Position numbers and translations under genes: made by a program. The notes beneath the pieces are model-generated. The model did not search any database and was not told where the DNA came from. It worked only from the letters and a program-made list of their open reading frames with translations. From Aeromonas rivipollensis (GTDB taxonomy: Bacteria > Pseudomonadota > Gammaproteobacteria > Enterobacterales > Aeromonadaceae): a DNA stretch of 64,000 nucleotides. The stretch lies in contig NZ_CP149130.1 in NCBI RefSeq assembly GCF_037811135.1, positions 3,096,501-3,160,500 on the forward strand, read 5' to 3'. Positions 1-64,000 of the stretch are shown here, in pieces; the stretch's first letter is position 1; the number at the start of each line of letters is the position of its first letter.

Positions 1-288
1 CTGGATGCGGCGGATGGAGGAGACATAGATGCTCCAGTCCTTGGAGGTGACGTCGGCACCGGTATTGGTCAGATGCAGCTTGGCAACACCGCAGCTCGCC
101 CACTCGGAGCCCAGGGCCTGGCAGTCGAGGCCGGCGCCGGCACCGTCATTGGTGACGACTTCGTACTTGACGACCAGATTGCTGGCGAGGGAATCGACCA
201 CGGCTTGCTTGGCGGCATCGGCTGCCTGCACTTGGCTGACGAAAACGGTAGACATGGCAATGGCTAACAGAGAATGTTTCAAGTTCAT
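1..288 (-). CDS. Chitobiase / beta-N-acetylhexosaminidase (GH20), N-terminal part
   Basis: Partial gene: 96 codons from an ATG at 288 to the window edge, with the rest lying to the left. The product starts with a signal peptide (positive MNLKHS, hydrophobic core, cleavage near VQA-AD). It continues into a sequence typical of the carbohydrate-binding N-terminal domain of secreted bacterial chitobiases (SNLVVKYEVV, then DCQALGSEWASC and KLHLTNTG). Such enzymes release GlcNAc from chitobiose in the periplasm or outside the cell. It lies downstream of nagE on the same strand, 123 bases away, which fits co-regulation with GlcNAc uptake. GAGAG lies about 9 bases before the start. The catalytic domain is not in the window, so the family call rests on the first 96 residues and context. 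Confidence 0.75.
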   Translation of the reverse strand, partial: MNLKHSLLAIAMSTVFVSQVQAADAAKQAVVDSLASNLVVKYEVVTNDGAGAGLDCQALGSEWASCGVAKLHLTNTGADVTSKDWSIYVSSIRRIQ

Positions 289-341
289 AACTGCTGCTCT
301 CATTTGAAGTAAAGGTTGGATTTTCTTGGCTTTTTTTATAT

Positions 342-362
342 GGGGCCCCGGGAACGGGGCCC
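342..362. other. GC-rich hairpin between nagE and the chitobiase gene
   Basis: GGGCCCC (343-349) pairs with GGGGCCC (356-362) around a 6-base loop. It lies between the nagE stop and the chitobiase start. Reading in the direction of these genes it is followed by A residues, not T, so it is not a standard intrinsic terminator. It could stabilise the nagE 3' end or pause polymerase. Confidence 0.4.
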
Positions 363-411
363 TTAGTTATGTCAACAATGGACTTAGACTTGAGGTGAGC
401 GAGTCGCTCGA

Positions 412-1866
412 TTAACGCAGGGCTTTCATCTCACCGGCGATGATTTCGGCCAAGGGGCCCAGAATCACCTGCAGGTTCTGCTCACCGAGCTTGACCACAC
501 CGGCCGCGCCCAGGGCTTTGAGCTTGCGCTCATCGACGATGCTGCGATCTTTCAGGGTCAGACGCAGACGGGTGATGCAGGCATCGATGGTCACCAGGTT
601 CTCCTGGCCACCCAGCACTTCCAGATACTGGCGAGCCAGCTCGGTGCGGTCGGTGGTCTGAGCCTGTACCGGCACGGCTTCGTCATCTTCACGACCCGGG
701 GTTTTCAGGTTGAACTTGACGATAACGGCACGGAAGATGGCGTAGTAGAGACCGAAGAACACCAGGCCTTGTACCAGCAACATGTACCACTGGGTCGCCA
801 GCGGGTTGCGGCTGGAGAGCACCATATCCACCAGACCGGCACTGAAACCGAAACCGGCGATCCAGTGCATGCTGGAGGCGATGAACACGGACAGACCGGT
901 CAGCAGGGCATGGATGACGTAGAGCACAGGCGCCACGAACATGAAGGAGAACTCGAGCGGCTCGGTCACCCCGGTGAAGAAGGCGGCAAAGGCGGCTGCG
1001 ATCATGATGGAGGCAACTTTCTCTTTGTTCTCTTTCTTCGCGCTGTGGTAGATGGCCAGTGCCGCACCCGGCAGACCGAACATCATGATGGGGAAGAAGC
1101 CAGCCTGGTACATGCCGGTCACGCCCACGACAGCCTTGCCGGCGTCAATGGAGGATTGGCCACCCAGGAAGTTCGGGATGTCGTTGATGCCAGCCACGTC
1201 GAACCAGAACACAGAGTTCAGGGCGTGGTGCAGACCGACCGGGATCAGCAAACGGTTGAAGAAGGCGTAGATGCCGGCACCGGTGGAGCCCATGCTGACG
1301 ATGGATTCACCGAAGTGTACCAGGCCACCATAGATAACCGGCCAGACGGCCATCAGGATGAAGGAGACCACTATCATGACAACGGAGGTCACGATGGGTA
1401 CCAGACGACGGCCGGAGAAGAAGGCCAGCGCCTTGTGCAGCTCGACGCTGCTGAAGCGGTTGTACAGCTCGGCCGCGATGACACCACAGAGGATGCCGAC
1501 GAACTGGTTGCTGATCTTGGCAAAGGCTGCCGGCACCTGGTCGGCCGGGATACCCTTGATCTGGGCAACGGCGCCCGGGCTCAGCAGGGTGGTGACCACC
1601 AGGAAGCCGACCAGACCGGCCAGCGCGGCGGAACCGTCTTTATCCTTGGACATGCCATAGGCGACGCCCACGGCAAACAGCACGGGCATGCTGTCGATGA
1701 TGGCGGCACCCGCCTTGATCAGGAAGGCGGCGACCGGACTTCCACCGCCCCAGCCGTTCGGGTCAATCCAATAGCCAATCCCCATCAGGATCGCTGCGGC
1801 AGGCAATACCGCTACCGGCACCATCAGGGCACGGCCGATCTTTTGCAAATAACCGAGAATGTTCAC
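412..1866 (-). CDS. nagE: PTS N-acetylglucosamine transporter subunit IIBC
   Basis: 484-residue membrane permease that imports GlcNAc and phosphorylates it to GlcNAc-6-P. Residues 1 to about 385 form the EIIC membrane domain, with the glucose-family start (GYLQKIGRALMVPVAVLPAA) and the FMFVAPVLYVIHALLTG segment. A linker leads to an EIIB domain with the phospho-accepting Cys near residue 430 (DACITRLRLTL). E. coli NagE is about 648 residues because it carries a fused EIIA; here the protein ends after EIIB, so phosphate must come from a separate EIIA such as Crr. The start follows a CCTCTCC complement, that is GGAGAGG, 6 bases upstream. Divergent from nagB and probably co-transcribed with chitobiase. 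Confidence 0.95.
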   Translation of the reverse strand: MNILGYLQKIGRALMVPVAVLPAAAILMGIGYWIDPNGWGGGSPVAAFLIKAGAAIIDSMPVLFAVGVAYGMSKDKDGSAALAGLVGFLVVTTLLSPGAVAQIKGIPADQVPAAFAKISNQFVGILCGVIAAELYNRFSSVELHKALAFFSGRRLVPIVTSVVMIVVSFILMAVWPVIYGGLVHFGESIVSMGSTGAGIYAFFNRLLIPVGLHHALNSVFWFDVAGINDIPNFLGGQSSIDAGKAVVGVTGMYQAGFFPIMMFGLPGAALAIYHSAKKENKEKVASIMIAAAFAAFFTGVTEPLEFSFMFVAPVLYVIHALLTGLSVFIASSMHWIAGFGFSAGLVDMVLSSRNPLATQWYMLLVQGLVFFGLYYAIFRAVIVKFNLKTPGREDDEAVPVQAQTTDRTELARQYLEVLGGQENLVTIDACITRLRLTLKDRSIVDERKLKALGAAGVVKLGEQNLQVILGPLAEIIAGEMKALR

Positions 1867-1957
1867 GGTTCCTCTCCTTAGTTGATGTTTTTCTAGAAAT
1901 TAAGTGCTTATCACGTTCGACGCATAAGCCATCAAGGCTTGATTGGCAGTCTATGTG

Positions 1958-1984
1958 TTTTATTTCGCTGCGCAAATTAATAAA
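1958..1984. promoter_or_regulatory. Candidate NagC operator 1 (nagE side)
   Basis: TTTTATTTCGC and CGCAAATTAATAA flank a central position near 1971. This is an AT-rich imperfect palindrome with TTATTT/AAATAA arms around a CG-containing centre, as in E. coli NagC operators. It lies about 90 bases upstream of nagE. Assignment is by resemblance and context. Confidence 0.55.
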
Positions 1985-1989
1985 CCAGC

Positions 1990-2011
1990 TTTCGTGATCA
2001 TTATCACTCAA
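1990..2011. promoter_or_regulatory. CRP binding site between nagE and nagB
   Basis: GTGA (1994-1997) and TCAC (2004-2007) are separated by exactly six bases, the core of a CRP site. It sits between the two candidate NagC operators, as the CRP site does in the E. coli nagE-nagB regulatory region. Confidence 0.65.
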
Positions 2012-2051
2012 CAGAGATAAAGGTAGCGGATAGATGTGGCTTAGTTCGCAA

Positions 2052-2075
2052 TCTTTATTTACGCTATAAAACAAC
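2052..2075. promoter_or_regulatory. Candidate NagC operator 2 (nagB side)
   Basis: TCTTTATTTACGC followed by TATAAAACAAC, centred near 2063, about 92 bases from operator 1. The spacing is close to the E. coli arrangement in which two NagC-bound operators form a repression loop. The right arm is less regular than in operator 1. Confidence 0.45.
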
Positions 2076-2137
2076 TTGAATCCGTGTTTGGTCCCTTGCC
2101 GTCAATCCTGTGCGGCAACCGTACTGAGGTATAGAAA

Positions 2138-2938
2138 ATGCGCCTGATCCCGTTGAAGTCTGCCAGCCAGGTGGGTCTCTGGTCTGCCCGTTACATCGTT
2201 GACCGCATCAATGCGTTCAAACCGACAGCCGACCGCCCCTTCGTGCTGGGCCTGCCCACCGGTGGCACGCCGCTGACGACCTACAAGCGCCTGATCGAGC
2301 TGCACAAGGCCGGCGAGGTGAGCTTCGAGCACGTGGTGACCTTCAACATGGACGAGTATGTGGGCCTGCCGAAGGAGCACCCGGAGAGCTACCACAGCTT
2401 CATGCACAACAACTTCTTCAATCACGTCGACATCCGCCCGGAAAACATCAACATCCTCAACGGCAATGCCGAGGATCTGGTGGCCGAGTGCAAGCGTTAT
2501 GAAGACAAGATCAAGTCCTACGGCAGGATCAACCTCTTCATGGGCGGCGTCGGCAACGACGGCCACATCGCCTTCAACGAACCGGCCTCTTCCCTGGCCT
2601 CCCGTACCAGGGTCAAGACCCTGACCGAGGATACCCGCATCGCCAACTCCCGCTTCTTCGGTGGCGACATGGAGCAGGTGCCCAAGCTGGCGCTGACCGT
2701 GGGCGTGGGCACCCTGATGGATGCCGAAGAGATCATGATCCTGGTGACCGGCCACGCCAAGGCTCTGGCCCTGCAGGCCGCGGTGGAAGGCTGTGTCAAC
2801 CACATGTGGACCATCTCCACCCTGCAACTGCATCCCAAGGGCATGATGGTGTGCGACGAGCCCTCCACCATGGAGCTGAAAGTCAAGACGGTCCGTTACT
2901 TCCAGCAGCTGGAAGCCGCCAACATCGACCGTCTGTAA
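2138..2938 (+). CDS. nagB: Glucosamine-6-phosphate deaminase
   Basis: 266 residues, the same length as E. coli NagB and collinear with it. It converts glucosamine-6-phosphate to fructose-6-phosphate and ammonia, the step that feeds amino sugars into glycolysis. Catalytic residues are where expected: Asp72 in [10 protein letters not shown], and Asp141, His143 and Glu148 in [13 protein letters not shown]. The substrate loop [12 protein letters not shown] is near residue 40. TGAGGT lies about 10 bases before the ATG. First gene of nagB-nagA-nagC; 9 bases separate it from nagA. Confidence 0.97.
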
Positions 2939-2947
2939 GGAGCCGTC

Positions 2948-4093
2948 ATGTACGCACTGACTAATTGCACCCTCTATACCGGCAGCTGCGTGCTGACCGG
3001 TTACGGGGTGGTGATCGAAGGCGACAAGATTGTCGCCATCTCCCACCTGGCCGAGCTGCCAGCGGGCATTGAGCAGATTGATCTCAAGGGCGCCAACCTC
3101 AGTGCCGGCTTCATCGATGTGCAGCTCAATGGCTGCGGCGGCGTCATGTTCAACGGTCACATCACCACAGAGACCCTGGCCACCATGCAGGCGGCCAACC
3201 TCAAGTCCGGTACCACCAGCTTCCTGCCGACCCTGATCACCAGTCCGGATGCGGACATGAAGCTGGCGGTGGCGGTGACCCGCGACTACATGGCCGCCCG
3301 TCCGAACGAGGTGCTGGGGGTCCATCTGGAAGGGCCCTACACCAACCTCAAGCGCAAGGGCATACACCCGGCCGAGCAGATCCGTCAGCCCGTCGACGAG
3401 ATGATCGATTTCTTCTGCGCCAACAGCGACGCCATCGCCAAGATCACCCTGGCGCCGGAGCGCAACAAGCCGGAGCACATCCGTCGCCTGGTGGAAGCCG
3501 GCATCCTGGTCTCCGCCGGTCACACAGCTGCCAGCTATGACCAGGCCATGGCCGGCTTTGACAACGGCATGCGCTTTGCCACCCACCTCTACAACGCCAT
3601 GACCCCGACCCTGAACGGTCGCGAACCTGGCGTGGTGGGCGCCATCTACGATCGCAAGGATGTCTATGCGGGCATCATCGTCGACGGTCACCACGTGCAC
3701 TGGGCCAACGTGCGCCTGGCACACAGGATCCTCGGCGAGAAACTGGTGCTGGTCACCGATGCCACCGCCGCGGCCGGTGCACCGGAAGGCTTTGAGCAGT
3801 TTGATTTTTGTGGCGCAACCGTCTATTTCCGCGATGGTCAGTGCGTCGATGAGAATGGTACACTCGGCGGCTCTGCCCTCACCATGATTGAAGGGGTGGA
3901 GAATCTGGTCAAACAGGTCGGATTACCGCTCGATGAAGCACTGAGAATGGCCACCCTTTACCCCGCTCGCGCCATTGGATGGGACTCACGTCTCGGTAGT
4001 ATCCAGGTCGGAAAAATTGCCAACCTCACCGTCTTTGATCAGGCCTTCACGGTCTGCGGGACCGTGGTTAACGGACACTACACAACACAGTGA
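2948..4093 (+). CDS. nagA: N-acetylglucosamine-6-phosphate deacetylase
   Basis: 381-residue amidohydrolase that removes the acetyl group from GlcNAc-6-P in the cytoplasm, supplying NagB. Metal and catalytic residues typical of NagA are visible: Glu128 in HLEGPYTN, His192 in SAGHTAA, His213 in ATHLYNAM and Asp271 in [10 protein letters not shown]. The start follows AAGGAG (2937-2942). The stop lies 4 bases before the ATG of nagC, so the three genes form one transcription unit. Confidence 0.96.
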
Positions 4094-4097
4094 CACT

Positions 4098-5312
4098 ATG
4101 ACTGGCGGACAAATAGCAAACGTAGATCTTATCAAGCAGGTGAACAGTGCCGTCGTCTATCGACTCATTGACCTGCAGGGGCCCATCTCGCGGGTCAAAA
4201 TTGCCGAGTTGAGTCAGCTGGCCCCGGCCAGCGTGACCAAGATAACCCGGCAACTGATCGAGCATGGGCTGATCAGGGAGACGTCGCCCCAGGCGTCAAC
4301 CGGCGGACGACGCGCCATCTCCCTGACCACCATCAAGCATCGCTTTCAGTTTGTCTCCGCCAAGCTTGGCCGCGGCTATCTGCAGCTCTCCCTGTATGAT
4401 CTCGACGGCAAGGAGCTCGATCAGCACATCACCCAGGTGACAGAGATAGAGCAACAGCCCGTGGTCGACATGCTGCTGCGGGAAATTGGCGCCTTCATCG
4501 ACGCCAATACCGAGCGCAGCCGCAACCTCATCAGTGTCGCCCTCACCATGCCGGGCCTGGTCAACCCGGAATCCGGCATGGTCATCTATACCCCCACCTA
4601 CCAGATCCGCAACCTGGGGCTCGCCAAGCTGCTGGAGCACCATTTCAACCTCCCCTGCTACGTGGGCAACGATACCCGTTCCCTGGCGCTGGCCGAGCAC
4701 TTCTTCGGCGAGTCCCGCGACTGCATGGACTCCATCCTGGTGAGCGTCCACCAGGGCACCGGCTCCGGCATCATCACCAAGGGGCAGGTATTCCTCGGTC
4801 ATAACCGCAACGTCGGCGAGATAGGCCACATCCAGGTCGAGCCCCTCGGCAAGCGCTGCCACTGCGGCAACTTCGGCTGCCTCGAGACCATCGCCTCCAA
4901 CGAGGCCATCGTCGACAAGGTGAAGGAGCTCATCAGCCGCGGCCACCTGAGCTCGCTGCAGGAGAAGCACATCACCATCCAGGAGGTGTGCAAGGCCGCC
5001 GTGGCCGGTGACGAACTGGCCCGCAGCGTGATCGAGAACGTGGGAGAACACCTGGGCCGGGCCATCGCCATCACGGTCAACCTGTTCAACCCTCAGAAGG
5101 TGCTGATCGCCGGCGAAATCACCGCCGCCGAGGAGATACTGATCCCGGCCATCCGTCGCTGCGTCGAGCACCAGTCCCTGCCGAGCTTCCACCGTGGCCT
5201 GCCCATCGTGAAGGCGCGCTTCCAGAACCAGCCCACCATAGGCGGCTTCGCCCTGGTGAAGCGCTCCCTGCTGGAAGGGGATCTGCTGCAGATCATCATG
5301 GAGCAGAAGTAA
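4098..5312 (+). CDS. nagC: N-acetylglucosamine repressor NagC (ROK family)
   Basis: 404 residues from the ATG at 4098, which matches the N-terminus of E. coli NagC; the frame is open further upstream but that part overlaps nagA and has no similarity. Residues about 25-75 are the winged helix-turn-helix (SRVKIAELSQLAPASVTKITRQLIE), in two stretches matching NagC. The ROK sugar-binding domain follows, with the zinc-binding CHCGNFGCLE motif. NagC represses nag and chitin genes and is released by GlcNAc-6-P. There is no clear ribosome binding site, which fits translational coupling to nagA 4 bases upstream. Candidate operators lie before nagB and nagE. Confidence 0.95.
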   Translation: MTGGQIANVDLIKQVNSAVVYRLIDLQGPISRVKIAELSQLAPASVTKITRQLIEHGLIRETSPQASTGGRRAISLTTIKHRFQFVSAKLGRGYLQLSLYDLDGKELDQHITQVTEIEQQPVVDMLLREIGAFIDANTERSRNLISVALTMPGLVNPESGMVIYTPTYQIRNLGLAKLLEHHFNLPCYVGNDTRSLALAEHFFGESRDCMDSILVSVHQGTGSGIITKGQVFLGHNRNVGEIGHIQVEPLGKRCHCGNFGCLETIASNEAIVDKVKELISRGHLSSLQEKHITIQEVCKAAVAGDELARSVIENVGEHLGRAIAITVNLFNPQKVLIAGEITAAEEILIPAIRRCVEHQSLPSFHRGLPIVKARFQNQPTIGGFALVKRSLLEGDLLQIIMEQK

Positions 5313-5332
5313 AGGCCCAAGCCTTGGGAAAC

Positions 5333-5362
5333 AAAAACGGCAGCCAGTGGCTGCCGTTTTTT
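5333..5362 (+). terminator. Terminator of nagBAC
   Basis: ACGGCAGCC and GGCTGCCGT form a 9-bp stem with an AGT loop, followed by a T run to 5362. The A run on the left side means it may also work on the minus strand, ending transcription from eptA. The same 9-bp stem recurs at 7337-7357 after yebC. Confidence 0.85.
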
Positions 5363-5381
5363 ATGGTCTGTTTTCGCCGGT

Positions 5382-5486
5382 TTACCCTGCCCTACAGGGC
5401 TTGAACAGGTCAAGCTTGCCGTCATAGACCTGGGTCTGTACGTCCATGATGCCGAGCATGGTGCGGGGAAACAGGTTGTCGCGTTC
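5382..5486 (-). pseudogene. Extra copy of the eptA 3' end (gene-tail remnant)
   Basis: About 100 bases reproduce the last part of the neighbouring eptA gene, including its C-terminal residues CRAG and a stop codon (TAA here, TGA in the intact gene). From the shared ATG-CTC-GGC to the stop the two copies encode the same amino acids. The differences (GTA/GTG, TGT/TGC, AGG/CGG, GCA/GCG) are all synonymous. Just upstream, PRT replaces HS, a one-codon length change. Beyond DNLF towards the 5' side the similarity stops. The copy is in frame with the intact gene, 39 codons after its stop. No start codon or promoter of its own is visible, so it is read as the tail of a lost allele or paralogue. Confidence 0.85.
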
Positions 5487-5498
5487 GGTTAGCCTGAC

Positions 5499-7124
5499 TC
5501 ACCCCGCCCGGCAGGGCTTGAACAGGTCAAGCTTGCCGTCATAGACCTGGGTCTGCACGTCCATGATGCCGAGCATCGAGTGGAACAGGTTGTCGTGGGA
5601 GAAGCGCTTGCTGTCCGCCTCCTGGCGCAGGCAATCCTGATTGAGCCCGCGATCCCGCTGCAGCTGGGGAGAGAACCAGGTCAGCAGGGGCACCCGGGTC
5701 TGATCGTCCGGGGCGAACTTGTAGGGGGTGCCGTGCAGGTAAAGCCCCAGCGCCCCCAGGGATTCCCCGTGATCCGACAGGTAGACCAGCCCCACGTTGT
5801 ACTGGCTCTCCAGGGTCTTGAGCTTGGCGATAAGCTGGGACAGCACCTTGTCGGTATAGCGAATGGTGTTGTCATAGGTGTTGACCAGCTCCTCATTGCT
5901 GCAGTTCTCGATGTCGCTGCGCGGGCAGTCCGGCAGGAAGACACGATCCTCGGCCGGGTAGCGGCGATAGTAGGTCGGGCCATGGCTGCCCATCAGGTGG
6001 AAGGCCACCAGCTTGCTGCCCTGCTTGCCCTTCATCCCGGCGATCTGCCGATCCAGCCCCTGCAGCAAGACCTCGTCATAGCAGGAGTCCCCTTCACAGT
6101 ATTGGGGGAAGGCCTTGGGCTCGATCTCCAGGGTGGGCACGTTATTGCACACCCCCTTGCAGCCGCCGTCGTTCTCCTTCCACAGCACTGAGACACCGGC
6201 GTGTTGCAGCACGTCCAGCAGGCCGTCCCTGGACTTGGCCAGGGTCTCGTCATATTCCCGGCGCGTGAGGTTGGAGAACATGCAGGGCACCGAGACAGCG
6301 GTGGCGGTGCCACAGGAGCGCACGTCCCTGAAGGAGACGAGATCCGGCTCCTTCATGGTGAAGCCGTTGGTCTGCTTCTGGTAGCCGTTGAGGGAGTAGT
6401 TCTGGCTGCGGGCCGTCTCCCCCACCACCAGGAACATCAGGGTCGGCTTGCCGCCCTTGTCCACCACCCTGGCATCTGTGCCTATCGGCTGATAAGGGAC
6501 AGGGGTGGCGAAGAGAATATCCCGGGCGTAGCGATAGAGACCGCGCACGTAGTTGGAGGGGACTATCTCTTTGACGATGGTATGGTTGTTGCGCCCGACC
6601 GAGGCGTAATCCTGGTAATAGAGGGCGGCGACGCCGACCAGGAACAACAGGGAGAGTGCGATCCCCGCCAGACGCTGGGCCAGCCCCTTGTACCAGGGGG
6701 TTGGGTATTCGATCTTCAGCCACAAGAGGCCAAGCACCGGCAGCACGGCGGTCAGCAGGAACCAGAGCACCACTGAACCATTGAGATAGGAGGTCGCCTC
6801 CCCGCTGTTGGTTTCGAGTATGTTCTGCACCATGCCCACATCGAAGATGATCCCGTATTTGAGCATGGCGTAGCTGACCAGAGAGGCCGTCATGATCAGC
6901 AGGATGAAGAAGGGCTTGAGCAGGTAGCGGAAGGTAAACGGCAGGAAGACCGCATTGAGGGCGGCGATCAACACCAGGGGGATAGAGAGGGCAAATCCCG
7001 CCTTCACATGCTCGAGGGCGCTGAGAATACGATAAAAGTGCAGGAAAATGGGCCAGTTGAACACCAGTGCAAACAGCAGCACCAGCAACAGATTGACCTT
7101 CATCACTCCCAGAGTGAGGCGCAT
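5499..7124 (-). CDS. Phosphoethanolamine-lipid A transferase (EptA/MCR-3-like)
   Basis: 541 residues, the length of MCR-3. Five N-terminal membrane helices (about residues 8-170) precede a periplasmic sulfatase-fold domain. Zinc and catalytic residues of the family are present: Glu236 in VVGETARSQN, the phosphate-accepting Thr275 in SCGTATAVSVP, and Asp-His in SDHGESLGALG. The disulfide-rich segment (GGCKGVC, GDSCYDE) also matches MCR proteins. The enzyme adds phosphoethanolamine to lipid A, lowering polymyxin binding. Start chosen at 7124 because GGAG lies 8 bases upstream and the protein then begins at the family's first helix; an upstream extension is possible but unsupported. A PmrA-box match lies 145 bases upstream. 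It resembles the intrinsic Aeromonas eptAv3/eptAv7 genes (mcr-3/mcr-7 relatives); I cannot say which. Confidence 0.9.
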   Translation of the reverse strand: MRLTLGVMKVNLLLVLLFALVFNWPIFLHFYRILSALEHVKAGFALSIPLVLIAALNAVFLPFTFRYLLKPFFILLIMTASLVSYAMLKYGIIFDVGMVQNILETNSGEATSYLNGSVVLWFLLTAVLPVLGLLWLKIEYPTPWYKGLAQRLAGIALSLLFLVGVAALYYQDYASVGRNNHTIVKEIVPSNYVRGLYRYARDILFATPVPYQPIGTDARVVDKGGKPTLMFLVVGETARSQNYSLNGYQKQTNGFTMKEPDLVSFRDVRSCGTATAVSVPCMFSNLTRREYDETLAKSRDGLLDVLQHAGVSVLWKENDGGCKGVCNNVPTLEIEPKAFPQYCEGDSCYDEVLLQGLDRQIAGMKGKQGSKLVAFHLMGSHGPTYYRRYPAEDRVFLPDCPRSDIENCSNEELVNTYDNTIRYTDKVLSQLIAKLKTLESQYNVGLVYLSDHGESLGALGLYLHGTPYKFAPDDQTRVPLLTWFSPQLQRDRGLNQDCLRQEADSKRFSHDNLFHSMLGIMDVQTQVYDGKLDLFKPCRAG

Positions 7125-7268
7125 AAGAAGACTCCGACAAACCAGTGATCTGGAGACCCTGCATGGGGACTCCGTTGTGGGCATCCCTGCCACCCGTCTC
7201 TCTTCCCGAGCAGACAAGGTGGTGATGGGCACAGCGGCCCGGATGCAAGGAAAGAGTAAGAAGGCAAA

Positions 7269-7285
7269 CTTAAGCGGGAATTAAG
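7269..7285 (-). promoter_or_regulatory. PmrA box upstream of eptA
   Basis: On the minus strand the sequence reads CTTAAT-TCCCG-CTTAAG. It fits the published PmrA consensus YTTAAK-N5-YTTAAK at every fixed position. It lies about 145 bases upstream of the eptA start, on the coding strand. Known role: response to polymyxin, iron or low pH through PmrAB. No clear -10 element was fixed. Confidence 0.7.
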
Positions 7286-7330
7286 GAAGGCACAGCGAAG
7301 GAAATGGCGACTGAGAAGAATCAGTGAGAT

Positions 7331-7357
7331 AAAAAAACGGCAGCCTGAGGCTGCCGT
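7331..7357 (-). terminator. Terminator after yebC
   Basis: On the minus strand ACGGCAGCC-TCA-GGCTGCCGT is followed by seven T residues. The stem is identical to that of the nagC terminator at 5337-5360. Confidence 0.85.
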
Positions 7358-7392
7358 CTGGTGTTTATCCCCAGTCAGGGGAGGCTGTGCTG

Positions 7393-7440
7393 TCAGAGCA
7401 GCGCGGCCACTTCGTCGGAGGGAGGTGAGACCGTTGTGGT
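7393..7440 (-). pseudogene. Extra copy of the yebC 3' end (gene-tail remnant)
   Basis: These 48 bases repeat the last 44 bases of yebC (7472-7515). The final residues SDEVAALL and the TGA stop are preserved, with one synonymous change (GCG for GCA). The middle carries a 4-base length difference, so it does not form an open continuation. It sits 79 bases downstream of the true yebC stop, between yebC and its terminator. No expression signals of its own are seen. Confidence 0.75.
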
Positions 7441-7471
7441 GCCCCTCTCTCACACGTGCTCTACCTGGCGA

Positions 7472-8212
7472 TCAGAGCAGTGCGGCCACTTCGTCGGAGA
7501 TGGAGCCGTTGTGGTAGACCTCCTGCACGTCGTCCAGATCTTCCAGCATGTCGATCAGACGCATCAGCTTGGGGGCTGTGTCGGCATCCAGCTCGGCTTC
7601 GGTGGAGGCGATCATGGTCACTTCGGCGCTCTGGGGCTTGAAGCCGGCGGCTTCCAGGCCATCGAGCACTGTGCCGAAATCGTTCGGGGTGGTGTAGACC
7701 TCGATGGAGCCATCCTCTTCGGTAACCACGTCATCGGCACCCGCTTCCAGGGCCGCGTCCATCAGGGCATCTTCGTCCACGCCCACGAAGGTCAGCAGAC
7801 CCTTCTTGCTGAACAGGTAAGCCACCGAGCCGTCGGTGCCCAGGTTGCCGCCGCACTTGCTGAAGGCATGACGCACTTCCGCCACGGTGCGGTTACGGTT
7901 GTCGGTCAGGCACTCTACCATGACGGCGGAGCCCGCCGGGCCGTAACCTTCGTAGACGATGGTCTCGAGCTGCTCGCCATCGCCACCACCGGCGCCGCGC
8001 TGGATGGCACGGTTGATGGTGTCGCGGGTCATGTTGCCGGTCAGGGCAGCCGCTACCGCCGCGCGCAGGCGCGGGTTGTTGGCGGGATCAGCATCACCGA
8101 GGCGAGCCGAGGTGGTGATTTCGCGGATCAGCTTGGTGAAGATCTTGCCACGCTTGGCGTCTTGCGCCGCCTTGCGGTGTTTGATGTTGGCCCATTTGCT
8201 GTGACCTGCCAT
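7472..8212 (-). CDS. yebC: YebC/PmpR family regulatory or translation factor
   Basis: 246 residues beginning with the family signature [21 protein letters not shown] central [19 protein letters not shown] segment and an acidic C-terminal domain follow. Family members bind DNA as regulators, and some have been linked to relief of ribosome stalling; the sequence alone does not decide between these. It lies 68 bases downstream of aspS on the same strand, probably in one operon. Unusually, a second copy of its 3' end lies just downstream. Confidence 0.93.
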
Positions 8213-8280
8213 AAAAACTCTCCGTTATAATTTGAAATCAATGGGATACGGGTCGCATGGCGACCCGTTCTTCAATCTTC

Positions 8281-10059
8281 TCAGGCGTCAGCCTTGGCAT
8301 CGGCCTTGGCTACGGTGGCGATGGCCAGCTCGGTCAGCTGGGCCTGGTTGGCGAAGCTGGGAGCATCCGTCATCAGGCAGGCCGCTGCCGTGGTTTTCGG
8401 GAAGGCGATCACGTCCCGGATGTTGTCGGTACCGGTCAGCAGCATGCTGAGGCGGTCCAGGCCGAAGGCCAGACCGGCGTGGGGCGGGGTACCGTATTTC
8501 AGGGCATCCAGCAGGAAGCCGAACTTCAGACGCTGTTCGTCCGGGGTGATGCCCAGGATGTCGAACACGGTGGACTGCATCTCGCTGTTGTGGATACGCA
8601 CAGAGCCGCCGCCCACTTCGTAGCCGTTGATCACCATGTCATAGGCGTTGGCATAGGCACCCAGGGGGTTGGCCTTGAGCTCGGCCGGGCCCAGGTTGCT
8701 CGGGGCGGTGAAGGGATGGTGCATGGCAGCCAGACCACCTTCGCCATCTTCCTCGAACATGGGGAAGTCGATGACCCAGAGCGGCTTCCAGACGTTCTCC
8801 ACCAGACCCAGATCGCGGCCCACCTTCAGGCGCAGGGCGCCCATGGCGTCACAGACGACCTTCTTGGAGTCAGCCCCGAAGAACAGGATGTCGCCATCGG
8901 CGGCGCCGGTACGGGCCAGGATCTCGCGCACTATCTCGTCGGACAGGAACTTGGCCACCGGGGACTGCACGCCCTCGAGGCCATTGGCGGCGGCGTTGAC
9001 CTTCATCCAGGCCAGGCCCTTGGCACCGTAGATGCCGACGAACTTGGTGTATTCGTCGATCTGCTTGCGAGAGAGCTCGGCGCCGCCCGGGACTTTCAGG
9101 GCTGCGACGCGGCCTTTGGGGTCGTTGGCGGGGCCGGCGAAGACGGCGAACTCGACTGCGGTCAGCAGATCGGCCACGTCCACCAGCTCCATGGGCAGGC
9201 GCAGGTCCGGCTTGTCGGAGCCGAAGCGGCGCATGGCCTCGTCGAAGGTCATGATGGGGAAGTCGCCCAGATCCACGTTCAGGATGTGCAGCCAGAGTTT
9301 GCGGATCATCTCTTCCATGATTTCACGCACTTGCGGCGCAGTCATGAAGGAGGTCTCCACGTCGATCTGGGTGAATTCCGGCTGACGGTCGGCACGCAGG
9401 TCCTCGTCGCGGAAGCACTTGACGATCTGGTAGTAACGATCGAAGCCGGACATCATCAGCAGCTGCTTGAACAGCTGCGGGGACTGCGGCAGGGCGTAGA
9501 ACTTGCCCTTGTGCACCCGGCTCGGCACCAGGTAGTCACGGGCCCCTTCCGGGGTCGCCTTGGTCAGCATGGGGGTCTCGATGTCGAGGAAGCCCTGCTC
9601 GTCCATGAAGCGACGCACGAAGGCGCTGGCCTTGGCACGGGTCTTCAGGTACTTGGCCATCTCGGGGCGACGCAGGTCCAGATAGCGATACTTGAGGCTT
9701 ATCTCTTCGCTGTTGACCTGGTTGAAGTCCAGCGGCAGCGGCTCGGCACGGTTGATGATGGTGAGCTCGTGGGCGAACACCTCGATGGCACCTGTGGCCA
9801 TGTCGCTGTTGCGCTGGGAGTCCGGACGGGTACGCACCACGCCGGTCACCTGGATGCAGAACTCGCCGCGCAGCTCGGAGGCCAGGGCGAAGGCGTCCGG
9901 CTTGTCCGGGTCGAAGAAGACTTGCACGATCCCTTCCCGGTCGCGCATGTCGATAAAGATGAGGCCGCCGAGATCGCGACGACGGTGGACCCAACCGCAC
10001 AATGTAATGGTCTGCCCGGCATGGGCCTCATTGACCTGTCCGCAATAGATAGAGCGCAT
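8281..10059 (-). CDS. aspS: Aspartyl-tRNA synthetase
   Basis: 592 residues (E. coli 590), bacterial-type class II enzyme charging tRNA-Asp. The N-terminal OB anticodon-binding domain ([20 protein letters not shown]) spans residues 1-105. The catalytic core has motif 2 ([19 protein letters not shown]) and motif 3 ([15 protein letters not shown]), with the bacterial GAD insertion between. Convergent order with yecE-cmoAB on the opposite strand matches E. coli, where the same genes are neighbours. Confidence 0.97.
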
Positions 10060-10492
10060 GGACTTCTTCCTTCGAAATGGTAGAGAGACGGTTCACCTTG
10101 GGTCGCCGGGCACGACTGGCAAGCACCGTCTGTCTCACAGCTGGCCAGATCCTGGTTCTTACCCGGTTTGAAATCAGTCTCATATCATCCGGCTCCCCGA
10201 GCCGGATACTTGCCGCCAATGCCGGCTCGCGCCGAGTGGCCCCACTGAGGGGTCGACGCGCGAGGCGAGAACATCGGCAAGCGTCGTTGTCTGGCAACCT
10301 TGTGACCCCGGTCATCGCCACCTTAGGCGTACAACCCCGTGAGTCACAACGATTTGGCAAACAAAAGGGCTGGCATTATAGAGGAAAACCCCCATTTGGG
10401 TAAAATGGCCCGCAGCCTCCTTTGCCCTGTTTTTTGTTGTCCTGGCGCAAAAAGGGGAGCAAAACAGCATTAATCCGCAGACAGGAACCAAC
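10060..10492. other. Intergenic region between aspS and yecE
   Basis: 433 bases without a convincing gene. It must hold the aspS promoter on the minus strand and the yecE promoter at its right end. A perfect 8-bp hairpin (ATCCGGCT, loop CCCCG, AGCCGGAT) lies at 10187-10207, probably within the aspS 5' region; its function is not known. Confidence 0.5.
10354..10382 (+). promoter_or_regulatory. Sigma-70 promoter for yecE
   Basis: TTGGCA (10354-10359), 17-base spacer, TATAGA (10377-10382). Both hexamers match the consensus at five of six positions. It lies about 110 bases before the yecE ATG. Confidence 0.6.
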
Positions 10493-11341
10493 ATGAGCCT
10501 CTATTTGGGTCTGCCACAGTGGTCACACCCGGCCTGGCCCGGCCAGTTGCTGGGGGTAGGCGCCAGGCCCGCCGAGCACCTCGCTCACTATGCCCGGGTG
10601 TTCAATACGGTGGAGGGCAACACCACCTTCTACGCCTCCCCCACCCCGGAAACGGTGCGCCGCTGGGCCGATGCGGTCCCCGACCACTTTCGCTTCAGCT
10701 TCAAGTTTCCGAAAGACATCAGCCACCAGAGCGATCTGGTGAGCGCCGACAAACAGGTGACGGACTTCATCCGCCTGCTGGCGCCCCTGCACGACAGGCT
10801 GGGGCTGCTCAAGCTGCAACTGCCCGCCCGCTTCGGGCCACAGGGGCTGGCCCGTCTGGGTGCCTTCTTCGAGCGGCTGCCGCGGGATTTCACCTATGCC
10901 CTCGAGGTGCGCCACCCCGACTTCTTCGCCAAGGGAGAGGCGGAGCGCGCTCTCAACCGGCTGCTGATGGACAAAGGCATCAACCGCATCATGCTCGACA
11001 GCCGACCGCTCTTCTCGGTGCCCGCCACTACGCCGGCCCTCGTCGATGCCCAGGGCAAGAAGCCGAGGCTGCCGGTACACCTGCTCGCCACCGCAAACAG
11101 CCCGGTAGTGCGTCTGATTGGTCTTCCTCAAATCGAGGACAATTACCCCTTTTTGCCATCCTGGTTGCCCCGCTGGAAACAATGGTTGGCAGAGGGGAAG
11201 GATCTCTACCTCTTTATCCATACCGCCGACAACGCCCGGGCCCCCGAGCTGGCCCGTCAGGTCAGTCGGCTGCTCGGTCAGGAGATGGCCCCCTGGCCGG
11301 GGGAAAACGATCGCGCGCGCCAGGGCCTGCTGCCCTTTTAG
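10493..11341 (+). CDS. yecE: DUF72 family protein (YecE-like)
   Basis: 282 residues of the DUF72 TIM-barrel family (YLGLPQWSHPAWPG at the start, then FNTVEGNTTFYASP and FRFSFKFPKDISH). The biochemical function of the family is not established. The family and position (beside aspS, before cmoAB) match E. coli yecE. The gap of about 380 bases to cmoA, with its own promoter-like sequence, suggests cmoA can be transcribed separately. Confidence 0.88.
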   Translation: MSLYLGLPQWSHPAWPGQLLGVGARPAEHLAHYARVFNTVEGNTTFYASPTPETVRRWADAVPDHFRFSFKFPKDISHQSDLVSADKQVTDFIRLLAPLHDRLGLLKLQLPARFGPQGLARLGAFFERLPRDFTYALEVRHPDFFAKGEAERALNRLLMDKGINRIMLDSRPLFSVPATTPALVDAQGKKPRLPVHLLATANSPVVRLIGLPQIEDNYPFLPSWLPRWKQWLAEGKDLYLFIHTADNARAPELARQVSRLLGQEMAPWPGENDRARQGLLPF

Positions 11342-11413
11342 CCGCTCCCTTCCCCGCCCCTGTTTCACCGCTAAAAAAAGCCGTTTTTTTGTGGCCCCAC
11401 GGGGCTCGGCGTC

Positions 11414-11442
11414 AAGACAAACGCCCACCTTTCCTCTACACT
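11414..11442 (+). promoter_or_regulatory. Candidate promoter for cmoAB
   Basis: AAGACA (11414-11419), 17-base spacer, TACACT (11437-11442); four of six matches in each hexamer. It would start an RNA with a leader of about 275 bases before cmoA. Confidence 0.4.
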
Positions 11443-11449
11443 ACCGCCC

Positions 11450-13439
<1,990 letters not shown>

Positions 13440-13491
13440 CCGATGGCGGCTGTGGAAGTTACACTGACCCAATTCCAGGAAGCACAGTTAA

Positions 13492-14280
13492 ATGAATGAC
13501 ATGAAAAGCAAATTAAAAGGAATGACCCTGCTCTCCCTGCTCAGTCTCGGCGGGTGTGTCAGTATGGAAAAAGCGCCCCCTGTCCCGACCCTGACGCTGG
13601 CGGAGCTTCGCAACGAGATAAGCTTGAGCGAGCAACGCCTGCAAACATCCATGGAACAGCAACAGAAGCAGTATGTGCAGCAACAGCACCTGCTGGTTCA
13701 GCTCAACACCGATGTCACCAACATGAAAGAGTCCGTGAAGAAAGTCGACAGCAAGCTGGCAACCTTGCCACCCGAGCCCCCCAAGCCCATGGCCATCCCG
13801 ACCGAGAAGTGCCCGGCCCCGAGCCAGGGCCACACGGTCGACGGCAAGCTGCTGGTGGGTGAAGCCGAGTGGATCTGGGTCGATGCCGCCAACGATGCCT
13901 TCCAGGCACGGGTCGATACCGGCGCCACCACCTCCTCCATCAGCGCCCAGGAGATCACCATCTTCGAGCGCAACGGCAAGAACTGGGTGCGCTTCTTCCT
14001 GAGCCACCAGGAGATGGATGACAAGATCCAGATCGAGGCGCCGCTGGTGCGTCACGTGCGGGTGCGTCAGGCTTCTGCCGACGACCTCGACCGCCGTCCC
14101 GTGGTGCGCCTCACAGTGCGCATCGGCGACATGACCGAGAAGGCCGAGTTTACCCTCAAAGATCGCAGCGACATGACCTTCCCCGTGCTGCTGGGTCGTG
14201 AATTCTTGAAAGACATCGCCGTGGTCGACGTGGCCCGCGAGTATATCCAACCAAAACCCAAGCTCAAGGATGTAAAATAA
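13492..14280 (+). CDS. Retropepsin-like (Zn_protease/RimB-type) lipoprotein
   Basis: 262 residues. The signal peptide ends in a lipobox (LSLGGC, Cys22); Val at position +2 predicts an outer-membrane anchor. Residues 35-95 look like a coiled coil rich in Gln (SMEQQQKQYVQQQHLL). The C-terminal half is the domain named ATP-dependent zinc protease in databases. Its ARVDTGATTSSI (Asp142) is the D-T-G motif of retropepsin aspartic proteases, and VLLGREFL is a typical second-half strand. First of three tightly spaced genes; 3 bases to the next. No substrate is known from sequence. Confidence 0.85.
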   Translation: MNDMKSKLKGMTLLSLLSLGGCVSMEKAPPVPTLTLAELRNEISLSEQRLQTSMEQQQKQYVQQQHLLVQLNTDVTNMKESVKKVDSKLATLPPEPPKPMAIPTEKCPAPSQGHTVDGKLLVGEAEWIWVDAANDAFQARVDTGATTSSISAQEITIFERNGKNWVRFFLSHQEMDDKIQIEAPLVRHVRVRQASADDLDRRPVVRLTVRIGDMTEKAEFTLKDRSDMTFPVLLGREFLKDIAVVDVAREYIQPKPKLKDVK

Positions 14281-14283
14281 TCC

Positions 14284-15822
14284 ATGGTTTCCCGTAAGCC
14301 GTTCTATCTGCTGGTCGCCCTGCTGTTCATTGTCGGCCTGGGAATGACGTTTTATCACCATGTCGCCCTGGACGTGCCCCTCACGCCCGGTGAAAAACGT
14401 CAGATCTGGTCTATCGAAGCCAAGCTCGAGTTCGAGGCGACCGGCGAGCCGGTGATCGCCTCCCTGGCCATTCCGGGCACCCAGCCCGGCTTCACCCTGA
14501 TGAACGAGAATGCCGCGAGCCCGGGCTACGGCCTGTCGTTTGTGGAAAAAGACGGGGATGCCCGCGCCGAGTGGTCCATCCGCAGCGCCTCCGGCCGCCA
14601 GGAGCTCTACTACCGGGTCGACATGATGGCGGATGCCCATGCCAAGCCCGCCGCCAACCCCCTGCCGCCCGCCATCGAGAAGCAGATCGAGAGTGAGCCC
14701 TACGCCACCGCGATGAAGCAGATCCTCGAGCGCGCCCAGGAGCGTTCCGCCGACGGCTACACCCTGACCCGCGAGATCATCAAGGAGATCGAGAAGCAGG
14801 AACAGAACGCCGAGCTGCTCAAATCCCACAAGAGCCGCGCCAGCCTGATCGCCGAGCTGCTCAACAACGCCGAGGTGCCGGCGCGCGTGGTGCACGCCCT
14901 GAGCCTGGAAGACGGCCGCCGTCGTCAGGAGCTGGTGGACTACCTGCAGGTGTTCAACAGCCCGACCGACTACAAGCTGTTCAACCCCCAGACCGGCGAA
15001 CAGGGACAACCGGGTAACCTGCTGCTGTGGGAATACAACTCCGGCGCCCTGCTGGACGTCACCGGCGGTCACAACTCCCGCGTCACCTTCTCGATGATCG
15101 AGCAGGAGCAACCGGTGAACGTGGCCCTGGCGCAGAAGTTCGAGAAGTCCGAGATGATGAACTTCTCCATCCACAGCCTGCCACTGGAAGAGCAGGCCCT
15201 GTTCAAGGGGCTGCTGCTGATCCCCATCGGCGTGCTGATGGTGGTGTTCCTGCGGGTTCTGGTGGGGATCAAGACCTCCGGCACCTTTATGCCGGTGCTG
15301 ATCGCGGTCGCCTTCATCCAGACTTCCCTGGTCACCGGTCTCATCGGCTTCCTGCTGATCGTCGGCACCGGCCTGGTGATCCGCTCCTACCTGTCGCGGC
15401 TCAACCTGCTGCTGGTGGCGCGAATATCGGCGATCATCATCATGGTGATCTCGATGATCGGCATCTTCTCCGCCTTTGCCTTCAAGCTAGGGCTGACCGA
15501 CGGCATGAAGATCACCTTCTTCCCGATGATCATCCTCTCCTGGACCATAGAGCGGATGTCCATCCTGTGGGAAGAAGAGGGCCCCAAAGAGGTGTTCCGT
15601 CAGGGTGGCGGCTCCCTGCTGGTGGCGGTCATCGCCTACCTGGCCATGGACAACGAGCTCATTCGTCACCTCACCTTCAACTTCCTCGGCCTGCAACTGG
15701 TGCTGATGGCGACCGTGCTGGTGATGGGTAACTACACCGGCTACAAGCTGAGCGAGCTCAAGCGCTTCAAGCCGCTGGTGGACGAAATGAAGTCCGGTGC
15801 CACCCCGGGTAAGGACAAGTAA
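14284..15822 (+). CDS. Inactive transglutaminase fused to 7-TM domain
   Basis: 512-residue inner-membrane protein. A first helix (about 7-26) is followed by a large periplasmic part matching the inactive transglutaminase-like domain of this family (about 30-300, including LLKSHKSRASLIAELLNN). Seven predicted membrane segments lie from about residue 310 to 490. Known from family surveys: such proteins are encoded next to a retropepsin-like protein and an ATP-grasp ligase and are thought to sense or process a peptide at the membrane. It sits between exactly those two genes, 3 bases from each. The active-site Cys-His-Asp triad is not expected in this branch, so a scaffold or sensor role is inferred. 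Confidence 0.85.
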   Translation: MVSRKPFYLLVALLFIVGLGMTFYHHVALDVPLTPGEKRQIWSIEAKLEFEATGEPVIASLAIPGTQPGFTLMNENAASPGYGLSFVEKDGDARAEWSIRSASGRQELYYRVDMMADAHAKPAANPLPPAIEKQIESEPYATAMKQILERAQERSADGYTLTREIIKEIEKQEQNAELLKSHKSRASLIAELLNNAEVPARVVHALSLEDGRRRQELVDYLQVFNSPTDYKLFNPQTGEQGQPGNLLLWEYNSGALLDVTGGHNSRVTFSMIEQEQPVNVALAQKFEKSEMMNFSIHSLPLEEQALFKGLLLIPIGVLMVVFLRVLVGIKTSGTFMPVLIAVAFIQTSLVTGLIGFLLIVGTGLVIRSYLSRLNLLLVARISAIIIMVISMIGIFSAFAFKLGLTDGMKITFFPMIILSWTIERMSILWEEEGPKEVFRQGGGSLLVAVIAYLAMDNELIRHLTFNFLGLQLVLMATVLVMGNYTGYKLSELKRFKPLVDEMKSGATPGKDK

Positions 15823-15825
15823 CAG

Positions 15826-16791
15826 ATGTGGTTCTGGCAGAAATACACCAGCCCGTGGAGCCTGTCCCAAGCAGGCATCCTCGGCATGAACAAACGCAAC
15901 CACTCCTACATCAGCCGCTACAACCCGCGTCGTCTCTACCCGCTGGTGGATGACAAGCTCAAGACCAAGCGCATAGCGCTGGATGCGGGGGTGACGGTGC
16001 CCGAACTCATCGGCACCATCCGCGAGCAGCACGACGTGACCCGTATCACCGAGCTGGTGAAGGATTGGCCGGGCTTCTGCATCAAGCCGGCCCGCGGCTC
16101 GGGGGGCAAGGGGATACTGGTGATCCTGCGCCAGGAAGAGGGCAGCTTCTACAAGCCCAACGGCAGCGCCTGCAACGGCCAGGATCTGGAGCGTCATGTC
16201 TCCAACATACTGGCGGGCCTCTATTCCCTCGGCGGCAAGCCCGACGTGGCGCTGGTGGAAGGCCTCATCAACTTCGATGACGTCTTCGACGGCTACTCCT
16301 TCGAAGGGGTCCCCGATGCCCGGGTGATCATCTTCAAGGGCTTCCCGGTGATGGCCATGATGCGCCTCTCCACCTCGGCCTCGGACGGCAAGGCGAACCT
16401 GCACCAGGGTGCTGTGGGCGTGGGTCTGTGCCTGCGCACCGGTCGTGCCCTGCGGGCGGTGCAGTTTGGCAACCCGCTGCGCCACCACCCGGACACCGGC
16501 CTGGATCTCTACGATCTCAAGGTGCCCCACTGGGATACCCTGCTGACCCTGGCCGCCTCCTGCTACGAGATGTCGGGTCTGGGCTACATCGGCACCGACA
16601 TGGTGCTCGACAAGTTCCGCGGCCCCATGCTGCTGGAGCTCAACGCCCGTCCCGGTCTCGCCATCCAGATAGCCAACGGTCGCGGCCTGGTGCCCAATCT
16701 CAAGACCATAGAGAAGCTGGGTCAGGTCAAGATGAACGTGGAGCAGCGGGTCAACTTCGCCAAGGATCACTTCGGTATCTTCGACGAATAG
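15826..16791 (+). CDS. ATP-grasp ligase (alpha-L-glutamate ligase-related)
   Basis: 321 residues. ATP-grasp features: the glycine-rich KPARGSGGKGILVI loop (near residue 90), an EGLINFDDVFDG segment, and the metal-binding LLELNARPGLAIQIANG end. Enzymes of this fold form peptide bonds using ATP; this branch is found with inactive transglutaminase-7TM proteins. Last gene of the three-gene unit, 3 bases after its partner, closed by a strong terminator. The substrate is unknown; the pairing with a protease-like protein suggests adding and trimming of amino acids on one target. Confidence 0.85.
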   Translation: MWFWQKYTSPWSLSQAGILGMNKRNHSYISRYNPRRLYPLVDDKLKTKRIALDAGVTVPELIGTIREQHDVTRITELVKDWPGFCIKPARGSGGKGILVILRQEEGSFYKPNGSACNGQDLERHVSNILAGLYSLGGKPDVALVEGLINFDDVFDGYSFEGVPDARVIIFKGFPVMAMMRLSTSASDGKANLHQGAVGVGLCLRTGRALRAVQFGNPLRHHPDTGLDLYDLKVPHWDTLLTLAASCYEMSGLGYIGTDMVLDKFRGPMLLELNARPGLAIQIANGRGLVPNLKTIEKLGQVKMNVEQRVNFAKDHFGIFDE

Positions 16792-16807
16792 CCTGCCCTC
16801 ACTCCTG

Positions 16808-16837
16808 CAAAAACGCGCCAACAGGCGCGTTTTTTTA
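16808..16837 (+). terminator. Terminator after the ATP-grasp gene
   Basis: AACGCGCC, loop AACA, GGCGCGTT followed by a run of T (16812-16836). Confidence 0.9.
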
Positions 16838-17106
16838 TGGCCGGCCATGGGCGGCCCCGGAAGACGCCGGGGAAGGCCGATCCCCGTCACATCCCATGGC
16901 AACCCCCCTTCAACGGGCTGGCACAAGGGGATAAGCTCCCATGGCAGTTGTTGTAGCGACAGGCAGGTGGATGGCGGGCCTATCCCCCCCTCTCCTGCCC
17001 CGCAATGCACAGACCCTGCCAGGAGGGCGCCTAATCTCGGCGACAAAGCAGTCTCTCGATGGTAGATTAATCAAATCAAATAGATAGCATCGATCGGGTT
17101 TCCCCT

Positions 17107-18021
17107 ATGCAACGTTGGCCCAGCCTGAAACAGCTGCAGTATCTGGTCGCTCTGGACGAGCACAAGAATTTCAATCGCGCCGCCAAGGCCTGTCATGTCA
17201 GCCAGTCCACCCTGAGTACCGGGATCCAGACCCTGGAGGACATGATGAACCTGCAACTGGTGGAGCGTGACCACAAGAGCTTCATCATGACGCCGGTCGG
17301 CATGGAGATAGTGGCGCGGGCGCGCAACCTGCTCTCCGACGCCCGGGATCTGATGGAGCTCGGCCAGCAGCAGGGAGGCGTCATGCACGGCACCGTCCGC
17401 CTGGGTTGCATCCCCACCATAGCCCCCTTCCTGCTCAGCAAGCTGCTGCAGGTGTGCGGCAAGGCCTATCCGGAGCTGGAGCTGCTGCTGCGGGAAGACA
17501 CCACCACCAACCTGCTCAAGCAGCTGGAGCAGGGGCAGCTCGACTTGCTGATCCTGGCCCTGCCGGTGGAGATAGGCGGCTTTCACAGCAAGACGGTGGG
17601 GCAAGATCCCTTCCACATGGTGATGCCGTCAAATATGGCTGCCACTCTGCACATGCCGTTCGACTACAAGGAGCTGCCCAATCAGAGCATCTTCCTGCTG
17701 GAGCGGGAACACTGCCTGACCGAGCACGCGGTGAGCGCCTGCCGGCTGCGGGACAAGAGCAAGATCAACCCCTTCGCCGCCACCAGTCTGCACACCCTGG
17801 TGCAGATGGTGGGCGCTGGCCTTGGCACCACCTTCCTGCCCCAGATGGCCATAGATGCGGGCATCCTCGACAACTCGGATCTGGTGGCCATCCCCCTGCC
17901 CGGGGAGAAGCCCTATCGGGAGATTGGCCTGGTATGGCGCCCCAGCACCACCCGGGTGCAGACCTTCTACAAGATTGCCGAGCTGCTCACGCCGCTGATA
18001 AGCCCCAAGGCAGCGGACTGA
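17107..18021 (+). CDS. oxyR: Hydrogen peroxide-responsive LysR regulator OxyR
   Basis: 304 residues, LysR type. The N-terminal helix-turn-helix (FNRAAKACHVSQSTLSTGI) spans about residues 20-42. The two redox cysteines of OxyR are present, Cys203 in REHCLTEH and Cys212, nine residues apart as in E. coli (199 and 208); peroxide joins them in a disulfide that activates the protein. AATSLHTLVQMVGAGLGTTFLP matches the regulatory core. The upstream AT-rich stretch (17060-17090, with GATAGA and ATAG elements) could hold an autoregulatory site, but no clean operator was seen. Confidence 0.93.
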   Translation: MQRWPSLKQLQYLVALDEHKNFNRAAKACHVSQSTLSTGIQTLEDMMNLQLVERDHKSFIMTPVGMEIVARARNLLSDARDLMELGQQQGGVMHGTVRLGCIPTIAPFLLSKLLQVCGKAYPELELLLREDTTTNLLKQLEQGQLDLLILALPVEIGGFHSKTVGQDPFHMVMPSNMAATLHMPFDYKELPNQSIFLLEREHCLTEHAVSACRLRDKSKINPFAATSLHTLVQMVGAGLGTTFLPQMAIDAGILDNSDLVAIPLPGEKPYREIGLVWRPSTTRVQTFYKIAELLTPLISPKAAD

Positions 18022-18138
18022 CGACTGGCTTGCAGGGGGCCCTATCTCTGCCCTCTGCAAGTTTTTATGCTATCGCTGTTCAGGTTCCAGGCAGGAACAT
18101 CGTCTATGATGAATCCCGTGCCCTATCAAGGAGTTGAG

Positions 18139-18588
18139 ATGTTTCGCACCTTGCTTCCGCCCCTGCTGGCCCTGCTTGTCGTCGCCTGCTCCAGTACCCC
18201 GGAGCCGCCCCCTCCTGCCCGCCAGGCCAGTGCCTTCGACGGCTTCTATCAGCAGTGGCGCGGCGTCCCCTATCGCATGGGCGGCACCAATCGCGCCGGC
18301 CTCGACTGCTCCGCCTTCACCCAGCTTGCCTACCAGCAGGTGCTGGGCTTCACCCTGCCCCGCACTACCGAGTCCCAGGCCAGTCTCGGCAGGCCGGTGG
18401 ACAGATACCGGTTGCAGCACGGGGATCTGGTGTTCTTCAAGACCGGCTGGCAGCAGTACCACGTCGGCGTCTATACCGGTGCCGGTGAGTTCATTCATGC
18501 CTCCACCAGCAAGGGGGTGATCCGCTCGCGCCTCGACAACGTCTACTGGAACAGCCGCTACTGGCAGGCCCGTCGCCTGACCCAGTAG
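18139..18588 (+). CDS. NlpC/P60 family lipoprotein (cell-wall endopeptidase)
   Basis: 149 residues. Signal peptide with lipobox (LVVAC, Cys17) and Ser at +2, suggesting the outer membrane. The catalytic Cys57 (GLDCSAFTQLAY), His108 (YHVGVYTG) and His120 (FIHAST) form the NlpC/P60 triad of murein endopeptidases such as Spr/MepS. The start at 18139 is set by AAGGAG five bases upstream; the open frame begins earlier without a ribosome binding site. Short single-domain form, no SH3 domain. Followed by a strong terminator. Confidence 0.92.
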   Translation: MFRTLLPPLLALLVVACSSTPEPPPPARQASAFDGFYQQWRGVPYRMGGTNRAGLDCSAFTQLAYQQVLGFTLPRTTESQASLGRPVDRYRLQHGDLVFFKTGWQQYHVGVYTGAGEFIHASTSKGVIRSRLDNVYWNSRYWQARRLTQ

Positions 18589-18599
18589 CCGCCACCAAC

Positions 18600-18627
18600 G
18601 AAGAAGGCCCCGAGGGGCCTTCTTCTT
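18600..18627. terminator. Bidirectional terminator
   Basis: GAAGAAGGCCCC, loop GA, GGGGCCTTCTTC, then TTT. It lies between two convergent genes and can serve both. Confidence 0.85.
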
Positions 18628-18645
18628 TATGTGCCGCGCAGAGGC

Positions 18646-18939
18646 TCAGTGCTTGCGGTGCCAGCGGGGCGAGGTGGCCCGCTCGCCCCAGGGGGTCACG
18701 CAGGGCAGCAGGGCCCCTTCGATCAGCCGTTCGCTTTCTGCCAGCGCCTCGGCAATCTTCTCGTGGAGCAGCCTCAGCAGGTTTTTGTCCTGCTCCGCCA
18801 GGGAGTGACCCGCAGCGAAATACTCGCGCTGATGTTGCAGCGCCAGCTTCTGGGCAAATTCATAGGTGTTGAAACTGTCCGGCATGCGCTCGATCACATC
18901 GTCCAGCCGGGCCAGCAGGCTGTGCAATTCCCTGGTCAT
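18646..18939 (-). CDS. Hypothetical small protein
   Basis: 97 residues, no recognised domain. The first 75 residues are helical and charged (RLDDVIERMPDSFNTYEFAQ, then KNLLRLLHEKIAEAL); the C-terminus is basic and Trp/His-rich (GERATSPRWHRKH). No signal peptide or membrane helix. GGAGAG lies seven bases before the ATG, which supports real translation. Convergent with the NlpC/P60 gene, divergent from the dehydrogenase operon. Confidence 0.7.
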   Translation of the reverse strand: MTRELHSLLARLDDVIERMPDSFNTYEFAQKLALQHQREYFAAGHSLAEQDKNLLRLLHEKIAEALAESERLIEGALLPCVTPWGERATSPRWHRKH

Positions 18940-19110
18940 GTGCTGCTCTCCATTTGAGTTGATGATTGAAAACTACCCCTTATTGGATAATTCACCAATC
19001 GAGATACCCCCAAACTGTGTGGCCGAGCACAGTTCCATCGGAGAACCCACTCATCCGCCCTTGCTCTGGCACGCCCTTGTTTACAAGCTGGCAACAAGCC
19101 GGTAGGCTTA

Positions 19111-19130
19111 GACCGACTAATCAGTCGGTC
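19111..19130. promoter_or_regulatory. Palindromic operator for the TetR regulator of the dehydrogenase operon
   Basis: GACCGACT, AATC, AGTCGGTC: a perfect 8+8 palindrome 22 bases before the aldehyde dehydrogenase start. Size and symmetry are typical of TetR-family operators, and a TetR gene is the second gene of this operon. Confidence 0.65.
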
Positions 19131-19151
19131 AGTTTTTGTGCGGAGCATGCC

Positions 19152-20579
19152 ATGGAAGCCATACGAACAGAGTCCCCAGACAAGTTCTCCCTGCCCGAGC
19201 AGGTGAACCGCCTCAAGCAGGCCTGTCAGGCCCATCCCATGCCGAGCCTGGAGCAGCGTCGCAACCGGCTGAGCGCACTCAAGGGGGCTCTGCTCGCCCA
19301 CAAGCAGGCGCTCTGCGACGCCCTGGCCCTGGACTATGGCCAGCGCAGCGACTACGACAGCCTGGTCGCCGACATACTGCCCTGCGTCATGCAGATCAAC
19401 TACAGCCTGAAACGGCTCAAGGGCTGGATGAGGCCAGCACGGCGCCACCCCGGCCTGCTGCTGGCCCCCGCCAGGGTCGAGGTGCACTATCAGCCTCTGG
19501 GCGTCATCGGCATCATGGTGCCCTGGAACTTCCCGGTGATGCTGAGTCTGGGGCCCCTCATCGGCGCCATCGCCGCCGGCAACAGAGCCATGATCAAGCT
19601 CTCGGAGTTCACCCCCCATACCAATGCCCTGTTGCGCACCCTGCTGGCCCAGGTGTTTGGGGATGACGAGGTGGTGGTCATCGAGGGGGACGCGGGACTC
19701 GCGGCCGCCTTCAGCACCCTCCCCTTCGATCATCTGCTGTTCACCGGCTCCACTGCGGTGGGCAGGCTGGTGATGGCCGCCGCCGCCCCCCAGCTCACCC
19801 CCCTCACCCTGGAGCTCGGTGGCAAGAGCCCCTGCCTCATCGCCCCCGACATGCCGCTGCCCCTGGCGGTGGAGCGGATGATCTTCGGCAAGAGCCTCAA
19901 CGCCGGCCAGATCTGCGTGGCCCCGGACTATGTGCTGCTGCCACGGGGGCAGGAGCAGTCCTTTATCGAGGCCTACCAGGCGCACTTTCACCGCCTCTAT
20001 CCCAAGGGGCTGGAAAGCCCGGATTACGGCTCCATCATCAACGGGGCCCAGTACGAGCGACTCACCGCCTGGCTGGCGGAGGCGAAGCAGGCGGGCGCCC
20101 AGGTGCACCCTTGCGCCTCGCCGGCCCGGGATGACGGTGCCCACCGCCTGGTGCCCCACCTGCTGACCGAGGTGCCCGGCCACTGCCAGCTGATGCAGCA
20201 GGAGATCTTCGGCCCCCTGCTCCCCCTGGTGCCCTATGACAGCATCGAGGAGGCCATTGCCTATGTGGCGGCCCGGCCACGCCCGCTGGCGTTCTATCTG
20301 ATGAGCCTGGATCCGGCGCTGCAGAGCCGCCTCATCCGGGAGACCCACGCCGGTGGCATGGCCATCAACGAGTGCCTGTTCCAGGTGGCGGCGGACGACG
20401 CCCCCTTCGGCGGCATAGGCCCCTCCGGCATGGGTCACTACCACGGCCACGAGGGCTTTCTCACCTTCTCCAAGGCGAAAACCGTGCTGCGCCGCGGCCG
20501 TTTCAGCGCCGGAACCCTGATCCACCCCCCTTATCGGCGCTGGTACCAGCGGCTGATGATGGCCCTGTTCCTGCGCTAG
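19152..20579 (+). CDS. Coniferyl-aldehyde-dehydrogenase-like aldehyde dehydrogenase
   Basis: 475 residues of the ALDH superfamily, closest in pattern to the CalB group. Visible: MVPWNFPVMLSLGPLIGAI, the nucleotide loop LLFTGSTAVGRLV, catalytic Glu in LTLELGGKSPCLI and catalytic Cys in NAGQICVAPDY, ending with a PFGGIGPSGMGHYHGHEGF segment. It oxidises an aldehyde to the acid with NAD(P); substrate unproven, and CalB relatives often act on aromatic or long-chain aldehydes. The start at 19152 is set by GGAG eight bases upstream. First of four genes under a palindromic operator. Confidence 0.88.
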   Translation: MEAIRTESPDKFSLPEQVNRLKQACQAHPMPSLEQRRNRLSALKGALLAHKQALCDALALDYGQRSDYDSLVADILPCVMQINYSLKRLKGWMRPARRHPGLLLAPARVEVHYQPLGVIGIMVPWNFPVMLSLGPLIGAIAAGNRAMIKLSEFTPHTNALLRTLLAQVFGDDEVVVIEGDAGLAAAFSTLPFDHLLFTGSTAVGRLVMAAAAPQLTPLTLELGGKSPCLIAPDMPLPLAVERMIFGKSLNAGQICVAPDYVLLPRGQEQSFIEAYQAHFHRLYPKGLESPDYGSIINGAQYERLTAWLAEAKQAGAQVHPCASPARDDGAHRLVPHLLTEVPGHCQLMQQEIFGPLLPLVPYDSIEEAIAYVAARPRPLAFYLMSLDPALQSRLIRETHAGGMAINECLFQVAADDAPFGGIGPSGMGHYHGHEGFLTFSKAKTVLRRGRFSAGTLIHPPYRRWYQRLMMALFLR

Positions 20580-20587
20580 GAGGCAGC

Positions 20588-21178
20588 ATGAGCGAACCCA
20601 TGACAGACAAACGCCGCCAGATCCTGGATGCCGCCCTCGCCCTGTGCGCCGAGGATGGCCTGCAGGGGGCCGCCACCGCCCGCATCGCCCGGGCGGCCGG
20701 GGTGGCCAACGGCACCCTGTTTCACCACTTTCCCAGCAAGGAGCTGCTGATCCAATGCCTCTACCAGGACGTCAAGCTGCGCCTTGGCGCCGCCATCAGC
20801 GAGGCGGATCCGGCCCTGCCCCTCAGGGAGCAGGCGCGCCACTACTGGCGTCAGGCGATGAGCTGGATGCAGGCCCATCCCCACGAACTCAAGTTCGTGC
20901 TGGGCTTCTTCCACTCCCCCTTGCTGGCCAGATCCCTGCGCAGCCAGATCCTGGGGGAGACACTGCGCTTCCTGCCGCGCCTGCTGAGCCAGGGTCAGGC
21001 CAGCGGCGAGCTGATGCAGGCGCCTCCCGTCCTGATGCTGGAGGTGTGCCAGAGCCAGTTTCTGGCCTGCGCCTCGCTCTTTGTCGACCAACCCGAGCTC
21101 GGGGAGGATCCCCACTGGCAGGCCAGCGCCTTCGCCCTCTTCTGGTCCGCCATCGCAGGAGGCCCTCATGACGCTTGA
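20588..21178 (+). CDS. TetR/AcrR family regulator
   Basis: 196 residues. The N-terminal helix-turn-helix (IARAAGVANGTLFHHFPSKE, residues about 33-52) is typical of TetR proteins; the ligand domain is not recognisable. The start follows AGGAGG. It begins 8 bases after the aldehyde dehydrogenase and overlaps the next gene by 11 bases, so regulator and enzymes are co-expressed. The likely target is the palindrome at 19111, with an aldehyde or fatty compound as inducer (inferred). Confidence 0.88.
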   Translation: MSEPMTDKRRQILDAALALCAEDGLQGAATARIARAAGVANGTLFHHFPSKELLIQCLYQDVKLRLGAAISEADPALPLREQARHYWRQAMSWMQAHPHELKFVLGFFHSPLLARSLRSQILGETLRFLPRLLSQGQASGELMQAPPVLMLEVCQSQFLACASLFVDQPELGEDPHWQASAFALFWSAIAGGPHDA

Positions 21179-21677
21179 TCCCCTGCTCGCCACCGGCAGG
21201 CGCCTCTGGATAGGGAGCCTGCTCTGGATCATCGGCCGCACCCTGTGCCGCGCCGCCCGGGTCGATGAGGCGGTGCGCCGGGAGCTGGCCCCCCTGCCGG
21301 AGGGGCTCTGTATCCGGCTGGAGGTGCATGGGCTGCCTCATGGGCTGAGCCTGCACAAGAGGGCCGGGCGCTGGCGCTGCGGCCCCGCACCACGAGGGGC
21401 AACAAGCCCTCATCTGCTGCGCGTCTGCTTCAAGCACCCCGCCATCGCCTTTCGCGCCCTCAGCTTTCGCCTCGGCATCAATCAGGCCTTCTGCAAGAAC
21501 CGGCTGCTGGTGGAGGGGGATCTCAGTGCGGCCATGCACCTGGTGCGGGCGCTGGAGCAGCTGCAAGCCCTGATCCTGCCCGCCTTCATCGCACGGCCCC
21601 TGCTGCGCCACTACCCGAGCCCGCGCCACAAGCTGGCGCGAGCCTGCCACATCTACCTGGGTCTGCTGACCGGTTGA
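21168..21677 (+). CDS. SCP2-like lipid-binding protein (tentative)
   Basis: 169 residues. The middle and end (FKHPAIAFRALSFRLGINQA, then LLVEGDLSAAMHLVRALEQL) resemble the SCP2 sterol/lipid-carrier fold as found in bacterial proteins. No signal peptide; one hydrophobic N-terminal stretch (LWIGSLLWIIG). AGGAGG precedes the ATG, which lies inside the end of the TetR gene. Its place between an aldehyde and an alcohol dehydrogenase suggests binding of a hydrophobic substrate, but the family call is only a resemblance. Confidence 0.6.
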   Translation: MTLDPLLATGRRLWIGSLLWIIGRTLCRAARVDEAVRRELAPLPEGLCIRLEVHGLPHGLSLHKRAGRWRCGPAPRGATSPHLLRVCFKHPAIAFRALSFRLGINQAFCKNRLLVEGDLSAAMHLVRALEQLQALILPAFIARPLLRHYPSPRHKLARACHIYLGLLTG

Positions 21678-21694
21678 AGAGAAGGATGAACACC

Positions 21695-22879
21695 ATGAGC
21701 CGTTATTACGATTTCTTCTGTCCGGTCAGGTTGATGGCGGGGGAGCAGGCGCTGGAGCAACTTCCGGACGAGCTGATGGCACTGGGGGCGCGCCGTCCGC
21801 TGCTGCTCACCGACAAGGGAGTCGGCGGCAGCGGGCTCGCCACCCTGCTGGCCAATGTGCTGGCGGAGGGGGGCCTGCCGGTGGCCGCCATCTGGGACCA
21901 GATCCCCGCCGACTCCTCCACCGCCGTGGTGGAGCGCATCGCCGCCCGCTGGCGGGAATTGGGCTGTGACAGCCTGGTGGCACTGGGGGGCGGCTCCGTC
22001 ATCGACACCGCCAAGGCGGTCAACATCCTGGTCACCCTGGGCGGGGAGCGGCTGCTGGATCACGCGGGGGCCGGCTGCCTGACCCGGCCCCTCAAGCCGC
22101 TGGCGGTGGTGCCCACCACGGCGGGTACCGGATCGGAGGTGACCCTGGTGGCGGTGATCCGGGACGAGGGGAGCGGGCGCAAGGTGCCCTTCACCTCCCC
22201 CTTCCTGCTGCCCCAGCTGGCGGTGCTGGACCCGCGCCTCACCCAGGGGCTGCCGCTGCCCATCACGGCCGCCACCGCCATGGACGCCATGACCCACGCC
22301 ATCGAGGCCTTCATCGGCAACGGCAAGAACCCGGTCAGCGACGCCCTGGCCCTGATGGCGGTGGAGAAGATAGCCGATGCTCTGCCCAGGGTGCTGCTGG
22401 CCCCCGAGGACAAGGCCCTGCGGCTGCAACTGGCGGAGGGCTCCACCCTGGCGGGCATGGCCTTTTCCAACTCCATGGTGGGGCTGGTGCACGCCCTCGG
22501 CCACAGCCTGGGGGCCCGCTGCCACCTGCCCCACGGCCTGTGCATGAACCTCTTTCTGCCCACGGTGCTCGACTACAACAGGCCCCAGATAGACCCTGAG
22601 CTGGCCCGCCTGCTGCTGCCCCTGGCAGGGCCGGAGCGCTTCGCGGCCACCCCACAGGCCCTGCGCCCCCAGGCGGCCCTGGATACACTCTGCGCCCTGC
22701 GGGACAGTCTCTGGCAGGCGGTGGGGCTGCCGCGCACCCTGGCGGAAGCCGGAGTGACGGACAGAGCCGTGCTCAAGGATATCCGGGATCTCGCCATCAA
22801 CGACGGTGCCCTGCTCTACAACCGCAAGGATGCGGACAGGGAACAGCTGCTGGCGCTGCTGGAGCAGGTATGGGAATGA
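21695..22879 (+). CDS. Iron-containing alcohol dehydrogenase
   Basis: 394 residues of the Fe-dependent (group III) ADH family. NAD-binding GGGSVIDTAKAVN near residue 95, VPTTAGTGSEVT near 140, and the metal ligands in AMTHAIEAFIG and VHALGHSLGARCHLPHG are all present. Start set at 21695 because AGAAGG lies nine bases upstream; an ATG at 21686 overlaps that motif and is less likely. Last gene of the operon; with the aldehyde dehydrogenase it would take an alcohol to the acid in two steps, or run in reverse on aldehydes. Confidence 0.9.
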   Translation: MSRYYDFFCPVRLMAGEQALEQLPDELMALGARRPLLLTDKGVGGSGLATLLANVLAEGGLPVAAIWDQIPADSSTAVVERIAARWRELGCDSLVALGGGSVIDTAKAVNILVTLGGERLLDHAGAGCLTRPLKPLAVVPTTAGTGSEVTLVAVIRDEGSGRKVPFTSPFLLPQLAVLDPRLTQGLPLPITAATAMDAMTHAIEAFIGNGKNPVSDALALMAVEKIADALPRVLLAPEDKALRLQLAEGSTLAGMAFSNSMVGLVHALGHSLGARCHLPHGLCMNLFLPTVLDYNRPQIDPELARLLLPLAGPERFAATPQALRPQAALDTLCALRDSLWQAVGLPRTLAEAGVTDRAVLKDIRDLAINDGALLYNRKDADREQLLALLEQVWE

Positions 22880-22918
22880 CCCCAGGAGAAGGCCCGCAAG
22901 GGGCCGGGGGTCGCAGGA

Positions 22919-23809
22919 TCAGATGGGCGGAGTGAAGACCCCGGTGGAGAGATAGCGATCCCCCCGATCGCAGATGATGGCCACCACCACCCCTTGGCTC
23001 AGCTCGGCCGCTACCCGCAGGGCACCGGCCACGGCGCCCCCCGAGCTGACCCCGCAGCAGATCCCCTCTTCCCGCGCCAGCCGGCGCATGGTGGTGAGCG
23101 CCTCTTCCTGGGTCACATCCAGCACCCGATCGACCCTTTGTGGCTCGAAGATGGCGGGCATATAGGCGGCGGGCCAGCGGCGAATGCCCGGGATCTGGCT
23201 CCCCTCTGCCGGTTGCAGGCCAATCACCTCTACCGCCGGATTCTGCTCCTTGAGGTAGCGGGAGACCCCCATGATGGTGCCCGTGGTGCCCATGGCCGAG
23301 ACGAAGTGAGTGATTGCCCCCTCGCTCTGGCACCAGATCTCCGGGCCGGTGGAGAGGTAGTGGGCATCCGGGTTGGCCGGATTGTTGAACTGATCGAGCA
23401 CCAGCCCCTCGCCGCGAGCCTGCATGGCGAGCGCCAGGTCCCGCGCGGCTTCCATGCCCTCTTCCACCAGCACCAGCTCGGCGCCGTAGGCCTGCATGGC
23501 GTCGCGCCGCTCCTGGCTCATGTTGCTGGGCATGACGAGGCGCATCCTGTACCCCCGGGCCGCCGCCACCATGGCCAGCGCTATGCCGGTATTGCCCGAG
23601 GTGGCCTCGATAAGCCGCGCTCCTGGCCCTAAGTGACCACTCGCCTCCGCCGCCCGGATGAGGTTCAGGGCCGGCCTGTCCTTGACCGAGCCGCCGGGGT
23701 TGTTGCCCTCCAGCTTCACCAGCAGGGTCACCTCGGGATAGGGGTTGATGCGGTGCAGGCGCAGCAACGGGGTATTGCCAATGAGATCTTCCAGGGTGGC
23801 GAAGGCCAT
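22919..23809 (-). CDS. cysM: Cysteine synthase B
   Basis: About 296 residues. A PLP enzyme making cysteine from O-acetylserine and sulfide or thiosulfate. The PLP lysine is in NPGGSVKDRPALNL, the phosphate-binding loop is EATSGNTGIALA, and AMGTTGTIMG and CGVSSGG are typical. An ATG at 23821 is also in frame, but the only ribosome binding site (AGAGG) touches that codon, so the second ATG at 23809 (MAFATLEDLIGNTPL) is preferred. Convergent with the alcohol dehydrogenase 39 bases away. Confidence 0.93.
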   Translation of the reverse strand: MAFATLEDLIGNTPLLRLHRINPYPEVTLLVKLEGNNPGGSVKDRPALNLIRAAEASGHLGPGARLIEATSGNTGIALAMVAAARGYRMRLVMPSNMSQERRDAMQAYGAELVLVEEGMEAARDLALAMQARGEGLVLDQFNNPANPDAHYLSTGPEIWCQSEGAITHFVSAMGTTGTIMGVSRYLKEQNPAVEVIGLQPAEGSQIPGIRRWPAAYMPAIFEPQRVDRVLDVTQEEALTTMRRLAREEGICCGVSSGGAVAGALRVAAELSQGVVVAIICDRGDRYLSTGVFTPPI

Positions 23810-23967
23810 AACGGGATCCATCCTCTGCTAACTGTTCTATACCTTGCCTGACGAGCCGCTCGCAGGCCGGTCAGTGTAAGCGAGCATCCGCGGCCCGCAA
23901 AGAGCACTGTTGGCAAAGTCCGGCCAGCATGCTCTGATACCCCTTCCCCACCCTTTGAGGAGCCTCC

Positions 23968-24225
23968 ATGAGCGACATTCTTCATCAGGCCGACCAGCAG
24001 CAGTTCATCTGCGTGGTGGACGGCAAGACCTCTCGCCTCAGCTATCGCTGGCTGGATGCGGGCACTGTCGATGCCTTCAGCACCCAGGTGCCGTCAGAGC
24101 TGAGGGGACAGGGCATTGCCGACAAACTGGCGCGCAGCTTCTACGACTGGTGCCAGACAGAGGGGCTCACCATAGTGCCGAGCTGCAGCTACATAGACGT
24201 CTGGCTGCGCCGTCATGGGGGCTGA
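23968..24225 (+). CDS. Small GNAT-fold acetyltransferase (YjdJ type)
   Basis: 85 residues. Matches the short GNAT group with VPSELRGQGIADKLARSFYD, the acetyl-CoA-binding R-G-Q-G-I-A loop, and a VPSCSYIDVWLRRH end. Such proteins lack half of the usual GNAT fold and have no established substrate. GAGGAG precedes the ATG. Overlaps the next gene by 11 bases. Confidence 0.85.
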   Translation: MSDILHQADQQQFICVVDGKTSRLSYRWLDAGTVDAFSTQVPSELRGQGIADKLARSFYDWCQTEGLTIVPSCSYIDVWLRRHGG

Positions 24226-24814
24226 GACGCTCCCCGAGTGCGCCAGCCTGGCCGACGAGCGCCGGTTGCAGGCCCGCACAGAGGCCCTGCTGCGGGCCGA
24301 TCCCCTGCGCATGGCCTGCCTCTGGGCGGCGCGGGAGCTGGCCTTGCCGGACTGGGCGCTGGGGGCCGGCTTTGTGCGCAACCTCATCTGGGATCACCTG
24401 CACCACAAGACCGAGCCCACTCCCCTCAACGACATAGATCTTATCTATCTGGATCCATGCGACCCGGAAGGTGCGGGCGAACGGGAGCACGAAGCCTGGC
24501 TCGCCGTCAGGGTGCCGGGCCAGCATTGGGAGGTGCGCAACCAGGCGCGTATGCATATGCGCCAGCGAGTGGCGCCCTTTACCAGCTCTCTGGCGGCATT
24601 GAGCCATTGGGTGGAAGTGCCCACCTGCATAGGGGTGCGTCTGGGGGCGGACGACGAGTTCGAATGGCTGGCCCCCTACGGCCTTGGCCACAACTGGTCC
24701 CTGCAGGTGAGTGCCAATCCGCGCTGCCGGCAGGAGAGCCGGATCTTCATCGACAGGATCAGGGACAAGCGGTGGCAGATCATCTGGCCTGATCTGGTGG
24801 TGAACTGGCCATAA
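24215..24814 (+). CDS. Nucleotidyltransferase-fold protein (NTP_transf_6/DUF925)
   Basis: 199 residues. The GAGFVRNLIWDHLH stretch, the acidic TPLNDIDLIYLD motif and EVRNQARMHM match the small family of predicted nucleotidyltransferases annotated as DUF925. Two close aspartates (NDIDLIYLD) would bind metal. Role unknown. Translation probably coupled to the preceding acetyltransferase gene. Confidence 0.82.
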   Translation: MGAETLPECASLADERRLQARTEALLRADPLRMACLWAARELALPDWALGAGFVRNLIWDHLHHKTEPTPLNDIDLIYLDPCDPEGAGEREHEAWLAVRVPGQHWEVRNQARMHMRQRVAPFTSSLAALSHWVEVPTCIGVRLGADDEFEWLAPYGLGHNWSLQVSANPRCRQESRIFIDRIRDKRWQIIWPDLVVNWP

Positions 24815-24884
24815 CCCGATTGCAATGTTTCGATAACCTTGGGCACACTAAGGAAAAGCTGTTTATAACTCAATGGGTTAAATA

Positions 24885-26708
24885 ATGCGCGACTTCTTCT
24901 CTCTCGAACGCTGGCTGCCGGGCCTCGCCGCCCTGCTGCAATATCAGCGGGCCTGGCTGATGCCGGATCTTCGCGCTGGCCTCTCGGTGGCAGCCGTGGC
25001 CTTGCCCGTTGCCATCGCCTATGCGGAGCTCGCCGGAGTGGGCGCCATCGTCGGCCTCTACTCCTGCATACTGCCCATGGTGGTCTACGCCCTCTTTGGC
25101 ACCTCCCGCCAGCTCATCGTCGGCCCGGACGCCGCCACCTGCGCCGTCATTGCCGCCGTGGTGACGCCGCTCGCCGCCGGTGATCCCACCCGTCAGTGGC
25201 AACTGGTGATGACCATGACCGCCATGACCGGCTTCTGGTGCCTCATCGCCAGCCGCTTCAAGCTGGGAGTGCTGGCGGACTTTCTCTCCCGCCCGATACT
25301 GATGGGCCTGCTCAATGGGGTGGCCATCACCATCATGGTGGGTCAGCTCTCCAAGATCTTCGGCTTCACCTTCAGCGAGCGCTATCTCATCGAGCGGATC
25401 TTGAACGGCACCGACTACCTTACCCAGACCCATCTGCCGACCCTGGCCATGAGTCTGACCGCCCTGCTCACCCTGTTGCTGGCCAAGCGCTACAGGCCAT
25501 CCTGGCCCTCCTCCATGGTGGCCATGGTGGTGACGGCGGCCCTGGTGTGGGCCCTCAATCTCGGCCAGTTCGATATCGCCACCCTGGGGGCCGTGGGCTC
25601 GGGCCTGCCCGCCTTCCAGATGCCGGAGTTCCCCCCCGGCCTGATGCGCGAACTGGTACTGCCGGCGCTCAACCTCGCCATGGTGAGCTTCGTCTCCATG
25701 ATGCTCACCGCCCGCAGCTTCGCCGCCAAGAACGGCTACGAAATCGATGCGGACAAGGAGTTTCGGGCCCTTGGCATGGCGAACCTGGCCTCTGCGGTCT
25801 CTCAGGGCTTTGCCATCAGCGGCGCGGATTCACGCACCGCGGTCAACGACGCCAACGGCGGCAAGAGCCAGCTGGTCTCCATCATAGCCGCGGCGGTGAT
25901 CGCCCTCATCACCTTCTACCTGACGGCGCCGCTGCAATACATCCCCACCGCCGCCCTCGGGGTGGTGCTGGTGATGGCCTCCCTGTCGCTCACCGATTTT
26001 CGCGGCCTCTGGGCCCTGCGCGACTCGGACCGCGCCGCCTTCTGGCTGGCGCTCATCACCTTCGTCAGCGTGCTGGCCATGGGGGTGATCCCGGGGATCA
26101 CCCTCGCCGTCCTGCTGGGCCTGTTCCAGTTCCTGCGCAACGTGATGCGCCCCACCGATCAGCTGCTCGGCATGGATGACGAGGGGTTGGTGCGTACCCT
26201 GGGGGACAACGAGCAGGCCAAGGCCATCCCCGGCATCCTGGTCTATCGCTTCAACTCGCCGCTCACCTACTTCAACGCCCCCTACTTCAAGCGGCGGGTG
26301 CTGGCGCTGCTGGTGCAGGATCCCTACAATCCCAAGTGCCTGGTGGTGGACGCGGTGGCCTGCTTCACCCATCAGGACATCAGCGTGATGAGCATGGTGG
26401 GGGAGCTGCACAAGGAGCTCAGGCGCCGTGGCATCCACATGGTGATGGCCGGCCGTCACGGTCAGATGACCCAGTGGCTCAAGCAGGCGGGGATCCGGAT
26501 CGGAGACGAGGGGGTCATCCTCAGTCCCGACATGTATCAGGCCCTGCGCATGACCCGCTGCTACCGGGAGCCGGTGTTCAAGGATGACGAGGTGGTGGAG
26601 AGCACCACTGATACCCTGCTCTCCCGCTGGCCTCAGGACGACGAGCTGCCCGACTCGGCGCGCCTCACCCGTCCCTGCGAGCAGGAAGCGGGCGCAACCC
26701 CGGTCTGA
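24885..26708 (+). CDS. SulP family anion transporter with STAS domain
   Basis: 607 residues. The membrane part (about 1-430) includes the SulP signature region (AVALPVAIAYAELAGVGAI; GLYSCILPMVVYALFG). A cytoplasmic STAS domain follows, starting near GILVYRFNSPLTYFNAPYFK. Members carry sulfate, bicarbonate or dicarboxylates; the substrate cannot be read from the sequence. The ATG at 24885 has only a weak ribosome binding site. Single gene, followed by a weak hairpin. Confidence 0.9.
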   Translation: MRDFFSLERWLPGLAALLQYQRAWLMPDLRAGLSVAAVALPVAIAYAELAGVGAIVGLYSCILPMVVYALFGTSRQLIVGPDAATCAVIAAVVTPLAAGDPTRQWQLVMTMTAMTGFWCLIASRFKLGVLADFLSRPILMGLLNGVAITIMVGQLSKIFGFTFSERYLIERILNGTDYLTQTHLPTLAMSLTALLTLLLAKRYRPSWPSSMVAMVVTAALVWALNLGQFDIATLGAVGSGLPAFQMPEFPPGLMRELVLPALNLAMVSFVSMMLTARSFAAKNGYEIDADKEFRALGMANLASAVSQGFAISGADSRTAVNDANGGKSQLVSIIAAAVIALITFYLTAPLQYIPTAALGVVLVMASLSLTDFRGLWALRDSDRAAFWLALITFVSVLAMGVIPGITLAVLLGLFQFLRNVMRPTDQLLGMDDEGLVRTLGDNEQAKAIPGILVYRFNSPLTYFNAPYFKRRVLALLVQDPYNPKCLVVDAVACFTHQDISVMSMVGELHKELRRRGIHMVMAGRHGQMTQWLKQAGIRIGDEGVILSPDMYQALRMTRCYREPVFKDDEVVESTTDTLLSRWPQDDELPDSARLTRPCEQEAGATPV

Positions 26709-26730
26709 CAGCGTCCCCAGGCGAGAGGGT

Positions 26731-26755
26731 GCCGGGCCAACCCGGCCCCTCTTTG
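26731..26755 (+). terminator. Weak terminator after the SulP gene
   Basis: GCCGGG, loop CCAA, CCCGGC, followed by CCCTCTTTGCTC, a poor T run. Confidence 0.4.
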
Positions 26756-26846
26756 CTCAGGGCAGGATTGCACCCCGCACCCGCTTGGTGTTAAATGCCC
26801 GTCCAGATGGCGCTGACGAGCGCCATCCCCAGTATTTGGACATCCC

Positions 26847-28193
26847 ATGCAGACTCAATCCCACGCGGGCCCGGGCACCCTCTTCGCCCTGACCTGGCCA
26901 CTGTTCATCGATCTCGCCCTGCACTTCCTGACCGGGGCCCTCAACACCTTCATGGTGGGTCACGTCTCCTATCAGGGGGTGGCGGCACTGGCGGTCGGCA
27001 ACCAGGTGTTCGATCTCGCCATCACCCTGTTCAGCTTCGTCAGCATAGGCACCAGCGTGGTGATCACCCAGTATCTGGGGGCGGGGGATAGGGAGAAGGC
27101 GCGCGTGGTCATCCACACCGCCATCGGCTTCAACCTGCTGGTGGGGCTGGTGGCCGCGGTCGGCGTCATGGCCGGTGCCGGCACCATGCTGGCGCTGATG
27201 AACCTGCCCACCCACCTGATGGGGGATGCCACCCTTTACTTGCAGATCATCGGCCTCTGCCTGCTGCCGGAGGCGGCGGCCCTCTGCCTGGCCGCCACCC
27301 TGCGCGCCCATGGCCACACCCGTCAGGCCATGTACGTGACCCTGATCGTCAACCTCATCACCTTCGTCGGCAACCTGCTGCTGCTCTATGGCTGGTTCGG
27401 CCTGCCTCAGCTCGGGGTCGCCGGGGTCGCCATCAGCACTGTTGCCGGGCGCATCGTCGGCGTGGTGCTGCTGGTGTGGCTGGTGGCGCGCAAGACCGGC
27501 ATCCGGCTGCGGCTGCCGGAGATCCTCCGGCCAAGCAAGGTCATGCTGGACAAGGTGCTGCATATCGGCCTGCCGGCGGCGGGGGAGAACCTCTCCTGGA
27601 TGCTGCAGTTCATGGTGGTGACGGCCTTCGTCGGCCTGCTCGGCGACAAGGCACTGGCGACCCAGTCCTACTTCTTCCAGATCTGCCTGTTCATCCTGCT
27701 GTTCGGCCTCTCCATCGGCCTTGGCAACGAGATCATCATCGGCCACCTGGCGGGGGCCCGTCGCTTCGAGCAGGCCTATCGCCAGCTCATCAAGAGCCTC
27801 AAGCTCGGCCTCATCGTCACCAGCCTGATTGCCATAGCCGCGGCTCTGAACGGACGCGCCATCATCAGCCTGTTCACCGACGATGCAGACATCATCACCC
27901 AGGTGGCGCAGCTCTTCCTCATCAGCCTCATCCTCGAACCCGGCCGCACCTTCAACCTGGTGGTGATCAACGCCCTGCGCGCCACCGGGGATGCCCGTTT
28001 CCCGCTCTACATGGCGCTCGTCTCCATGTGGGGCATTGCCGTTCCCCTCGCCTATTTCCTTGGTATCATGCAGGGCTATGGCCTGGTAGGCATCTGGTTG
28101 GCGCTGGCCTGCGACGAGTGGGTACGGGGTCTGGCCATGTTCTGGCGCTGGCGCAGTCGTCGCTGGCAAAACAAAATTCTTGTCGAAACATAA
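26847..28193 (+). CDS. MATE family efflux transporter
   Basis: 448 residues with about 12 membrane segments. N-terminal LTWPLFIDLALHFLTGALNT and the pseudo-repeated second half are typical of MATE exporters, which move cationic or aromatic compounds out with a sodium or proton gradient. No substrate can be assigned. The following periplasmic protein gene begins 11 bases later, so the two are probably co-transcribed. Confidence 0.9.
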   Translation: MQTQSHAGPGTLFALTWPLFIDLALHFLTGALNTFMVGHVSYQGVAALAVGNQVFDLAITLFSFVSIGTSVVITQYLGAGDREKARVVIHTAIGFNLLVGLVAAVGVMAGAGTMLALMNLPTHLMGDATLYLQIIGLCLLPEAAALCLAATLRAHGHTRQAMYVTLIVNLITFVGNLLLLYGWFGLPQLGVAGVAISTVAGRIVGVVLLVWLVARKTGIRLRLPEILRPSKVMLDKVLHIGLPAAGENLSWMLQFMVVTAFVGLLGDKALATQSYFFQICLFILLFGLSIGLGNEIIIGHLAGARRFEQAYRQLIKSLKLGLIVTSLIAIAAALNGRAIISLFTDDADIITQVAQLFLISLILEPGRTFNLVVINALRATGDARFPLYMALVSMWGIAVPLAYFLGIMQGYGLVGIWLALACDEWVRGLAMFWRWRSRRWQNKILVET

Positions 28194-28204
28194 GCGGAAT
28201 CACA

Positions 28205-28795
28205 ATGAAGAAAATCGGACTCTTGTTGGCGGCCATCCTGCTCAGCCCGCTCGCCATGGCACAAACCGCGCCGGCGGCCCCCAAGGCGCAAGCCCCCCAG
28301 ACCTGGTACGTGGCCCCCATCGTCATCGACCAGACCAGCGAGGCGCAGAAGGCCCTGACCAAGGACTTCATGGCCCAGATGATCAAGACCATCAAGATCA
28401 ACGAGTACCAGACCGGCAAGGCGGTGGGCAAGCACAAGGATCCCAAGTGGCTGATCCGCACCAAGCTGATGCCCGCAAGCACCGAACCCCTGGTCGGCAA
28501 GAAACACCCCCAGGGCCTCACCTACGGCAAGGGCATCCCCACCCAGGAGATAGTCGGCGAGCTCATCATGAACGGCACCCTGGTGGCCCATGTTGGCCAG
28601 GGCTGGCGTGAGCCCATAGTTCCCGGCACCCCGGTGGCCGAGAAGATCACCATCGCCAACTACCAGTACGCCATCGGCAACGAGGCCAAGGCCCCGGATC
28701 TGGAAGAGCTGGCGGCCCAGATAGGCTTCGAGGTGGGCAAGGTCATCGCACGTGACGGCAAGGCGCTGCCAGAGAAGAAAAAGAAAAAAGAGTAA
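28205..28795 (+). CDS. Exported protein of unknown function
   Basis: 196 residues. Clear Sec signal peptide (MKKIGLLLAAILLSPLAMAQ, cleavage after AMA). The mature part has no recognised domain; it is mixed charged, with KTIKINEYQTGKAVGKHKD and GKGIPTQEIVGELIMNGTLV, and ends in a Lys-rich tail (EKKKKKE). The start at 28205 is chosen because the signal peptide begins there; the much longer open frame upstream lies inside the MATE gene. A periplasmic partner of the transporter is possible but only inferred. Confidence 0.8.
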   Translation: MKKIGLLLAAILLSPLAMAQTAPAAPKAQAPQTWYVAPIVIDQTSEAQKALTKDFMAQMIKTIKINEYQTGKAVGKHKDPKWLIRTKLMPASTEPLVGKKHPQGLTYGKGIPTQEIVGELIMNGTLVAHVGQGWREPIVPGTPVAEKITIANYQYAIGNEAKAPDLEELAAQIGFEVGKVIARDGKALPEKKKKKE

Positions 28796-28814
28796 AGACG
28801 ACACTGGTTTTCAG

Positions 28815-28840
28815 GAAGGGGCCCGGCGCCCCTTCTTGCT
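28815..28840 (+). terminator. Terminator after the exported protein gene
   Basis: GAAGGGGC, loop CCGGC, GCCCCTTC, then TTGCT; the T run is short. Confidence 0.6.
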
Positions 28841-28980
28841 GCCCGCCTGCCGTCATCACAGCGTCACAACTGTGAACAGGATCCCAGTTCCCTCCTCTCT
28901 GCCCTCCTCATAAATCACTTATCTTCTTGTGATTCAATCAGTTAAAAATCATCCGCCAGATGCAGCAAATCCGTTGCCCC

Positions 28981-29002
28981 AAATTGGATCAGGATCACAT
29001 TT
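28981..29002 (+). promoter_or_regulatory. CRP site for the YdcH-like gene
   Basis: The right half, GATCACATTT, is identical to the CRP consensus, and the left half (AAATTGGATC) matches 8 of 10. Centre at 28991.5. A -10-like TAGTTT lies at 29021-29026, which would put the start near 29033 with CRP at -41.5, a class II activation geometry. Confidence 0.6.
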
Positions 29003-29070
29003 ATCTCCAGGGGGAAGGGGTAGTTTGAAGGTCAAGGCACAATCAAACGACACCAAGGAGGCTCCATTAC

Positions 29071-29286
29071 ATGTTCCCTGAGTACAGAGATCTCATCTCG
29101 AAACTGAAGAGCAGTGATGTCCATTTCCAAAAGAAGTTTGACTTGCACAACGACCTGGATGCGGAGATCAGGAAGCTGGAAAAACATCACGCCAGCGATT
29201 ACAGCTCCGAGGTGAAGGATCTGAAAAAACAGAAACTTAAACTGAAAGAGGAGATATACGACATCCTCAAACAACATCCACACTAG
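29071..29286 (+). CDS. YdcH-like DUF465 protein
   Basis: 71 residues, wholly helical and charged, with the family pattern MFPEYRDLISKLKSSDVHFQ and LKKQKLKLKEEIYDIL. DUF465 proteins are small coiled-coil proteins of unknown role. A strong AAGGAGG lies nine bases before the ATG. Single gene between a CRP-like promoter and a strong terminator. Confidence 0.88.
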   Translation: MFPEYRDLISKLKSSDVHFQKKFDLHNDLDAEIRKLEKHHASDYSSEVKDLKKQKLKLKEEIYDILKQHPH

Positions 29287-29325
29287 ACGCCTCGACGAAT
29301 TGCCCGGATAAGCAACTTATCCCCC

Positions 29326-29350
29326 AGCCCGGCTTAAAGCCGGGCTTTTT
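29326..29350 (+). terminator. Terminator after the YdcH-like gene
   Basis: AGCCCGGC, loop TTAAA, GCCGGGCT followed by T residues. Confidence 0.88.
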
Positions 29351-29397
29351 ATTGGCCGCTCACGACGGTGCGGGGCCACTCCCCCTTTGACATCGGT

Positions 29398-29424
29398 ATA
29401 AAGAAGCGGGCCAATGGCCCGCTT
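29398..29424 (-). terminator. Terminator after the pyruvate:ferredoxin oxidoreductase operon
   Basis: AAGCGGGCC (29404-29412) and GGCCCGCTT (29416-29424) form a 9-bp stem; on the minus strand CTTTATAC follows. Confidence 0.65.
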
Positions 29425-29448
29425 GGTTATATTTCACTCATCCCATCC

Positions 29449-32400
29449 TCACACCGGCGGATGGAACTGGCTGGCTTCGCGGGTGGCCATCTCCTCGTAG
29501 GTGGCCCACCTTTGCCAGACCACCTGCTGCGCCACCTGCATCAGCCGTTCAGCTTCCTGTGGATGGCTCTGGGCCAGCACCTGGTAGCGGTTCTCCTCTG
29601 CCCTGTACTCGGCGAGCGGAATCGAAGGGCGCAGGCTGTCGAGGCTGAAGGGGTTCTGCCCCGCATGGCGCAATACCGGGTTGTAGCGCAGCAGCGGCCA
29701 GTGACCGGAGGCGACGGCGCGTTTCTGCTGGGTCAGGCCCAGCTCCATATCGATGCCGTGGGCGATACAGTGGCTGTAGGCGATGATAAGCGACGGGCCC
29801 GGATAGGCCTCCGCCTCACGCAAGGCTTGCAGCGCCTGCTGCGGGTTAGCACCAAAGGCGATGCGGGCAACATAGACGTTACCGTAAGAGATGGCCTGCA
29901 ACGCCACATCCTTCTTGGCCAGCGTCTTGCCCCCCGCCGCGAACTTGGCGACGGCACCGAGCGGGGTCGATTTCGACATCTGACCGCCGGTGTTGGAGTA
30001 GACCTCGGTATCCATCACCAGCACGTTCACATCGCGCCCGGAAGCGAGCACATGATCGAGCCCCGATGAGCCGATGTCATAGGCCCAGCCATCGCCGCCG
30101 ATGATCCAGACCGAGCGGCGCACCAGTTGATCGATAAGCGACAGCAGCTCGCGGGCCTTGCCGGATTTTACCTCCTCCAACCGCTCCCGCACTTGCGCCA
30201 CCCGGGTGCGCTGGGCACGGATCTCCGACTCCAGCCGCTGCGGGGCGCTAATCAGGGTATCGACCAGCTCTGCGCCCAGCTCCCCCTTCATCGCTTCGAG
30301 GGCTGCCACCGCCTGACCGTGATGCTGATCGGCGGTGAGACGGAAACCAAAGCCAAACTCGGCGTTGTCCTCGAACAGGGAGTTCGACCAGGCCGGCCCC
30401 TTCCCTTCGCCATTCTTGGCCCACGGGGTAGTCGGCAGGTTGCCGCCGTAGATGGAGGAGCAACCGGTGGCGTTGGCCACCAGCATGCGGTCACCAAACA
30501 GCTGGGTCAGCAGCTTGAGATAGGGGGTCTCGCCACAACCGGCGCAAGCACCGGAGAACTCGAACAGGGGTTCGAGGAACTGGGCACCGCGCACCGTGGA
30601 GAAATCCACCCGCTCGCGGGCAGGCCACGGCAGGCTTTCGAACCAGCGCAGTGCCTGTTTCTGGCCAGCGAGGTGTGGCGCCTTGTCCATCATGGTGATG
30701 GCGCGCTCGCCTTCATGGCTTTCTCCTTCTGCGTTCTCGCCTTGATGGCGGGCATCCGCCCCAGCCCGCACCGGACAGGCCTGCACACACTGACCGCAGC
30801 CGGTGCAATCTTCCGGATAGAGCTGCAATGTGTAGCGGCTGTCAGGGAAGCCCTTGGCGGTGACGGGTACCGATTGGGCTGCCTCGGGGGCGGTCGCCAA
30901 CCAGTCCTGATGGTAGAACTTGGCCCGCAGCGCCGCGTGGGGGCAAACAAAGACGCAGTTGCCGCACTGGATACAGATATCGGAGTGCCAAATCGGGATC
31001 TCGCGGGCTATATCGCGCTTCTCGAAGCGACTGGTGGCGGTGGGGTAAGTGCCATCCACCGGCAACATGGAGACGGGGATCAGATCGCCGCGCCCCGCCA
31101 GCATCTCGCCAGTGACCCGCTGGACAAAGTCGCTGCCGCCCGGCGCCAGTGGCAGTGGGTAGTCGCTGATCTGCTCGTCACCGGCCGGGATCGCCACCTT
31201 GCAGAGGTGAGCCAGGGTATCGTCCACCGCCGCGAAGTTGCGCGCCACCACCTCCGGCCCCTTGCGGGCATAGCTCTTCTCGATGCTCTCCTTGATCAGC
31301 GCAATGGCCTCGTCCCGTGGCAGCACCCCGGCCAGCGCGAAGAAGCAGGTCTGCATGATGGTGTTGATGCGATTGCCCATGCCGTTTTGCTCGGCCACCC
31401 GATCGCCGTCGATGCAGTAGAGCCGAATATTGAGGGCGCGGATACGGGCGCGCAGCCGCTCGGGCAACTGGCCCCACACCTTGTCAGCCTCATAGGGGGC
31501 ATTGAGCAGCAGGGTCGCCCCTTCGGCGGCGTGTTCCAGCAAGTCCACCGATTCGGTGAAGCTCCACTGGTGGCAGCCGATGAAGCTCGCCTGCTCGATA
31601 AGCCAGGGAGCATCGATGGGCTCGGGGCCAAAGCGCAGGTGGGAGACGGTGCGCGAGCCCGACTTCTTGGAGTCGTAGACGAAGTAGCCCTGAGCGTGGA
31701 ACCCCTCCAGCTCGCCGATGATCTTGATGCTGTTCTTGTTGGCGCCCACCGTGCCGTCGGCACCCAGGCCGAAGAACAGAGCCCGCACCCGGCTAGGAGG
31801 CTCCAGATCGCCGATGAGGTGCCAGGCCAGACTGAGGCCAGACACATCATCCACGATCCCCACGGTGAAACGCGGGCGCGGCGCATCGGATGCCAGCTCC
31901 TCGAACACGGCGGCGCACATGGCGGGGGTGAACTCTTTGGAAGAGAGGCCATAGCGACCGCCACTGAGCCAGGGCAGGCGCTTGATAAGGCCCCGCTGCA
32001 AGCCGTCGATCAGCGCGCTCTGCACATCCAGCAGCAGCGGCTCGCCGCCGGCCCCCGGCTCCTTGGTGCGATCCAGCACCGCCATGCGCCGCACGCTCCT
32101 GGGCAGGGCATCCAGCAGCGCCTGCACCGGGAAGGGACGATAGAGGCGCACCACCAGGACCCCTGTCTTGCGATCCTGCTGGTTGAGCCAATCCACGGTA
32201 GTGCGTGCCGTGGCCGCCCCCGACCCCATCAGCACTATGACGTCGGTGGCATCGGCTGCGCCGTGATACTCCACCAGCCGGTAGTGGCGGCCGGTGAGGG
32301 ATCCCAGCTTGTCCATACACTGCTGCACCCGCGCCGGCACCGCCTCGTAGAAGGGGTTGACGCTCTCGCGGGACTGGAAATAGGTATCGGGGTTCTGGGC

Positions 32401-33054
32401 CGTGCCGCGCATCACCGGATGATCCGGGTTGAGCGCCCGGGCCCTGTGGGCCCGCACCCAGTCGTTGTCGATAAGGGCGCGAATTTCATCCTGATGCAGG
32501 GCCGTGATCTTGTTCACCTCGTGGGAAGTGCGAAAGCCGTCGAAGAAGTGGATGAAGGGCACCCGGCACTGCAGGGTGACGCTGTGGGCGACCAGCGCCA
32601 AGTCCTGCGCCTCCTGCACAGAGCCGGAGGCGAGCATGGCAAAGCCGGTGCTGCGCGCCGCCATCACGTCCTGATGGTCGCCAAAAATCGAGAGACCCTG
32701 CGCCGCCAAGGATCGGGCCGCCACATGGAACACGGCAGCGGTCAATTCCCCGGCGATCTTGTACATGTTGGGCAGCATCAGCATCAGCCCCTGACTGGCG
32801 GTGAAGGTGGTGGCGAGCGCCCCCGCCTGCAGGGCGCCGTGCACAGTCCCGGCTGCCCCCCCTTCACTCTGCATCTCCACCACTGTGGGGATGTTGCCCC
32901 ACAGGTTGGTCTGCCCCTCCGCCGCCCAGGCGTCGGCCAGTTCGGCCATGGTCGAGGAGGGGGTGATGGGATAGATGGCGCACACTTCGCTCAGCTGGTA
33001 CGCCACCCGAGCCGCGGCTTCGTTGCCATCGACCATGATCAGTTCGTGTTTCAT
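29449..33054 (-). CDS. nifJ: Pyruvate:ferredoxin (flavodoxin) oxidoreductase
   Basis: 1201 residues, single-chain homodimeric type. It splits pyruvate with CoA to acetyl-CoA and CO2, passing electrons to ferredoxin or flavodoxin. Order: pyrimidine-binding domain (AIYPITPSSTMAE near residue 28), gamma and CoA domains, a bacterial-type ferredoxin domain with two clusters (CIQCGNCVFVCP, CTGCGQCVQACP), then the TPP domain with FSGACAGCGETPY, GGDGWAYDIG and MDTEVYSNTGGQ. Start at 33054: the ATG overlaps the stop of the upstream gene (ATGA); the longer frame upstream belongs to that gene. The C-terminal extension is of normal length. Expected to work without oxygen. Confidence 0.94.
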   Translation of the reverse strand: MKHELIMVDGNEAAARVAYQLSEVCAIYPITPSSTMAELADAWAAEGQTNLWGNIPTVVEMQSEGGAAGTVHGALQAGALATTFTASQGLMLMLPNMYKIAGELTAAVFHVAARSLAAQGLSIFGDHQDVMAARSTGFAMLASGSVQEAQDLALVAHSVTLQCRVPFIHFFDGFRTSHEVNKITALHQDEIRALIDNDWVRAHRARALNPDHPVMRGTAQNPDTYFQSRESVNPFYEAVPARVQQCMDKLGSLTGRHYRLVEYHGAADATDVIVLMGSGAATARTTVDWLNQQDRKTGVLVVRLYRPFPVQALLDALPRSVRRMAVLDRTKEPGAGGEPLLLDVQSALIDGLQRGLIKRLPWLSGGRYGLSSKEFTPAMCAAVFEELASDAPRPRFTVGIVDDVSGLSLAWHLIGDLEPPSRVRALFFGLGADGTVGANKNSIKIIGELEGFHAQGYFVYDSKKSGSRTVSHLRFGPEPIDAPWLIEQASFIGCHQWSFTESVDLLEHAAEGATLLLNAPYEADKVWGQLPERLRARIRALNIRLYCIDGDRVAEQNGMGNRINTIMQTCFFALAGVLPRDEAIALIKESIEKSYARKGPEVVARNFAAVDDTLAHLCKVAIPAGDEQISDYPLPLAPGGSDFVQRVTGEMLAGRGDLIPVSMLPVDGTYPTATSRFEKRDIAREIPIWHSDICIQCGNCVFVCPHAALRAKFYHQDWLATAPEAAQSVPVTAKGFPDSRYTLQLYPEDCTGCGQCVQACPVRAGADARHQGENAEGESHEGERAITMMDKAPHLAGQKQALRWFESLPWPARERVDFSTVRGAQFLEPLFEFSGACAGCGETPYLKLLTQLFGDRMLVANATGCSSIYGGNLPTTPWAKNGEGKGPAWSNSLFEDNAEFGFGFRLTADQHHGQAVAALEAMKGELGAELVDTLISAPQRLESEIRAQRTRVAQVRERLEEVKSGKARELLSLIDQLVRRSVWIIGGDGWAYDIGSSGLDHVLASGRDVNVLVMDTEVYSNTGGQMSKSTPLGAVAKFAAGGKTLAKKDVALQAISYGNVYVARIAFGANPQQALQALREAEAYPGPSLIIAYSHCIAHGIDMELGLTQQKRAVASGHWPLLRYNPVLRHAGQNPFSLDSLRPSIPLAEYRAEENRYQVLAQSHPQEAERLMQVAQQVVWQRWATYEEMATREASQFHPPV

Positions 33055-34697
33055 TGGGACTCCTCCGGTTGGCGCAGCGCTATGGCGTGACAAGGGCACT
33101 GGTCGTGACAGGCTCCGCAGCCGGTGCAGCGCGCCGCATCCACCCGATAGCCCTTGCCCGGCCCCAGCTTCTCGATGGCCTGCTCGGGGCAGCTGCCGTA
33201 GCAGCCGTCGCACTCGAAGCAGTTGCCGCAGGAGTAGCAGCGCGCCGCCTCGTAGCGTGCCGCCGTCTCATCAAGGCCACCTATGATCTCGCCAAAGTCG
33301 TCCCGTGCCCACGCCGGTTTGACCGGCTGGCTGCTGGCAGGGGCGTGAGTCTGGAACCAGAGTTGCAGCTGCTCAGGCCCCACCAATGGATAGGAGAGCG
33401 GTTTGTGGTAGTGGCGACCGCGCAGCCAGGCATCCATATGGCGCGCCGCCTTCTTGCCGTGACCAGTGGCGATGGTGACGGTGCGCTCGGAGGGCACCAT
33501 GTCGCCGCCGGCAAATAGACCGGGCACATCCGTCATCAGGTTGCCCGCCACCTGCACCACCCCCTCCTGGCTGACCCGCACGCCGGGAATGCTCTCCAGC
33601 ACGCTCAAGTCCACCTCCTGACCGAGCGCCAGGATGAGGGAGTCCGCCTCCAGGATTTCGAACTGGCCGGTGGGCACCGGCTTGCCCTGCTCATCCAGCG
33701 CAATCACCTCCACCTCAATGCTGGTGCTGTCGAGCTGGCGAATGCTGCGCAGCCAGTTGATCTTGATCCCCTCCTCCTCGGCCTCAAGGGCCTCGAAGGC
33801 GTGGGCCGGCATATGATCCCGGTCGCGGCGATAGATGATCATCGCCTCCTCCACCCCGAGGCGACGGGCGGTGCGGGCCGCGTCCATGGCGGTGTTGCCG
33901 CCGCCGTAGATAGCCACCCGTCGTCCCAGTCTGGGGGGCGGCAAGCCCTGCTCTTCGGCCAGACTGGCCTGCTCGAGGAAACTCACCGCATCGAGGATCT
34001 TGCCCGCTTCCCGGGCCGGAATGTCGACCCGCTTGGCCAGATGGGCGCCGATGGCCATGAAGACGGCGTCAAAGCCACCCTGGTCACGCTCGCGCAGCAC
34101 ATCCTCCACCTTGTGGTTGAGGGTGAGGGTCACACCAGCGGCCAGGATACGGGCGACTTCCCTGTCCAGCACCTCGCGGGGCAGCCGGTAAGCGGGAATA
34201 CCAAAGCGCAGCATGCCGCCGGCCAGTGGCCCCGCCTCTCGGATCTCAACCTGATGGCCGAGCCGGTTGAGGTGCCAGGCGCAGGAGAGGCCGGAGGGAC
34301 CGGCGCCGATCACCAGCACCTTCTTGCCGCTGGCAGGGGCAGGCGACGCAGGCTGCCAGCCACGGGCCAGCGCCTCGTCGCCGAGGAAACGTTCGATGGC
34401 GTGGATGGAAACGGCATCGTCTACCTGGGCGCGGTTGCAGGCGCTCTCGCAGGGGTGATAGCAGACCCGGCCATGGACGGCGGGCAAGGGATTCTCTTCG
34501 ATGAGTCGCTGCCAGGCTGCCTCGAAGCGGCCCGCTTCGGCCAGGGCAAGCCAGGCCTGGATATTCTCGCCGGCCGGACAGGCGTGATGGCAGGGGGGCA
34601 GGGCCGGCTGCCAGACGGGCAGTCGGGTACGCACCGGGCCCGTCCCCGTTTTCAGGGAGAGATCCGGCTGTGGGGTCATATCCAGTTGTTTGCTCAT
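33051..34697 (-). CDS. GltD-like NAD(P)/FAD oxidoreductase with ferredoxin domain
   Basis: 548 residues. The N-terminal iron-sulfur domain is like that of the glutamate synthase small subunit (CHHACPAGENIQAWL; CYHPCESACNR). The FAD motif VIGAGPSGLSCAWHL and the NAD(P) motif AIYGGGNTAMDAARTARR follow. The C-terminal ferredoxin part has CYSCGNCFECDGCYGSCP and CTGCGACHDQCP. Its stop overlaps the pyruvate:ferredoxin oxidoreductase start, so the two are made together; electron transfer between ferredoxin and NAD(P) is the natural inference. Start 34697 (MSKQLDMTPQ) is preferred over a GTG at 34742. Confidence 0.85.
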   Translation of the reverse strand: MSKQLDMTPQPDLSLKTGTGPVRTRLPVWQPALPPCHHACPAGENIQAWLALAEAGRFEAAWQRLIEENPLPAVHGRVCYHPCESACNRAQVDDAVSIHAIERFLGDEALARGWQPASPAPASGKKVLVIGAGPSGLSCAWHLNRLGHQVEIREAGPLAGGMLRFGIPAYRLPREVLDREVARILAAGVTLTLNHKVEDVLRERDQGGFDAVFMAIGAHLAKRVDIPAREAGKILDAVSFLEQASLAEEQGLPPPRLGRRVAIYGGGNTAMDAARTARRLGVEEAMIIYRRDRDHMPAHAFEALEAEEEGIKINWLRSIRQLDSTSIEVEVIALDEQGKPVPTGQFEILEADSLILALGQEVDLSVLESIPGVRVSQEGVVQVAGNLMTDVPGLFAGGDMVPSERTVTIATGHGKKAARHMDAWLRGRHYHKPLSYPLVGPEQLQLWFQTHAPASSQPVKPAWARDDFGEIIGGLDETAARYEAARCYSCGNCFECDGCYGSCPEQAIEKLGPGKGYRVDAARCTGCGACHDQCPCHAIALRQPEESQ

Positions 34698-34846
34698 ACA
34701 TTGCTTTCTTCTTTTTGTGTGACAGGCCCCATCCGAATGCACTTGATACCGTGTAGCCTGGGCAGACGGTGGCCGGATGGGGAAGAAGCGAAAGCGTCAG
34801 AAACTGGAAGCTGATGGGATGATGAGCCGTTTTTTGTACGCACCGG

Positions 34847-34860
34847 GGGATCAGGATCAA
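34847..34860 (-). promoter_or_regulatory. FNR-like site upstream of the oxidoreductase operon
   Basis: On the minus strand TTGAT-CCTG-ATCCC: left half identical to the FNR consensus, right half three of five. It lies about 150 bases before the first gene. FNR control fits an oxygen-sensitive pyruvate enzyme. Confidence 0.4.
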
Positions 34861-34942
34861 TAAATGTTGCACTTTATGAGGAGTTACCCCCGGGATCCGA
34901 CCCCGATCACATGGCGCCAATGACAGGCACCGGTCAGGCGCC

Positions 34943-34979
34943 TCCTCTCTTGCCCCCCATGATGGGGGGCAAGAGAGGA
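34943..34979. repeat. Perfect 37-base palindrome
   Basis: Two 18-base arms surround a single central G: TCCTCTCTTGCCCCCCAT and its exact complement. There is no T run on either side, so it is not a normal terminator. It lies 70 bases before the MOSC fusion gene. Confidence 0.85.
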
Positions 34980-35048
34980 TTGCCGCACGGGGCAGGAATC
35001 GTTATCTTGCCCTCTTCACTGGAATCGCCACAGCACAAGGACCCTGAC

Positions 35049-36851
35049 ATGCCCAGCCTCGCCAGCATACATCTCTACCCCATCAAATCGACGGCGGGCA
35101 TGCCGCTGACCCGTGCCCTGGTGACCGAGGAGGGGCTGCTGGGGGATCGCCGCTACATGGTGGTCAAGCCGGATGGCAGCTTCATCACGGCCCGCACCCA
35201 TCCCCAGTTGCAACTGGTGACGGCCACCCCGGTGGAGGGCGGCCTGCAACTGCGTTACCCGGGAATGGCGCAGCTCAGGTTGCAGGAAGCCGACTTCAGC
35301 CGCGCTCCCCAGGCTACCGGGGTCTGGGGCGACAGCTTCCATGCCCTGCACACCCAGTCCCAGGCCGATGAGTGGCTGAGCCGGGTGGCGGGGGAACCGG
35401 TTCGCCTGCTCTGGCTCGGCGAAACCTCTGACCGCTTTCGGGAAAAGACAGGCACCAGGGTCAGCTTTGCCGACGGCTATCCCCTGCTGCTGATAAGCCA
35501 GGCCTCCCTGGAGGATCTCAACCTGAGATCCGATGCCTTGCACCAGATGAGCCAGTTTCGCACCAACCTGGTGGCGAGCGGCACCCGCCCCTTCGAGGAG
35601 GATGGCTGGAAGCGGATCCGCATCGGCGAGGTAGAGTTTCGGGTGGCCAAGCCCTGCAGCCGCTGCATCATGACGACTGTTGAGGCGGGTACGGATCGCT
35701 TCAACGCCCTGAAAGAGCCGCTCGCCACCCTCACCCGCTATCGTCGTGGCGAGGATGGGGATGTCTATTTCGGCCAGAACCTGGTGGCCCTGAACGAGGG
35801 CTGGATCGAGGCGGGCAGCGAGATAGAGGTGCTGGAGAGCGCCCGCTCCCCCGTCTACCCCAATGCGGCGCCGAAGAAGCGGGAGCTGGTCTGCGTGGCC
35901 CGTGAGCCCCTGGCCCGTGATCTGGAGACCTTCTGGTTCGAAGCCGCCGACGGCGAGCCCCTGCCCGACTACCTGCCGGGTCAGCACCTGCCCATCAGCC
36001 TCGACATCAAGGGGGAACGGCAACAACGCCGCTACACCCTGAGCTCCACCCCGGAGAGGCCCGAGCGTTACAGCATCAGCGTCAAGAAGCTGGCCGACGG
36101 CCGTATCTCCCCCTGGCTGCACCATGAGCTGAGGGTGGGCGACCACCTGCTGGCCGCAGTCCCGGCCGGGGAGTTTCACCTCGGCACCGAGCGCAAGCTG
36201 CTGCTGCTCTCGGCGGGCTCAGGCGTCACCCCCATGCTGTCGATAGCCCGCACCCTTCATCTCAGACACGAACTCGGCGACGTGCACTTTATGCACCTGT
36301 GCCGCAGCGAGGCCGACATTCCGGCCGCCGCCGAGCTGCACGCCATGAGTCAGTCCGGCATGCAGTTGACCCTGATCCTGAGCCAGCCCGATGCGCACTG
36401 GCAGGGCATGAGCGGTCGCCTTGGCAAGGGGCACCTAGAGCAGGTCAGGGATCTGCTGGCGCGGGAGATCTTCCTGTGCGGCCCCCACGGCTTTATGAGC
36501 GAGGCAGTCAGGCTGCTGCAGGAGCAGGGAGTCGCCGCCGAGCGCATCCGGCAGGAGAGCTTTGGCGGAGCCATCCTCTCGGTGGCCCGTCCCCACAAGG
36601 CGGTGCAGCTGCGCATCGGCGAGCAGACTTTCGCTGGCAACAACCAGGGCACCATACTGGATCAGGCCCACAAGCAGGGAGTGGAGCTGCCCTGGAGCTG
36701 CCGCGCCGGCATCTGCGGCAGCTGCAAGCAGACCCTGCTCGAAGGGGAGGTGGATCACCCGGATGCCCCGGCCATCACAGCCGCCGAGCGGGCCGCGGGC
36801 AAGATCCTCACCTGCTGCGCCGTGCCCCTCTCCGATCTGGTGATCAAATAG
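35049..36851 (+). CDS. MOSC domain protein fused to flavin reductase and 2Fe-2S ferredoxin (YcbX-like)
   Basis: 600 residues. MOSC N-terminal barrel (1-110, LASIHLYPIKSTAG) and MOSC domain (about 110-275) with the molybdenum-ligand Cys candidate in KPCSRCIMTT (Cys203). These are followed by a ferredoxin-reductase FAD/NAD domain (from about 280: RRYTLSSTPE, LLSAGSGVTPMLSIA, IFLCGPHGFM) and a C-terminal 2Fe-2S ferredoxin (Cys551, 556, 559, 589). E. coli YcbX (369 residues) has only MOSC plus ferredoxin and borrows a reductase; here all three are on one chain. YcbX-type proteins reduce N-hydroxylated bases. The start at 35049 is chosen because it gives the conserved MOSC N-terminus. Confidence 0.88.
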   Translation: MPSLASIHLYPIKSTAGMPLTRALVTEEGLLGDRRYMVVKPDGSFITARTHPQLQLVTATPVEGGLQLRYPGMAQLRLQEADFSRAPQATGVWGDSFHALHTQSQADEWLSRVAGEPVRLLWLGETSDRFREKTGTRVSFADGYPLLLISQASLEDLNLRSDALHQMSQFRTNLVASGTRPFEEDGWKRIRIGEVEFRVAKPCSRCIMTTVEAGTDRFNALKEPLATLTRYRRGEDGDVYFGQNLVALNEGWIEAGSEIEVLESARSPVYPNAAPKKRELVCVAREPLARDLETFWFEAADGEPLPDYLPGQHLPISLDIKGERQQRRYTLSSTPERPERYSISVKKLADGRISPWLHHELRVGDHLLAAVPAGEFHLGTERKLLLLSAGSGVTPMLSIARTLHLRHELGDVHFMHLCRSEADIPAAAELHAMSQSGMQLTLILSQPDAHWQGMSGRLGKGHLEQVRDLLAREIFLCGPHGFMSEAVRLLQEQGVAAERIRQESFGGAILSVARPHKAVQLRIGEQTFAGNNQGTILDQAHKQGVELPWSCRAGICGSCKQTLLEGEVDHPDAPAITAAERAAGKILTCCAVPLSDLVIK

Positions 36852-36854
36852 GAT

Positions 36855-36925
36855 GATGGCGCCGCCACGGGCCGGCGCCATCACCACCAAAAAGCAAAAC
36901 GGCTGCCCTGAGGCAGCCGCTTTCT
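36855..36925. terminator. Double hairpin terminator between convergent genes
   Basis: First hairpin GATGGCGCCG/CGGCGCCATC (36855-36882). Second CGGCTGCC, loop CTGA, GGCAGCCG (36900-36919), followed on the plus strand by CTTTCTT and on the minus strand by TTTTGCTTTTT. It serves the MOSC fusion and htpX. Confidence 0.85.
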
Positions 36926-36940
36926 TATGGCGTCTGGCAA

Positions 36941-37813
36941 TCAGCCACGCAGGGCGGCGATACGCTGCTCGATGGGCGGGTGGCTCATGAACAGCTCGCT
37001 CATGGAACGCTTGCCGTTGATGCCGAAGGCCATCATGGAGCCTTCCAGCTGCGGCTCGGCACCGCGGGCGAGACGCTGCAGCGCGGCTATCATCTTGTCG
37101 CGACCGGCCAGCTTGGCGGCACCGGCGTCGGCGCGGAACTCGCGCTGACGGCTGAACCACATGACGATCATGGAGGCCAGCACGCCGAAGATCATCTCCA
37201 GCACGAAGACGGTGATCATGTAGGCAAAGCCACCGGAGCTGCTGCTCTCCTCGTCGTTGTTGGAGCTGAAGACATTGCTGATGACGCCAGCCACTATGCG
37301 GGCGAAGAACATCACGAAGGTGTTCACCACCCCCTGGATCAGGGTCAGGGTCACCATGTCGCCGTTGGCCACGTGGCTCACCTCGTGGGCCAGCACGGCT
37401 TCCGCCTCGTCACGGCTCATGCTGTAGAGCAGGCCGGACGACACGGCGACGAGGGAGTCGTCACGGCGGGCGCCGGTGGCGAAGGCGTTCATCTCGGGGG
37501 AGTCGTAGATCCCCACTTCCGGCATCTTGATGCCAGCCTCACGGGCCTGACGGGCAACAGTGCTCACCAGCCAGTGCTCTGTCTCGTTGCGGGGTTGCTC
37601 GATGACCTGGACGCCATAGCTGCGCTTGGCCATCCACTTGGACATCAGCAAGGAGATAAAGGAACCCCCAAAACCGAACACGGCACAGAACACCAACAGA
37701 CCGGAAATGCTGGACTTGTTGATCCCCAGAACCGAGAACAGGATATTGAGTACCACCCCCAGCACCAGCATGACGGCCAGGTTGGTCACCAGGAATAGCA
37801 TAATTCGCTTCAT
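36941..37813 (-). CDS. htpX: Membrane metalloprotease HtpX
   Basis: 290 residues. Two N-terminal membrane helices (about 4-55), the zinc motif HEVSH at 143-147 ([16 protein letters not shown]), and two more hydrophobic segments at about 155-215, the layout of E. coli HtpX, which degrades misfolded membrane proteins. The start at 37813 gives [15 protein letters not shown] as in E. coli, with AAGGAG seven bases upstream; a longer frame exists but lacks support. Confidence 0.96.
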
Positions 37814-37947
37814 ATTGACTCCTTGTGAGATATAGATGCATGGTTCGGGCCAATTCACCATCGACCTGATACCACACCTGCTCCCGATCATAGACAGACT
37901 CGATGAATGTTTGCTGAATGTCGGGCCCAGCGAAGCTGCCGAGGGGG

Positions 37948-38628
37948 TCAGCCCAGGGGCGAGATGTCGAGACAGCCGCGCAGATCCGCCTCGAGCGGCT
38001 GGTCTACGAAGGGGATCTCACCCAAAAATGGGGCCGGCAACAAGGCTTTCAAGGTGGCCAGGTTCTCCGGATAGCGACTCATGTGCGGATCCACCCGATT
38101 GACCACCCAGCCAGCCAGGGTCAGCCCCTGATGGCGGATGGCGGCGCAGGTGAGCAGGGCATGATTGAGGCAACCCAGCTTGGCCCCCACCACCAGGATC
38201 ACCGGCAGGCGCTCCAGGGCGACCCAGTCCGACAGCAGATACTGGTGATCCAGCGGCAAAAACCAGCCCCCCGCCCCCTCGACTATCACCAGTTCGGCCC
38301 CGGCCCGCTCAATCTCCCGCAATCCAGCCGACAGACCCGTCAGAGGAATGCTCGCCCCCACCTCCTGCGCGGCTATGTGAGGGGCTATGGGGGGCTCGAA
38401 GGCATAGGGGTTGACCGAGTCGATGGGCAGCGGGAGGCTGGCGGCCGCTTGCAACTGCTGGGCATCGAGGTTGTGCAGCCCCTCCGGGGTGCGGGCACAG
38501 CCGGCGGAAACCGGCTTGTAGCCGGCGCAGGCGATGCCTTGGGCGGCGAAGGCTTGCAGCAGGGTGCGGGCGACCAGGGTCTTGCCCACGTCGGTGTCGG
38601 TGCCCGTGATGAAATAGGATCTGACCAT
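37948..38628 (-). CDS. bioD: Dethiobiotin synthetase
   Basis: 226 residues. ATP-dependent ring closure of diaminopelargonic acid to dethiobiotin. P-loop [20 protein letters not shown] at residues 6-25, in which GTDTDVGKT is the BioD motif, and [12 protein letters not shown] near residue 115. Last gene of bioBFCD, 134 bases after bioC with a hairpin in the gap. Confidence 0.95.
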
Positions 38629-38649
38629 GATGATTCCTCAGCGCAGTGC

Positions 38650-38673
38650 AAGGTGGCGCTCTGGCGCCACCTT
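38650..38673 (-). other. Hairpin between bioC and bioD
   Basis: Perfect 10-bp stem AAGGTGGCGC/GCGCCACCTT with a 4-base loop. No T run follows on the minus strand, so it would lower rather than end transcription, or protect mRNA ends. Confidence 0.5.
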
Positions 38674-38762
38674 GGTATCAGTGATGGGCTTGTGCCCGAC
38701 TGGGCGGCGAACCTAATGGTGGCCGCCCGGCCCAAGGCAAAAATGAGTGATCCCGCAGCCGA

Positions 38763-39563
38763 TCAGCGGCGAACCAGGCGCCCGAGGCAGACCTCATAGC
38801 TGGCGGCAAGCAGGCCGTCGGGCTGGCGGTGGCGTTCATAGGCTTCCCCGAGACGCCTCAGGCGCTGGCGGTTGCCAAGCCCCGCGGCCCTGTCGTCATT
38901 GACCTGGCTGGCCCCTATGCCCTTGAGATCCCGCAGCAAATCATTGAGCTCCAGATAGGCGAGGGACCAGGTGACAGGGGTCAGCTCCGGTGCCTGAAAA
39001 CCCGCGGCGCCAATGGCCTGCTGCAACTGGGGCAGGGCGAGGAAGCGGTTGACATGGGCGTGCCCGTCGACAGCACTCCAGGCTTCGCGCAACTGCCACA
39101 GGGACCCCGCCAGCAGGGTCGAGAAGAAGAACTGGCCACCGGGCTTGAGCACCCGGTGGATCTCGGCAAAGGCCTGGGCCGGGCGCTCGCACCACTGCAG
39201 GGCCAGGCTGGAGAAGACCCAGTCCAGGCTCTGATCCGCGAAGGGCAGCGCCTCCGCATCGCCGCACACCAGCCGGGCGTCGCTGCCACGCAGGGCGGCC
39301 TGCGCCAGCATGCCGGGAGCGAGATCCAGCCCGTGCAACTGCTGGCAACGTCCCGCCAGCGCGGGCAGGAAGAAGCCTGTGCCGCAGCCCAGATCCAGTC
39401 CGCTCACCGTCAACTCGATGCCAGCCTGCCCGTCCGGCATCAGGTCAAGCAGTGCCTGCCCCACCTCCTGCTGGAAGCGGGCATGGGCGTCGTAGTGACG
39501 CGCGGCCGCCCCGAAGCGGCGGGCGAGCTGGGCCTTGTCGACCTGCTGGAAACGCTCATGCAT
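38763..39563 (-). CDS. bioC: Malonyl-ACP O-methyltransferase BioC
   Basis: 266 residues. SAM-dependent enzyme that methylates malonyl-ACP to begin pimelate synthesis. SAM motif GLDLGCGTGFFLPAL near residue 50, then LHGLDLAPGMLAQAA and DWVFSSLALQWC, all typical of BioC. The start at 39563 ([18 protein letters not shown]) overlaps the end of bioF by 8 bases; the earlier part of the frame lies inside bioF. Confidence 0.94.
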   Translation of the reverse strand: MHERFQQVDKAQLARRFGAAARHYDAHARFQQEVGQALLDLMPDGQAGIELTVSGLDLGCGTGFFLPALAGRCQQLHGLDLAPGMLAQAALRGSDARLVCGDAEALPFADQSLDWVFSSLALQWCERPAQAFAEIHRVLKPGGQFFFSTLLAGSLWQLREAWSAVDGHAHVNRFLALPQLQQAIGAAGFQAPELTPVTWSLAYLELNDLLRDLKGIGASQVNDDRAAGLGNRQRLRRLGEAYERHRQPDGLLAASYEVCLGRLVRR

Positions 39564-40752
39564 GGCAAGCCCCCTCGGCACCTGCACCTGACGGGCAAGG
39601 GCCCAAGGCGTCGAGCAGGCTGTCCACATCCTCTTCTCGGTGCGCCGCACTCAGGGTGATGCGAAGGCGCGCCGTGCCGACCGGCACAGTGGGTGGACGG
39701 ATGGCGCTGACCCAGACGCCGCTATCCCGCAGCCGCTGGGCCAGTTGCAAGGCAGCCGCGCTCTCCCCCACCAGCAGGGGCTGGATCGGCGTGGCGCTTG
39801 TTCCAAGCTGCCAGCCCAGCGTCTCGGCCCCCTGCCGGAAGCGGGCGATCAGCTGGCCAAGATGAGCGCGAGCATCATCAGCAGCGCGAACCAATTCGAT
39901 ACTCTTGCTGACCGCACAGGCCTGGGCGGCCGGCATATGGGTGCTGTAGACATAGTGGCGGGCAAAGTTGACCAGGTACTCCACCAGCTCGTGGCTGCCC
40001 CCCACGAAGGCCCCGGCGACGCCGAGCGCCTTGCCAAAGGTCCCCATCTGGATGTGCACGCTGGCAGGAGCAACCCCTTGCGCCGCCAGGGTGCCGCGCC
40101 CCTCTGGACCCAGCACACCGAGGCCGTGGGCATCGTCGATCATCAGCCAGTTGCCGCTCTGGGCTGCGAGTGTTGCGAGCTCGTGCCAGGGAGCCTGATC
40201 CCCGTCCATGCTGAAGACCCCTTCCGAGACGATCAAGCCCCGGTCTGGCTCAAGCTGACGCGCGAGCGCAGCCATATCGTTGTGGCCGAAGCGCTTCATC
40301 TTGCAGGGCAGCTGGCTGCCCATCTCCTGCAGGGAGGCGTGGTTGAGCCTGTCCTGCCACAGCAGGTGCTCCTTGCCGAGCAGGGCCTTGAGCACCGCCT
40401 GATTGGCGGAAAAACCGCAGTTGAACAGCAGCACCGCCTCCACCCCGAGCCAGTCGGCAAGCGTCTCTTCCAGCTGCTGGTGGGCGCGGCTGTAACCTGT
40501 CACCAGGGGCGAGGCGCCAGCGCCCGCACCATGGCGGTCGATCCCCTCTTTGAAGGCGGCCTTGATGGCGGGATCATCGGCGAGTCCTAGGTAGTCGTTG
40601 GCAGAGAAGTTGAGGTAGTCGCGGCCATCGACCACCAGCCTGGCCCCCGTGGGGCCATCGGTGGCGATGCGGCGGCGCAGCAGGGCCGCCTGCTCGCGCC
40701 CGGCCAGCGCCTCCCCCAGCGCAAAGGGGCCGGTGACAACAGGGGAAGTCAT
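39556..40752 (-). CDS. bioF: 8-amino-7-oxononanoate synthase
   Basis: 398 residues. PLP enzyme joining pimeloyl-ACP and alanine. PLP Lys in [33 protein letters not shown] near residue 50 and [19 protein letters not shown] are family hallmarks. The start at 40752 overlaps the bioB stop (ATGA), so bioB and bioF are translationally coupled. Confidence 0.96.
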
Positions 40753-41837
40753 GGACGGACGGCACCTGCGCGGGGGCGGGTGGCATCGTAGAAGATCTCG
40801 GTCGGCTCGCTCTGGCGGCTCACCTCGGCCAGCAGCTCCTCTTCTTGTACCTGATCCGGCTTCTGGGCCCGCTGGGCGGGACGGATGCCGAGCCGCTTGA
40901 ACAGCTGCATGTCGCTGTTCTCGTCGGGGTTTGGGGTGGTCAGCAGCTTGCAGCCGTAGAAGATGGAGTTGGCCCCGGCCATAAAGCACATGGCCTGCAT
41001 CTGCTCGTTCATCTTCTCCCGCCCGGCGGAGAGGCGCACATGGGAGGCGGGCATCATGATGCGCGCCACCGCTATGGTGCGGATAAACTCGAACGGATCC
41101 AGGTTCTCCTCGTTCTCCAGGGGTGTCCCCTTCACCTTGACCAGCATGTTGATGGGCACGCTCTCCGGGTGGCGCGGCAAATTGGCCAGCGCCATCAAGA
41201 GGCCCGCCCTATCCTTGGCCTGCTCCCCCATGCCGACGATGCCGCCGGAGCACACCTTCATGCCGGCGCCGCGCACGTGCTCCAGGGTATCCAGCCTGTC
41301 CTGATAGGTGCGGGTGGTGATGATGTCACCGTAGAACTCCGGCGAGGTATCGAGGTTGTGGTTGTAGTAGTCAAGGCCGGCGGCACCGAGGCGAGCTGCC
41401 TGATCCGCGGTCAGCATCCCCAGGGTCATGCAGGTCTCCATCCCCAGCCCGCGCACCTCCTCGACCATGCGCAGTATGTAGGGCATGTCCCGCTCCTTCG
41501 GGTTGCGCCAGGCGGCCCCCATGCAGAAGCGCGACGAGCCGTTGGCCTTGGCCTCCCGCGCCCGCTCCAGCACTTTTTCCACCTCCATCAGCCGCTCGAC
41601 CTCGAGCCCGGTGTGGTAGCGAGCGCTCTGGGGGCAATATTTGCAATCCTCCGGGCAGGCGCCGGTCTTGATGGAGAGCAAGGTGCTCACCTGCACCTCG
41701 TTCGGGTCGAAATGGGCGCGGTGTACCGTCTGGGCCTGGAACAGCAGATCGTTGAATGGCAGGGCAAACAGGGCCTGAACCTCGGCAAGGGTCCAGTCGT
41801 GACGAAGGGCGTGACCGCCCAGGGTGAGAGCATTCAT
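40749..41837 (-). CDS. bioB: Biotin synthase
   Basis: 362 residues. Radical SAM enzyme inserting sulfur into dethiobiotin. Radical SAM cysteines 61, 65 and 68 in [26 protein letters not shown] and [10 protein letters not shown] are typical of BioB. The start at 41837 is chosen for the GGAAG seven bases upstream and match to family N-termini. First gene of bioBFCD, divergent from bioA. Confidence 0.97.
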
Positions 41838-41956
41838 ACATGGCTTCCAGTTGTTATAAGTGGGATCCTGCGCCGCCATCCTGGGATGAAGGACCGCAAA
41901 AGCCGCCACCGGCCGACCTCCCCGTTGTGAGGCCTGGCGCCAAGTGGCTGAAATTG

Positions 41957-41990
41957 TTGGCTAGTGTAGAGAGCGCGCGTAGACTGTCAA
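41957..41990. promoter_or_regulatory. Overlapping divergent promoters of bioA and bioB
   Basis: Plus strand: TTGGCT (41957-41962), 17 bases, TAGACT (41980-41985), towards bioA. Minus strand: TTGACA (complement of 41985-41990), 16 bases, TACACT (complement of 41963-41968), towards bioB. The two overlap face to face, as in E. coli bioO. The imperfect inverted repeat TGTTGGC/GTCAACA encloses the region, but the E. coli BirA sequence TTGTAAACC is not present. Confidence 0.55.
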
Positions 41991-42028
41991 CACCGACCAG
42001 ATCAAACCAATTGACAACAGAACACAAA

Positions 42029-43303
42029 ATGACCAACCAAGAATTCGACCTGCACCACGTCTGGCACCCCTATACCTCCCTCACCCATCCCCTGCCCTGC
42101 TATGAAGTGGCCAGCGCCAAGGGGGTGACCCTCACCCTCAGCGACGGCCGTGAACTGGTGGATGGCATGAGCTCCTGGTGGGCCTGCGTCCACGGCTATC
42201 AGGTGCCCGAACTGGATGCCGCCGCCACCGCCCAGCTCGGCAAGATGTCCCACGTGATGTTTGGCGGCCTCACCCATGCCCCTGCGGTGGAGCTGTGCCG
42301 CAAGCTGGTGGAGATCACGCCAAAGGGGCTGGATCGGGTGTTTCTGGCGGATTCCGGCTCGGTGGCGGTGGAGGTGGCGCTCAAGATGGCCCAGCAGTAC
42401 TGGCACGCCAAGGGGACGCCCCGCGCTAAATTCGTCTCCCTGCGGGGCGGCTATCACGGCGACACCTTCGGCGCCATGAGCGTCTGCGACCCGGATGGCG
42501 GCATGCACGAGCTCTACAAGGGCTTCCTGCCGGAGCACCATTTCGTGGCCGCCCCGAGCTGCCGCTTCCACGCCCAGTGGGACGAGAGCTGCGTGGTGGA
42601 GCTGGCGGAGCTGGTTGCCGATCGCCACGAAGAGATAGCCGCCATAGTGCTGGAGCCCATAGTACAGGGGGCCGGCGGCATGCGCTTCTATCACCCCCGC
42701 TACCTGCAGTGGGTGCGCGCCCTGTGCGACGAGTTCGGCCTGCTGCTCATCGCCGACGAGATCGCCACCGGCTTTGGCCGCACCGGTCAGCTGTTTGCCT
42801 GTGACTGGGCCGGTATCAGCCCCGACATCATGTGTCTGGGCAAGGCGCTCACCGGCGGCTACCTGACGCTGTCGGCAACCCTGACTACCGAACATGTCGC
42901 CCGCACCATCTGTGACGGCAAGGCCGGGGTCTTTATGCACGGCCCCACCTTTATGGGCAATCCGCTCGCCTGCGCGGTGGCCAACGCCTCCATCGATCTG
43001 CTGCTGGCCTCACCCTGGCAGGAACGGGTACAGGCCATCGAGCATCAGCTGCGCACCGAGCTGGTGCAGCTTACCCTCCATCCGGCGGTGGCGGACGTGC
43101 GGGTACTCGGCGCCATCGGCGTGGTGGAGATGAAGGAGCGGGTGGACGTGGCGCGCATCCAGCGCAAGTTCGTGTCGCTTGGAGCCTGGATCCGCCCCTT
43201 CGGCAAGCTCATTTACCTGATGCCCCCCTTCGTCATCAGCCCCGAGGAGCTGCGGGTGCTGACCCGCGCCATCCATGAGGCCATCGCCAGCGGCGAATTC
43301 TGA
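42029..43303 (+). CDS. bioA: Adenosylmethionine-8-amino-7-oxononanoate transaminase
   Basis: 424 residues. PLP aminotransferase using SAM as amino donor to make diaminopelargonic acid. HVWHPYTSLTHPLPCYEV at the start, SSWWACVHGYQ near residue 48, and the PLP Lys in CLGKALTGGYLTLSA are BioA hallmarks. The start at 42029 gives the family N-terminus, but no ribosome binding site is visible before it (only A-rich sequence), which may keep expression low. Confidence 0.96.
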   Translation: MTNQEFDLHHVWHPYTSLTHPLPCYEVASAKGVTLTLSDGRELVDGMSSWWACVHGYQVPELDAAATAQLGKMSHVMFGGLTHAPAVELCRKLVEITPKGLDRVFLADSGSVAVEVALKMAQQYWHAKGTPRAKFVSLRGGYHGDTFGAMSVCDPDGGMHELYKGFLPEHHFVAAPSCRFHAQWDESCVVELAELVADRHEEIAAIVLEPIVQGAGGMRFYHPRYLQWVRALCDEFGLLLIADEIATGFGRTGQLFACDWAGISPDIMCLGKALTGGYLTLSATLTTEHVARTICDGKAGVFMHGPTFMGNPLACAVANASIDLLLASPWQERVQAIEHQLRTELVQLTLHPAVADVRVLGAIGVVEMKERVDVARIQRKFVSLGAWIRPFGKLIYLMPPFVISPEELRVLTRAIHEAIASGEF

Positions 43304-43316
43304 GTCGCGATGAATA

Positions 43317-43344
43317 GGCCCTGCATGAGAATGCAGGGCCTTTT
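43317..43344 (+). terminator. Terminator after bioA
   Basis: GGCCCTGCAT, loop GAGA, ATGCAGGGCC followed by TTTT. Confidence 0.88.
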
Positions 43345-43438
43345 GGCTCTTTTTCATCATAATGTGAGCAAGACACCAGAACCCGGCTGGCGAGGGGAGT
43401 AGACTGCGCGGGTTTTACCCAACAGATGTACCTTTCCC

Positions 43439-44260
43439 ATGCGCCTCTCCATCACTGCCAAGATCAATTTCTTCCTGCTCTTCATCTTCTCCATGGTATT
43501 GGTGTTTTCCGCGGCCTATCAGGCGGTGCGCGAGCGCGACCTCATCCTGACTCTCATCAAGGAGCAGAGCCGCGAGCAGACCGAGGCCTATTTCGACGGC
43601 CTCAACATGCTGATGCTGACCGGCAAGATGGAGGCCCGCGACACCCTGCGCGCCAAGTTCCTCGACCACGCCCACGTGGAAGATGCCCGCATAGTGCGCG
43701 GGGCTGCGATCAACAAGCAGTACGGGGCGGGCCGCGACAGCGAGGCCCCCAAGGACAGATTCGATGCCCTGGCCCTGGCGGGCAAGGGGAGCCTGGAGGT
43801 GGTGCACGACGGCACCCACAGCAAGCTGGTGGTGACCCGCCCCCTGCTGGCCAAGAAGGACTTTCGTGGCACCGACTGCACCAGCTGTCACCAGGTGCCG
43901 GAGAATACGGTGCTGGGGGCGGTGCGCTTTGACTACTCCCTCGATACCCTCTTTACCCGGGTCGAGCAGAACATCCTCACTTCGGCACTTATTCTCACCG
44001 GTATCTTCGGGCTGGGGCTGCTGCTCACCCTCTGGGTCATCCGCACCTGGATAGTCCGCCCCCTCAACCAGCTGACCCGCTCCATGGAAGAGGCCACCGA
44101 TCTGCACGACTTCGGCCACCGGCTGGAGGGGGATGAAGGGGACGAGATAGGCCGGGTGGCGCTCGCCTACAACCAGATGCTCGACAGCGTGGAGCGCCAG
44201 CTCGGCAAGCGCCCCGCCCCCTCGTCACAGGACGATAAGCCAACGGATCACTCCAGGTAG
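43439..44260 (+). CDS. Periplasmic haem-motif sensor with HAMP domain, no output domain
   Basis: 273 residues. Membrane helix 8-30, a periplasmic domain (about 31-180) resembling the DUF3365/Tll0287-like sensor fold, with a c-type haem motif Cys147-x-x-Cys150-His151 (GTDCTSCHQVP), a second membrane helix about 181-203, and a HAMP domain (RPLNQLTRSMEEATDLHDFG onwards). The chain ends soon after HAMP (SSQDDKPTDHSR), with no kinase, GGDEF or chemotaxis output. It may signal to a partner protein or be a shortened receptor. Its stop codon lies inside a 33-base duplicated segment. Confidence 0.8.
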   Translation: MRLSITAKINFFLLFIFSMVLVFSAAYQAVRERDLILTLIKEQSREQTEAYFDGLNMLMLTGKMEARDTLRAKFLDHAHVEDARIVRGAAINKQYGAGRDSEAPKDRFDALALAGKGSLEVVHDGTHSKLVVTRPLLAKKDFRGTDCTSCHQVPENTVLGAVRFDYSLDTLFTRVEQNILTSALILTGIFGLGLLLTLWVIRTWIVRPLNQLTRSMEEATDLHDFGHRLEGDEGDEIGRVALAYNQMLDSVERQLGKRPAPSSQDDKPTDHSR

Positions 44261-44280
44261 TAAAACAGCAGGCTGGCGGC
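44248..44280 (-). repeat. 33-base extra copy of a gene 3' end
   Basis: The segment repeats the last codons of the adjacent minus-strand gene (44281-44313): both read ASLLFYYLE followed by TGA, with one synonymous difference (CTG for CTA). The copies abut directly, 11 codons apart, in the same frame. On the plus strand the copy supplies the last codons and TAG stop of the HAMP protein. Confidence 0.85.
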
Positions 44281-44694
44281 TCACTCCAGGTAGTAAAATA
44301 GCAGGCTGGCGATCAGGATCAGCAGCAGGATGAAGAGGTTGACATGCAGCGCATCCTCTTGCCGTCGGCTGCGCCTGCGCTCCAGCGCCAAAACCCCCAG
44401 GGTCAGCAGACAGCAACCCCAGAGCCCGTGCACCAGCCAGGGGGTCAGGGCGGGATCCCAGCCCTGACGCACCTTGACCCCGCCATAGACCAGAAAGCCG
44501 TAGGCAATATCGGGGCGGGCATGGTGATAGAGGCCGAGCAGGGCGATGAAGCCGCCCCAGCAGAGGATCACCAGCCCCTGGAGCACCCGTATCCAGCCAT
44601 CCGGCCCCCGCCTGCGTTCCTTCACTCTCACCCCCTGCCCAACCGACCGGATCCATGCAAGATTCATGGGGAAAACCCCGCAAGGGTCCGACAT
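44281..44694 (-). CDS. Small membrane protein of unknown function
   Basis: Up to 137 residues with three predicted membrane helices (about 38-57, 84-103 and 119-136), the loop ARPDIAYGFLVYGGVKVRQG between the first two, and a basic loop (LERRRSRRQED) before the last. No family recognised. The ATG at 44694 lacks a ribosome binding site; the ATG at 44667 (MNLAWIRSVG) is an alternative. Its 3' end is tandemly duplicated just downstream. Confidence 0.65.
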   Translation of the reverse strand: MSDPCGVFPMNLAWIRSVGQGVRVKERRRGPDGWIRVLQGLVILCWGGFIALLGLYHHARPDIAYGFLVYGGVKVRQGWDPALTPWLVHGLWGCCLLTLGVLALERRRSRRQEDALHVNLFILLLILIASLLFYYLE

Positions 44695-44700
44695 TTTTGC

Positions 44701-44728
44701 TTGTTTATCAAACCCGCGCGGGTAAGAT
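44701..44728 (+). promoter_or_regulatory. Candidate asnS promoter
   Basis: TTGTTT (44701-44706), 16 bases, TAAGAT (44723-44728), about 95 bases before asnS. Confidence 0.35.
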
Positions 44729-44824
44729 TAACGGCTTAGTCTGCCATGGTGGGCCACTCATGCCCGGGCCAGACCCCTAGTGTTGCAAATAGCGCTGCAA
44801 GAACAAGCTGGAGACAATATTTCG

Positions 44825-46225
<1,401 letters not shown>

Positions 46226-46247
46226 TCGCGGACAGCACACGAATCGC

Positions 46248-46277
46248 AAAAAAGCCGACCCTGTGGTCGGCTTTTTT
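46248..46277. terminator. Bidirectional terminator after asnS
   Basis: GCCGACC, loop CTGT, GGTCGGC, with six A before and six T after. Confidence 0.92.
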
Positions 46278-46302
46278 GTTCTTTGCTGTCGCCCTGCGTC
46301 TG

Positions 46303-47304
46303 TCACGCCAGGCTAACGACCACCTTGCCCTTTGCGCGACCGGTCGCCAGATAGGCGAGCGCCTCGCCGGCCTGTTCAAACGGAAAGACCTTGTCGATCA
46401 CGGGCCTGAGCTTGCCCTCGTCGAGCAGCGCGGCAATCCGGGTCAGCTGGGCACCATCCGGGCGCACGAACATCATGCCGTAGGTGATACCCCGTCGCCG
46501 GGCAAGACGGTGGATCTTCCAGCTCATCAGGCCAAACAGGGCGGTCATGATGACATTCATGTTTCTCGCCCGCGCAAAGGCCGCATCCGGCGGGCCGACC
46601 AGCGACAGGAGCCGCCCCCCCGGCCGGAGGATCGACAGTGCCCGTTCGATCGCGTCACCCCGCAAGGTCCCCAGCACCAGATCATAACCCTGCAATAGCG
46701 CATCGAACTCCTGCCGTCTGTAGTCGATCACCACCTCGGCCCCCAACTGCCCTACCCACTCGGCGTTCGCCGTGCTGGTGGAGGTCGCGACGAAGGCCCC
46801 CAGGAGCCTGGCAAGCTGAATGGCAAAGGAGCCTATGCCGCCGGAACCCGCGGGAATGAACACTCTCTGCCCCGGCGCGAGTGAGGCCTGCTCGGTGAAG
46901 GCCTGCCAGGCCGTCAGCGCCACCATGGGAATGGACGCCGCCTGAACGAAGTCGAGGCTGGCCGGCTTGAGGGCCGCCGCGTGTTCGGGCACCACAACCC
47001 ATTGCGCCAGGGCGCCGCGCCCCAGATCGAAGAGGCTGGCATAGACGGCATCCCCCGGCCTAAACCGCGTCACCCGGCTGCCGACCTCCACCACCACACC
47101 GGCCAAATCGCTGCCGAGCACGGCGGGCAGCTCAAACTTGAGCAGGGGTTTGAAGGTGCCCTGCGGGATCATGTTGTCGATGGGATTGAGGCCGACGGCA
47201 TGCACCTTGACCAGGATCTCGTCCGGCCCCATGGTCGGGTGCGGCAGGTCGGCGAGCCCGGGTCGTGCCGAGCGACCATAGTGTTTGAACACAAAGGCTT
47301 TCAT
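46303..47304 (-). CDS. NADP-dependent MDR-family oxidoreductase (quinone reductase-like)
   Basis: 333 residues of the medium-chain dehydrogenase/reductase group without the zinc ligands. N-terminal domain KAFVFKHYGRSA to about 120; Rossmann loop IPAGSGGIGSFAIQLARLLG near residue 150. Likely reduces quinones or enones with NADPH. Start 47304 (or the adjacent ATG 47307) is preferred over the upstream in-frame extension, because family members begin MKA. Third gene of a nemA-SDR-MDR set. Confidence 0.87.
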   Translation of the reverse strand: MKAFVFKHYGRSARPGLADLPHPTMGPDEILVKVHAVGLNPIDNMIPQGTFKPLLKFELPAVLGSDLAGVVVEVGSRVTRFRPGDAVYASLFDLGRGALAQWVVVPEHAAALKPASLDFVQAASIPMVALTAWQAFTEQASLAPGQRVFIPAGSGGIGSFAIQLARLLGAFVATSTSTANAEWVGQLGAEVVIDYRRQEFDALLQGYDLVLGTLRGDAIERALSILRPGGRLLSLVGPPDAAFARARNMNVIMTALFGLMSWKIHRLARRRGITYGMMFVRPDGAQLTRIAALLDEGKLRPVIDKVFPFEQAGEALAYLATGRAKGKVVVSLA

Positions 47305-47472
47305 CATCTTGTTACCAGAAAACATGAGGTGACCGAACCAGGCCTGTCCCACACAGGGCAGCGGCACAGGTCAGGCACGTCTCATCGCGAGGATAAAAGA
47401 GGCGGTCTGGAGAGAGCATTGCGGGTTGGGCGTGGCGCCGTCCCCAGCAGACCGCCGGTCTTGTTGCCGGGA

Positions 47473-48270
47473 TCAGCGGCCCTGAGGCGCAACCTGATAA
47501 CGTTCGGCGGCATGGGCCTGCCGAAGGTCGGAGAGCAGCGCCTTGCGCGCGCCATCGAGCTCATCCCAGCGACTGGCCTCATGCAGCGGCGGTATGGTCA
47601 CTACTTCCCGGCGATCGAAACCGACCAGGGCAGCATCCACCAGCTCCTCCACCGCCATCAACTCCGGCAAGCTGTCGGGATCGATGCCGGAGCGTGCCCA
47701 GATCTCGGTGCGCGTGCCAGCGGGCAGCACCGCCTGCACATAGACCCCGGCGGGAGCGAGTTCCAGGCTCATCCCCTGGGAGAGGAACAGCACGAAGGCC
47801 TTGGTCGCGCCATAGAGGGTCATGCCAAACTCGGGCGCGAGCCCGACCACGGAGCCGATGTTCACTATTGCCCCCTCCCCGGCTTGCACCAGCCGTGGGG
47901 CTATGGCGGCCGCCAGGCGAGCCAGTGCCGTGGTGTTCAGGGTCACCAGTTGCTCGACGCTACTGGCGGTCTGCGCGAGGAAGTGGCCCACCTGACCCGC
48001 CCCTGCGTTGTTGATCAGGATACCGATGCTGGCATCATCCCGTAGCCGGGCCTCCACGGCGGCCAGCTCCCGGGATTGGGTGAGGTCGGTGGGCAGGATG
48101 TCGACGGCGACGCCGTACGCCTGGCGCAGGCGGCCGGCCAAGTCCGTCAGCCGCGCCTCATCGCGGGCGACGAGCACCAGATCGTGGCCGCGCCGGGCGA
48201 AGCGGTCGGCATAGGTGGCGCCAATGCCACTGGAGGCGCCAGTGATAAGCACTCTGGGTTTAATGGTCAT
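47473..48270 (-). CDS. Short-chain dehydrogenase/reductase
   Basis: 265 residues. Cofactor loop VLITGASSGIGATYADRFAR at the start, NNAG in ILINNAGAGQVGHF, catalytic Ser in VNIGSVVGL and Tyr-x-x-x-Lys in LYGATKAF. A classical SDR with unknown substrate. The start at 48270 is chosen because it places the cofactor loop where the family has it; an ATG at 48324 adds 18 residues without similarity. Lies 117 bases after nemA on the same strand. Confidence 0.9.
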   Translation of the reverse strand: MTIKPRVLITGASSGIGATYADRFARRGHDLVLVARDEARLTDLAGRLRQAYGVAVDILPTDLTQSRELAAVEARLRDDASIGILINNAGAGQVGHFLAQTASSVEQLVTLNTTALARLAAAIAPRLVQAGEGAIVNIGSVVGLAPEFGMTLYGATKAFVLFLSQGMSLELAPAGVYVQAVLPAGTRTEIWARSGIDPDSLPELMAVEELVDAALVGFDRREVVTIPPLHEASRWDELDGARKALLSDLRQAHAAERYQVAPQGR

Positions 48271-48387
48271 GATGTCATTCTCTCTGTGATCGTTTTGAAC
48301 CGGGATGGATGTCGCGCCAGGCACTCAACGGCCTATGGCGCTGCGTCGACAGGGGGACCAGCTATGACGCCCCCTGCCGATGTACGT

Positions 48388-49479
48388 TTACTCGTCGGCA
48401 CCCGCCAGGGCCGGGTAGTCGATGTAGCCCTCGGCGCCGCCGCCATAGAGGGTTTCGGGTTTGAGCGCGGCGAGCGGGGCTCCCTGCTGCAGGCGCTCGA
48501 CCAGATCCGGATTGCTGATAAAGGGGCGGCCGAAGGCAAACAGGTCCGCCTTGCCCTGGGCCAGAGCACTGCTGGCCAGCGTCAGGTCATAGCCGTTATT
48601 GGCCAGATAGGTCTGCTTGAAGCGCCGGCGCAGGGAGGCGAAATCGAAAGGGGCGACATCCCGGGGGCCACCGGTGGCGCCCTCTATCACGTGCAGGTAG
48701 ACGACCCCCAGATCGCTGAGCCGCTCGACAAGATAGTCGTACTGCGGCTGGGGATTGCTGCAGGAGATGCCATTGGCCGGAGAGACGGGGGAGATCCTGA
48801 CCCCGGTGCGATCGGCCCCTATCTCCTCGGCCACGGCGGCGGTGACCTCGAGCAGCAGCCGCGCGCGGTTATCGATGGAGCCGCCATAGCCGTCGGTACG
48901 CAGGTTGGCCCCATCCTTGAGGAACTGCTCCAGCAGATAGCCGTTGGCACCGTGGATCTCGACCCCGTCGAAGCCAGCCGCCATGGCGTTGGCAGCCGCC
49001 TGACGAAAATCGTCGATGATGCCGGGAAGCTCCTCCAGCGCCAATGCCCGGGGCATAGACACCTCGACGAAGTCATTGTTGACGAAGGTCTTGGTCTGGG
49101 CCCGAAGGGCCGAGGGGGCCACCGGCGCCACCCCATCGGGTTGCAGCGCGACGTGGGAGACACGGCCGACGTGCCACAGCTGCACGAAGATCCGGCCTCC
49201 CCTGGCATGCACCGCATCGGTCACCTTGCGCCACCCCGCAATCTGCGCCGCCGTGTAGAGGCCGGGGGTATCCTGGTAGCCCTGAGCCTGGACCGAGACC
49301 TGGGTCGCCTCGGCGATCAGCAGACCCGCCGTGGCCCGCTGGCTGTAATAGGTGGCGGCATGCTCGCTCGGGACCAGGCCGGGGCCGGCACGGTTGCGGG
49401 TGAGCGGCGCCATCACGATGCGGTTGGCGAGGGTGATGGGGCCAAGGGTATAGGCCTCGAAGAGTCTCTTGTCTGTCAT
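48388..49479 (-). CDS. nemA: Old yellow enzyme family ene-reductase (N-ethylmaleimide reductase type)
   Basis: 363 residues, flavin-dependent reductase of activated double bonds and nitro compounds. LGPITLANRIVMAPLTRNRA at the N-terminus, EIHGANGYLLEQFLKDGAN with the substrate-binding His-Asn pair, and FGRPFISNPDLVERL at the FMN site are typical. AGAGG lies before the ATG. First gene of a three-reductase set, divergent from a TetR regulator; a detoxification operon is the natural reading. Confidence 0.92.
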   Translation of the reverse strand: MTDKRLFEAYTLGPITLANRIVMAPLTRNRAGPGLVPSEHAATYYSQRATAGLLIAEATQVSVQAQGYQDTPGLYTAAQIAGWRKVTDAVHARGGRIFVQLWHVGRVSHVALQPDGVAPVAPSALRAQTKTFVNNDFVEVSMPRALALEELPGIIDDFRQAAANAMAAGFDGVEIHGANGYLLEQFLKDGANLRTDGYGGSIDNRARLLLEVTAAVAEEIGADRTGVRISPVSPANGISCSNPQPQYDYLVERLSDLGVVYLHVIEGATGGPRDVAPFDFASLRRRFKQTYLANNGYDLTLASSALAQGKADLFAFGRPFISNPDLVERLQQGAPLAALKPETLYGGGAEGYIDYPALAGADE

Positions 49480-49615
49480 GGCGTGCCTCTGTCATGTGGA
49501 ACATGGGTCTGGGGAGGAAGGTAGTCCGTATCCCGACATAGCGCCGCCATGATCAGAGGCTGCAAGCGTCAATCGAGTGTCACGGCGCTCAACCCCTTCC
49601 CGGGGTCTGCGCATT

Positions 49616-49637
49616 AAAGATGACGATCATCATCTTT
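49616..49637. promoter_or_regulatory. Palindromic operator between nemA and tetR
   Basis: AAAGATGA, CGATCA, TCATCTTT: perfect 8+8 palindrome in the divergent region, 77 bases before the TetR start and 136 bases before nemA. Probably bound by the TetR protein, controlling both directions. Confidence 0.6.
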
Positions 49638-49713
49638 GCAGTCAAGCATTTTGATGATGACCAACATCAATGTATAGTGATCACCACTTCCATGATTCAG
49701 AGGACGACCGGGT

Positions 49714-50322
49714 ATGAGGGTCACCAAGGCACAGGCTCAGGCGAACCGGGCACATATAGTCGCCACCGCAGCCAAACTGTTTCGCGAACGGGGTTACGAT
49801 GGCGTGGGGGTGGCGGATCTGATGGCGGCGGCCGGCTTCACTCACGGCGGTTTCTACAAGCACTTTCCCACCAAGGCGGACCTGATGGCAGAGGCCGCGA
49901 CCTGCGGGTTTGAACAGAGCCAGGAGAAAACCAGCCCCCTCGATGCCCCCGAGTTTGTCAGGCATTACCTGTCCAGAGAGCACCGCGATGCCCCAGGGGA
50001 TGGCTGCATCATGGCCGCACTGTGCGCCGATGCGGCGCGGCAGCCGGCACAGGTCAAGACCGCCTTCGAGGCCGGTATTGAAGAGATGCTGGCCCGCACC
50101 TGTGGCCTGAGCGACACGCCGGATGCACAGGACACCCGGGTCCGTCGCGCCAGGGGGATAGCGCTGATGGCACAGATGGTAGGGGCCATCATGCTGTCAC
50201 GGGCCTGTCCGGATGAGTCTCCACTGGCCGACGAGATCCTGGATGCCTGCAGCGCAGCTCTCTTGTCCCGGCTCTCCTCGTCCGAAGAGGCGGCCACCAC
50301 CGAGTCAAACCAGGACACTTGA
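49714..50322 (+). CDS. TetR/AcrR family regulator (divergent from nemA)
   Basis: 202 residues. N-terminal helix-turn-helix GVADLMAAAGFTHGGFYKHF (residues about 30-50). The pattern of residues (THGGFYKHFPTKADL and DGCIMAALCADAARQP) matches regulators placed beside nemA-like and SDR genes, some of which respond to electrophiles. Cys98 in DGCIMAALC is a candidate sensor residue (inference). The intergenic palindrome at 49616 is the likely target. Confidence 0.87.
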   Translation: MRVTKAQAQANRAHIVATAAKLFRERGYDGVGVADLMAAAGFTHGGFYKHFPTKADLMAEAATCGFEQSQEKTSPLDAPEFVRHYLSREHRDAPGDGCIMAALCADAARQPAQVKTAFEAGIEEMLARTCGLSDTPDAQDTRVRRARGIALMAQMVGAIMLSRACPDESPLADEILDACSAALLSRLSSSEEAATTESNQDT

Positions 50323-50541
50323 ACCGACCAGCCGGACTCATTGCCAGGCTCGCAGGCCAGCCCCGGCCTGTGACACCCCTTCATCGTCCCCTGCCGACTC
50401 CTGACAGGGGCGCCCCCCGCCTCCCATCCTGATCCTCGAATAAATCCCCCCCCTCTTCCCCTGCCTGTCAGGCTCCCGAACGCCCCTGTTCAAGGGCATA
50501 TCCATAGTTTTTATGCACTTAAATCGGAAAAGGGTCTGTTA

Positions 50542-50555
50542 TTGAACCACCTCAA
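50542..50555 (+). promoter_or_regulatory. FNR site of dcuB
   Basis: TTGAA-CCAC-CTCAA matches 8 of 10 fixed positions of the FNR consensus. Centre 50548.5. A -10-like CAGAAT at 50578-50583 would put the start at 50590, exactly 41.5 bases downstream, the class II spacing. Confidence 0.65.
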
Positions 50556-50560
50556 TTTTT

Positions 50561-50576
50561 TACCCCTTTAGGGGTG
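50561..50576. promoter_or_regulatory. NarL/NarP 7-2-7 site 1 of dcuB
   Basis: TACCCCT-TT-AGGGGTG: two heptamers in the inverted 7-2-7 arrangement bound by NarL and NarP. It lies between the FNR site and the -10 region, where binding would block transcription. Confidence 0.6.
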
Positions 50577-50589
50577 CCAGAATACCCGC

Positions 50590-50605
50590 TAACCCTTTAG
50601 GGGCA
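50590..50605. promoter_or_regulatory. NarL/NarP 7-2-7 site 2 of dcuB
   Basis: TAACCCT-TT-AGGGGCA, the same arrangement, 29 bases after site 1 and over the predicted transcription start. Confidence 0.5.
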
Positions 50606-50673
50606 AATAACGAGAGATGCTCCCGGGCCCCAGGGCCGATGCGGACATGGATTCAATCACACGAGGTAATGGA

Positions 50674-52017
50674 ATGATCTTGATGGAATTTTTGGTGGTA
50701 CTCGGCTGCTTGCTGCTGGGTACCCGCTTTGGGGGCATGGGACTGGGTCTCATCAGTGGCATAGGCCTCTTCCTGCTGACCTTCGTCTTTGGCCTGGTGC
50801 CGGGCGAACCGCCGGTGCAGGTGATGCTGACCATTCTGGCGGTGATCGGCTGTGCCGCCACCCTGCAGACTGCCGGTGGCCTCAACCTGATGATGCAGGT
50901 GGCCGAGCGTCTGCTGCGCCGCCACCCGCAATACATCACTATCCTGGCGCCCCTCACCACCTGGACCCTCACCTTCCTGTGCGGTACCGGCCACGTGGTC
51001 TACACCATGTTCCCCATCATCGCCGACATAGCGCTGCAGAAGAACATCCGTCCCGAGCGCCCCATGGCCGTGGCATCCGTTGCCTCCCAGATGGCGATCT
51101 GCGCCTCCCCGGTCTCGGTTGCCGTGGTCTCCATGGTCTCCATCCTGGCGGCCGGTCACGGCATAGGTCAGGCTTACGGCTTGCTCGACATCCTGATGAT
51201 CGCCATCCCCTCCTCCCTGACCGGTGTGGTCATGGCGGCCCTGTGGAGCCTGCGCCGTGGCAAGGATCTGGACAAGGACGAGGAGTTCCAGGCCAAGATC
51301 CAGGATCCGGAGCAACGCGCCTTCGTCTACGGTGGCGGTGAGACCCTGCTCAACACCAAGTTCCCGAAAGAGGCCTACTGGTCTACCTGGATCTTCTTCG
51401 CCGCCATCGCCGCCGTGGTATTGCTCGGTGCCAACGAAGGGTTGCGTCCGGTGTTCACCATCAAGGACAAGACAGGCCCCCTCTCCATGAACCTGGTGAT
51501 CCAGATGATGATGCTGATCGCCGGTGCCATCATTCTGATGCGCTGCAAGGTCAAGCCGGGTGATATCTCCAACGGTGCCGTCTTCAAGGCGGGCATGGTC
51601 GCCATCTTCTCCGTGTTCGGGGTTGCCTGGATGAGCGAGACCTTCTTCCAGGCCCACATGCCGCTGCTCAAAGAGACCCTGGCCCACGTGGTACAGGCCC
51701 AGCCCTGGACCTACGCCCTGGTGCTCTTCCTCATCTCCAAGCTGGTGAACAGCCAGGCCGCCGCCCTGACCGCCATCGCCCCCATGGGGCTGGCGCTGGG
51801 GGTGGAGCCCAAGCTGCTGATCGCCTTCCTGCCGGCGAGCTACGGTTACTTCGTGCTGCCGACCTACCCGAGCGATCTGGCCTGTATCGGTTTCGACCGC
51901 TCCGGCACCACCCGCATCGGCAAGTTCATCATCAACCACAGCTTCATCATTCCGGGGCTGATCGGGGTCAGCAGCTCCTGCGCCCTGGGGTATGTGCTGA
52001 CCACCATTCTGCTCTAA
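50674..52017 (+). CDS. dcuB: Anaerobic C4-dicarboxylate antiporter DcuB
   Basis: 447 residues, collinear with E. coli DcuB (446). Exchanges fumarate for succinate during fumarate respiration. About 12 membrane segments; LTILAVIGCAATLQTAGGLN, LCGTGHVVYTMFPIIADIAL and LVNSQAAALTAIAPMGLALG match. The start at 50674 is set by GAGG seven bases upstream and by the match to E. coli; the 19 extra residues upstream are hydrophilic and unlikely. The promoter carries FNR and NarL/NarP-like sites, the same regulators known for E. coli dcuB. Confidence 0.93.
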   Translation: MILMEFLVVLGCLLLGTRFGGMGLGLISGIGLFLLTFVFGLVPGEPPVQVMLTILAVIGCAATLQTAGGLNLMMQVAERLLRRHPQYITILAPLTTWTLTFLCGTGHVVYTMFPIIADIALQKNIRPERPMAVASVASQMAICASPVSVAVVSMVSILAAGHGIGQAYGLLDILMIAIPSSLTGVVMAALWSLRRGKDLDKDEEFQAKIQDPEQRAFVYGGGETLLNTKFPKEAYWSTWIFFAAIAAVVLLGANEGLRPVFTIKDKTGPLSMNLVIQMMMLIAGAIILMRCKVKPGDISNGAVFKAGMVAIFSVFGVAWMSETFFQAHMPLLKETLAHVVQAQPWTYALVLFLISKLVNSQAAALTAIAPMGLALGVEPKLLIAFLPASYGYFVLPTYPSDLACIGFDRSGTTRIGKFIINHSFIIPGLIGVSSSCALGYVLTTILL

Positions 52018-52048
52018 TCGCAATAGCGTTTAGCACGCCACTGCCAGA

Positions 52049-52080
52049 CAGGCCCCCGCTGCGGGGCCTGCTCTTTTCTC
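52049..52080 (+). terminator. Terminator after dcuB
   Basis: CAGGCCCC, loop CGCTGC, GGGGCCTG followed by CTCTTTTCTCC. Confidence 0.75.
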
Positions 52081-52179
52081 CTCCCGGTGAATTCCTGCCA
52101 CGATTTCCCGCTGCGGCTTTACCTGCGCCCCCGCCGCTGGGTAGCATGAGCCCCCTCGTTCACCATCGGAATCTCATCC

Positions 52180-52836
52180 ATGTCTCGCGTCATCCTGCTC
52201 TGGAGCGGTGGCAAAGATGCCATGCTGGCCCTCTGTCATGCTCGCGCCGCGGGTCATCAGGTGGTGGCCCTGGCCACCTTTGCACCGCTAAAGCCCCGCT
52301 TTCTGGCTCACCCCTTGCCGCTGGTGCGCCGTCAGGCGGCGGCCCTCGGGCTGCCTCATCTGCTGATCACCATAGAAGCGCCCTTCGAGCAGGGCTATGA
52401 GACGGCGCTGAGCCACTTGCAGCAGGAGTGGGCCCTCGATGGGGTGGTGACCGGCGACATCGACAGCGTGGGCGGGGCGCCTAACTGGATCCGCGAACGC
52501 TGCCAGCCGCTCGGGCTCGCCGTCCATACCCCGCTCTGGCAGCAATCTCGCCAAGGGCTGCTGGCGGATATGCTGGCGCGCGGCATAGTCGCTCACCTCT
52601 CCTGCGTCGATACCCGGGTGCTGGCCCCGGAATGGGTGGGGCGTTCACTGGATGCCGCCACCCTCAGCGAGCTACAGCAACTGGCCGAGCGCGAGGGCTT
52701 CGATGCCTGCGGCGAGCAGGGGGAATACCACAGCATGGTGACTGACGGCCCGGGCTTTGCCGCCCCGCTGCGCCTCGATGGCTGGCAGCTGGCGCGCCAG
52801 GCTCATCTGGCCTATCTGGCCGAACCTCAGGGGTAA
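52180..52836 (+). CDS. PP-loop ATP pyrophosphatase, Dph6/DUF71 family
   Basis: 218 residues. PP-loop motif LLWSGGKDAMLALCHA near residue 6, and ALDGVVTGDIDSVGGAPNWI and EQGEYHSMVTDGPGF match the ATP-binding DUF71 family, whose eukaryotic member makes diphthamide. Bacteria lack diphthamide, so the target here is unknown; an adenylation-type reaction is inferred. Single gene with a strong terminator after it. Confidence 0.88.
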   Translation: MSRVILLWSGGKDAMLALCHARAAGHQVVALATFAPLKPRFLAHPLPLVRRQAAALGLPHLLITIEAPFEQGYETALSHLQQEWALDGVVTGDIDSVGGAPNWIRERCQPLGLAVHTPLWQQSRQGLLADMLARGIVAHLSCVDTRVLAPEWVGRSLDAATLSELQQLAEREGFDACGEQGEYHSMVTDGPGFAAPLRLDGWQLARQAHLAYLAEPQG

Positions 52837-52885
52837 CGGCCCCAAGCCATCTGGCCCGCTCGCTCGGCGCGCGAAAAATCGAGAT

Positions 52886-52918
52886 AAAAAAACGGGAGGC
52901 AACAGCCTCCCGTTTGGG
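52886..52918. terminator. Bidirectional terminator
   Basis: AACGGGAGGC, loop AACA, GCCTCCCGTT, A-rich before and TTT after; it serves the ATP pyrophosphatase (plus) and the M20 peptidase (minus). Confidence 0.85.
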
Positions 52919-52975
52919 TTTTAGCGGGCCAGTTTTGAGCGGGCCAATAGCGACCCGAACAAGGGCTAAACCAGC

Positions 52976-54115
52976 TTATTTCGCCAGCTTGCCCAGCACC
53001 CGCTGCAACAGGCGGATGCGCGGCTCGATGCTACCCAGCAGCAGGAACTCGGCCTCCGAGTGGAAACCGCCCCCCATGGGACCGAAGCCATCGAGGGACG
53101 GCACGCCGGCCGCGGCGGTGAAATTGGCATCAGATCCGCCCCCCGCCTCCAGCCAGTTGAAGGAGATCCCCTCGTCTGCCGCAGCCGCCTCCACCAGCGC
53201 CATCAGCGCCTCGGTGTTGCCACTCGGGCGCATCGCCGGCTTGAAGCTCTGGCGATCCACCTCGACCCGGCAGCCCGCGAGGAAGGGGTTGTTGGCCATA
53301 AAGCCGAGGCGGTCGTGCACCGCAGCGGCCTCTTCGTTGCTCCAGAAGCGCAGATCGACGATCGCCTCGGCAAAATCCGGCACCACGTTGACGCCGGTGC
53401 CGCCCTGCACCACACCCACGTTCATGGTGGTGCCGGTCTCCATATTGACCTGCTCGTTGATGGCCAGCACCCAGTGCGCCAGCTCTGTGATGGCGGAGAC
53501 CCCCTCCGCCAGGGCAGATCCCGCGTGGGAGGCCTTGCCGTGGAAGCGGATGCGGTACTTGGCGTTGCCCTTGCGGGCGCTGATGAGATCCCCGCTCGGG
53601 CGGGCCGCCTCGGCCACCAGCACGCAGGCGCTCTGCTTGGCCTTCTCCACCAGCCAATCCTTGGACCAGGGGGAGCCGATCTCCTCGTCACAGTTGCAGC
53701 AGACCAGCACCTTGAGCCTGGCCAGCACGGCGGGATCCATCCCTTGCAAGGCATACCAGGTGGAGAGCAGGCCGCTCTTCATGTCCGAGACGCCGGGGCC
53801 AAAGGCCTGATTGCCTTCAATCTTGAACGGGCGCTTGGCCGCCGTCCCCTCGGGGAAAACGGTGTCCATGTGGCCCACCAGCATGACGTCGTAATGATCG
53901 GCGCCCGGGGCATTGGTTGCCTCGAGGCAGGGGCCGCACTCAGTGGCGAACTGGTGGCGAGTCACCTGCCAGCCGATGGCCTCATATTTCTCGGCCATGA
54001 TATCGGCCACCCGAGCCACCCCGGCCGGGGTGCGGGTGCCGCAATCGAGGTTGATGAGGGGGACCAGATCGGCCAGATAGCTATCGAGGGAAAACGGACG
54101 CATGAGGTTGGTCAT
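52976..54115 (-). CDS. M20 family metallopeptidase (CPG2/glutamate carboxypeptidase-like)
   Basis: 379 residues. Zinc motifs: VGHMDTVFPEG (His-x-Asp), VSDMKSGLL, CNCDEEIGSPWS (Glu-Glu), and AEAARPSG for the third ligand region. Such enzymes remove C-terminal glutamate or aspartate or cleave N-acyl amino acids. No signal peptide, so it acts in the cytoplasm. The start at 54115 follows GGAG six bases upstream. It is downstream of dcuC on the same strand, 137 bases apart with a hairpin between: import of a substrate by DcuC and its hydrolysis here is inferred. Confidence 0.88.
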   Translation of the reverse strand: MTNLMRPFSLDSYLADLVPLINLDCGTRTPAGVARVADIMAEKYEAIGWQVTRHQFATECGPCLEATNAPGADHYDVMLVGHMDTVFPEGTAAKRPFKIEGNQAFGPGVSDMKSGLLSTWYALQGMDPAVLARLKVLVCCNCDEEIGSPWSKDWLVEKAKQSACVLVAEAARPSGDLISARKGNAKYRIRFHGKASHAGSALAEGVSAITELAHWVLAINEQVNMETGTTMNVGVVQGGTGVNVVPDFAEAIVDLRFWSNEEAAAVHDRLGFMANNPFLAGCRVEVDRQSFKPAMRPSGNTEALMALVEAAAADEGISFNWLEAGGGSDANFTAAAGVPSLDGFGPMGGGFHSEAEFLLLGSIEPRIRLLQRVLGKLAK

Positions 54116-54128
54116 TATCTTCTCCATG

Positions 54129-54157
54129 AAACAATCTGCGCGGATGCGAGATTGTTT
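54129..54157 (-). other. Hairpin between dcuC and the M20 peptidase
   Basis: AAACAATCT and AGATTGTTT, perfect 9-bp arms around an 11-base loop. It sits just before the ribosome binding site of the peptidase gene. On the minus strand no T run follows, so it could mark an RNA end or an attenuator-like structure. Confidence 0.5.
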
Positions 54158-54252
54158 TTGCAACGATAAGGATGGGCGAGCAGTCAGCCCGGCCTTGTCA
54201 ATGGCGGTCGGCCAGCCCGCACCGGGTGGCCGCCTCCTGTAAACCAGAGCCT

Positions 54253-55629
54253 TTACATGAACAGCAGATAGTTGAGCAGCAGTGCCGTCACCAGGGCGCC
54301 GGCCATGGGCACGCAGGTGCGCTTGACCACCACGAAGGGGGAGACCTTGGCGATCCCCGCACAGGCGATCAGCACCGCCGCTATGGGGGAGACGGTGCGG
54401 CCAATGCTGGAGGCCAGCTGCATCGGCAGCAGCATGGTCACAGCAGGCACACCGAACTTGGCAGCCACCGCCGGCGCCAGGGTGGAGAAGCTGAGGAAGG
54501 CCGCGTTGCCGGAGCCCATGATGACCGCCGCCACCATGATCAGCGCCACCATCACCAGGGTCATCAGGCCGCTGCCGATACCGGCATTGCTGGCAGAGTG
54601 GAGCAGGGTATCGATGGCGCCGATGGCCTTGAGGGATTCGGCAAACAGCTCGGCACAGACGATGAGCGCCACCACCGGGCCAAACACCTTGCCCATGCCG
54701 TCGAGGAAGCTGGAGAGCCCCGCGAAGGCGGTACGCACCGAACGGCTACGCAGCAGCTCGCACAGCATGCCGATGAACACCGATAGCAGCATGGCCACCT
54801 CCACGCTCATCTTGATGTCGTCCACCAGCAGCTTGGAGAAGGTCATCATCAGCACGAAGGGGATGATCGGCAGCAGGGCATACCAGGTGGGCGCCTGCAC
54901 GGCCTCGGCGCCCTGTTCGTCCAGCTCGGCCGGATCGCCGCGATGCAGGGCCGGATCCCAGCCATCCTGGCGATCGCAGTGACGCTGCCAGAAGAAGTGC
55001 AGCATCATGGTCACCAGCAGCATGGGGGCCACCAGCCAGATCTGGTAGTCGACGAAGTAGCTGGTCGGATCCATGCCGGATTGACCGGCGGAGAAGATGG
55101 CGTTGGTCTGGGTCGGGCCAATCTCGAACGCCTGGGAGGTGGCGATGACGCCACAGGCCGACGCCGGGCTGATACCGAGGTTGCGCATCACGGGGTACAT
55201 GGTGACCATCAGCAAGAGGCCGAGGCCGGTGGCGGAAGTGACGAACAGGGAGACGAATACCGCCACCAGATAACAGATGGCCAGCATCAGGTAGCTGGAC
55301 TGGATGCCCGCCACCGGCTTGACCGCCACCCGCACCAGGGACTGGGAGGCGCCGATATGGGACATGTAGGTGGCAAAGCCTGCCACCGCCATGATGGTGA
55401 GGCCAAGCCCCGCCGCCCGGTAGGAGAAGATCCCCTTGAACACCTCGAACAGGTCGAACAGGGCGAACCCCGTGCTCTTGTCGGCAGGCAGTATGGGGTG
55501 TAACCCCAGCCAGTAGGCCACCGCGAAGATGGCCATGCCTGCCAGCGCCAGCACCGCCTGCGGGTTGTAATCCTTGACGATGCCGTAGACCACGGCCATC
55601 AGCACGAGCAAGACGAATAAGAGTTCCAA
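54253..55629 (-). CDS. dcuC: DcuC family C4-dicarboxylate transporter
   Basis: 458 residues with about 12 membrane segments (MELLFVLLVLMAVVYGIVKD start, IMAVAGFATYMSHIGASQSL, LFVTSATGLGLLLMVTMYP). It resembles E. coli DcuC, an anaerobic succinate exporter and dicarboxylate exchanger; other members of the family may carry other anions. GGAAC lies six bases before the ATG. A perfect FNR box lies 61 bases upstream. The M20 peptidase gene follows. Confidence 0.88.
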   Translation of the reverse strand: MELLFVLLVLMAVVYGIVKDYNPQAVLALAGMAIFAVAYWLGLHPILPADKSTGFALFDLFEVFKGIFSYRAAGLGLTIMAVAGFATYMSHIGASQSLVRVAVKPVAGIQSSYLMLAICYLVAVFVSLFVTSATGLGLLLMVTMYPVMRNLGISPASACGVIATSQAFEIGPTQTNAIFSAGQSGMDPTSYFVDYQIWLVAPMLLVTMMLHFFWQRHCDRQDGWDPALHRGDPAELDEQGAEAVQAPTWYALLPIIPFVLMMTFSKLLVDDIKMSVEVAMLLSVFIGMLCELLRSRSVRTAFAGLSSFLDGMGKVFGPVVALIVCAELFAESLKAIGAIDTLLHSASNAGIGSGLMTLVMVALIMVAAVIMGSGNAAFLSFSTLAPAVAAKFGVPAVTMLLPMQLASSIGRTVSPIAAVLIACAGIAKVSPFVVVKRTCVPMAGALVTALLLNYLLFM

Positions 55630-55661
55630 AGTGCGCTCCTGATAAGATTATCGAGGATCGA

Positions 55662-55703
55662 AATCTAGTGGCGAGCCCCTCTTTTCCCCTTGATCCCTAT
55701 CAA
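55662..55703 (-). promoter_or_regulatory. FNR-activated promoter of dcuC
   Basis: TTGAT-CCCT-ATCAA at 55690-55703, identical to the FNR consensus. On the minus strand a -10 sequence TAGATT lies at 55667-55662, giving a start near 55655, 41.5 bases from the FNR centre, and a 25-base leader to the ATG. Confidence 0.8.
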
Positions 55704-55913
55704 TAAAAGTGGCTTGAATGACAAAATGCAGCATTAAATTTTGATAAATCAAATAAAATTGGTACATCAATCCAATCCCGGCGCACCAGCATGGTCGGCA
55801 TGAGCTCCTGGCCAACAACCTCCACTTTTTTTGCGTTGGATCAACGCCCGCCAGGGGTGAACTGGCCAAGATGCCCGTCGACACAGAGCGACCATTTCGC
55901 ACCGGAGAGAGTT

Positions 55914-56228
55914 ATGACAAGCCAAGCCACCGCAGGTGTCTCTACCTGCGACTACAAGCTGTGGGACATCCTCGTCGAGTCTGCAAAGGAACGCACCACC
56001 ATTCGTTATTCCAAGCTGGCCAGGCAGGCCGGGCTGGAACAGTGCCAGGATGAGCTGCGCACCCTGTTGCAACGCATCCGCATGTACTGCACCGAAAACA
56101 ACCTGCCGATCCTCTCCGCCATAGTGGTGGACGACGTGGGCAAATACACCGGCCTCTCCTCCAGCCTGCCGGATGCGCCCTGGGAGCGGGCCCGGGTCTT
56201 CGACCACCAGTGGACCACCCTGCACTGA
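55914..56228 (+). CDS. Hypothetical small protein
   Basis: 104 residues, mostly helical (DYKLWDILVESAKERTTIRY; SKLARQAGLEQ; RTLLQRIRMYCTENNLP). The C-terminal segment (LSAIVVDDVGKYTGLSSSLP, then ARVFDHQW) looks like the N-terminal domain of some restriction-associated and phage proteins, but I do not recognise a named family. No signal peptide. GGAGAG lies six bases before the ATG at 55914; the frame is open further upstream without a ribosome binding site. Followed by a strong terminator. Confidence 0.75.
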   Translation: MTSQATAGVSTCDYKLWDILVESAKERTTIRYSKLARQAGLEQCQDELRTLLQRIRMYCTENNLPILSAIVVDDVGKYTGLSSSLPDAPWERARVFDHQWTTLH

Positions 56229-56247
56229 TTACCCCCTTTCCCACAAG

Positions 56248-56269
56248 ACGCGCCCCCAGGCGCGTTTTG
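56248..56269 (+). terminator. Terminator after the 104-residue protein gene
   Basis: ACGCGCC, loop CCCA, GGCGCGT, followed by TTT. Confidence 0.8.
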
Positions 56270-56428
56270 GCTATCTGCCCCCTCGCTTTTTCTTCCCCTC
56301 CCCGCTGGTAAAACCAGCCAGCCCGGCCATGAGCGTTGCCATGGCTGGGCCACAATGCCAGAATCGGGCCCTTGCATGATTTCACGTTCGGAATTCAGGG
56401 CCCCGGGCCCGCAGATATAGGATCTCCC

Positions 56429-56779
56429 ATGGCCACCACCCTCTATGGCATCAAGAACTGCGACACCATCAAGAAGGCCCGCAAGTGGCTGGACGAGGCT
56501 GGCATCGACTATCGCTTTCACGATCACAGGGCCGATGGCCTCGAGCCTGCCCGGCTGGACGGCTGGCTGAACCAGCTGGGCTGGGAAGCCCTGCTCAACA
56601 CCCGAGGCACTAGCTTCCGCGCCCTGCCGGAGGAGGCCAAGCAAGGGCTGGACACCGCAAAAGCCCGCGCCCTGCTGCTGGAACACCCCGCCATGATCAA
56701 GCGCCCGCTGCTGGACAAGGATGGTGAACTGACCCTGGGGTTCAAGGCAGACCACTACCAATCCCTCTTCTCTCGTTAA
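56429..56779 (+). CDS. yffB: ArsC/Spx-type thioredoxin-fold protein YffB
   Basis: 116 residues (E. coli YffB 118). TLYGIKNCDTIKKARKWLDE carries the single active-site Cys of the ArsC-like fold; NTRGTSFRALPEEAKQGLD and PAMIKRPLL match. These proteins are related to glutaredoxin-linked reductases; the substrate of YffB is not established. The start at 56429 gives the family N-terminus. Followed 22 bases later by dapE, the same order as in E. coli. Confidence 0.93.
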   Translation: MATTLYGIKNCDTIKKARKWLDEAGIDYRFHDHRADGLEPARLDGWLNQLGWEALLNTRGTSFRALPEEAKQGLDTAKARALLLEHPAMIKRPLLDKDGELTLGFKADHYQSLFSR

Positions 56780-56792
56780 ACTTTTCTGTTAA

Positions 56793-58611
<1,819 letters not shown>

Positions 58612-58615
<4 letters not shown>

Positions 58616-58758
58616 GTGTGTGGTTATGGATAGGCCTGCCGCTGCTGTTTTTGCTCGGCCTGTTTCTCAATGCCATCAAGGACATGAAACAGCTCGAAAA
58701 GCAGTTGCCGAAATACAAGGACAAGATCCGGGAAGTCAAGGACGACGAGGACGACTGA
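58612..58758 (+). CDS. ypfN: YpfN family small membrane protein
   Basis: 48 residues. One N-terminal membrane helix (VWLWIGLPLLFLLGLFLNAI) then a charged tail (KDMKQLEKQLPKYKDK, ending in DDEDD). Matches the YpfN (UPF0370) family found beside dapE in E. coli. AAAGGAG precedes the ATG, which overlaps the preceding stop. Function unknown. Confidence 0.9.
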
Positions 58759-58996
58759 CCTCCCCCGCAGGAGCCCGATGGCGCTCCTGCGCCCCCACCC
58801 CGGCCCCTGGCCGGGATCGATGCCGGCCTGCTGACAACCCGGCACCCGCCCCCCGAAAATGGGCACCAATTGCCACTCCTTTCCCCTCTTTCTCGTCCCC
58901 CTCAGGCCCCGCGCCTACTGCTTAAAAACAGCACAACAACCGTAAAAAACTGCAAATCGATGCACAATTAAGCCACACAAAGGGGTGCAATCTGCA

Positions 58997-59002
58997 TATA
59001 AT
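58997..59002 (+). promoter_or_regulatory. -10 element of the nhaP2 promoter
   Basis: TATAAT identical to the consensus, about 37 bases before the start codon. No good -35 lies 16-18 bases upstream, so an activator may be needed. Nothing else was seen in the 280 bases between ypfN and nhaP2. Confidence 0.5.
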
Positions 59003-59038
59003 GTGCCTGTTTTGCCGCCCGCCATAAGGAGTTAGCCA

Positions 59039-60766
59039 TTGGATGCCACCACCATCAACAGTTTCTTTTTTATCGGTGCCTTGTTGGTGGGAGCCAGTGT
59101 CCTGTTAAGTGCGCTCTCGTCCCGGGTCGGCATTCCCATCCTGGTCATCTTCCTCGCCGTCGGCATGCTGGCCGGTGAAGATGGTCCCGGCGGCATCCAC
59201 TTCGCCGACTACTCTGTCGCCTACCTGGTGGGCAACCTGGCACTGGCCATCATCCTGCTGGATGGCGGCATGCGCACCCGGGTCTCCTCCTTTCGGGTTG
59301 CGCTCTGGCCTGCCCTCTCGCTCGCCACCGTCGGGGTGGCCATCACCACAGGCCTGACCGGTCTGGCCGCCGCCTGGCTGTTTGACCTCAACCTGATGCA
59401 GGGGATGCTGATCGGGGCCATCGTCGGCTCCACCGATGCGGCGGCTGTCTTCTCCCTGCTCGGCGGGCGCAGCCTCAACGAGCGGGTCAGCGCCACCCTG
59501 GAGATAGAGTCCGGCAGCAACGACCCCATGGCAGTCTTTCTCACCGTCACCCTGATAGAGGTGCTGGCCAGCGCCCAGCAGGGGCTGGACGCCGGTTTCC
59601 TGCTGCTGCAACTCATCAAGCAGTTTGGCCTCGGCGCCGGCATAGGCCTGGCGGGGGGCTGGCTGCTGTGGCGGCTCATCAACACGGCCCGCCTGGCCCC
59701 CGGGCTCTATCCGCTGCTCACGGTGAGCGGCGGCCTGCTCATCTTCGCCCTCACCACGGCTGTGGGGGGCAGCGGCATCCTCTCCATCTACCTCACCGGC
59801 CTCCTGCTCGGCAACCTCTCCCTGCGCAGTCGCAGCACCACCTTGTCGGTGCTGGACGGCCTGACCTGGCTCAGCCAGATCGGCATGTTTCTGGTGCTGG
59901 GGCTGCTCGCCACCCCGAGCAATCTGCTGCCCATCGCCGTGCCGGCGCTGGCCCTGGCCATGTGGATGATCCTCTTTGCCCGCCCGGTGTCTGTCTGGAT
60001 AGGCCTGCTGCCGTTCAAGAACTTCGCCCCCCGGGAGCGCTGGTTCATCTCCTGGGTCGGCCTGCGCGGCGCCGTGCCCATCATACTGGCGGTCTTCCCC
60101 ATGATGGCGGGGCTGCCCAACGCCCAGCTCTACTTCAATGTCGCCTTCTTCGTGGTACTGGTCTCCCTCATCCTGCAGGGCAGCTCGCTGCCGCTGGCCT
60201 CCAGGCTGGCGCGGGTGGAGGTGCCGGCACCGCCGTCCCCCATCAACCGCTCCGGGCTCGAGATCGATCTCGACAGCCAGTGGGAGACCTTCGTCTATCG
60301 CCTGAGCGCCGAGAAGTGGTGCATCGGCTCGCCCCTGCGGGAGTTGCGCATGCCCCAGGGCACCCGCATCTGCGCCCTGTTCCGCGGCCAGGAGCTGCTG
60401 CACCCCTCGGGCAGTACCTGCCTGCAGTCGGACGACATCCTCTGCGTCATCGGCCACGAGCGGGATCTGCCCGCCCTCGGCCAGCTGTTCAGCCAGGCAC
60501 CGGAGCAGGATCTGGGCCCGCGCTTCTTCGGTGACTTCCTGCTGGAGGCGAGCGCCAGGCTGGTGGATCTCGCCCCGCTGTACGGGCTGGATGTGAGCGA
60601 AGTGGCGGATCAGACCCTGGGCGATTTCATTGCCCATCAGTTGGGCGATAATCTGGTAGTGGGTGACCACGTCGCCTGGCAGGGCCTGCTCTGGACGGTG
60701 GCGGAGATGGAAGAGAGTGAGCCTCGCAAGATAGGGGTACGCTTCCTGGAAGAAGATCCGGTCTAG
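59039..60766 (+). CDS. nhaP2: Potassium/proton antiporter (CvrA/NhaP2)
   Basis: 575 residues, similar throughout to E. coli CvrA. The membrane part (1-390) carries [20 protein letters not shown] and [20 protein letters not shown] with the transport Asp, and [22 protein letters not shown]-terminal cytoplasmic part with TrkA_C-like and CorC/HlyC-like domains follows. The start is TTG at 59039: AAGGAG lies seven bases upstream, and the first residues (MDATTINSF) match E. coli MDATTIISL. It exports K+ or Na+ for pH and osmotic balance. Confidence 0.93.
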
Positions 60767-60855
60767 GACGCAAGCCGGCCCCTGTTCAATACACATACTC
60801 GGCGCCCGTTCCCGCCAGGACGGTGAACCGGCGCCCGGCGAGAAGGGAGTGACCC

Positions 60856-61959
60856 ATGCCTTATCAAACCCTGTTATCTGGTCTCTATCCTCCCTCCCCC
60901 CGACTGGGGCTGATCGAGGGCTTCTTCGGCAAGGGCTGGAGCTGGGAGGCCCGTGCCCGCTATGCCCAGTGGCTGCCCCGCCATGGCTATGGCTTCTACC
61001 TCTATGCCCCCAAGGAAGACGGCTATCTGCGCAAGCACTGGGCCGAGCCCTGGCCGAGGGAGCAGCTCGACCACCTGCGCCAGCTGGCCCAGCAGTGCCG
61101 GGACAACGGCCTCGCCTTCGGTGTGGGCCTGAGCCCCATGGGCGCCCATCACGACTACGCGCACAAGCGCCCGGCCCTGCTCGAGAAGGTGCGCCTCATC
61201 GAGGAGGCGCTCAAGCCCGACATCCTGGCGGTGCTGTTTGACGACATGAAGGGGGACACCCCGGATCTCGCCCACTGGCAGCTCACCATAGCCCACGACA
61301 TCGCGGCCCACACCGGCGCCAGCCGTCTCATCTTCTGCCCCAGCTACTACTCGACAGATCCGGTGCTGGAGAAGGTGTTCGGCGCCATGCCCCCCCACTA
61401 TCTGACGGATCTGGGCCAGGGGCTGGACAAGGGTTTTGACATCTTCTGGACAGGCCCCAAGGTCTGCTCCACCGACTACCCGGCCGCGCACCTCAAGCAG
61501 GCCGCCGACTGGCTGCACCGCAAGCCCTTCCTGTGGGACAACTACCCGGTCAACGACGGCAGCAAGGCGAGCAGCTTCCTGCACCTGCGCGCCTTCGAGA
61601 ACCGCCCCGCCGAGCTGGCGGAGCTGACCGCCGGCCACGCGGTCAATCCCATGAAGCAGGCGGCGCTCTCCGTGCTGCCGCTCGCCACCCTGCCCATGAG
61701 TTACCGGCTCGGCCACCAGTACGATCCGGATCAGGCGCTGCACACCTCCCTCAACGCCACCTGCGGGCCGCAGATCTCCGCCATGATAGAGGCCGACCTG
61801 CCGCTGTTTCAGGACATAGGGCTGGCCCAGCTCACCCCCGAGCAGCTCATCCACCTCAAGCACCGCTACCTGCCGTTTCAGGATCAGGCCTGCGTCGCCG
61901 AGATCCTGCGTTGGCTGGACGGCGAATACGTGTTCGATCCGGACTGCCTGACCGACTGA
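60856..61959 (+). CDS. GH84-type beta-N-acetylglucosaminidase-like protein
   Basis: 367 residues. The TIM-barrel pattern RLGLIEGFFGKGWSWEAR, YLYAPKEDGYLRKHW and VLFDDMKGDTPDLAH matches family GH84 (O-GlcNAcase/hyaluronidase). Paired catalytic aspartates at 129-130 and the later WTGPKVCS and LWDNYPVNDGSK support it. No signal peptide, so a cytoplasmic enzyme; it lacks the extra domains of secreted toxins of this family. AAGGGAG lies before the ATG. Likely acts on GlcNAc-containing compounds from wall turnover or chitin (inferred). Confidence 0.87.
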   Translation: MPYQTLLSGLYPPSPRLGLIEGFFGKGWSWEARARYAQWLPRHGYGFYLYAPKEDGYLRKHWAEPWPREQLDHLRQLAQQCRDNGLAFGVGLSPMGAHHDYAHKRPALLEKVRLIEEALKPDILAVLFDDMKGDTPDLAHWQLTIAHDIAAHTGASRLIFCPSYYSTDPVLEKVFGAMPPHYLTDLGQGLDKGFDIFWTGPKVCSTDYPAAHLKQAADWLHRKPFLWDNYPVNDGSKASSFLHLRAFENRPAELAELTAGHAVNPMKQAALSVLPLATLPMSYRLGHQYDPDQALHTSLNATCGPQISAMIEADLPLFQDIGLAQLTPEQLIHLKHRYLPFQDQACVAEILRWLDGEYVFDPDCLTD

Positions 61960-61981
61960 CCCCGACCGTCAGCCGCCCACG

Positions 61982-62019
61982 AAAAAGGCCACCTCCCCGG
62001 CAGGGAGGTGGCCTTTTTT
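61982..62019. terminator. Strong bidirectional terminator
   Basis: GGCCACCTCCC and GGGAGGTGGCC form an 11-bp stem with a five-base loop; five A before, six T after. Shared by the GH84 gene and the convergent LysE gene. Confidence 0.93.
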
Positions 62020-62032
62020 CATTCCGATCCCC

Positions 62033-62665
62033 TCAGCCGAAGGCCAGCCAGATGCCGACGAACAGCATGAGCGAGCCGGCAATGCGGTTCATCAGGGTGA
62101 CGTTGCCGCTCCTGGCGAGGAAGTGGCGCAGGGTGCGGCCACCGCTCGCATAGAGCAGCAGGCAGGAGAACTCGATGACCAGGATGAGCACCACCAGGGC
62201 ACTGATCTGGGGAGCCATCGGCTTGGCCGCATTGATGAAGGGCGGCAGCAGGGAGACCATGAAGGCCCACCCCTTGGGATTGGCGATGGCGGTGACGAAG
62301 CCCTGCAGCGCCAGGCCGAGCGGCCTGGTCTCCTGGCCGGCCGAGAGATCCGCCGGAATCGCCATCTTGCCCTTGGCCTGCCACATCTGGATGCCGAGCC
62401 AGACAAGATAGGCACCGCCCACGTACTTGAAGGCCGAGAACAGGGCCGGATAGTTGAGCATGACGGCCGCCACCCCGACCACGGAGAGCACAGAGACCAG
62501 GCCGACCCCGATGAGCTCCCCCCACATCATGTGCAGGGTGCGGCGCACCCCCAGGCTCATGCCCAGAGTCATCGCCAATGTCATGCACATGCCGGGGGTC
62601 ACGGAGACAAAGAAAAACGTGGGAATAAAGAGCGCCAAGATGGCGGGATCAATCCAGTCGGACAC
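62033..62665 (-). CDS. LysE/RhtB family amino acid exporter
   Basis: 210 residues with five to six membrane segments (FIPTFFFVSVTPGMCMTLAM, with the VTPGM family motif; FKYVGGAYLVWLGIQMW; VTAIANPKGWAFM). GTG start at 62665 chosen: GGAGGT lies five bases upstream and length then equals the family's. A longer frame from 62743 has no ribosome binding site. Exports an amino acid or homoserine-lactone-like compound; substrate unknown. Confidence 0.9.
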   Translation of the reverse strand: MSDWIDPAILALFIPTFFFVSVTPGMCMTLAMTLGMSLGVRRTLHMMWGELIGVGLVSVLSVVGVAAVMLNYPALFSAFKYVGGAYLVWLGIQMWQAKGKMAIPADLSAGQETRPLGLALQGFVTAIANPKGWAFMVSLLPPFINAAKPMAPQISALVVLILVIEFSCLLLYASGGRTLRHFLARSGNVTLMNRIAGSLMLFVGIWLAFG

Positions 62666-62828
62666 ACTACACCTCCAGATAACAAGCAGTCGATCTTGCC
62701 TATCACACTCTTTTAACACAAGAAAAACCTTTGCGTTCAGCAAGAATTCAACATTAAAAACCCTGTGACAAGAGTTGTCGCGCCTGTGTAAGATGCCGCC
62801 TCACTCCTCTTTTGGGTTAGGATCTTTC

Positions 62829-64000
62829 ATGTCTTTGAATAATCTGTCCATTCGTCTGCAAGTTCTCATTCCACTACTGCTCGCCAGCCTGCTGATGCTG
62901 CTCATGGCCGTGATCAGCAAGCAGGAGATAGACGGTGCCATCAAGGACATGAACGACACCACAACCAGCGTCACCCGCCACAAGGATGATATCGCCGCCC
63001 TGATCCACGCCACCTACCGGCTGCGCACCAACGCCATCTACGGCCTCTACGATCAGGCCCGCTTCGCCGAGCTGCCCGGCACGCTCAATGCCGCCGAGCA
63101 GGAGATAAGCGGCCTCTTGTCCCGGCTGGTGATCCCCGGGGCCGAGCAGGACAACAACCAGGTGGCGGCGGCCCTGCAGGCCTATCTCGGCCATACCCGC
63201 AGCAACATGCTGCCACTGCTGGCCCAGCAGTACAGAGACGGGACCAAGCCCGCCGGCTATGAGCAGTCCAGGCTGCGTTTTCGCGAGCTGGGGGAGCAGT
63301 TGATCAAGCAGATTGATACCCTCTCTGCCCACATCAATCAGCTGATCCAGCAGGAGATAGCCCTGGAGCAGGCCCACTACCAGGCCACCCTGCTGCAGAC
63401 CCTGCTGCTGATGGCCGCCACTCTGGTCGCGGCGCTCTGCGGTGGCTGGTGGCTCTCCGGTCGCATCGTCCAACCCATAGGCCAGTTGCAGGAGGTGATG
63501 CACGCCGTCGCCCTCGGTCGCTTCAACGTGCGCGCCAAGGCCGAAGGCAACAACGAGCTGGGCCAGCTGGCCAAGGACATCAACCAGACCCTGAGCCAGC
63601 TTGGCAGCACTATCCATGCCCTGACCGGCATCAGCGGCAACGTGGCCTCCGCCGCCACCGAGCTGGCCGCCGTCATGACCCAGTCCGAGGCCAATGCCCA
63701 GCAGCAGCGCAGCGAGACCGAGCAGGTGGCCTCCGCCGTCACCGAGCTGGCCAGCACAGCGGACAACGTCAACCACAATGCCGCCCTGGCCGATGAGCTG
63801 GCGCGAGAGGCCAACAGCCGGGTCGAACAGGGGCTGGCCCTGTTTGCCGAGAGCATCGAAGCCAACGGCCGCATGGCGGGCAGCCTGGAGAACGCCGCCA
63901 CCGTAGTGGCTCGGCTCAAGTCCCAGTCCGAGCAGATCGGCAAGGTGATAGAGGTGATCCAGAGCATCTCGGAGCAGACCAACCTGCTGGCGCTCAACGC
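62829..64000 (+). CDS. Methyl-accepting chemotaxis protein, N-terminal part
   Basis: 390 codons, running off the right edge. Membrane helix about 13-31, a periplasmic ligand domain to about 185 that is mainly helical (helical-bundle type), second helix about 187-209, HAMP domain (RIVQPIGQLQEVMHAVALGR), then the start of the signalling domain with ATELAAVMTQSEANAQQQRS and IGKVIEVIQSISEQTNLLAL. AGGA lies six bases before the ATG. Ligand unknown. Confidence 0.9.
   Translation, partial: MSLNNLSIRLQVLIPLLLASLLMLLMAVISKQEIDGAIKDMNDTTTSVTRHKDDIAALIHATYRLRTNAIYGLYDQARFAELPGTLNAAEQEISGLLSRLVIPGAEQDNNQVAAALQAYLGHTRSNMLPLLAQQYRDGTKPAGYEQSRLRFRELGEQLIKQIDTLSAHINQLIQQEIALEQAHYQATLLQTLLLMAATLVAALCGGWWLSGRIVQPIGQLQEVMHAVALGRFNVRAKAEGNNELGQLAKDINQTLSQLGSTIHALTGISGNVASAATELAAVMTQSEANAQQQRSETEQVASAVTELASTADNVNHNAALADELAREANSRVEQGLALFAESIEANGRMAGSLENAATVVARLKSQSEQIGKVIEVIQSISEQTNLLALN

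Follow-up and report, generated by a model that had tools for sequence, protein, structure and literature searches.

A second 3' end after the eptA gene of Aeromonas rivipollensis and tail copies spanning stop codons in the genus

The gene for a phosphoethanolamine--lipid A transferase (here referred to as eptA) in a stretch of 64,000 nucleotides from Aeromonas rivipollensis (the window) is followed by a second copy of its own 3' end. This outer tail is probably the non-coding remnant of an old and short duplication across the stop codon, with concerted evolution and copy turnover. The reading draws on the copy itself, its patchy distribution in the genus, a derived 5' edge shared by outer tails, the similarity of the rest of the copy to the working tail of the same strain, differences in copy number, and an excess of such copies at the 3' ends of Aeromonas genes. 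The eptA gene is not special in this respect. Stop-spanning duplications look abundant and genus-specific in Aeromonas, and this broader pattern is of greater interest than eptA alone. Literature searches gave no description of tail copies in Aeromonas among the papers listed.

The eptA locus and its outer tail

The eptA product passes the curated cut-off of the phosphoethanolamine--lipid A transferase model NF028537 (613.4 bits, cut-off 500). Its best-scoring model is the MCR-7 exception model NF033671, though the 891.6 bits lie below the curated cut-off of 1250, and the score against the EptA equivalog PRK11598 is likewise below its curated cut-off (610.6 bits against 660). The gene order of the locus matches that of the published mcr-7.2 of A. 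caviae, for which an excerpt of the publication gives aspS-yebC-gene-nagC-nagA-nagB (PMC11064524). Terminator-like hairpins resembling each other (ACGGCAGCC..GGCTGCCGT) lie on either side of eptA, at 5337-5362 and 7332-7357; the former is absent from the output of the terminator scan. In eight genomes (G030, G035, G033, G034, G014, G016, G001 and G013; L293-L300) yebC lies on another contig or distant from the nagC-eptA pair, so the adjacency of eptA and yebC is not general in Aeromonas. The features of the locus are listed in Table 1.

Table 1. Coordinates of the eptA locus and of tail copies in the window
Feature	Position	Strand	Remark
Phosphoethanolamine--lipid A transferase gene (eptA)	5499..7124	-	chromosomal relative of MCR-7
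Inner (working) tail, 75 nt	5502..5576	-	ATG to before the TGA stop
Inner stop TGA	5501-5499	-	
Spacer from inner stop to outer copy, 17 nt	5482..5498	-	not recognisably similar to what follows the outer stop
5' edge of the outer copy, 22 nt	5460..5481	-	first 12 nt as in the tail, the remainder derived (+3 nt)
Outer tail copy, 75 nt	5385..5459	-	four silent differences, then TAA at 5384-5382
Terminator-like hairpin between convergent eptA and nagC	5337..5362	.	seen in the sequence
nagC, convergent neighbour	4098..5312	+	
Tail copy after the neighbouring yebC	7393..7457	-	yebC gene at 7472-8212, minus strand
Short tail copy (31 nt) after a small ORF	44248..44278	-	2 nt past the stop of the ORF (44281-44586, minus strand)

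An earlier note on this DNA had described a copy of the last 24 codons of the gene, lying in frame after the stop, with a different stop codon and silent differences only. The copy is real and reaches from 5481 to 5385 on the minus strand, containing the last 25 codons. It is in frame with the inner tail at an offset of 117 nt (39 codons), and the two stops do differ, TGA in the inner and TAA in the outer tail. A profile of the eptA tail recovers the outer copy at E 2.8e-22, and its score of 77 compares with a maximum of 20 in the shuffled-downstream control of 695 gene ends, so that a direct copy adjoins its source well above chance. The claim of silent differences stands for the block of 75 nt from ATG to stop, in which inner and outer tail differ at GTG/GTA, TGC/TGT, CGG/AGG and GCG/GCA. 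It does not hold over the full length, because the copy reaches 22 nt further 5', with a 3-nt insertion and codon changes (HS to PRT); in total, four silent and two non-silent differences were found among the 30 codons compared.

We then compiled the locus from 37 genomes of the genus and extracted 32 loci with eptA beside nagC; in G003, G009, G025, G027 and G029 the pair was not seen within the stretches taken. Full copies were present in 10 of these loci and remnants in two, while none was found in 20 at the score used. One extra tail occurs in nine loci, those of the window strain, A. rivipollensis G78, A. sanarellii, A. piscicola, G015, A. eucrenophila, A. sobria, A. finlandensis and A. 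rivuli, and two extra tails (three tails in total) occur in A. aquatica. Three tails were also found in A. caviae KAM479, which belongs to a separate collection outside the 32 loci, and the short remnants, judged by eye, are those of A. caviae CECT 838 and G010. Copy number thus varies among relatives between one, two and three tails per locus. On the nagC tree the double state requires at least eight changes and shows no clustering, which argues for a high turnover of the double tail. In the single-tailed A. media and A. bivalvium, the sequence after the stop corresponds to that after the outer tail of the window. No extra tail was detected in the scanned paralogous transferase loci, some of which contain two whole genes in tandem.

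A few further observations concern the same loci. In A. rivuli (L035) the inner tail is truncated, and a run of N, either an assembly gap or a withheld stretch, stands between it and the outer copy. Downstream of eptA, past its stop or past the outer tail, A. sanarellii, A. caviae CECT 838, G015, A. dhakensis and one MAG (L007, L008, L011, L031 and L051) carry a REP-like palindrome (GTCCGATTACGCC..GGCTAATCGAAC, with variants). The tail region matched 68 plasmid records, namely 63 of Sinorhizobium, four of Pseudomonas and one of Aeromonas; the 19 Sinorhizobium rows among the best 20 of these matches span just 75 nt of the query. The Aeromonas record, NZ_AP026896.1 (L118), is a circular sequence of 4.94 Mb filed as plasmid pKAM479_3 of A. 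caviae, and is chromosome-like, carrying eptA, yebC and nagC.

Mosaic structure and silent differences of the outer copies

We compared 12 outer copies from 10 strains in two parts, the 5' edge and the 75-nt block, leaving out A. rivuli because of its N; the rows of A. finlandensis, A. rivuli, A. eucrenophila, A. aquatica and copy 2 of A. caviae are shifted or gapped, so that distances are rough and the counts could shift by one or two. The 5' edge is nearer to the outer copy of another strain than to the strain's own inner tail in nine of the 12 copies, with one tie and two exceptions; the exceptions are both copies of A. aquatica, which resemble their own inner tail at the edge too. The 75-nt block is nearer to the strain's own inner tail than to the outer copy of any other strain in eight of 12, the window included, with one tie and three exceptions (G78, A. 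sanarellii and A. finlandensis). By this measure, the copies of one strain resemble each other more than equivalent copies of different strains do. Both features together were found in six of the 12 copies, among them that of the window. Among 13 outer copies, the nearest sequence comes from the same strain in nine, two of which (A. finlandensis and A. rivuli) are on misaligned rows.

The outer 5' edge of the window is closest to that of G78, which is identical to the edge of A. sanarellii, so the shared edge holds across species. Since a derived 5' edge is common to the outer tails of several species, these tails are old relatives and not independent leftovers. Such a mosaic is expected if the central part of an old duplication undergoes exchange. 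Gap columns in 18 copies are also concentrated near the 5' edge (43 of 55 in the second to fourth tenth, in a search that cuts the 3' side of the copies at the stop), a pattern that exchange at the centre of the copies would produce.

Silent changes prevail in the less diverged copies. Eight lightly diverged eptA copies show 29 silent and five non-silent codons, a count in which A. aquatica enters once and from which A. sanarellii, A. finlandensis, A. rivuli and the partly deleted copy 2 of A. caviae are left out; with this last copy added the ratio is 32:9. The copy after an alcohol dehydrogenase gene has 11:1. This excess means that the segments were recently functional sequence. Ten other copies with a score of at least 44 have 47 silent and 35 non-silent differences (p 0.001 against an assumed 40% under drift), or 36:34 (p 0.03) when the alcohol-dehydrogenase copy is removed. 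Over all 23 copies with a score of at least 25 silent changes do not prevail (78:109), and the older copies have therefore drifted.

The states of single sites fit exchange between copies. The pair TGC CGG and TGT AGG stands as inner and outer state in the window strain and as outer and inner state in G78, a swap between two strains that exchange between copies predicts. A glycine codon, GGC or GGT, is strain-specific and has the same state in both copies. Recombination with functional alleles is probably behind the silent differences.

Tail copies at other genes

We searched for copies of the last 120 nt of each gene within 300 nt downstream, at a score of at least 24, with genes taken from a caller based on codon usage. 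In the own genome (the window and 40 further stretches, 864 kb) 18 of 692 gene ends have a tail copy, and in 18 stretches of six other Aeromonas genomes, six of 291. The seven sampled genomes thus give 24 of 983 gene ends, about 1 in 40, compared with three of 944 gene starts (p 5e-5), one of which (L126) reflects an event already counted among the ends. Shuffled controls gave no match. Among 1112 gene ends sampled from 14 other bacterial genomes (189 of E. coli, 509 of three other Aeromonadaceae and 414 of ten further genomes of the order) no tail copy was found; two of the three Aeromonadaceae, with 367 of these ends, have 60% G+C. The genus difference has a Fisher p of 1e-8. Random gene interiors at score 24 show no difference between Aeromonas (7 of 701) and controls (4 of 818), and the Aeromonas excess therefore sits at gene ends. 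Within Aeromonas the contrast between ends and interiors is modest (p 0.04, or 0.01 at score 28). Of 446 intergenic regions of at least 120 nt, 18 contain a repeat that lies entirely within them, namely one of the 129 divergent regions and 17 of the 317 regions where gene ends lie.

The genes concerned are unrelated. Those with a tail copy that scored above NCBIfam cut-offs are rsxD/rnfD, metA, panC, fliH, dsbB and yebC; the alcohol dehydrogenase remains below its model cut-off (547 against 645), and the gene at L126 matched only a permease-domain model. In eight of 23 copies the spacer after the stop is duplicated as well, which shows tandem duplication directly, while in the other 15, eptA included, no recognisable spacer copy is present. 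The in-frame offset is not general, since it was found in eight of 23 copies and the other 15 are shifted; the eptA copies of A. piscicola, A. sobria and G015 also lie in another frame. Read-through to an extended protein as a conserved product is ruled out by these shifted copies.

Presence of the copies also differs among close relatives. A tail copy of rnfD is present in five of 29 readable loci (30 given), those of the window strain, A. popoffii, A. salmonicida, A. veronii and A. rivuli, and is lacking in G78 and A. media. The alcohol dehydrogenase gene has one in six of 30 loci at a score of at least 22, G78 included. The copy after yebC is present in the window strain and A. media and absent from G78. 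As the two A. rivipollensis strains differ at rnfD and yebC, turnover is recent.

Origin of the tail copies and comparison with known systems

On the reading we favour, the first step would be a short duplication spanning the stop codon, which would do no harm, as the copy lies behind the complete gene with its stop. At eptA itself a plain tandem duplication is not demonstrated, because the spacer is unlike the sequence after the outer stop; no duplicated unit including post-stop sequence was found there, and the spacer is not recognisable as a copy of the flank. We infer tandem duplication as the first step at this gene all the same. The central part of the copy, around the stop, would then be overwritten repeatedly by the working tail, or exchanged with it, through homologous recombination within and between strains, while the edges would drift. 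Differences in the middle would remain mainly silent because of this recurrent exchange. Gene conversion would be the homogenising step, as deduced from the patterns in the sequences. The same recombination could expand the array, as in the three-tailed A. aquatica and A. caviae KAM479, and contract it to single tails and remnants. Purifying selection may explain why it is mostly 3' ends that are seen.

The earlier note had taken as the simplest reading that an incoming allele replaced the resident gene and left the resident tail behind, with strains of undisturbed locus expected to match the outer tail better. For eptA this is not the simplest reading, and it fails its own test: the single-tailed A. 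media has six differences from the inner and six from the outer tail, and A. bivalvium six and eight. The note held that replacement would fail if related strains all had the same double tail at equal distance to both copies; G78 is double-tailed, and its inner tail differs at six sites from both tails of the window (its outer tail at four sites from the window's inner and at eight from the window's outer tail). The note was right in that the silent excess is real, and it recurs. A recent foreign eptA body was not seen relative to G78, the body being as similar (93-100% identity per 100 nt) as the flanking genes (91-100%). Identity to A. media per 100 nt is lower for eptA (81-96%) than for nagC (92-99%), and an import at an earlier date is conceivable.

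Through recombination anchored in the gene body, such a replacement would have joined the stop of the incoming allele, with some bases of its flank, to a point midway in the resident tail, and the latter would have persisted. Replacement would account for the silent excess in the eptA and alcohol-dehydrogenase copies, for the greater divergence of eptA than of nagC from A. media, and for an outer flank that is the flank of close single-tailed species, from which the inner stop and spacer differ. At rnfD, moreover, the last 45 nt of the outer copy in the window strain are identical to the one tail that G78 has, and the inner tail differs at two silent sites; the inner allele may have been replaced, or G78 may have lost one of two tails. 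We regard replacement as unlikely, given that both strains of the species have the double tail, that the distances to A. media and to the inner tail of G78 are tied, that the eptA body is not foreign relative to G78, that the derived 5' edge is common to outer tails across species, and that the eight copies with duplicated spacer at other genes are tandem units. An RNA function of the outer copy, for example as a 3' untranslated hairpin protecting or regulating the message, appears very improbable. Some copies do have a hairpin at the 5' edge, such as that at L139:2538-3887 with a stem of 7 bp and z -5.7, and in the yebC copies of several species one can be seen by eye (e.g. GGTGGCA/TGCCACC). 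A paired comparison of the edge with the homologous tail in 26 copies, however, gave stems of 4.6 and 4.8 (p 0.37), with p 0.71 for energy and 0.28 for z, and the covariation of the yebC hairpin across six copies was reached in 136 of 500 shuffles; the new 5'-edge hairpin was therefore dropped as a general signature. No Rfam family reached its gathering score within 5000-7700, and most relatives are without copies. Least probable, and hardly to be expected, is the scar of an attachment site, left by an element that integrated at the gene 3' end and was later lost. Integrative elements at gene 3' ends duplicate that end, and elements are known at such sites. An excerpt of one publication places SGI1 at the 3' end of trmE (PMC8409611). 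No element, however, lies between the tails in the 32 loci, in which the longest stretch between gene and nagC is 571 nt (A. rivuli has its run of N), and a single integrase would not explain the copies because unrelated genes carry unrelated ones.

Returning to duplication with exchange, we tentatively propose a still active process specific to Aeromonas, either a duplication-prone route of replication or repair or an unusual tolerance of its products, that could leave stop-codon-spanning duplications after about 2-3% of genes; the tail copies might then serve as local recombination partners that store silent variants and exchange them with the working gene. If the pattern holds in full genomes, one genus keeps a readable record of short duplications at gene ends, whose birth, gene conversion and loss would be measurable by plain genome comparison. 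The question would then be what differs in Aeromonas replication, repair or recombination from the rest of its family. For annotators and PCR designers, the 3' ends of Aeromonas genes, including one of a colistin-resistance family, may occur two or three times.

Among known systems, tandem partial gene duplication with concerted evolution by gene conversion resembles the tail copies in the adjacent direct copy, the differences in copy number, the similarity within strains and the drift of the edges, but here many unrelated genes have such copies at their stop codons, within one genus and not in the sampled neighbours. With integrative elements in gene 3' ends (trmE, dusA and similar) the gene end also occurs twice and the inner copy works; here, however, no element was found, many different genes are involved and the copy begins just 17 nt past the stop. 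The mcr-3 and mcr-3-like genes repeated in tandem in Aeromonas, as given in an excerpt of PMC8120114, likewise place phosphoethanolamine-transferase sequences side by side, but as two whole genes at another locus, and the scanned paralogous loci showed no extra tail. Finally, palindromic repeats of the REP or GTAG type next to stop codons are likewise short and lie close after genes, according to an excerpt of PMC3733652, but they form dispersed sequence families, whereas here every copy stems from its own gene.
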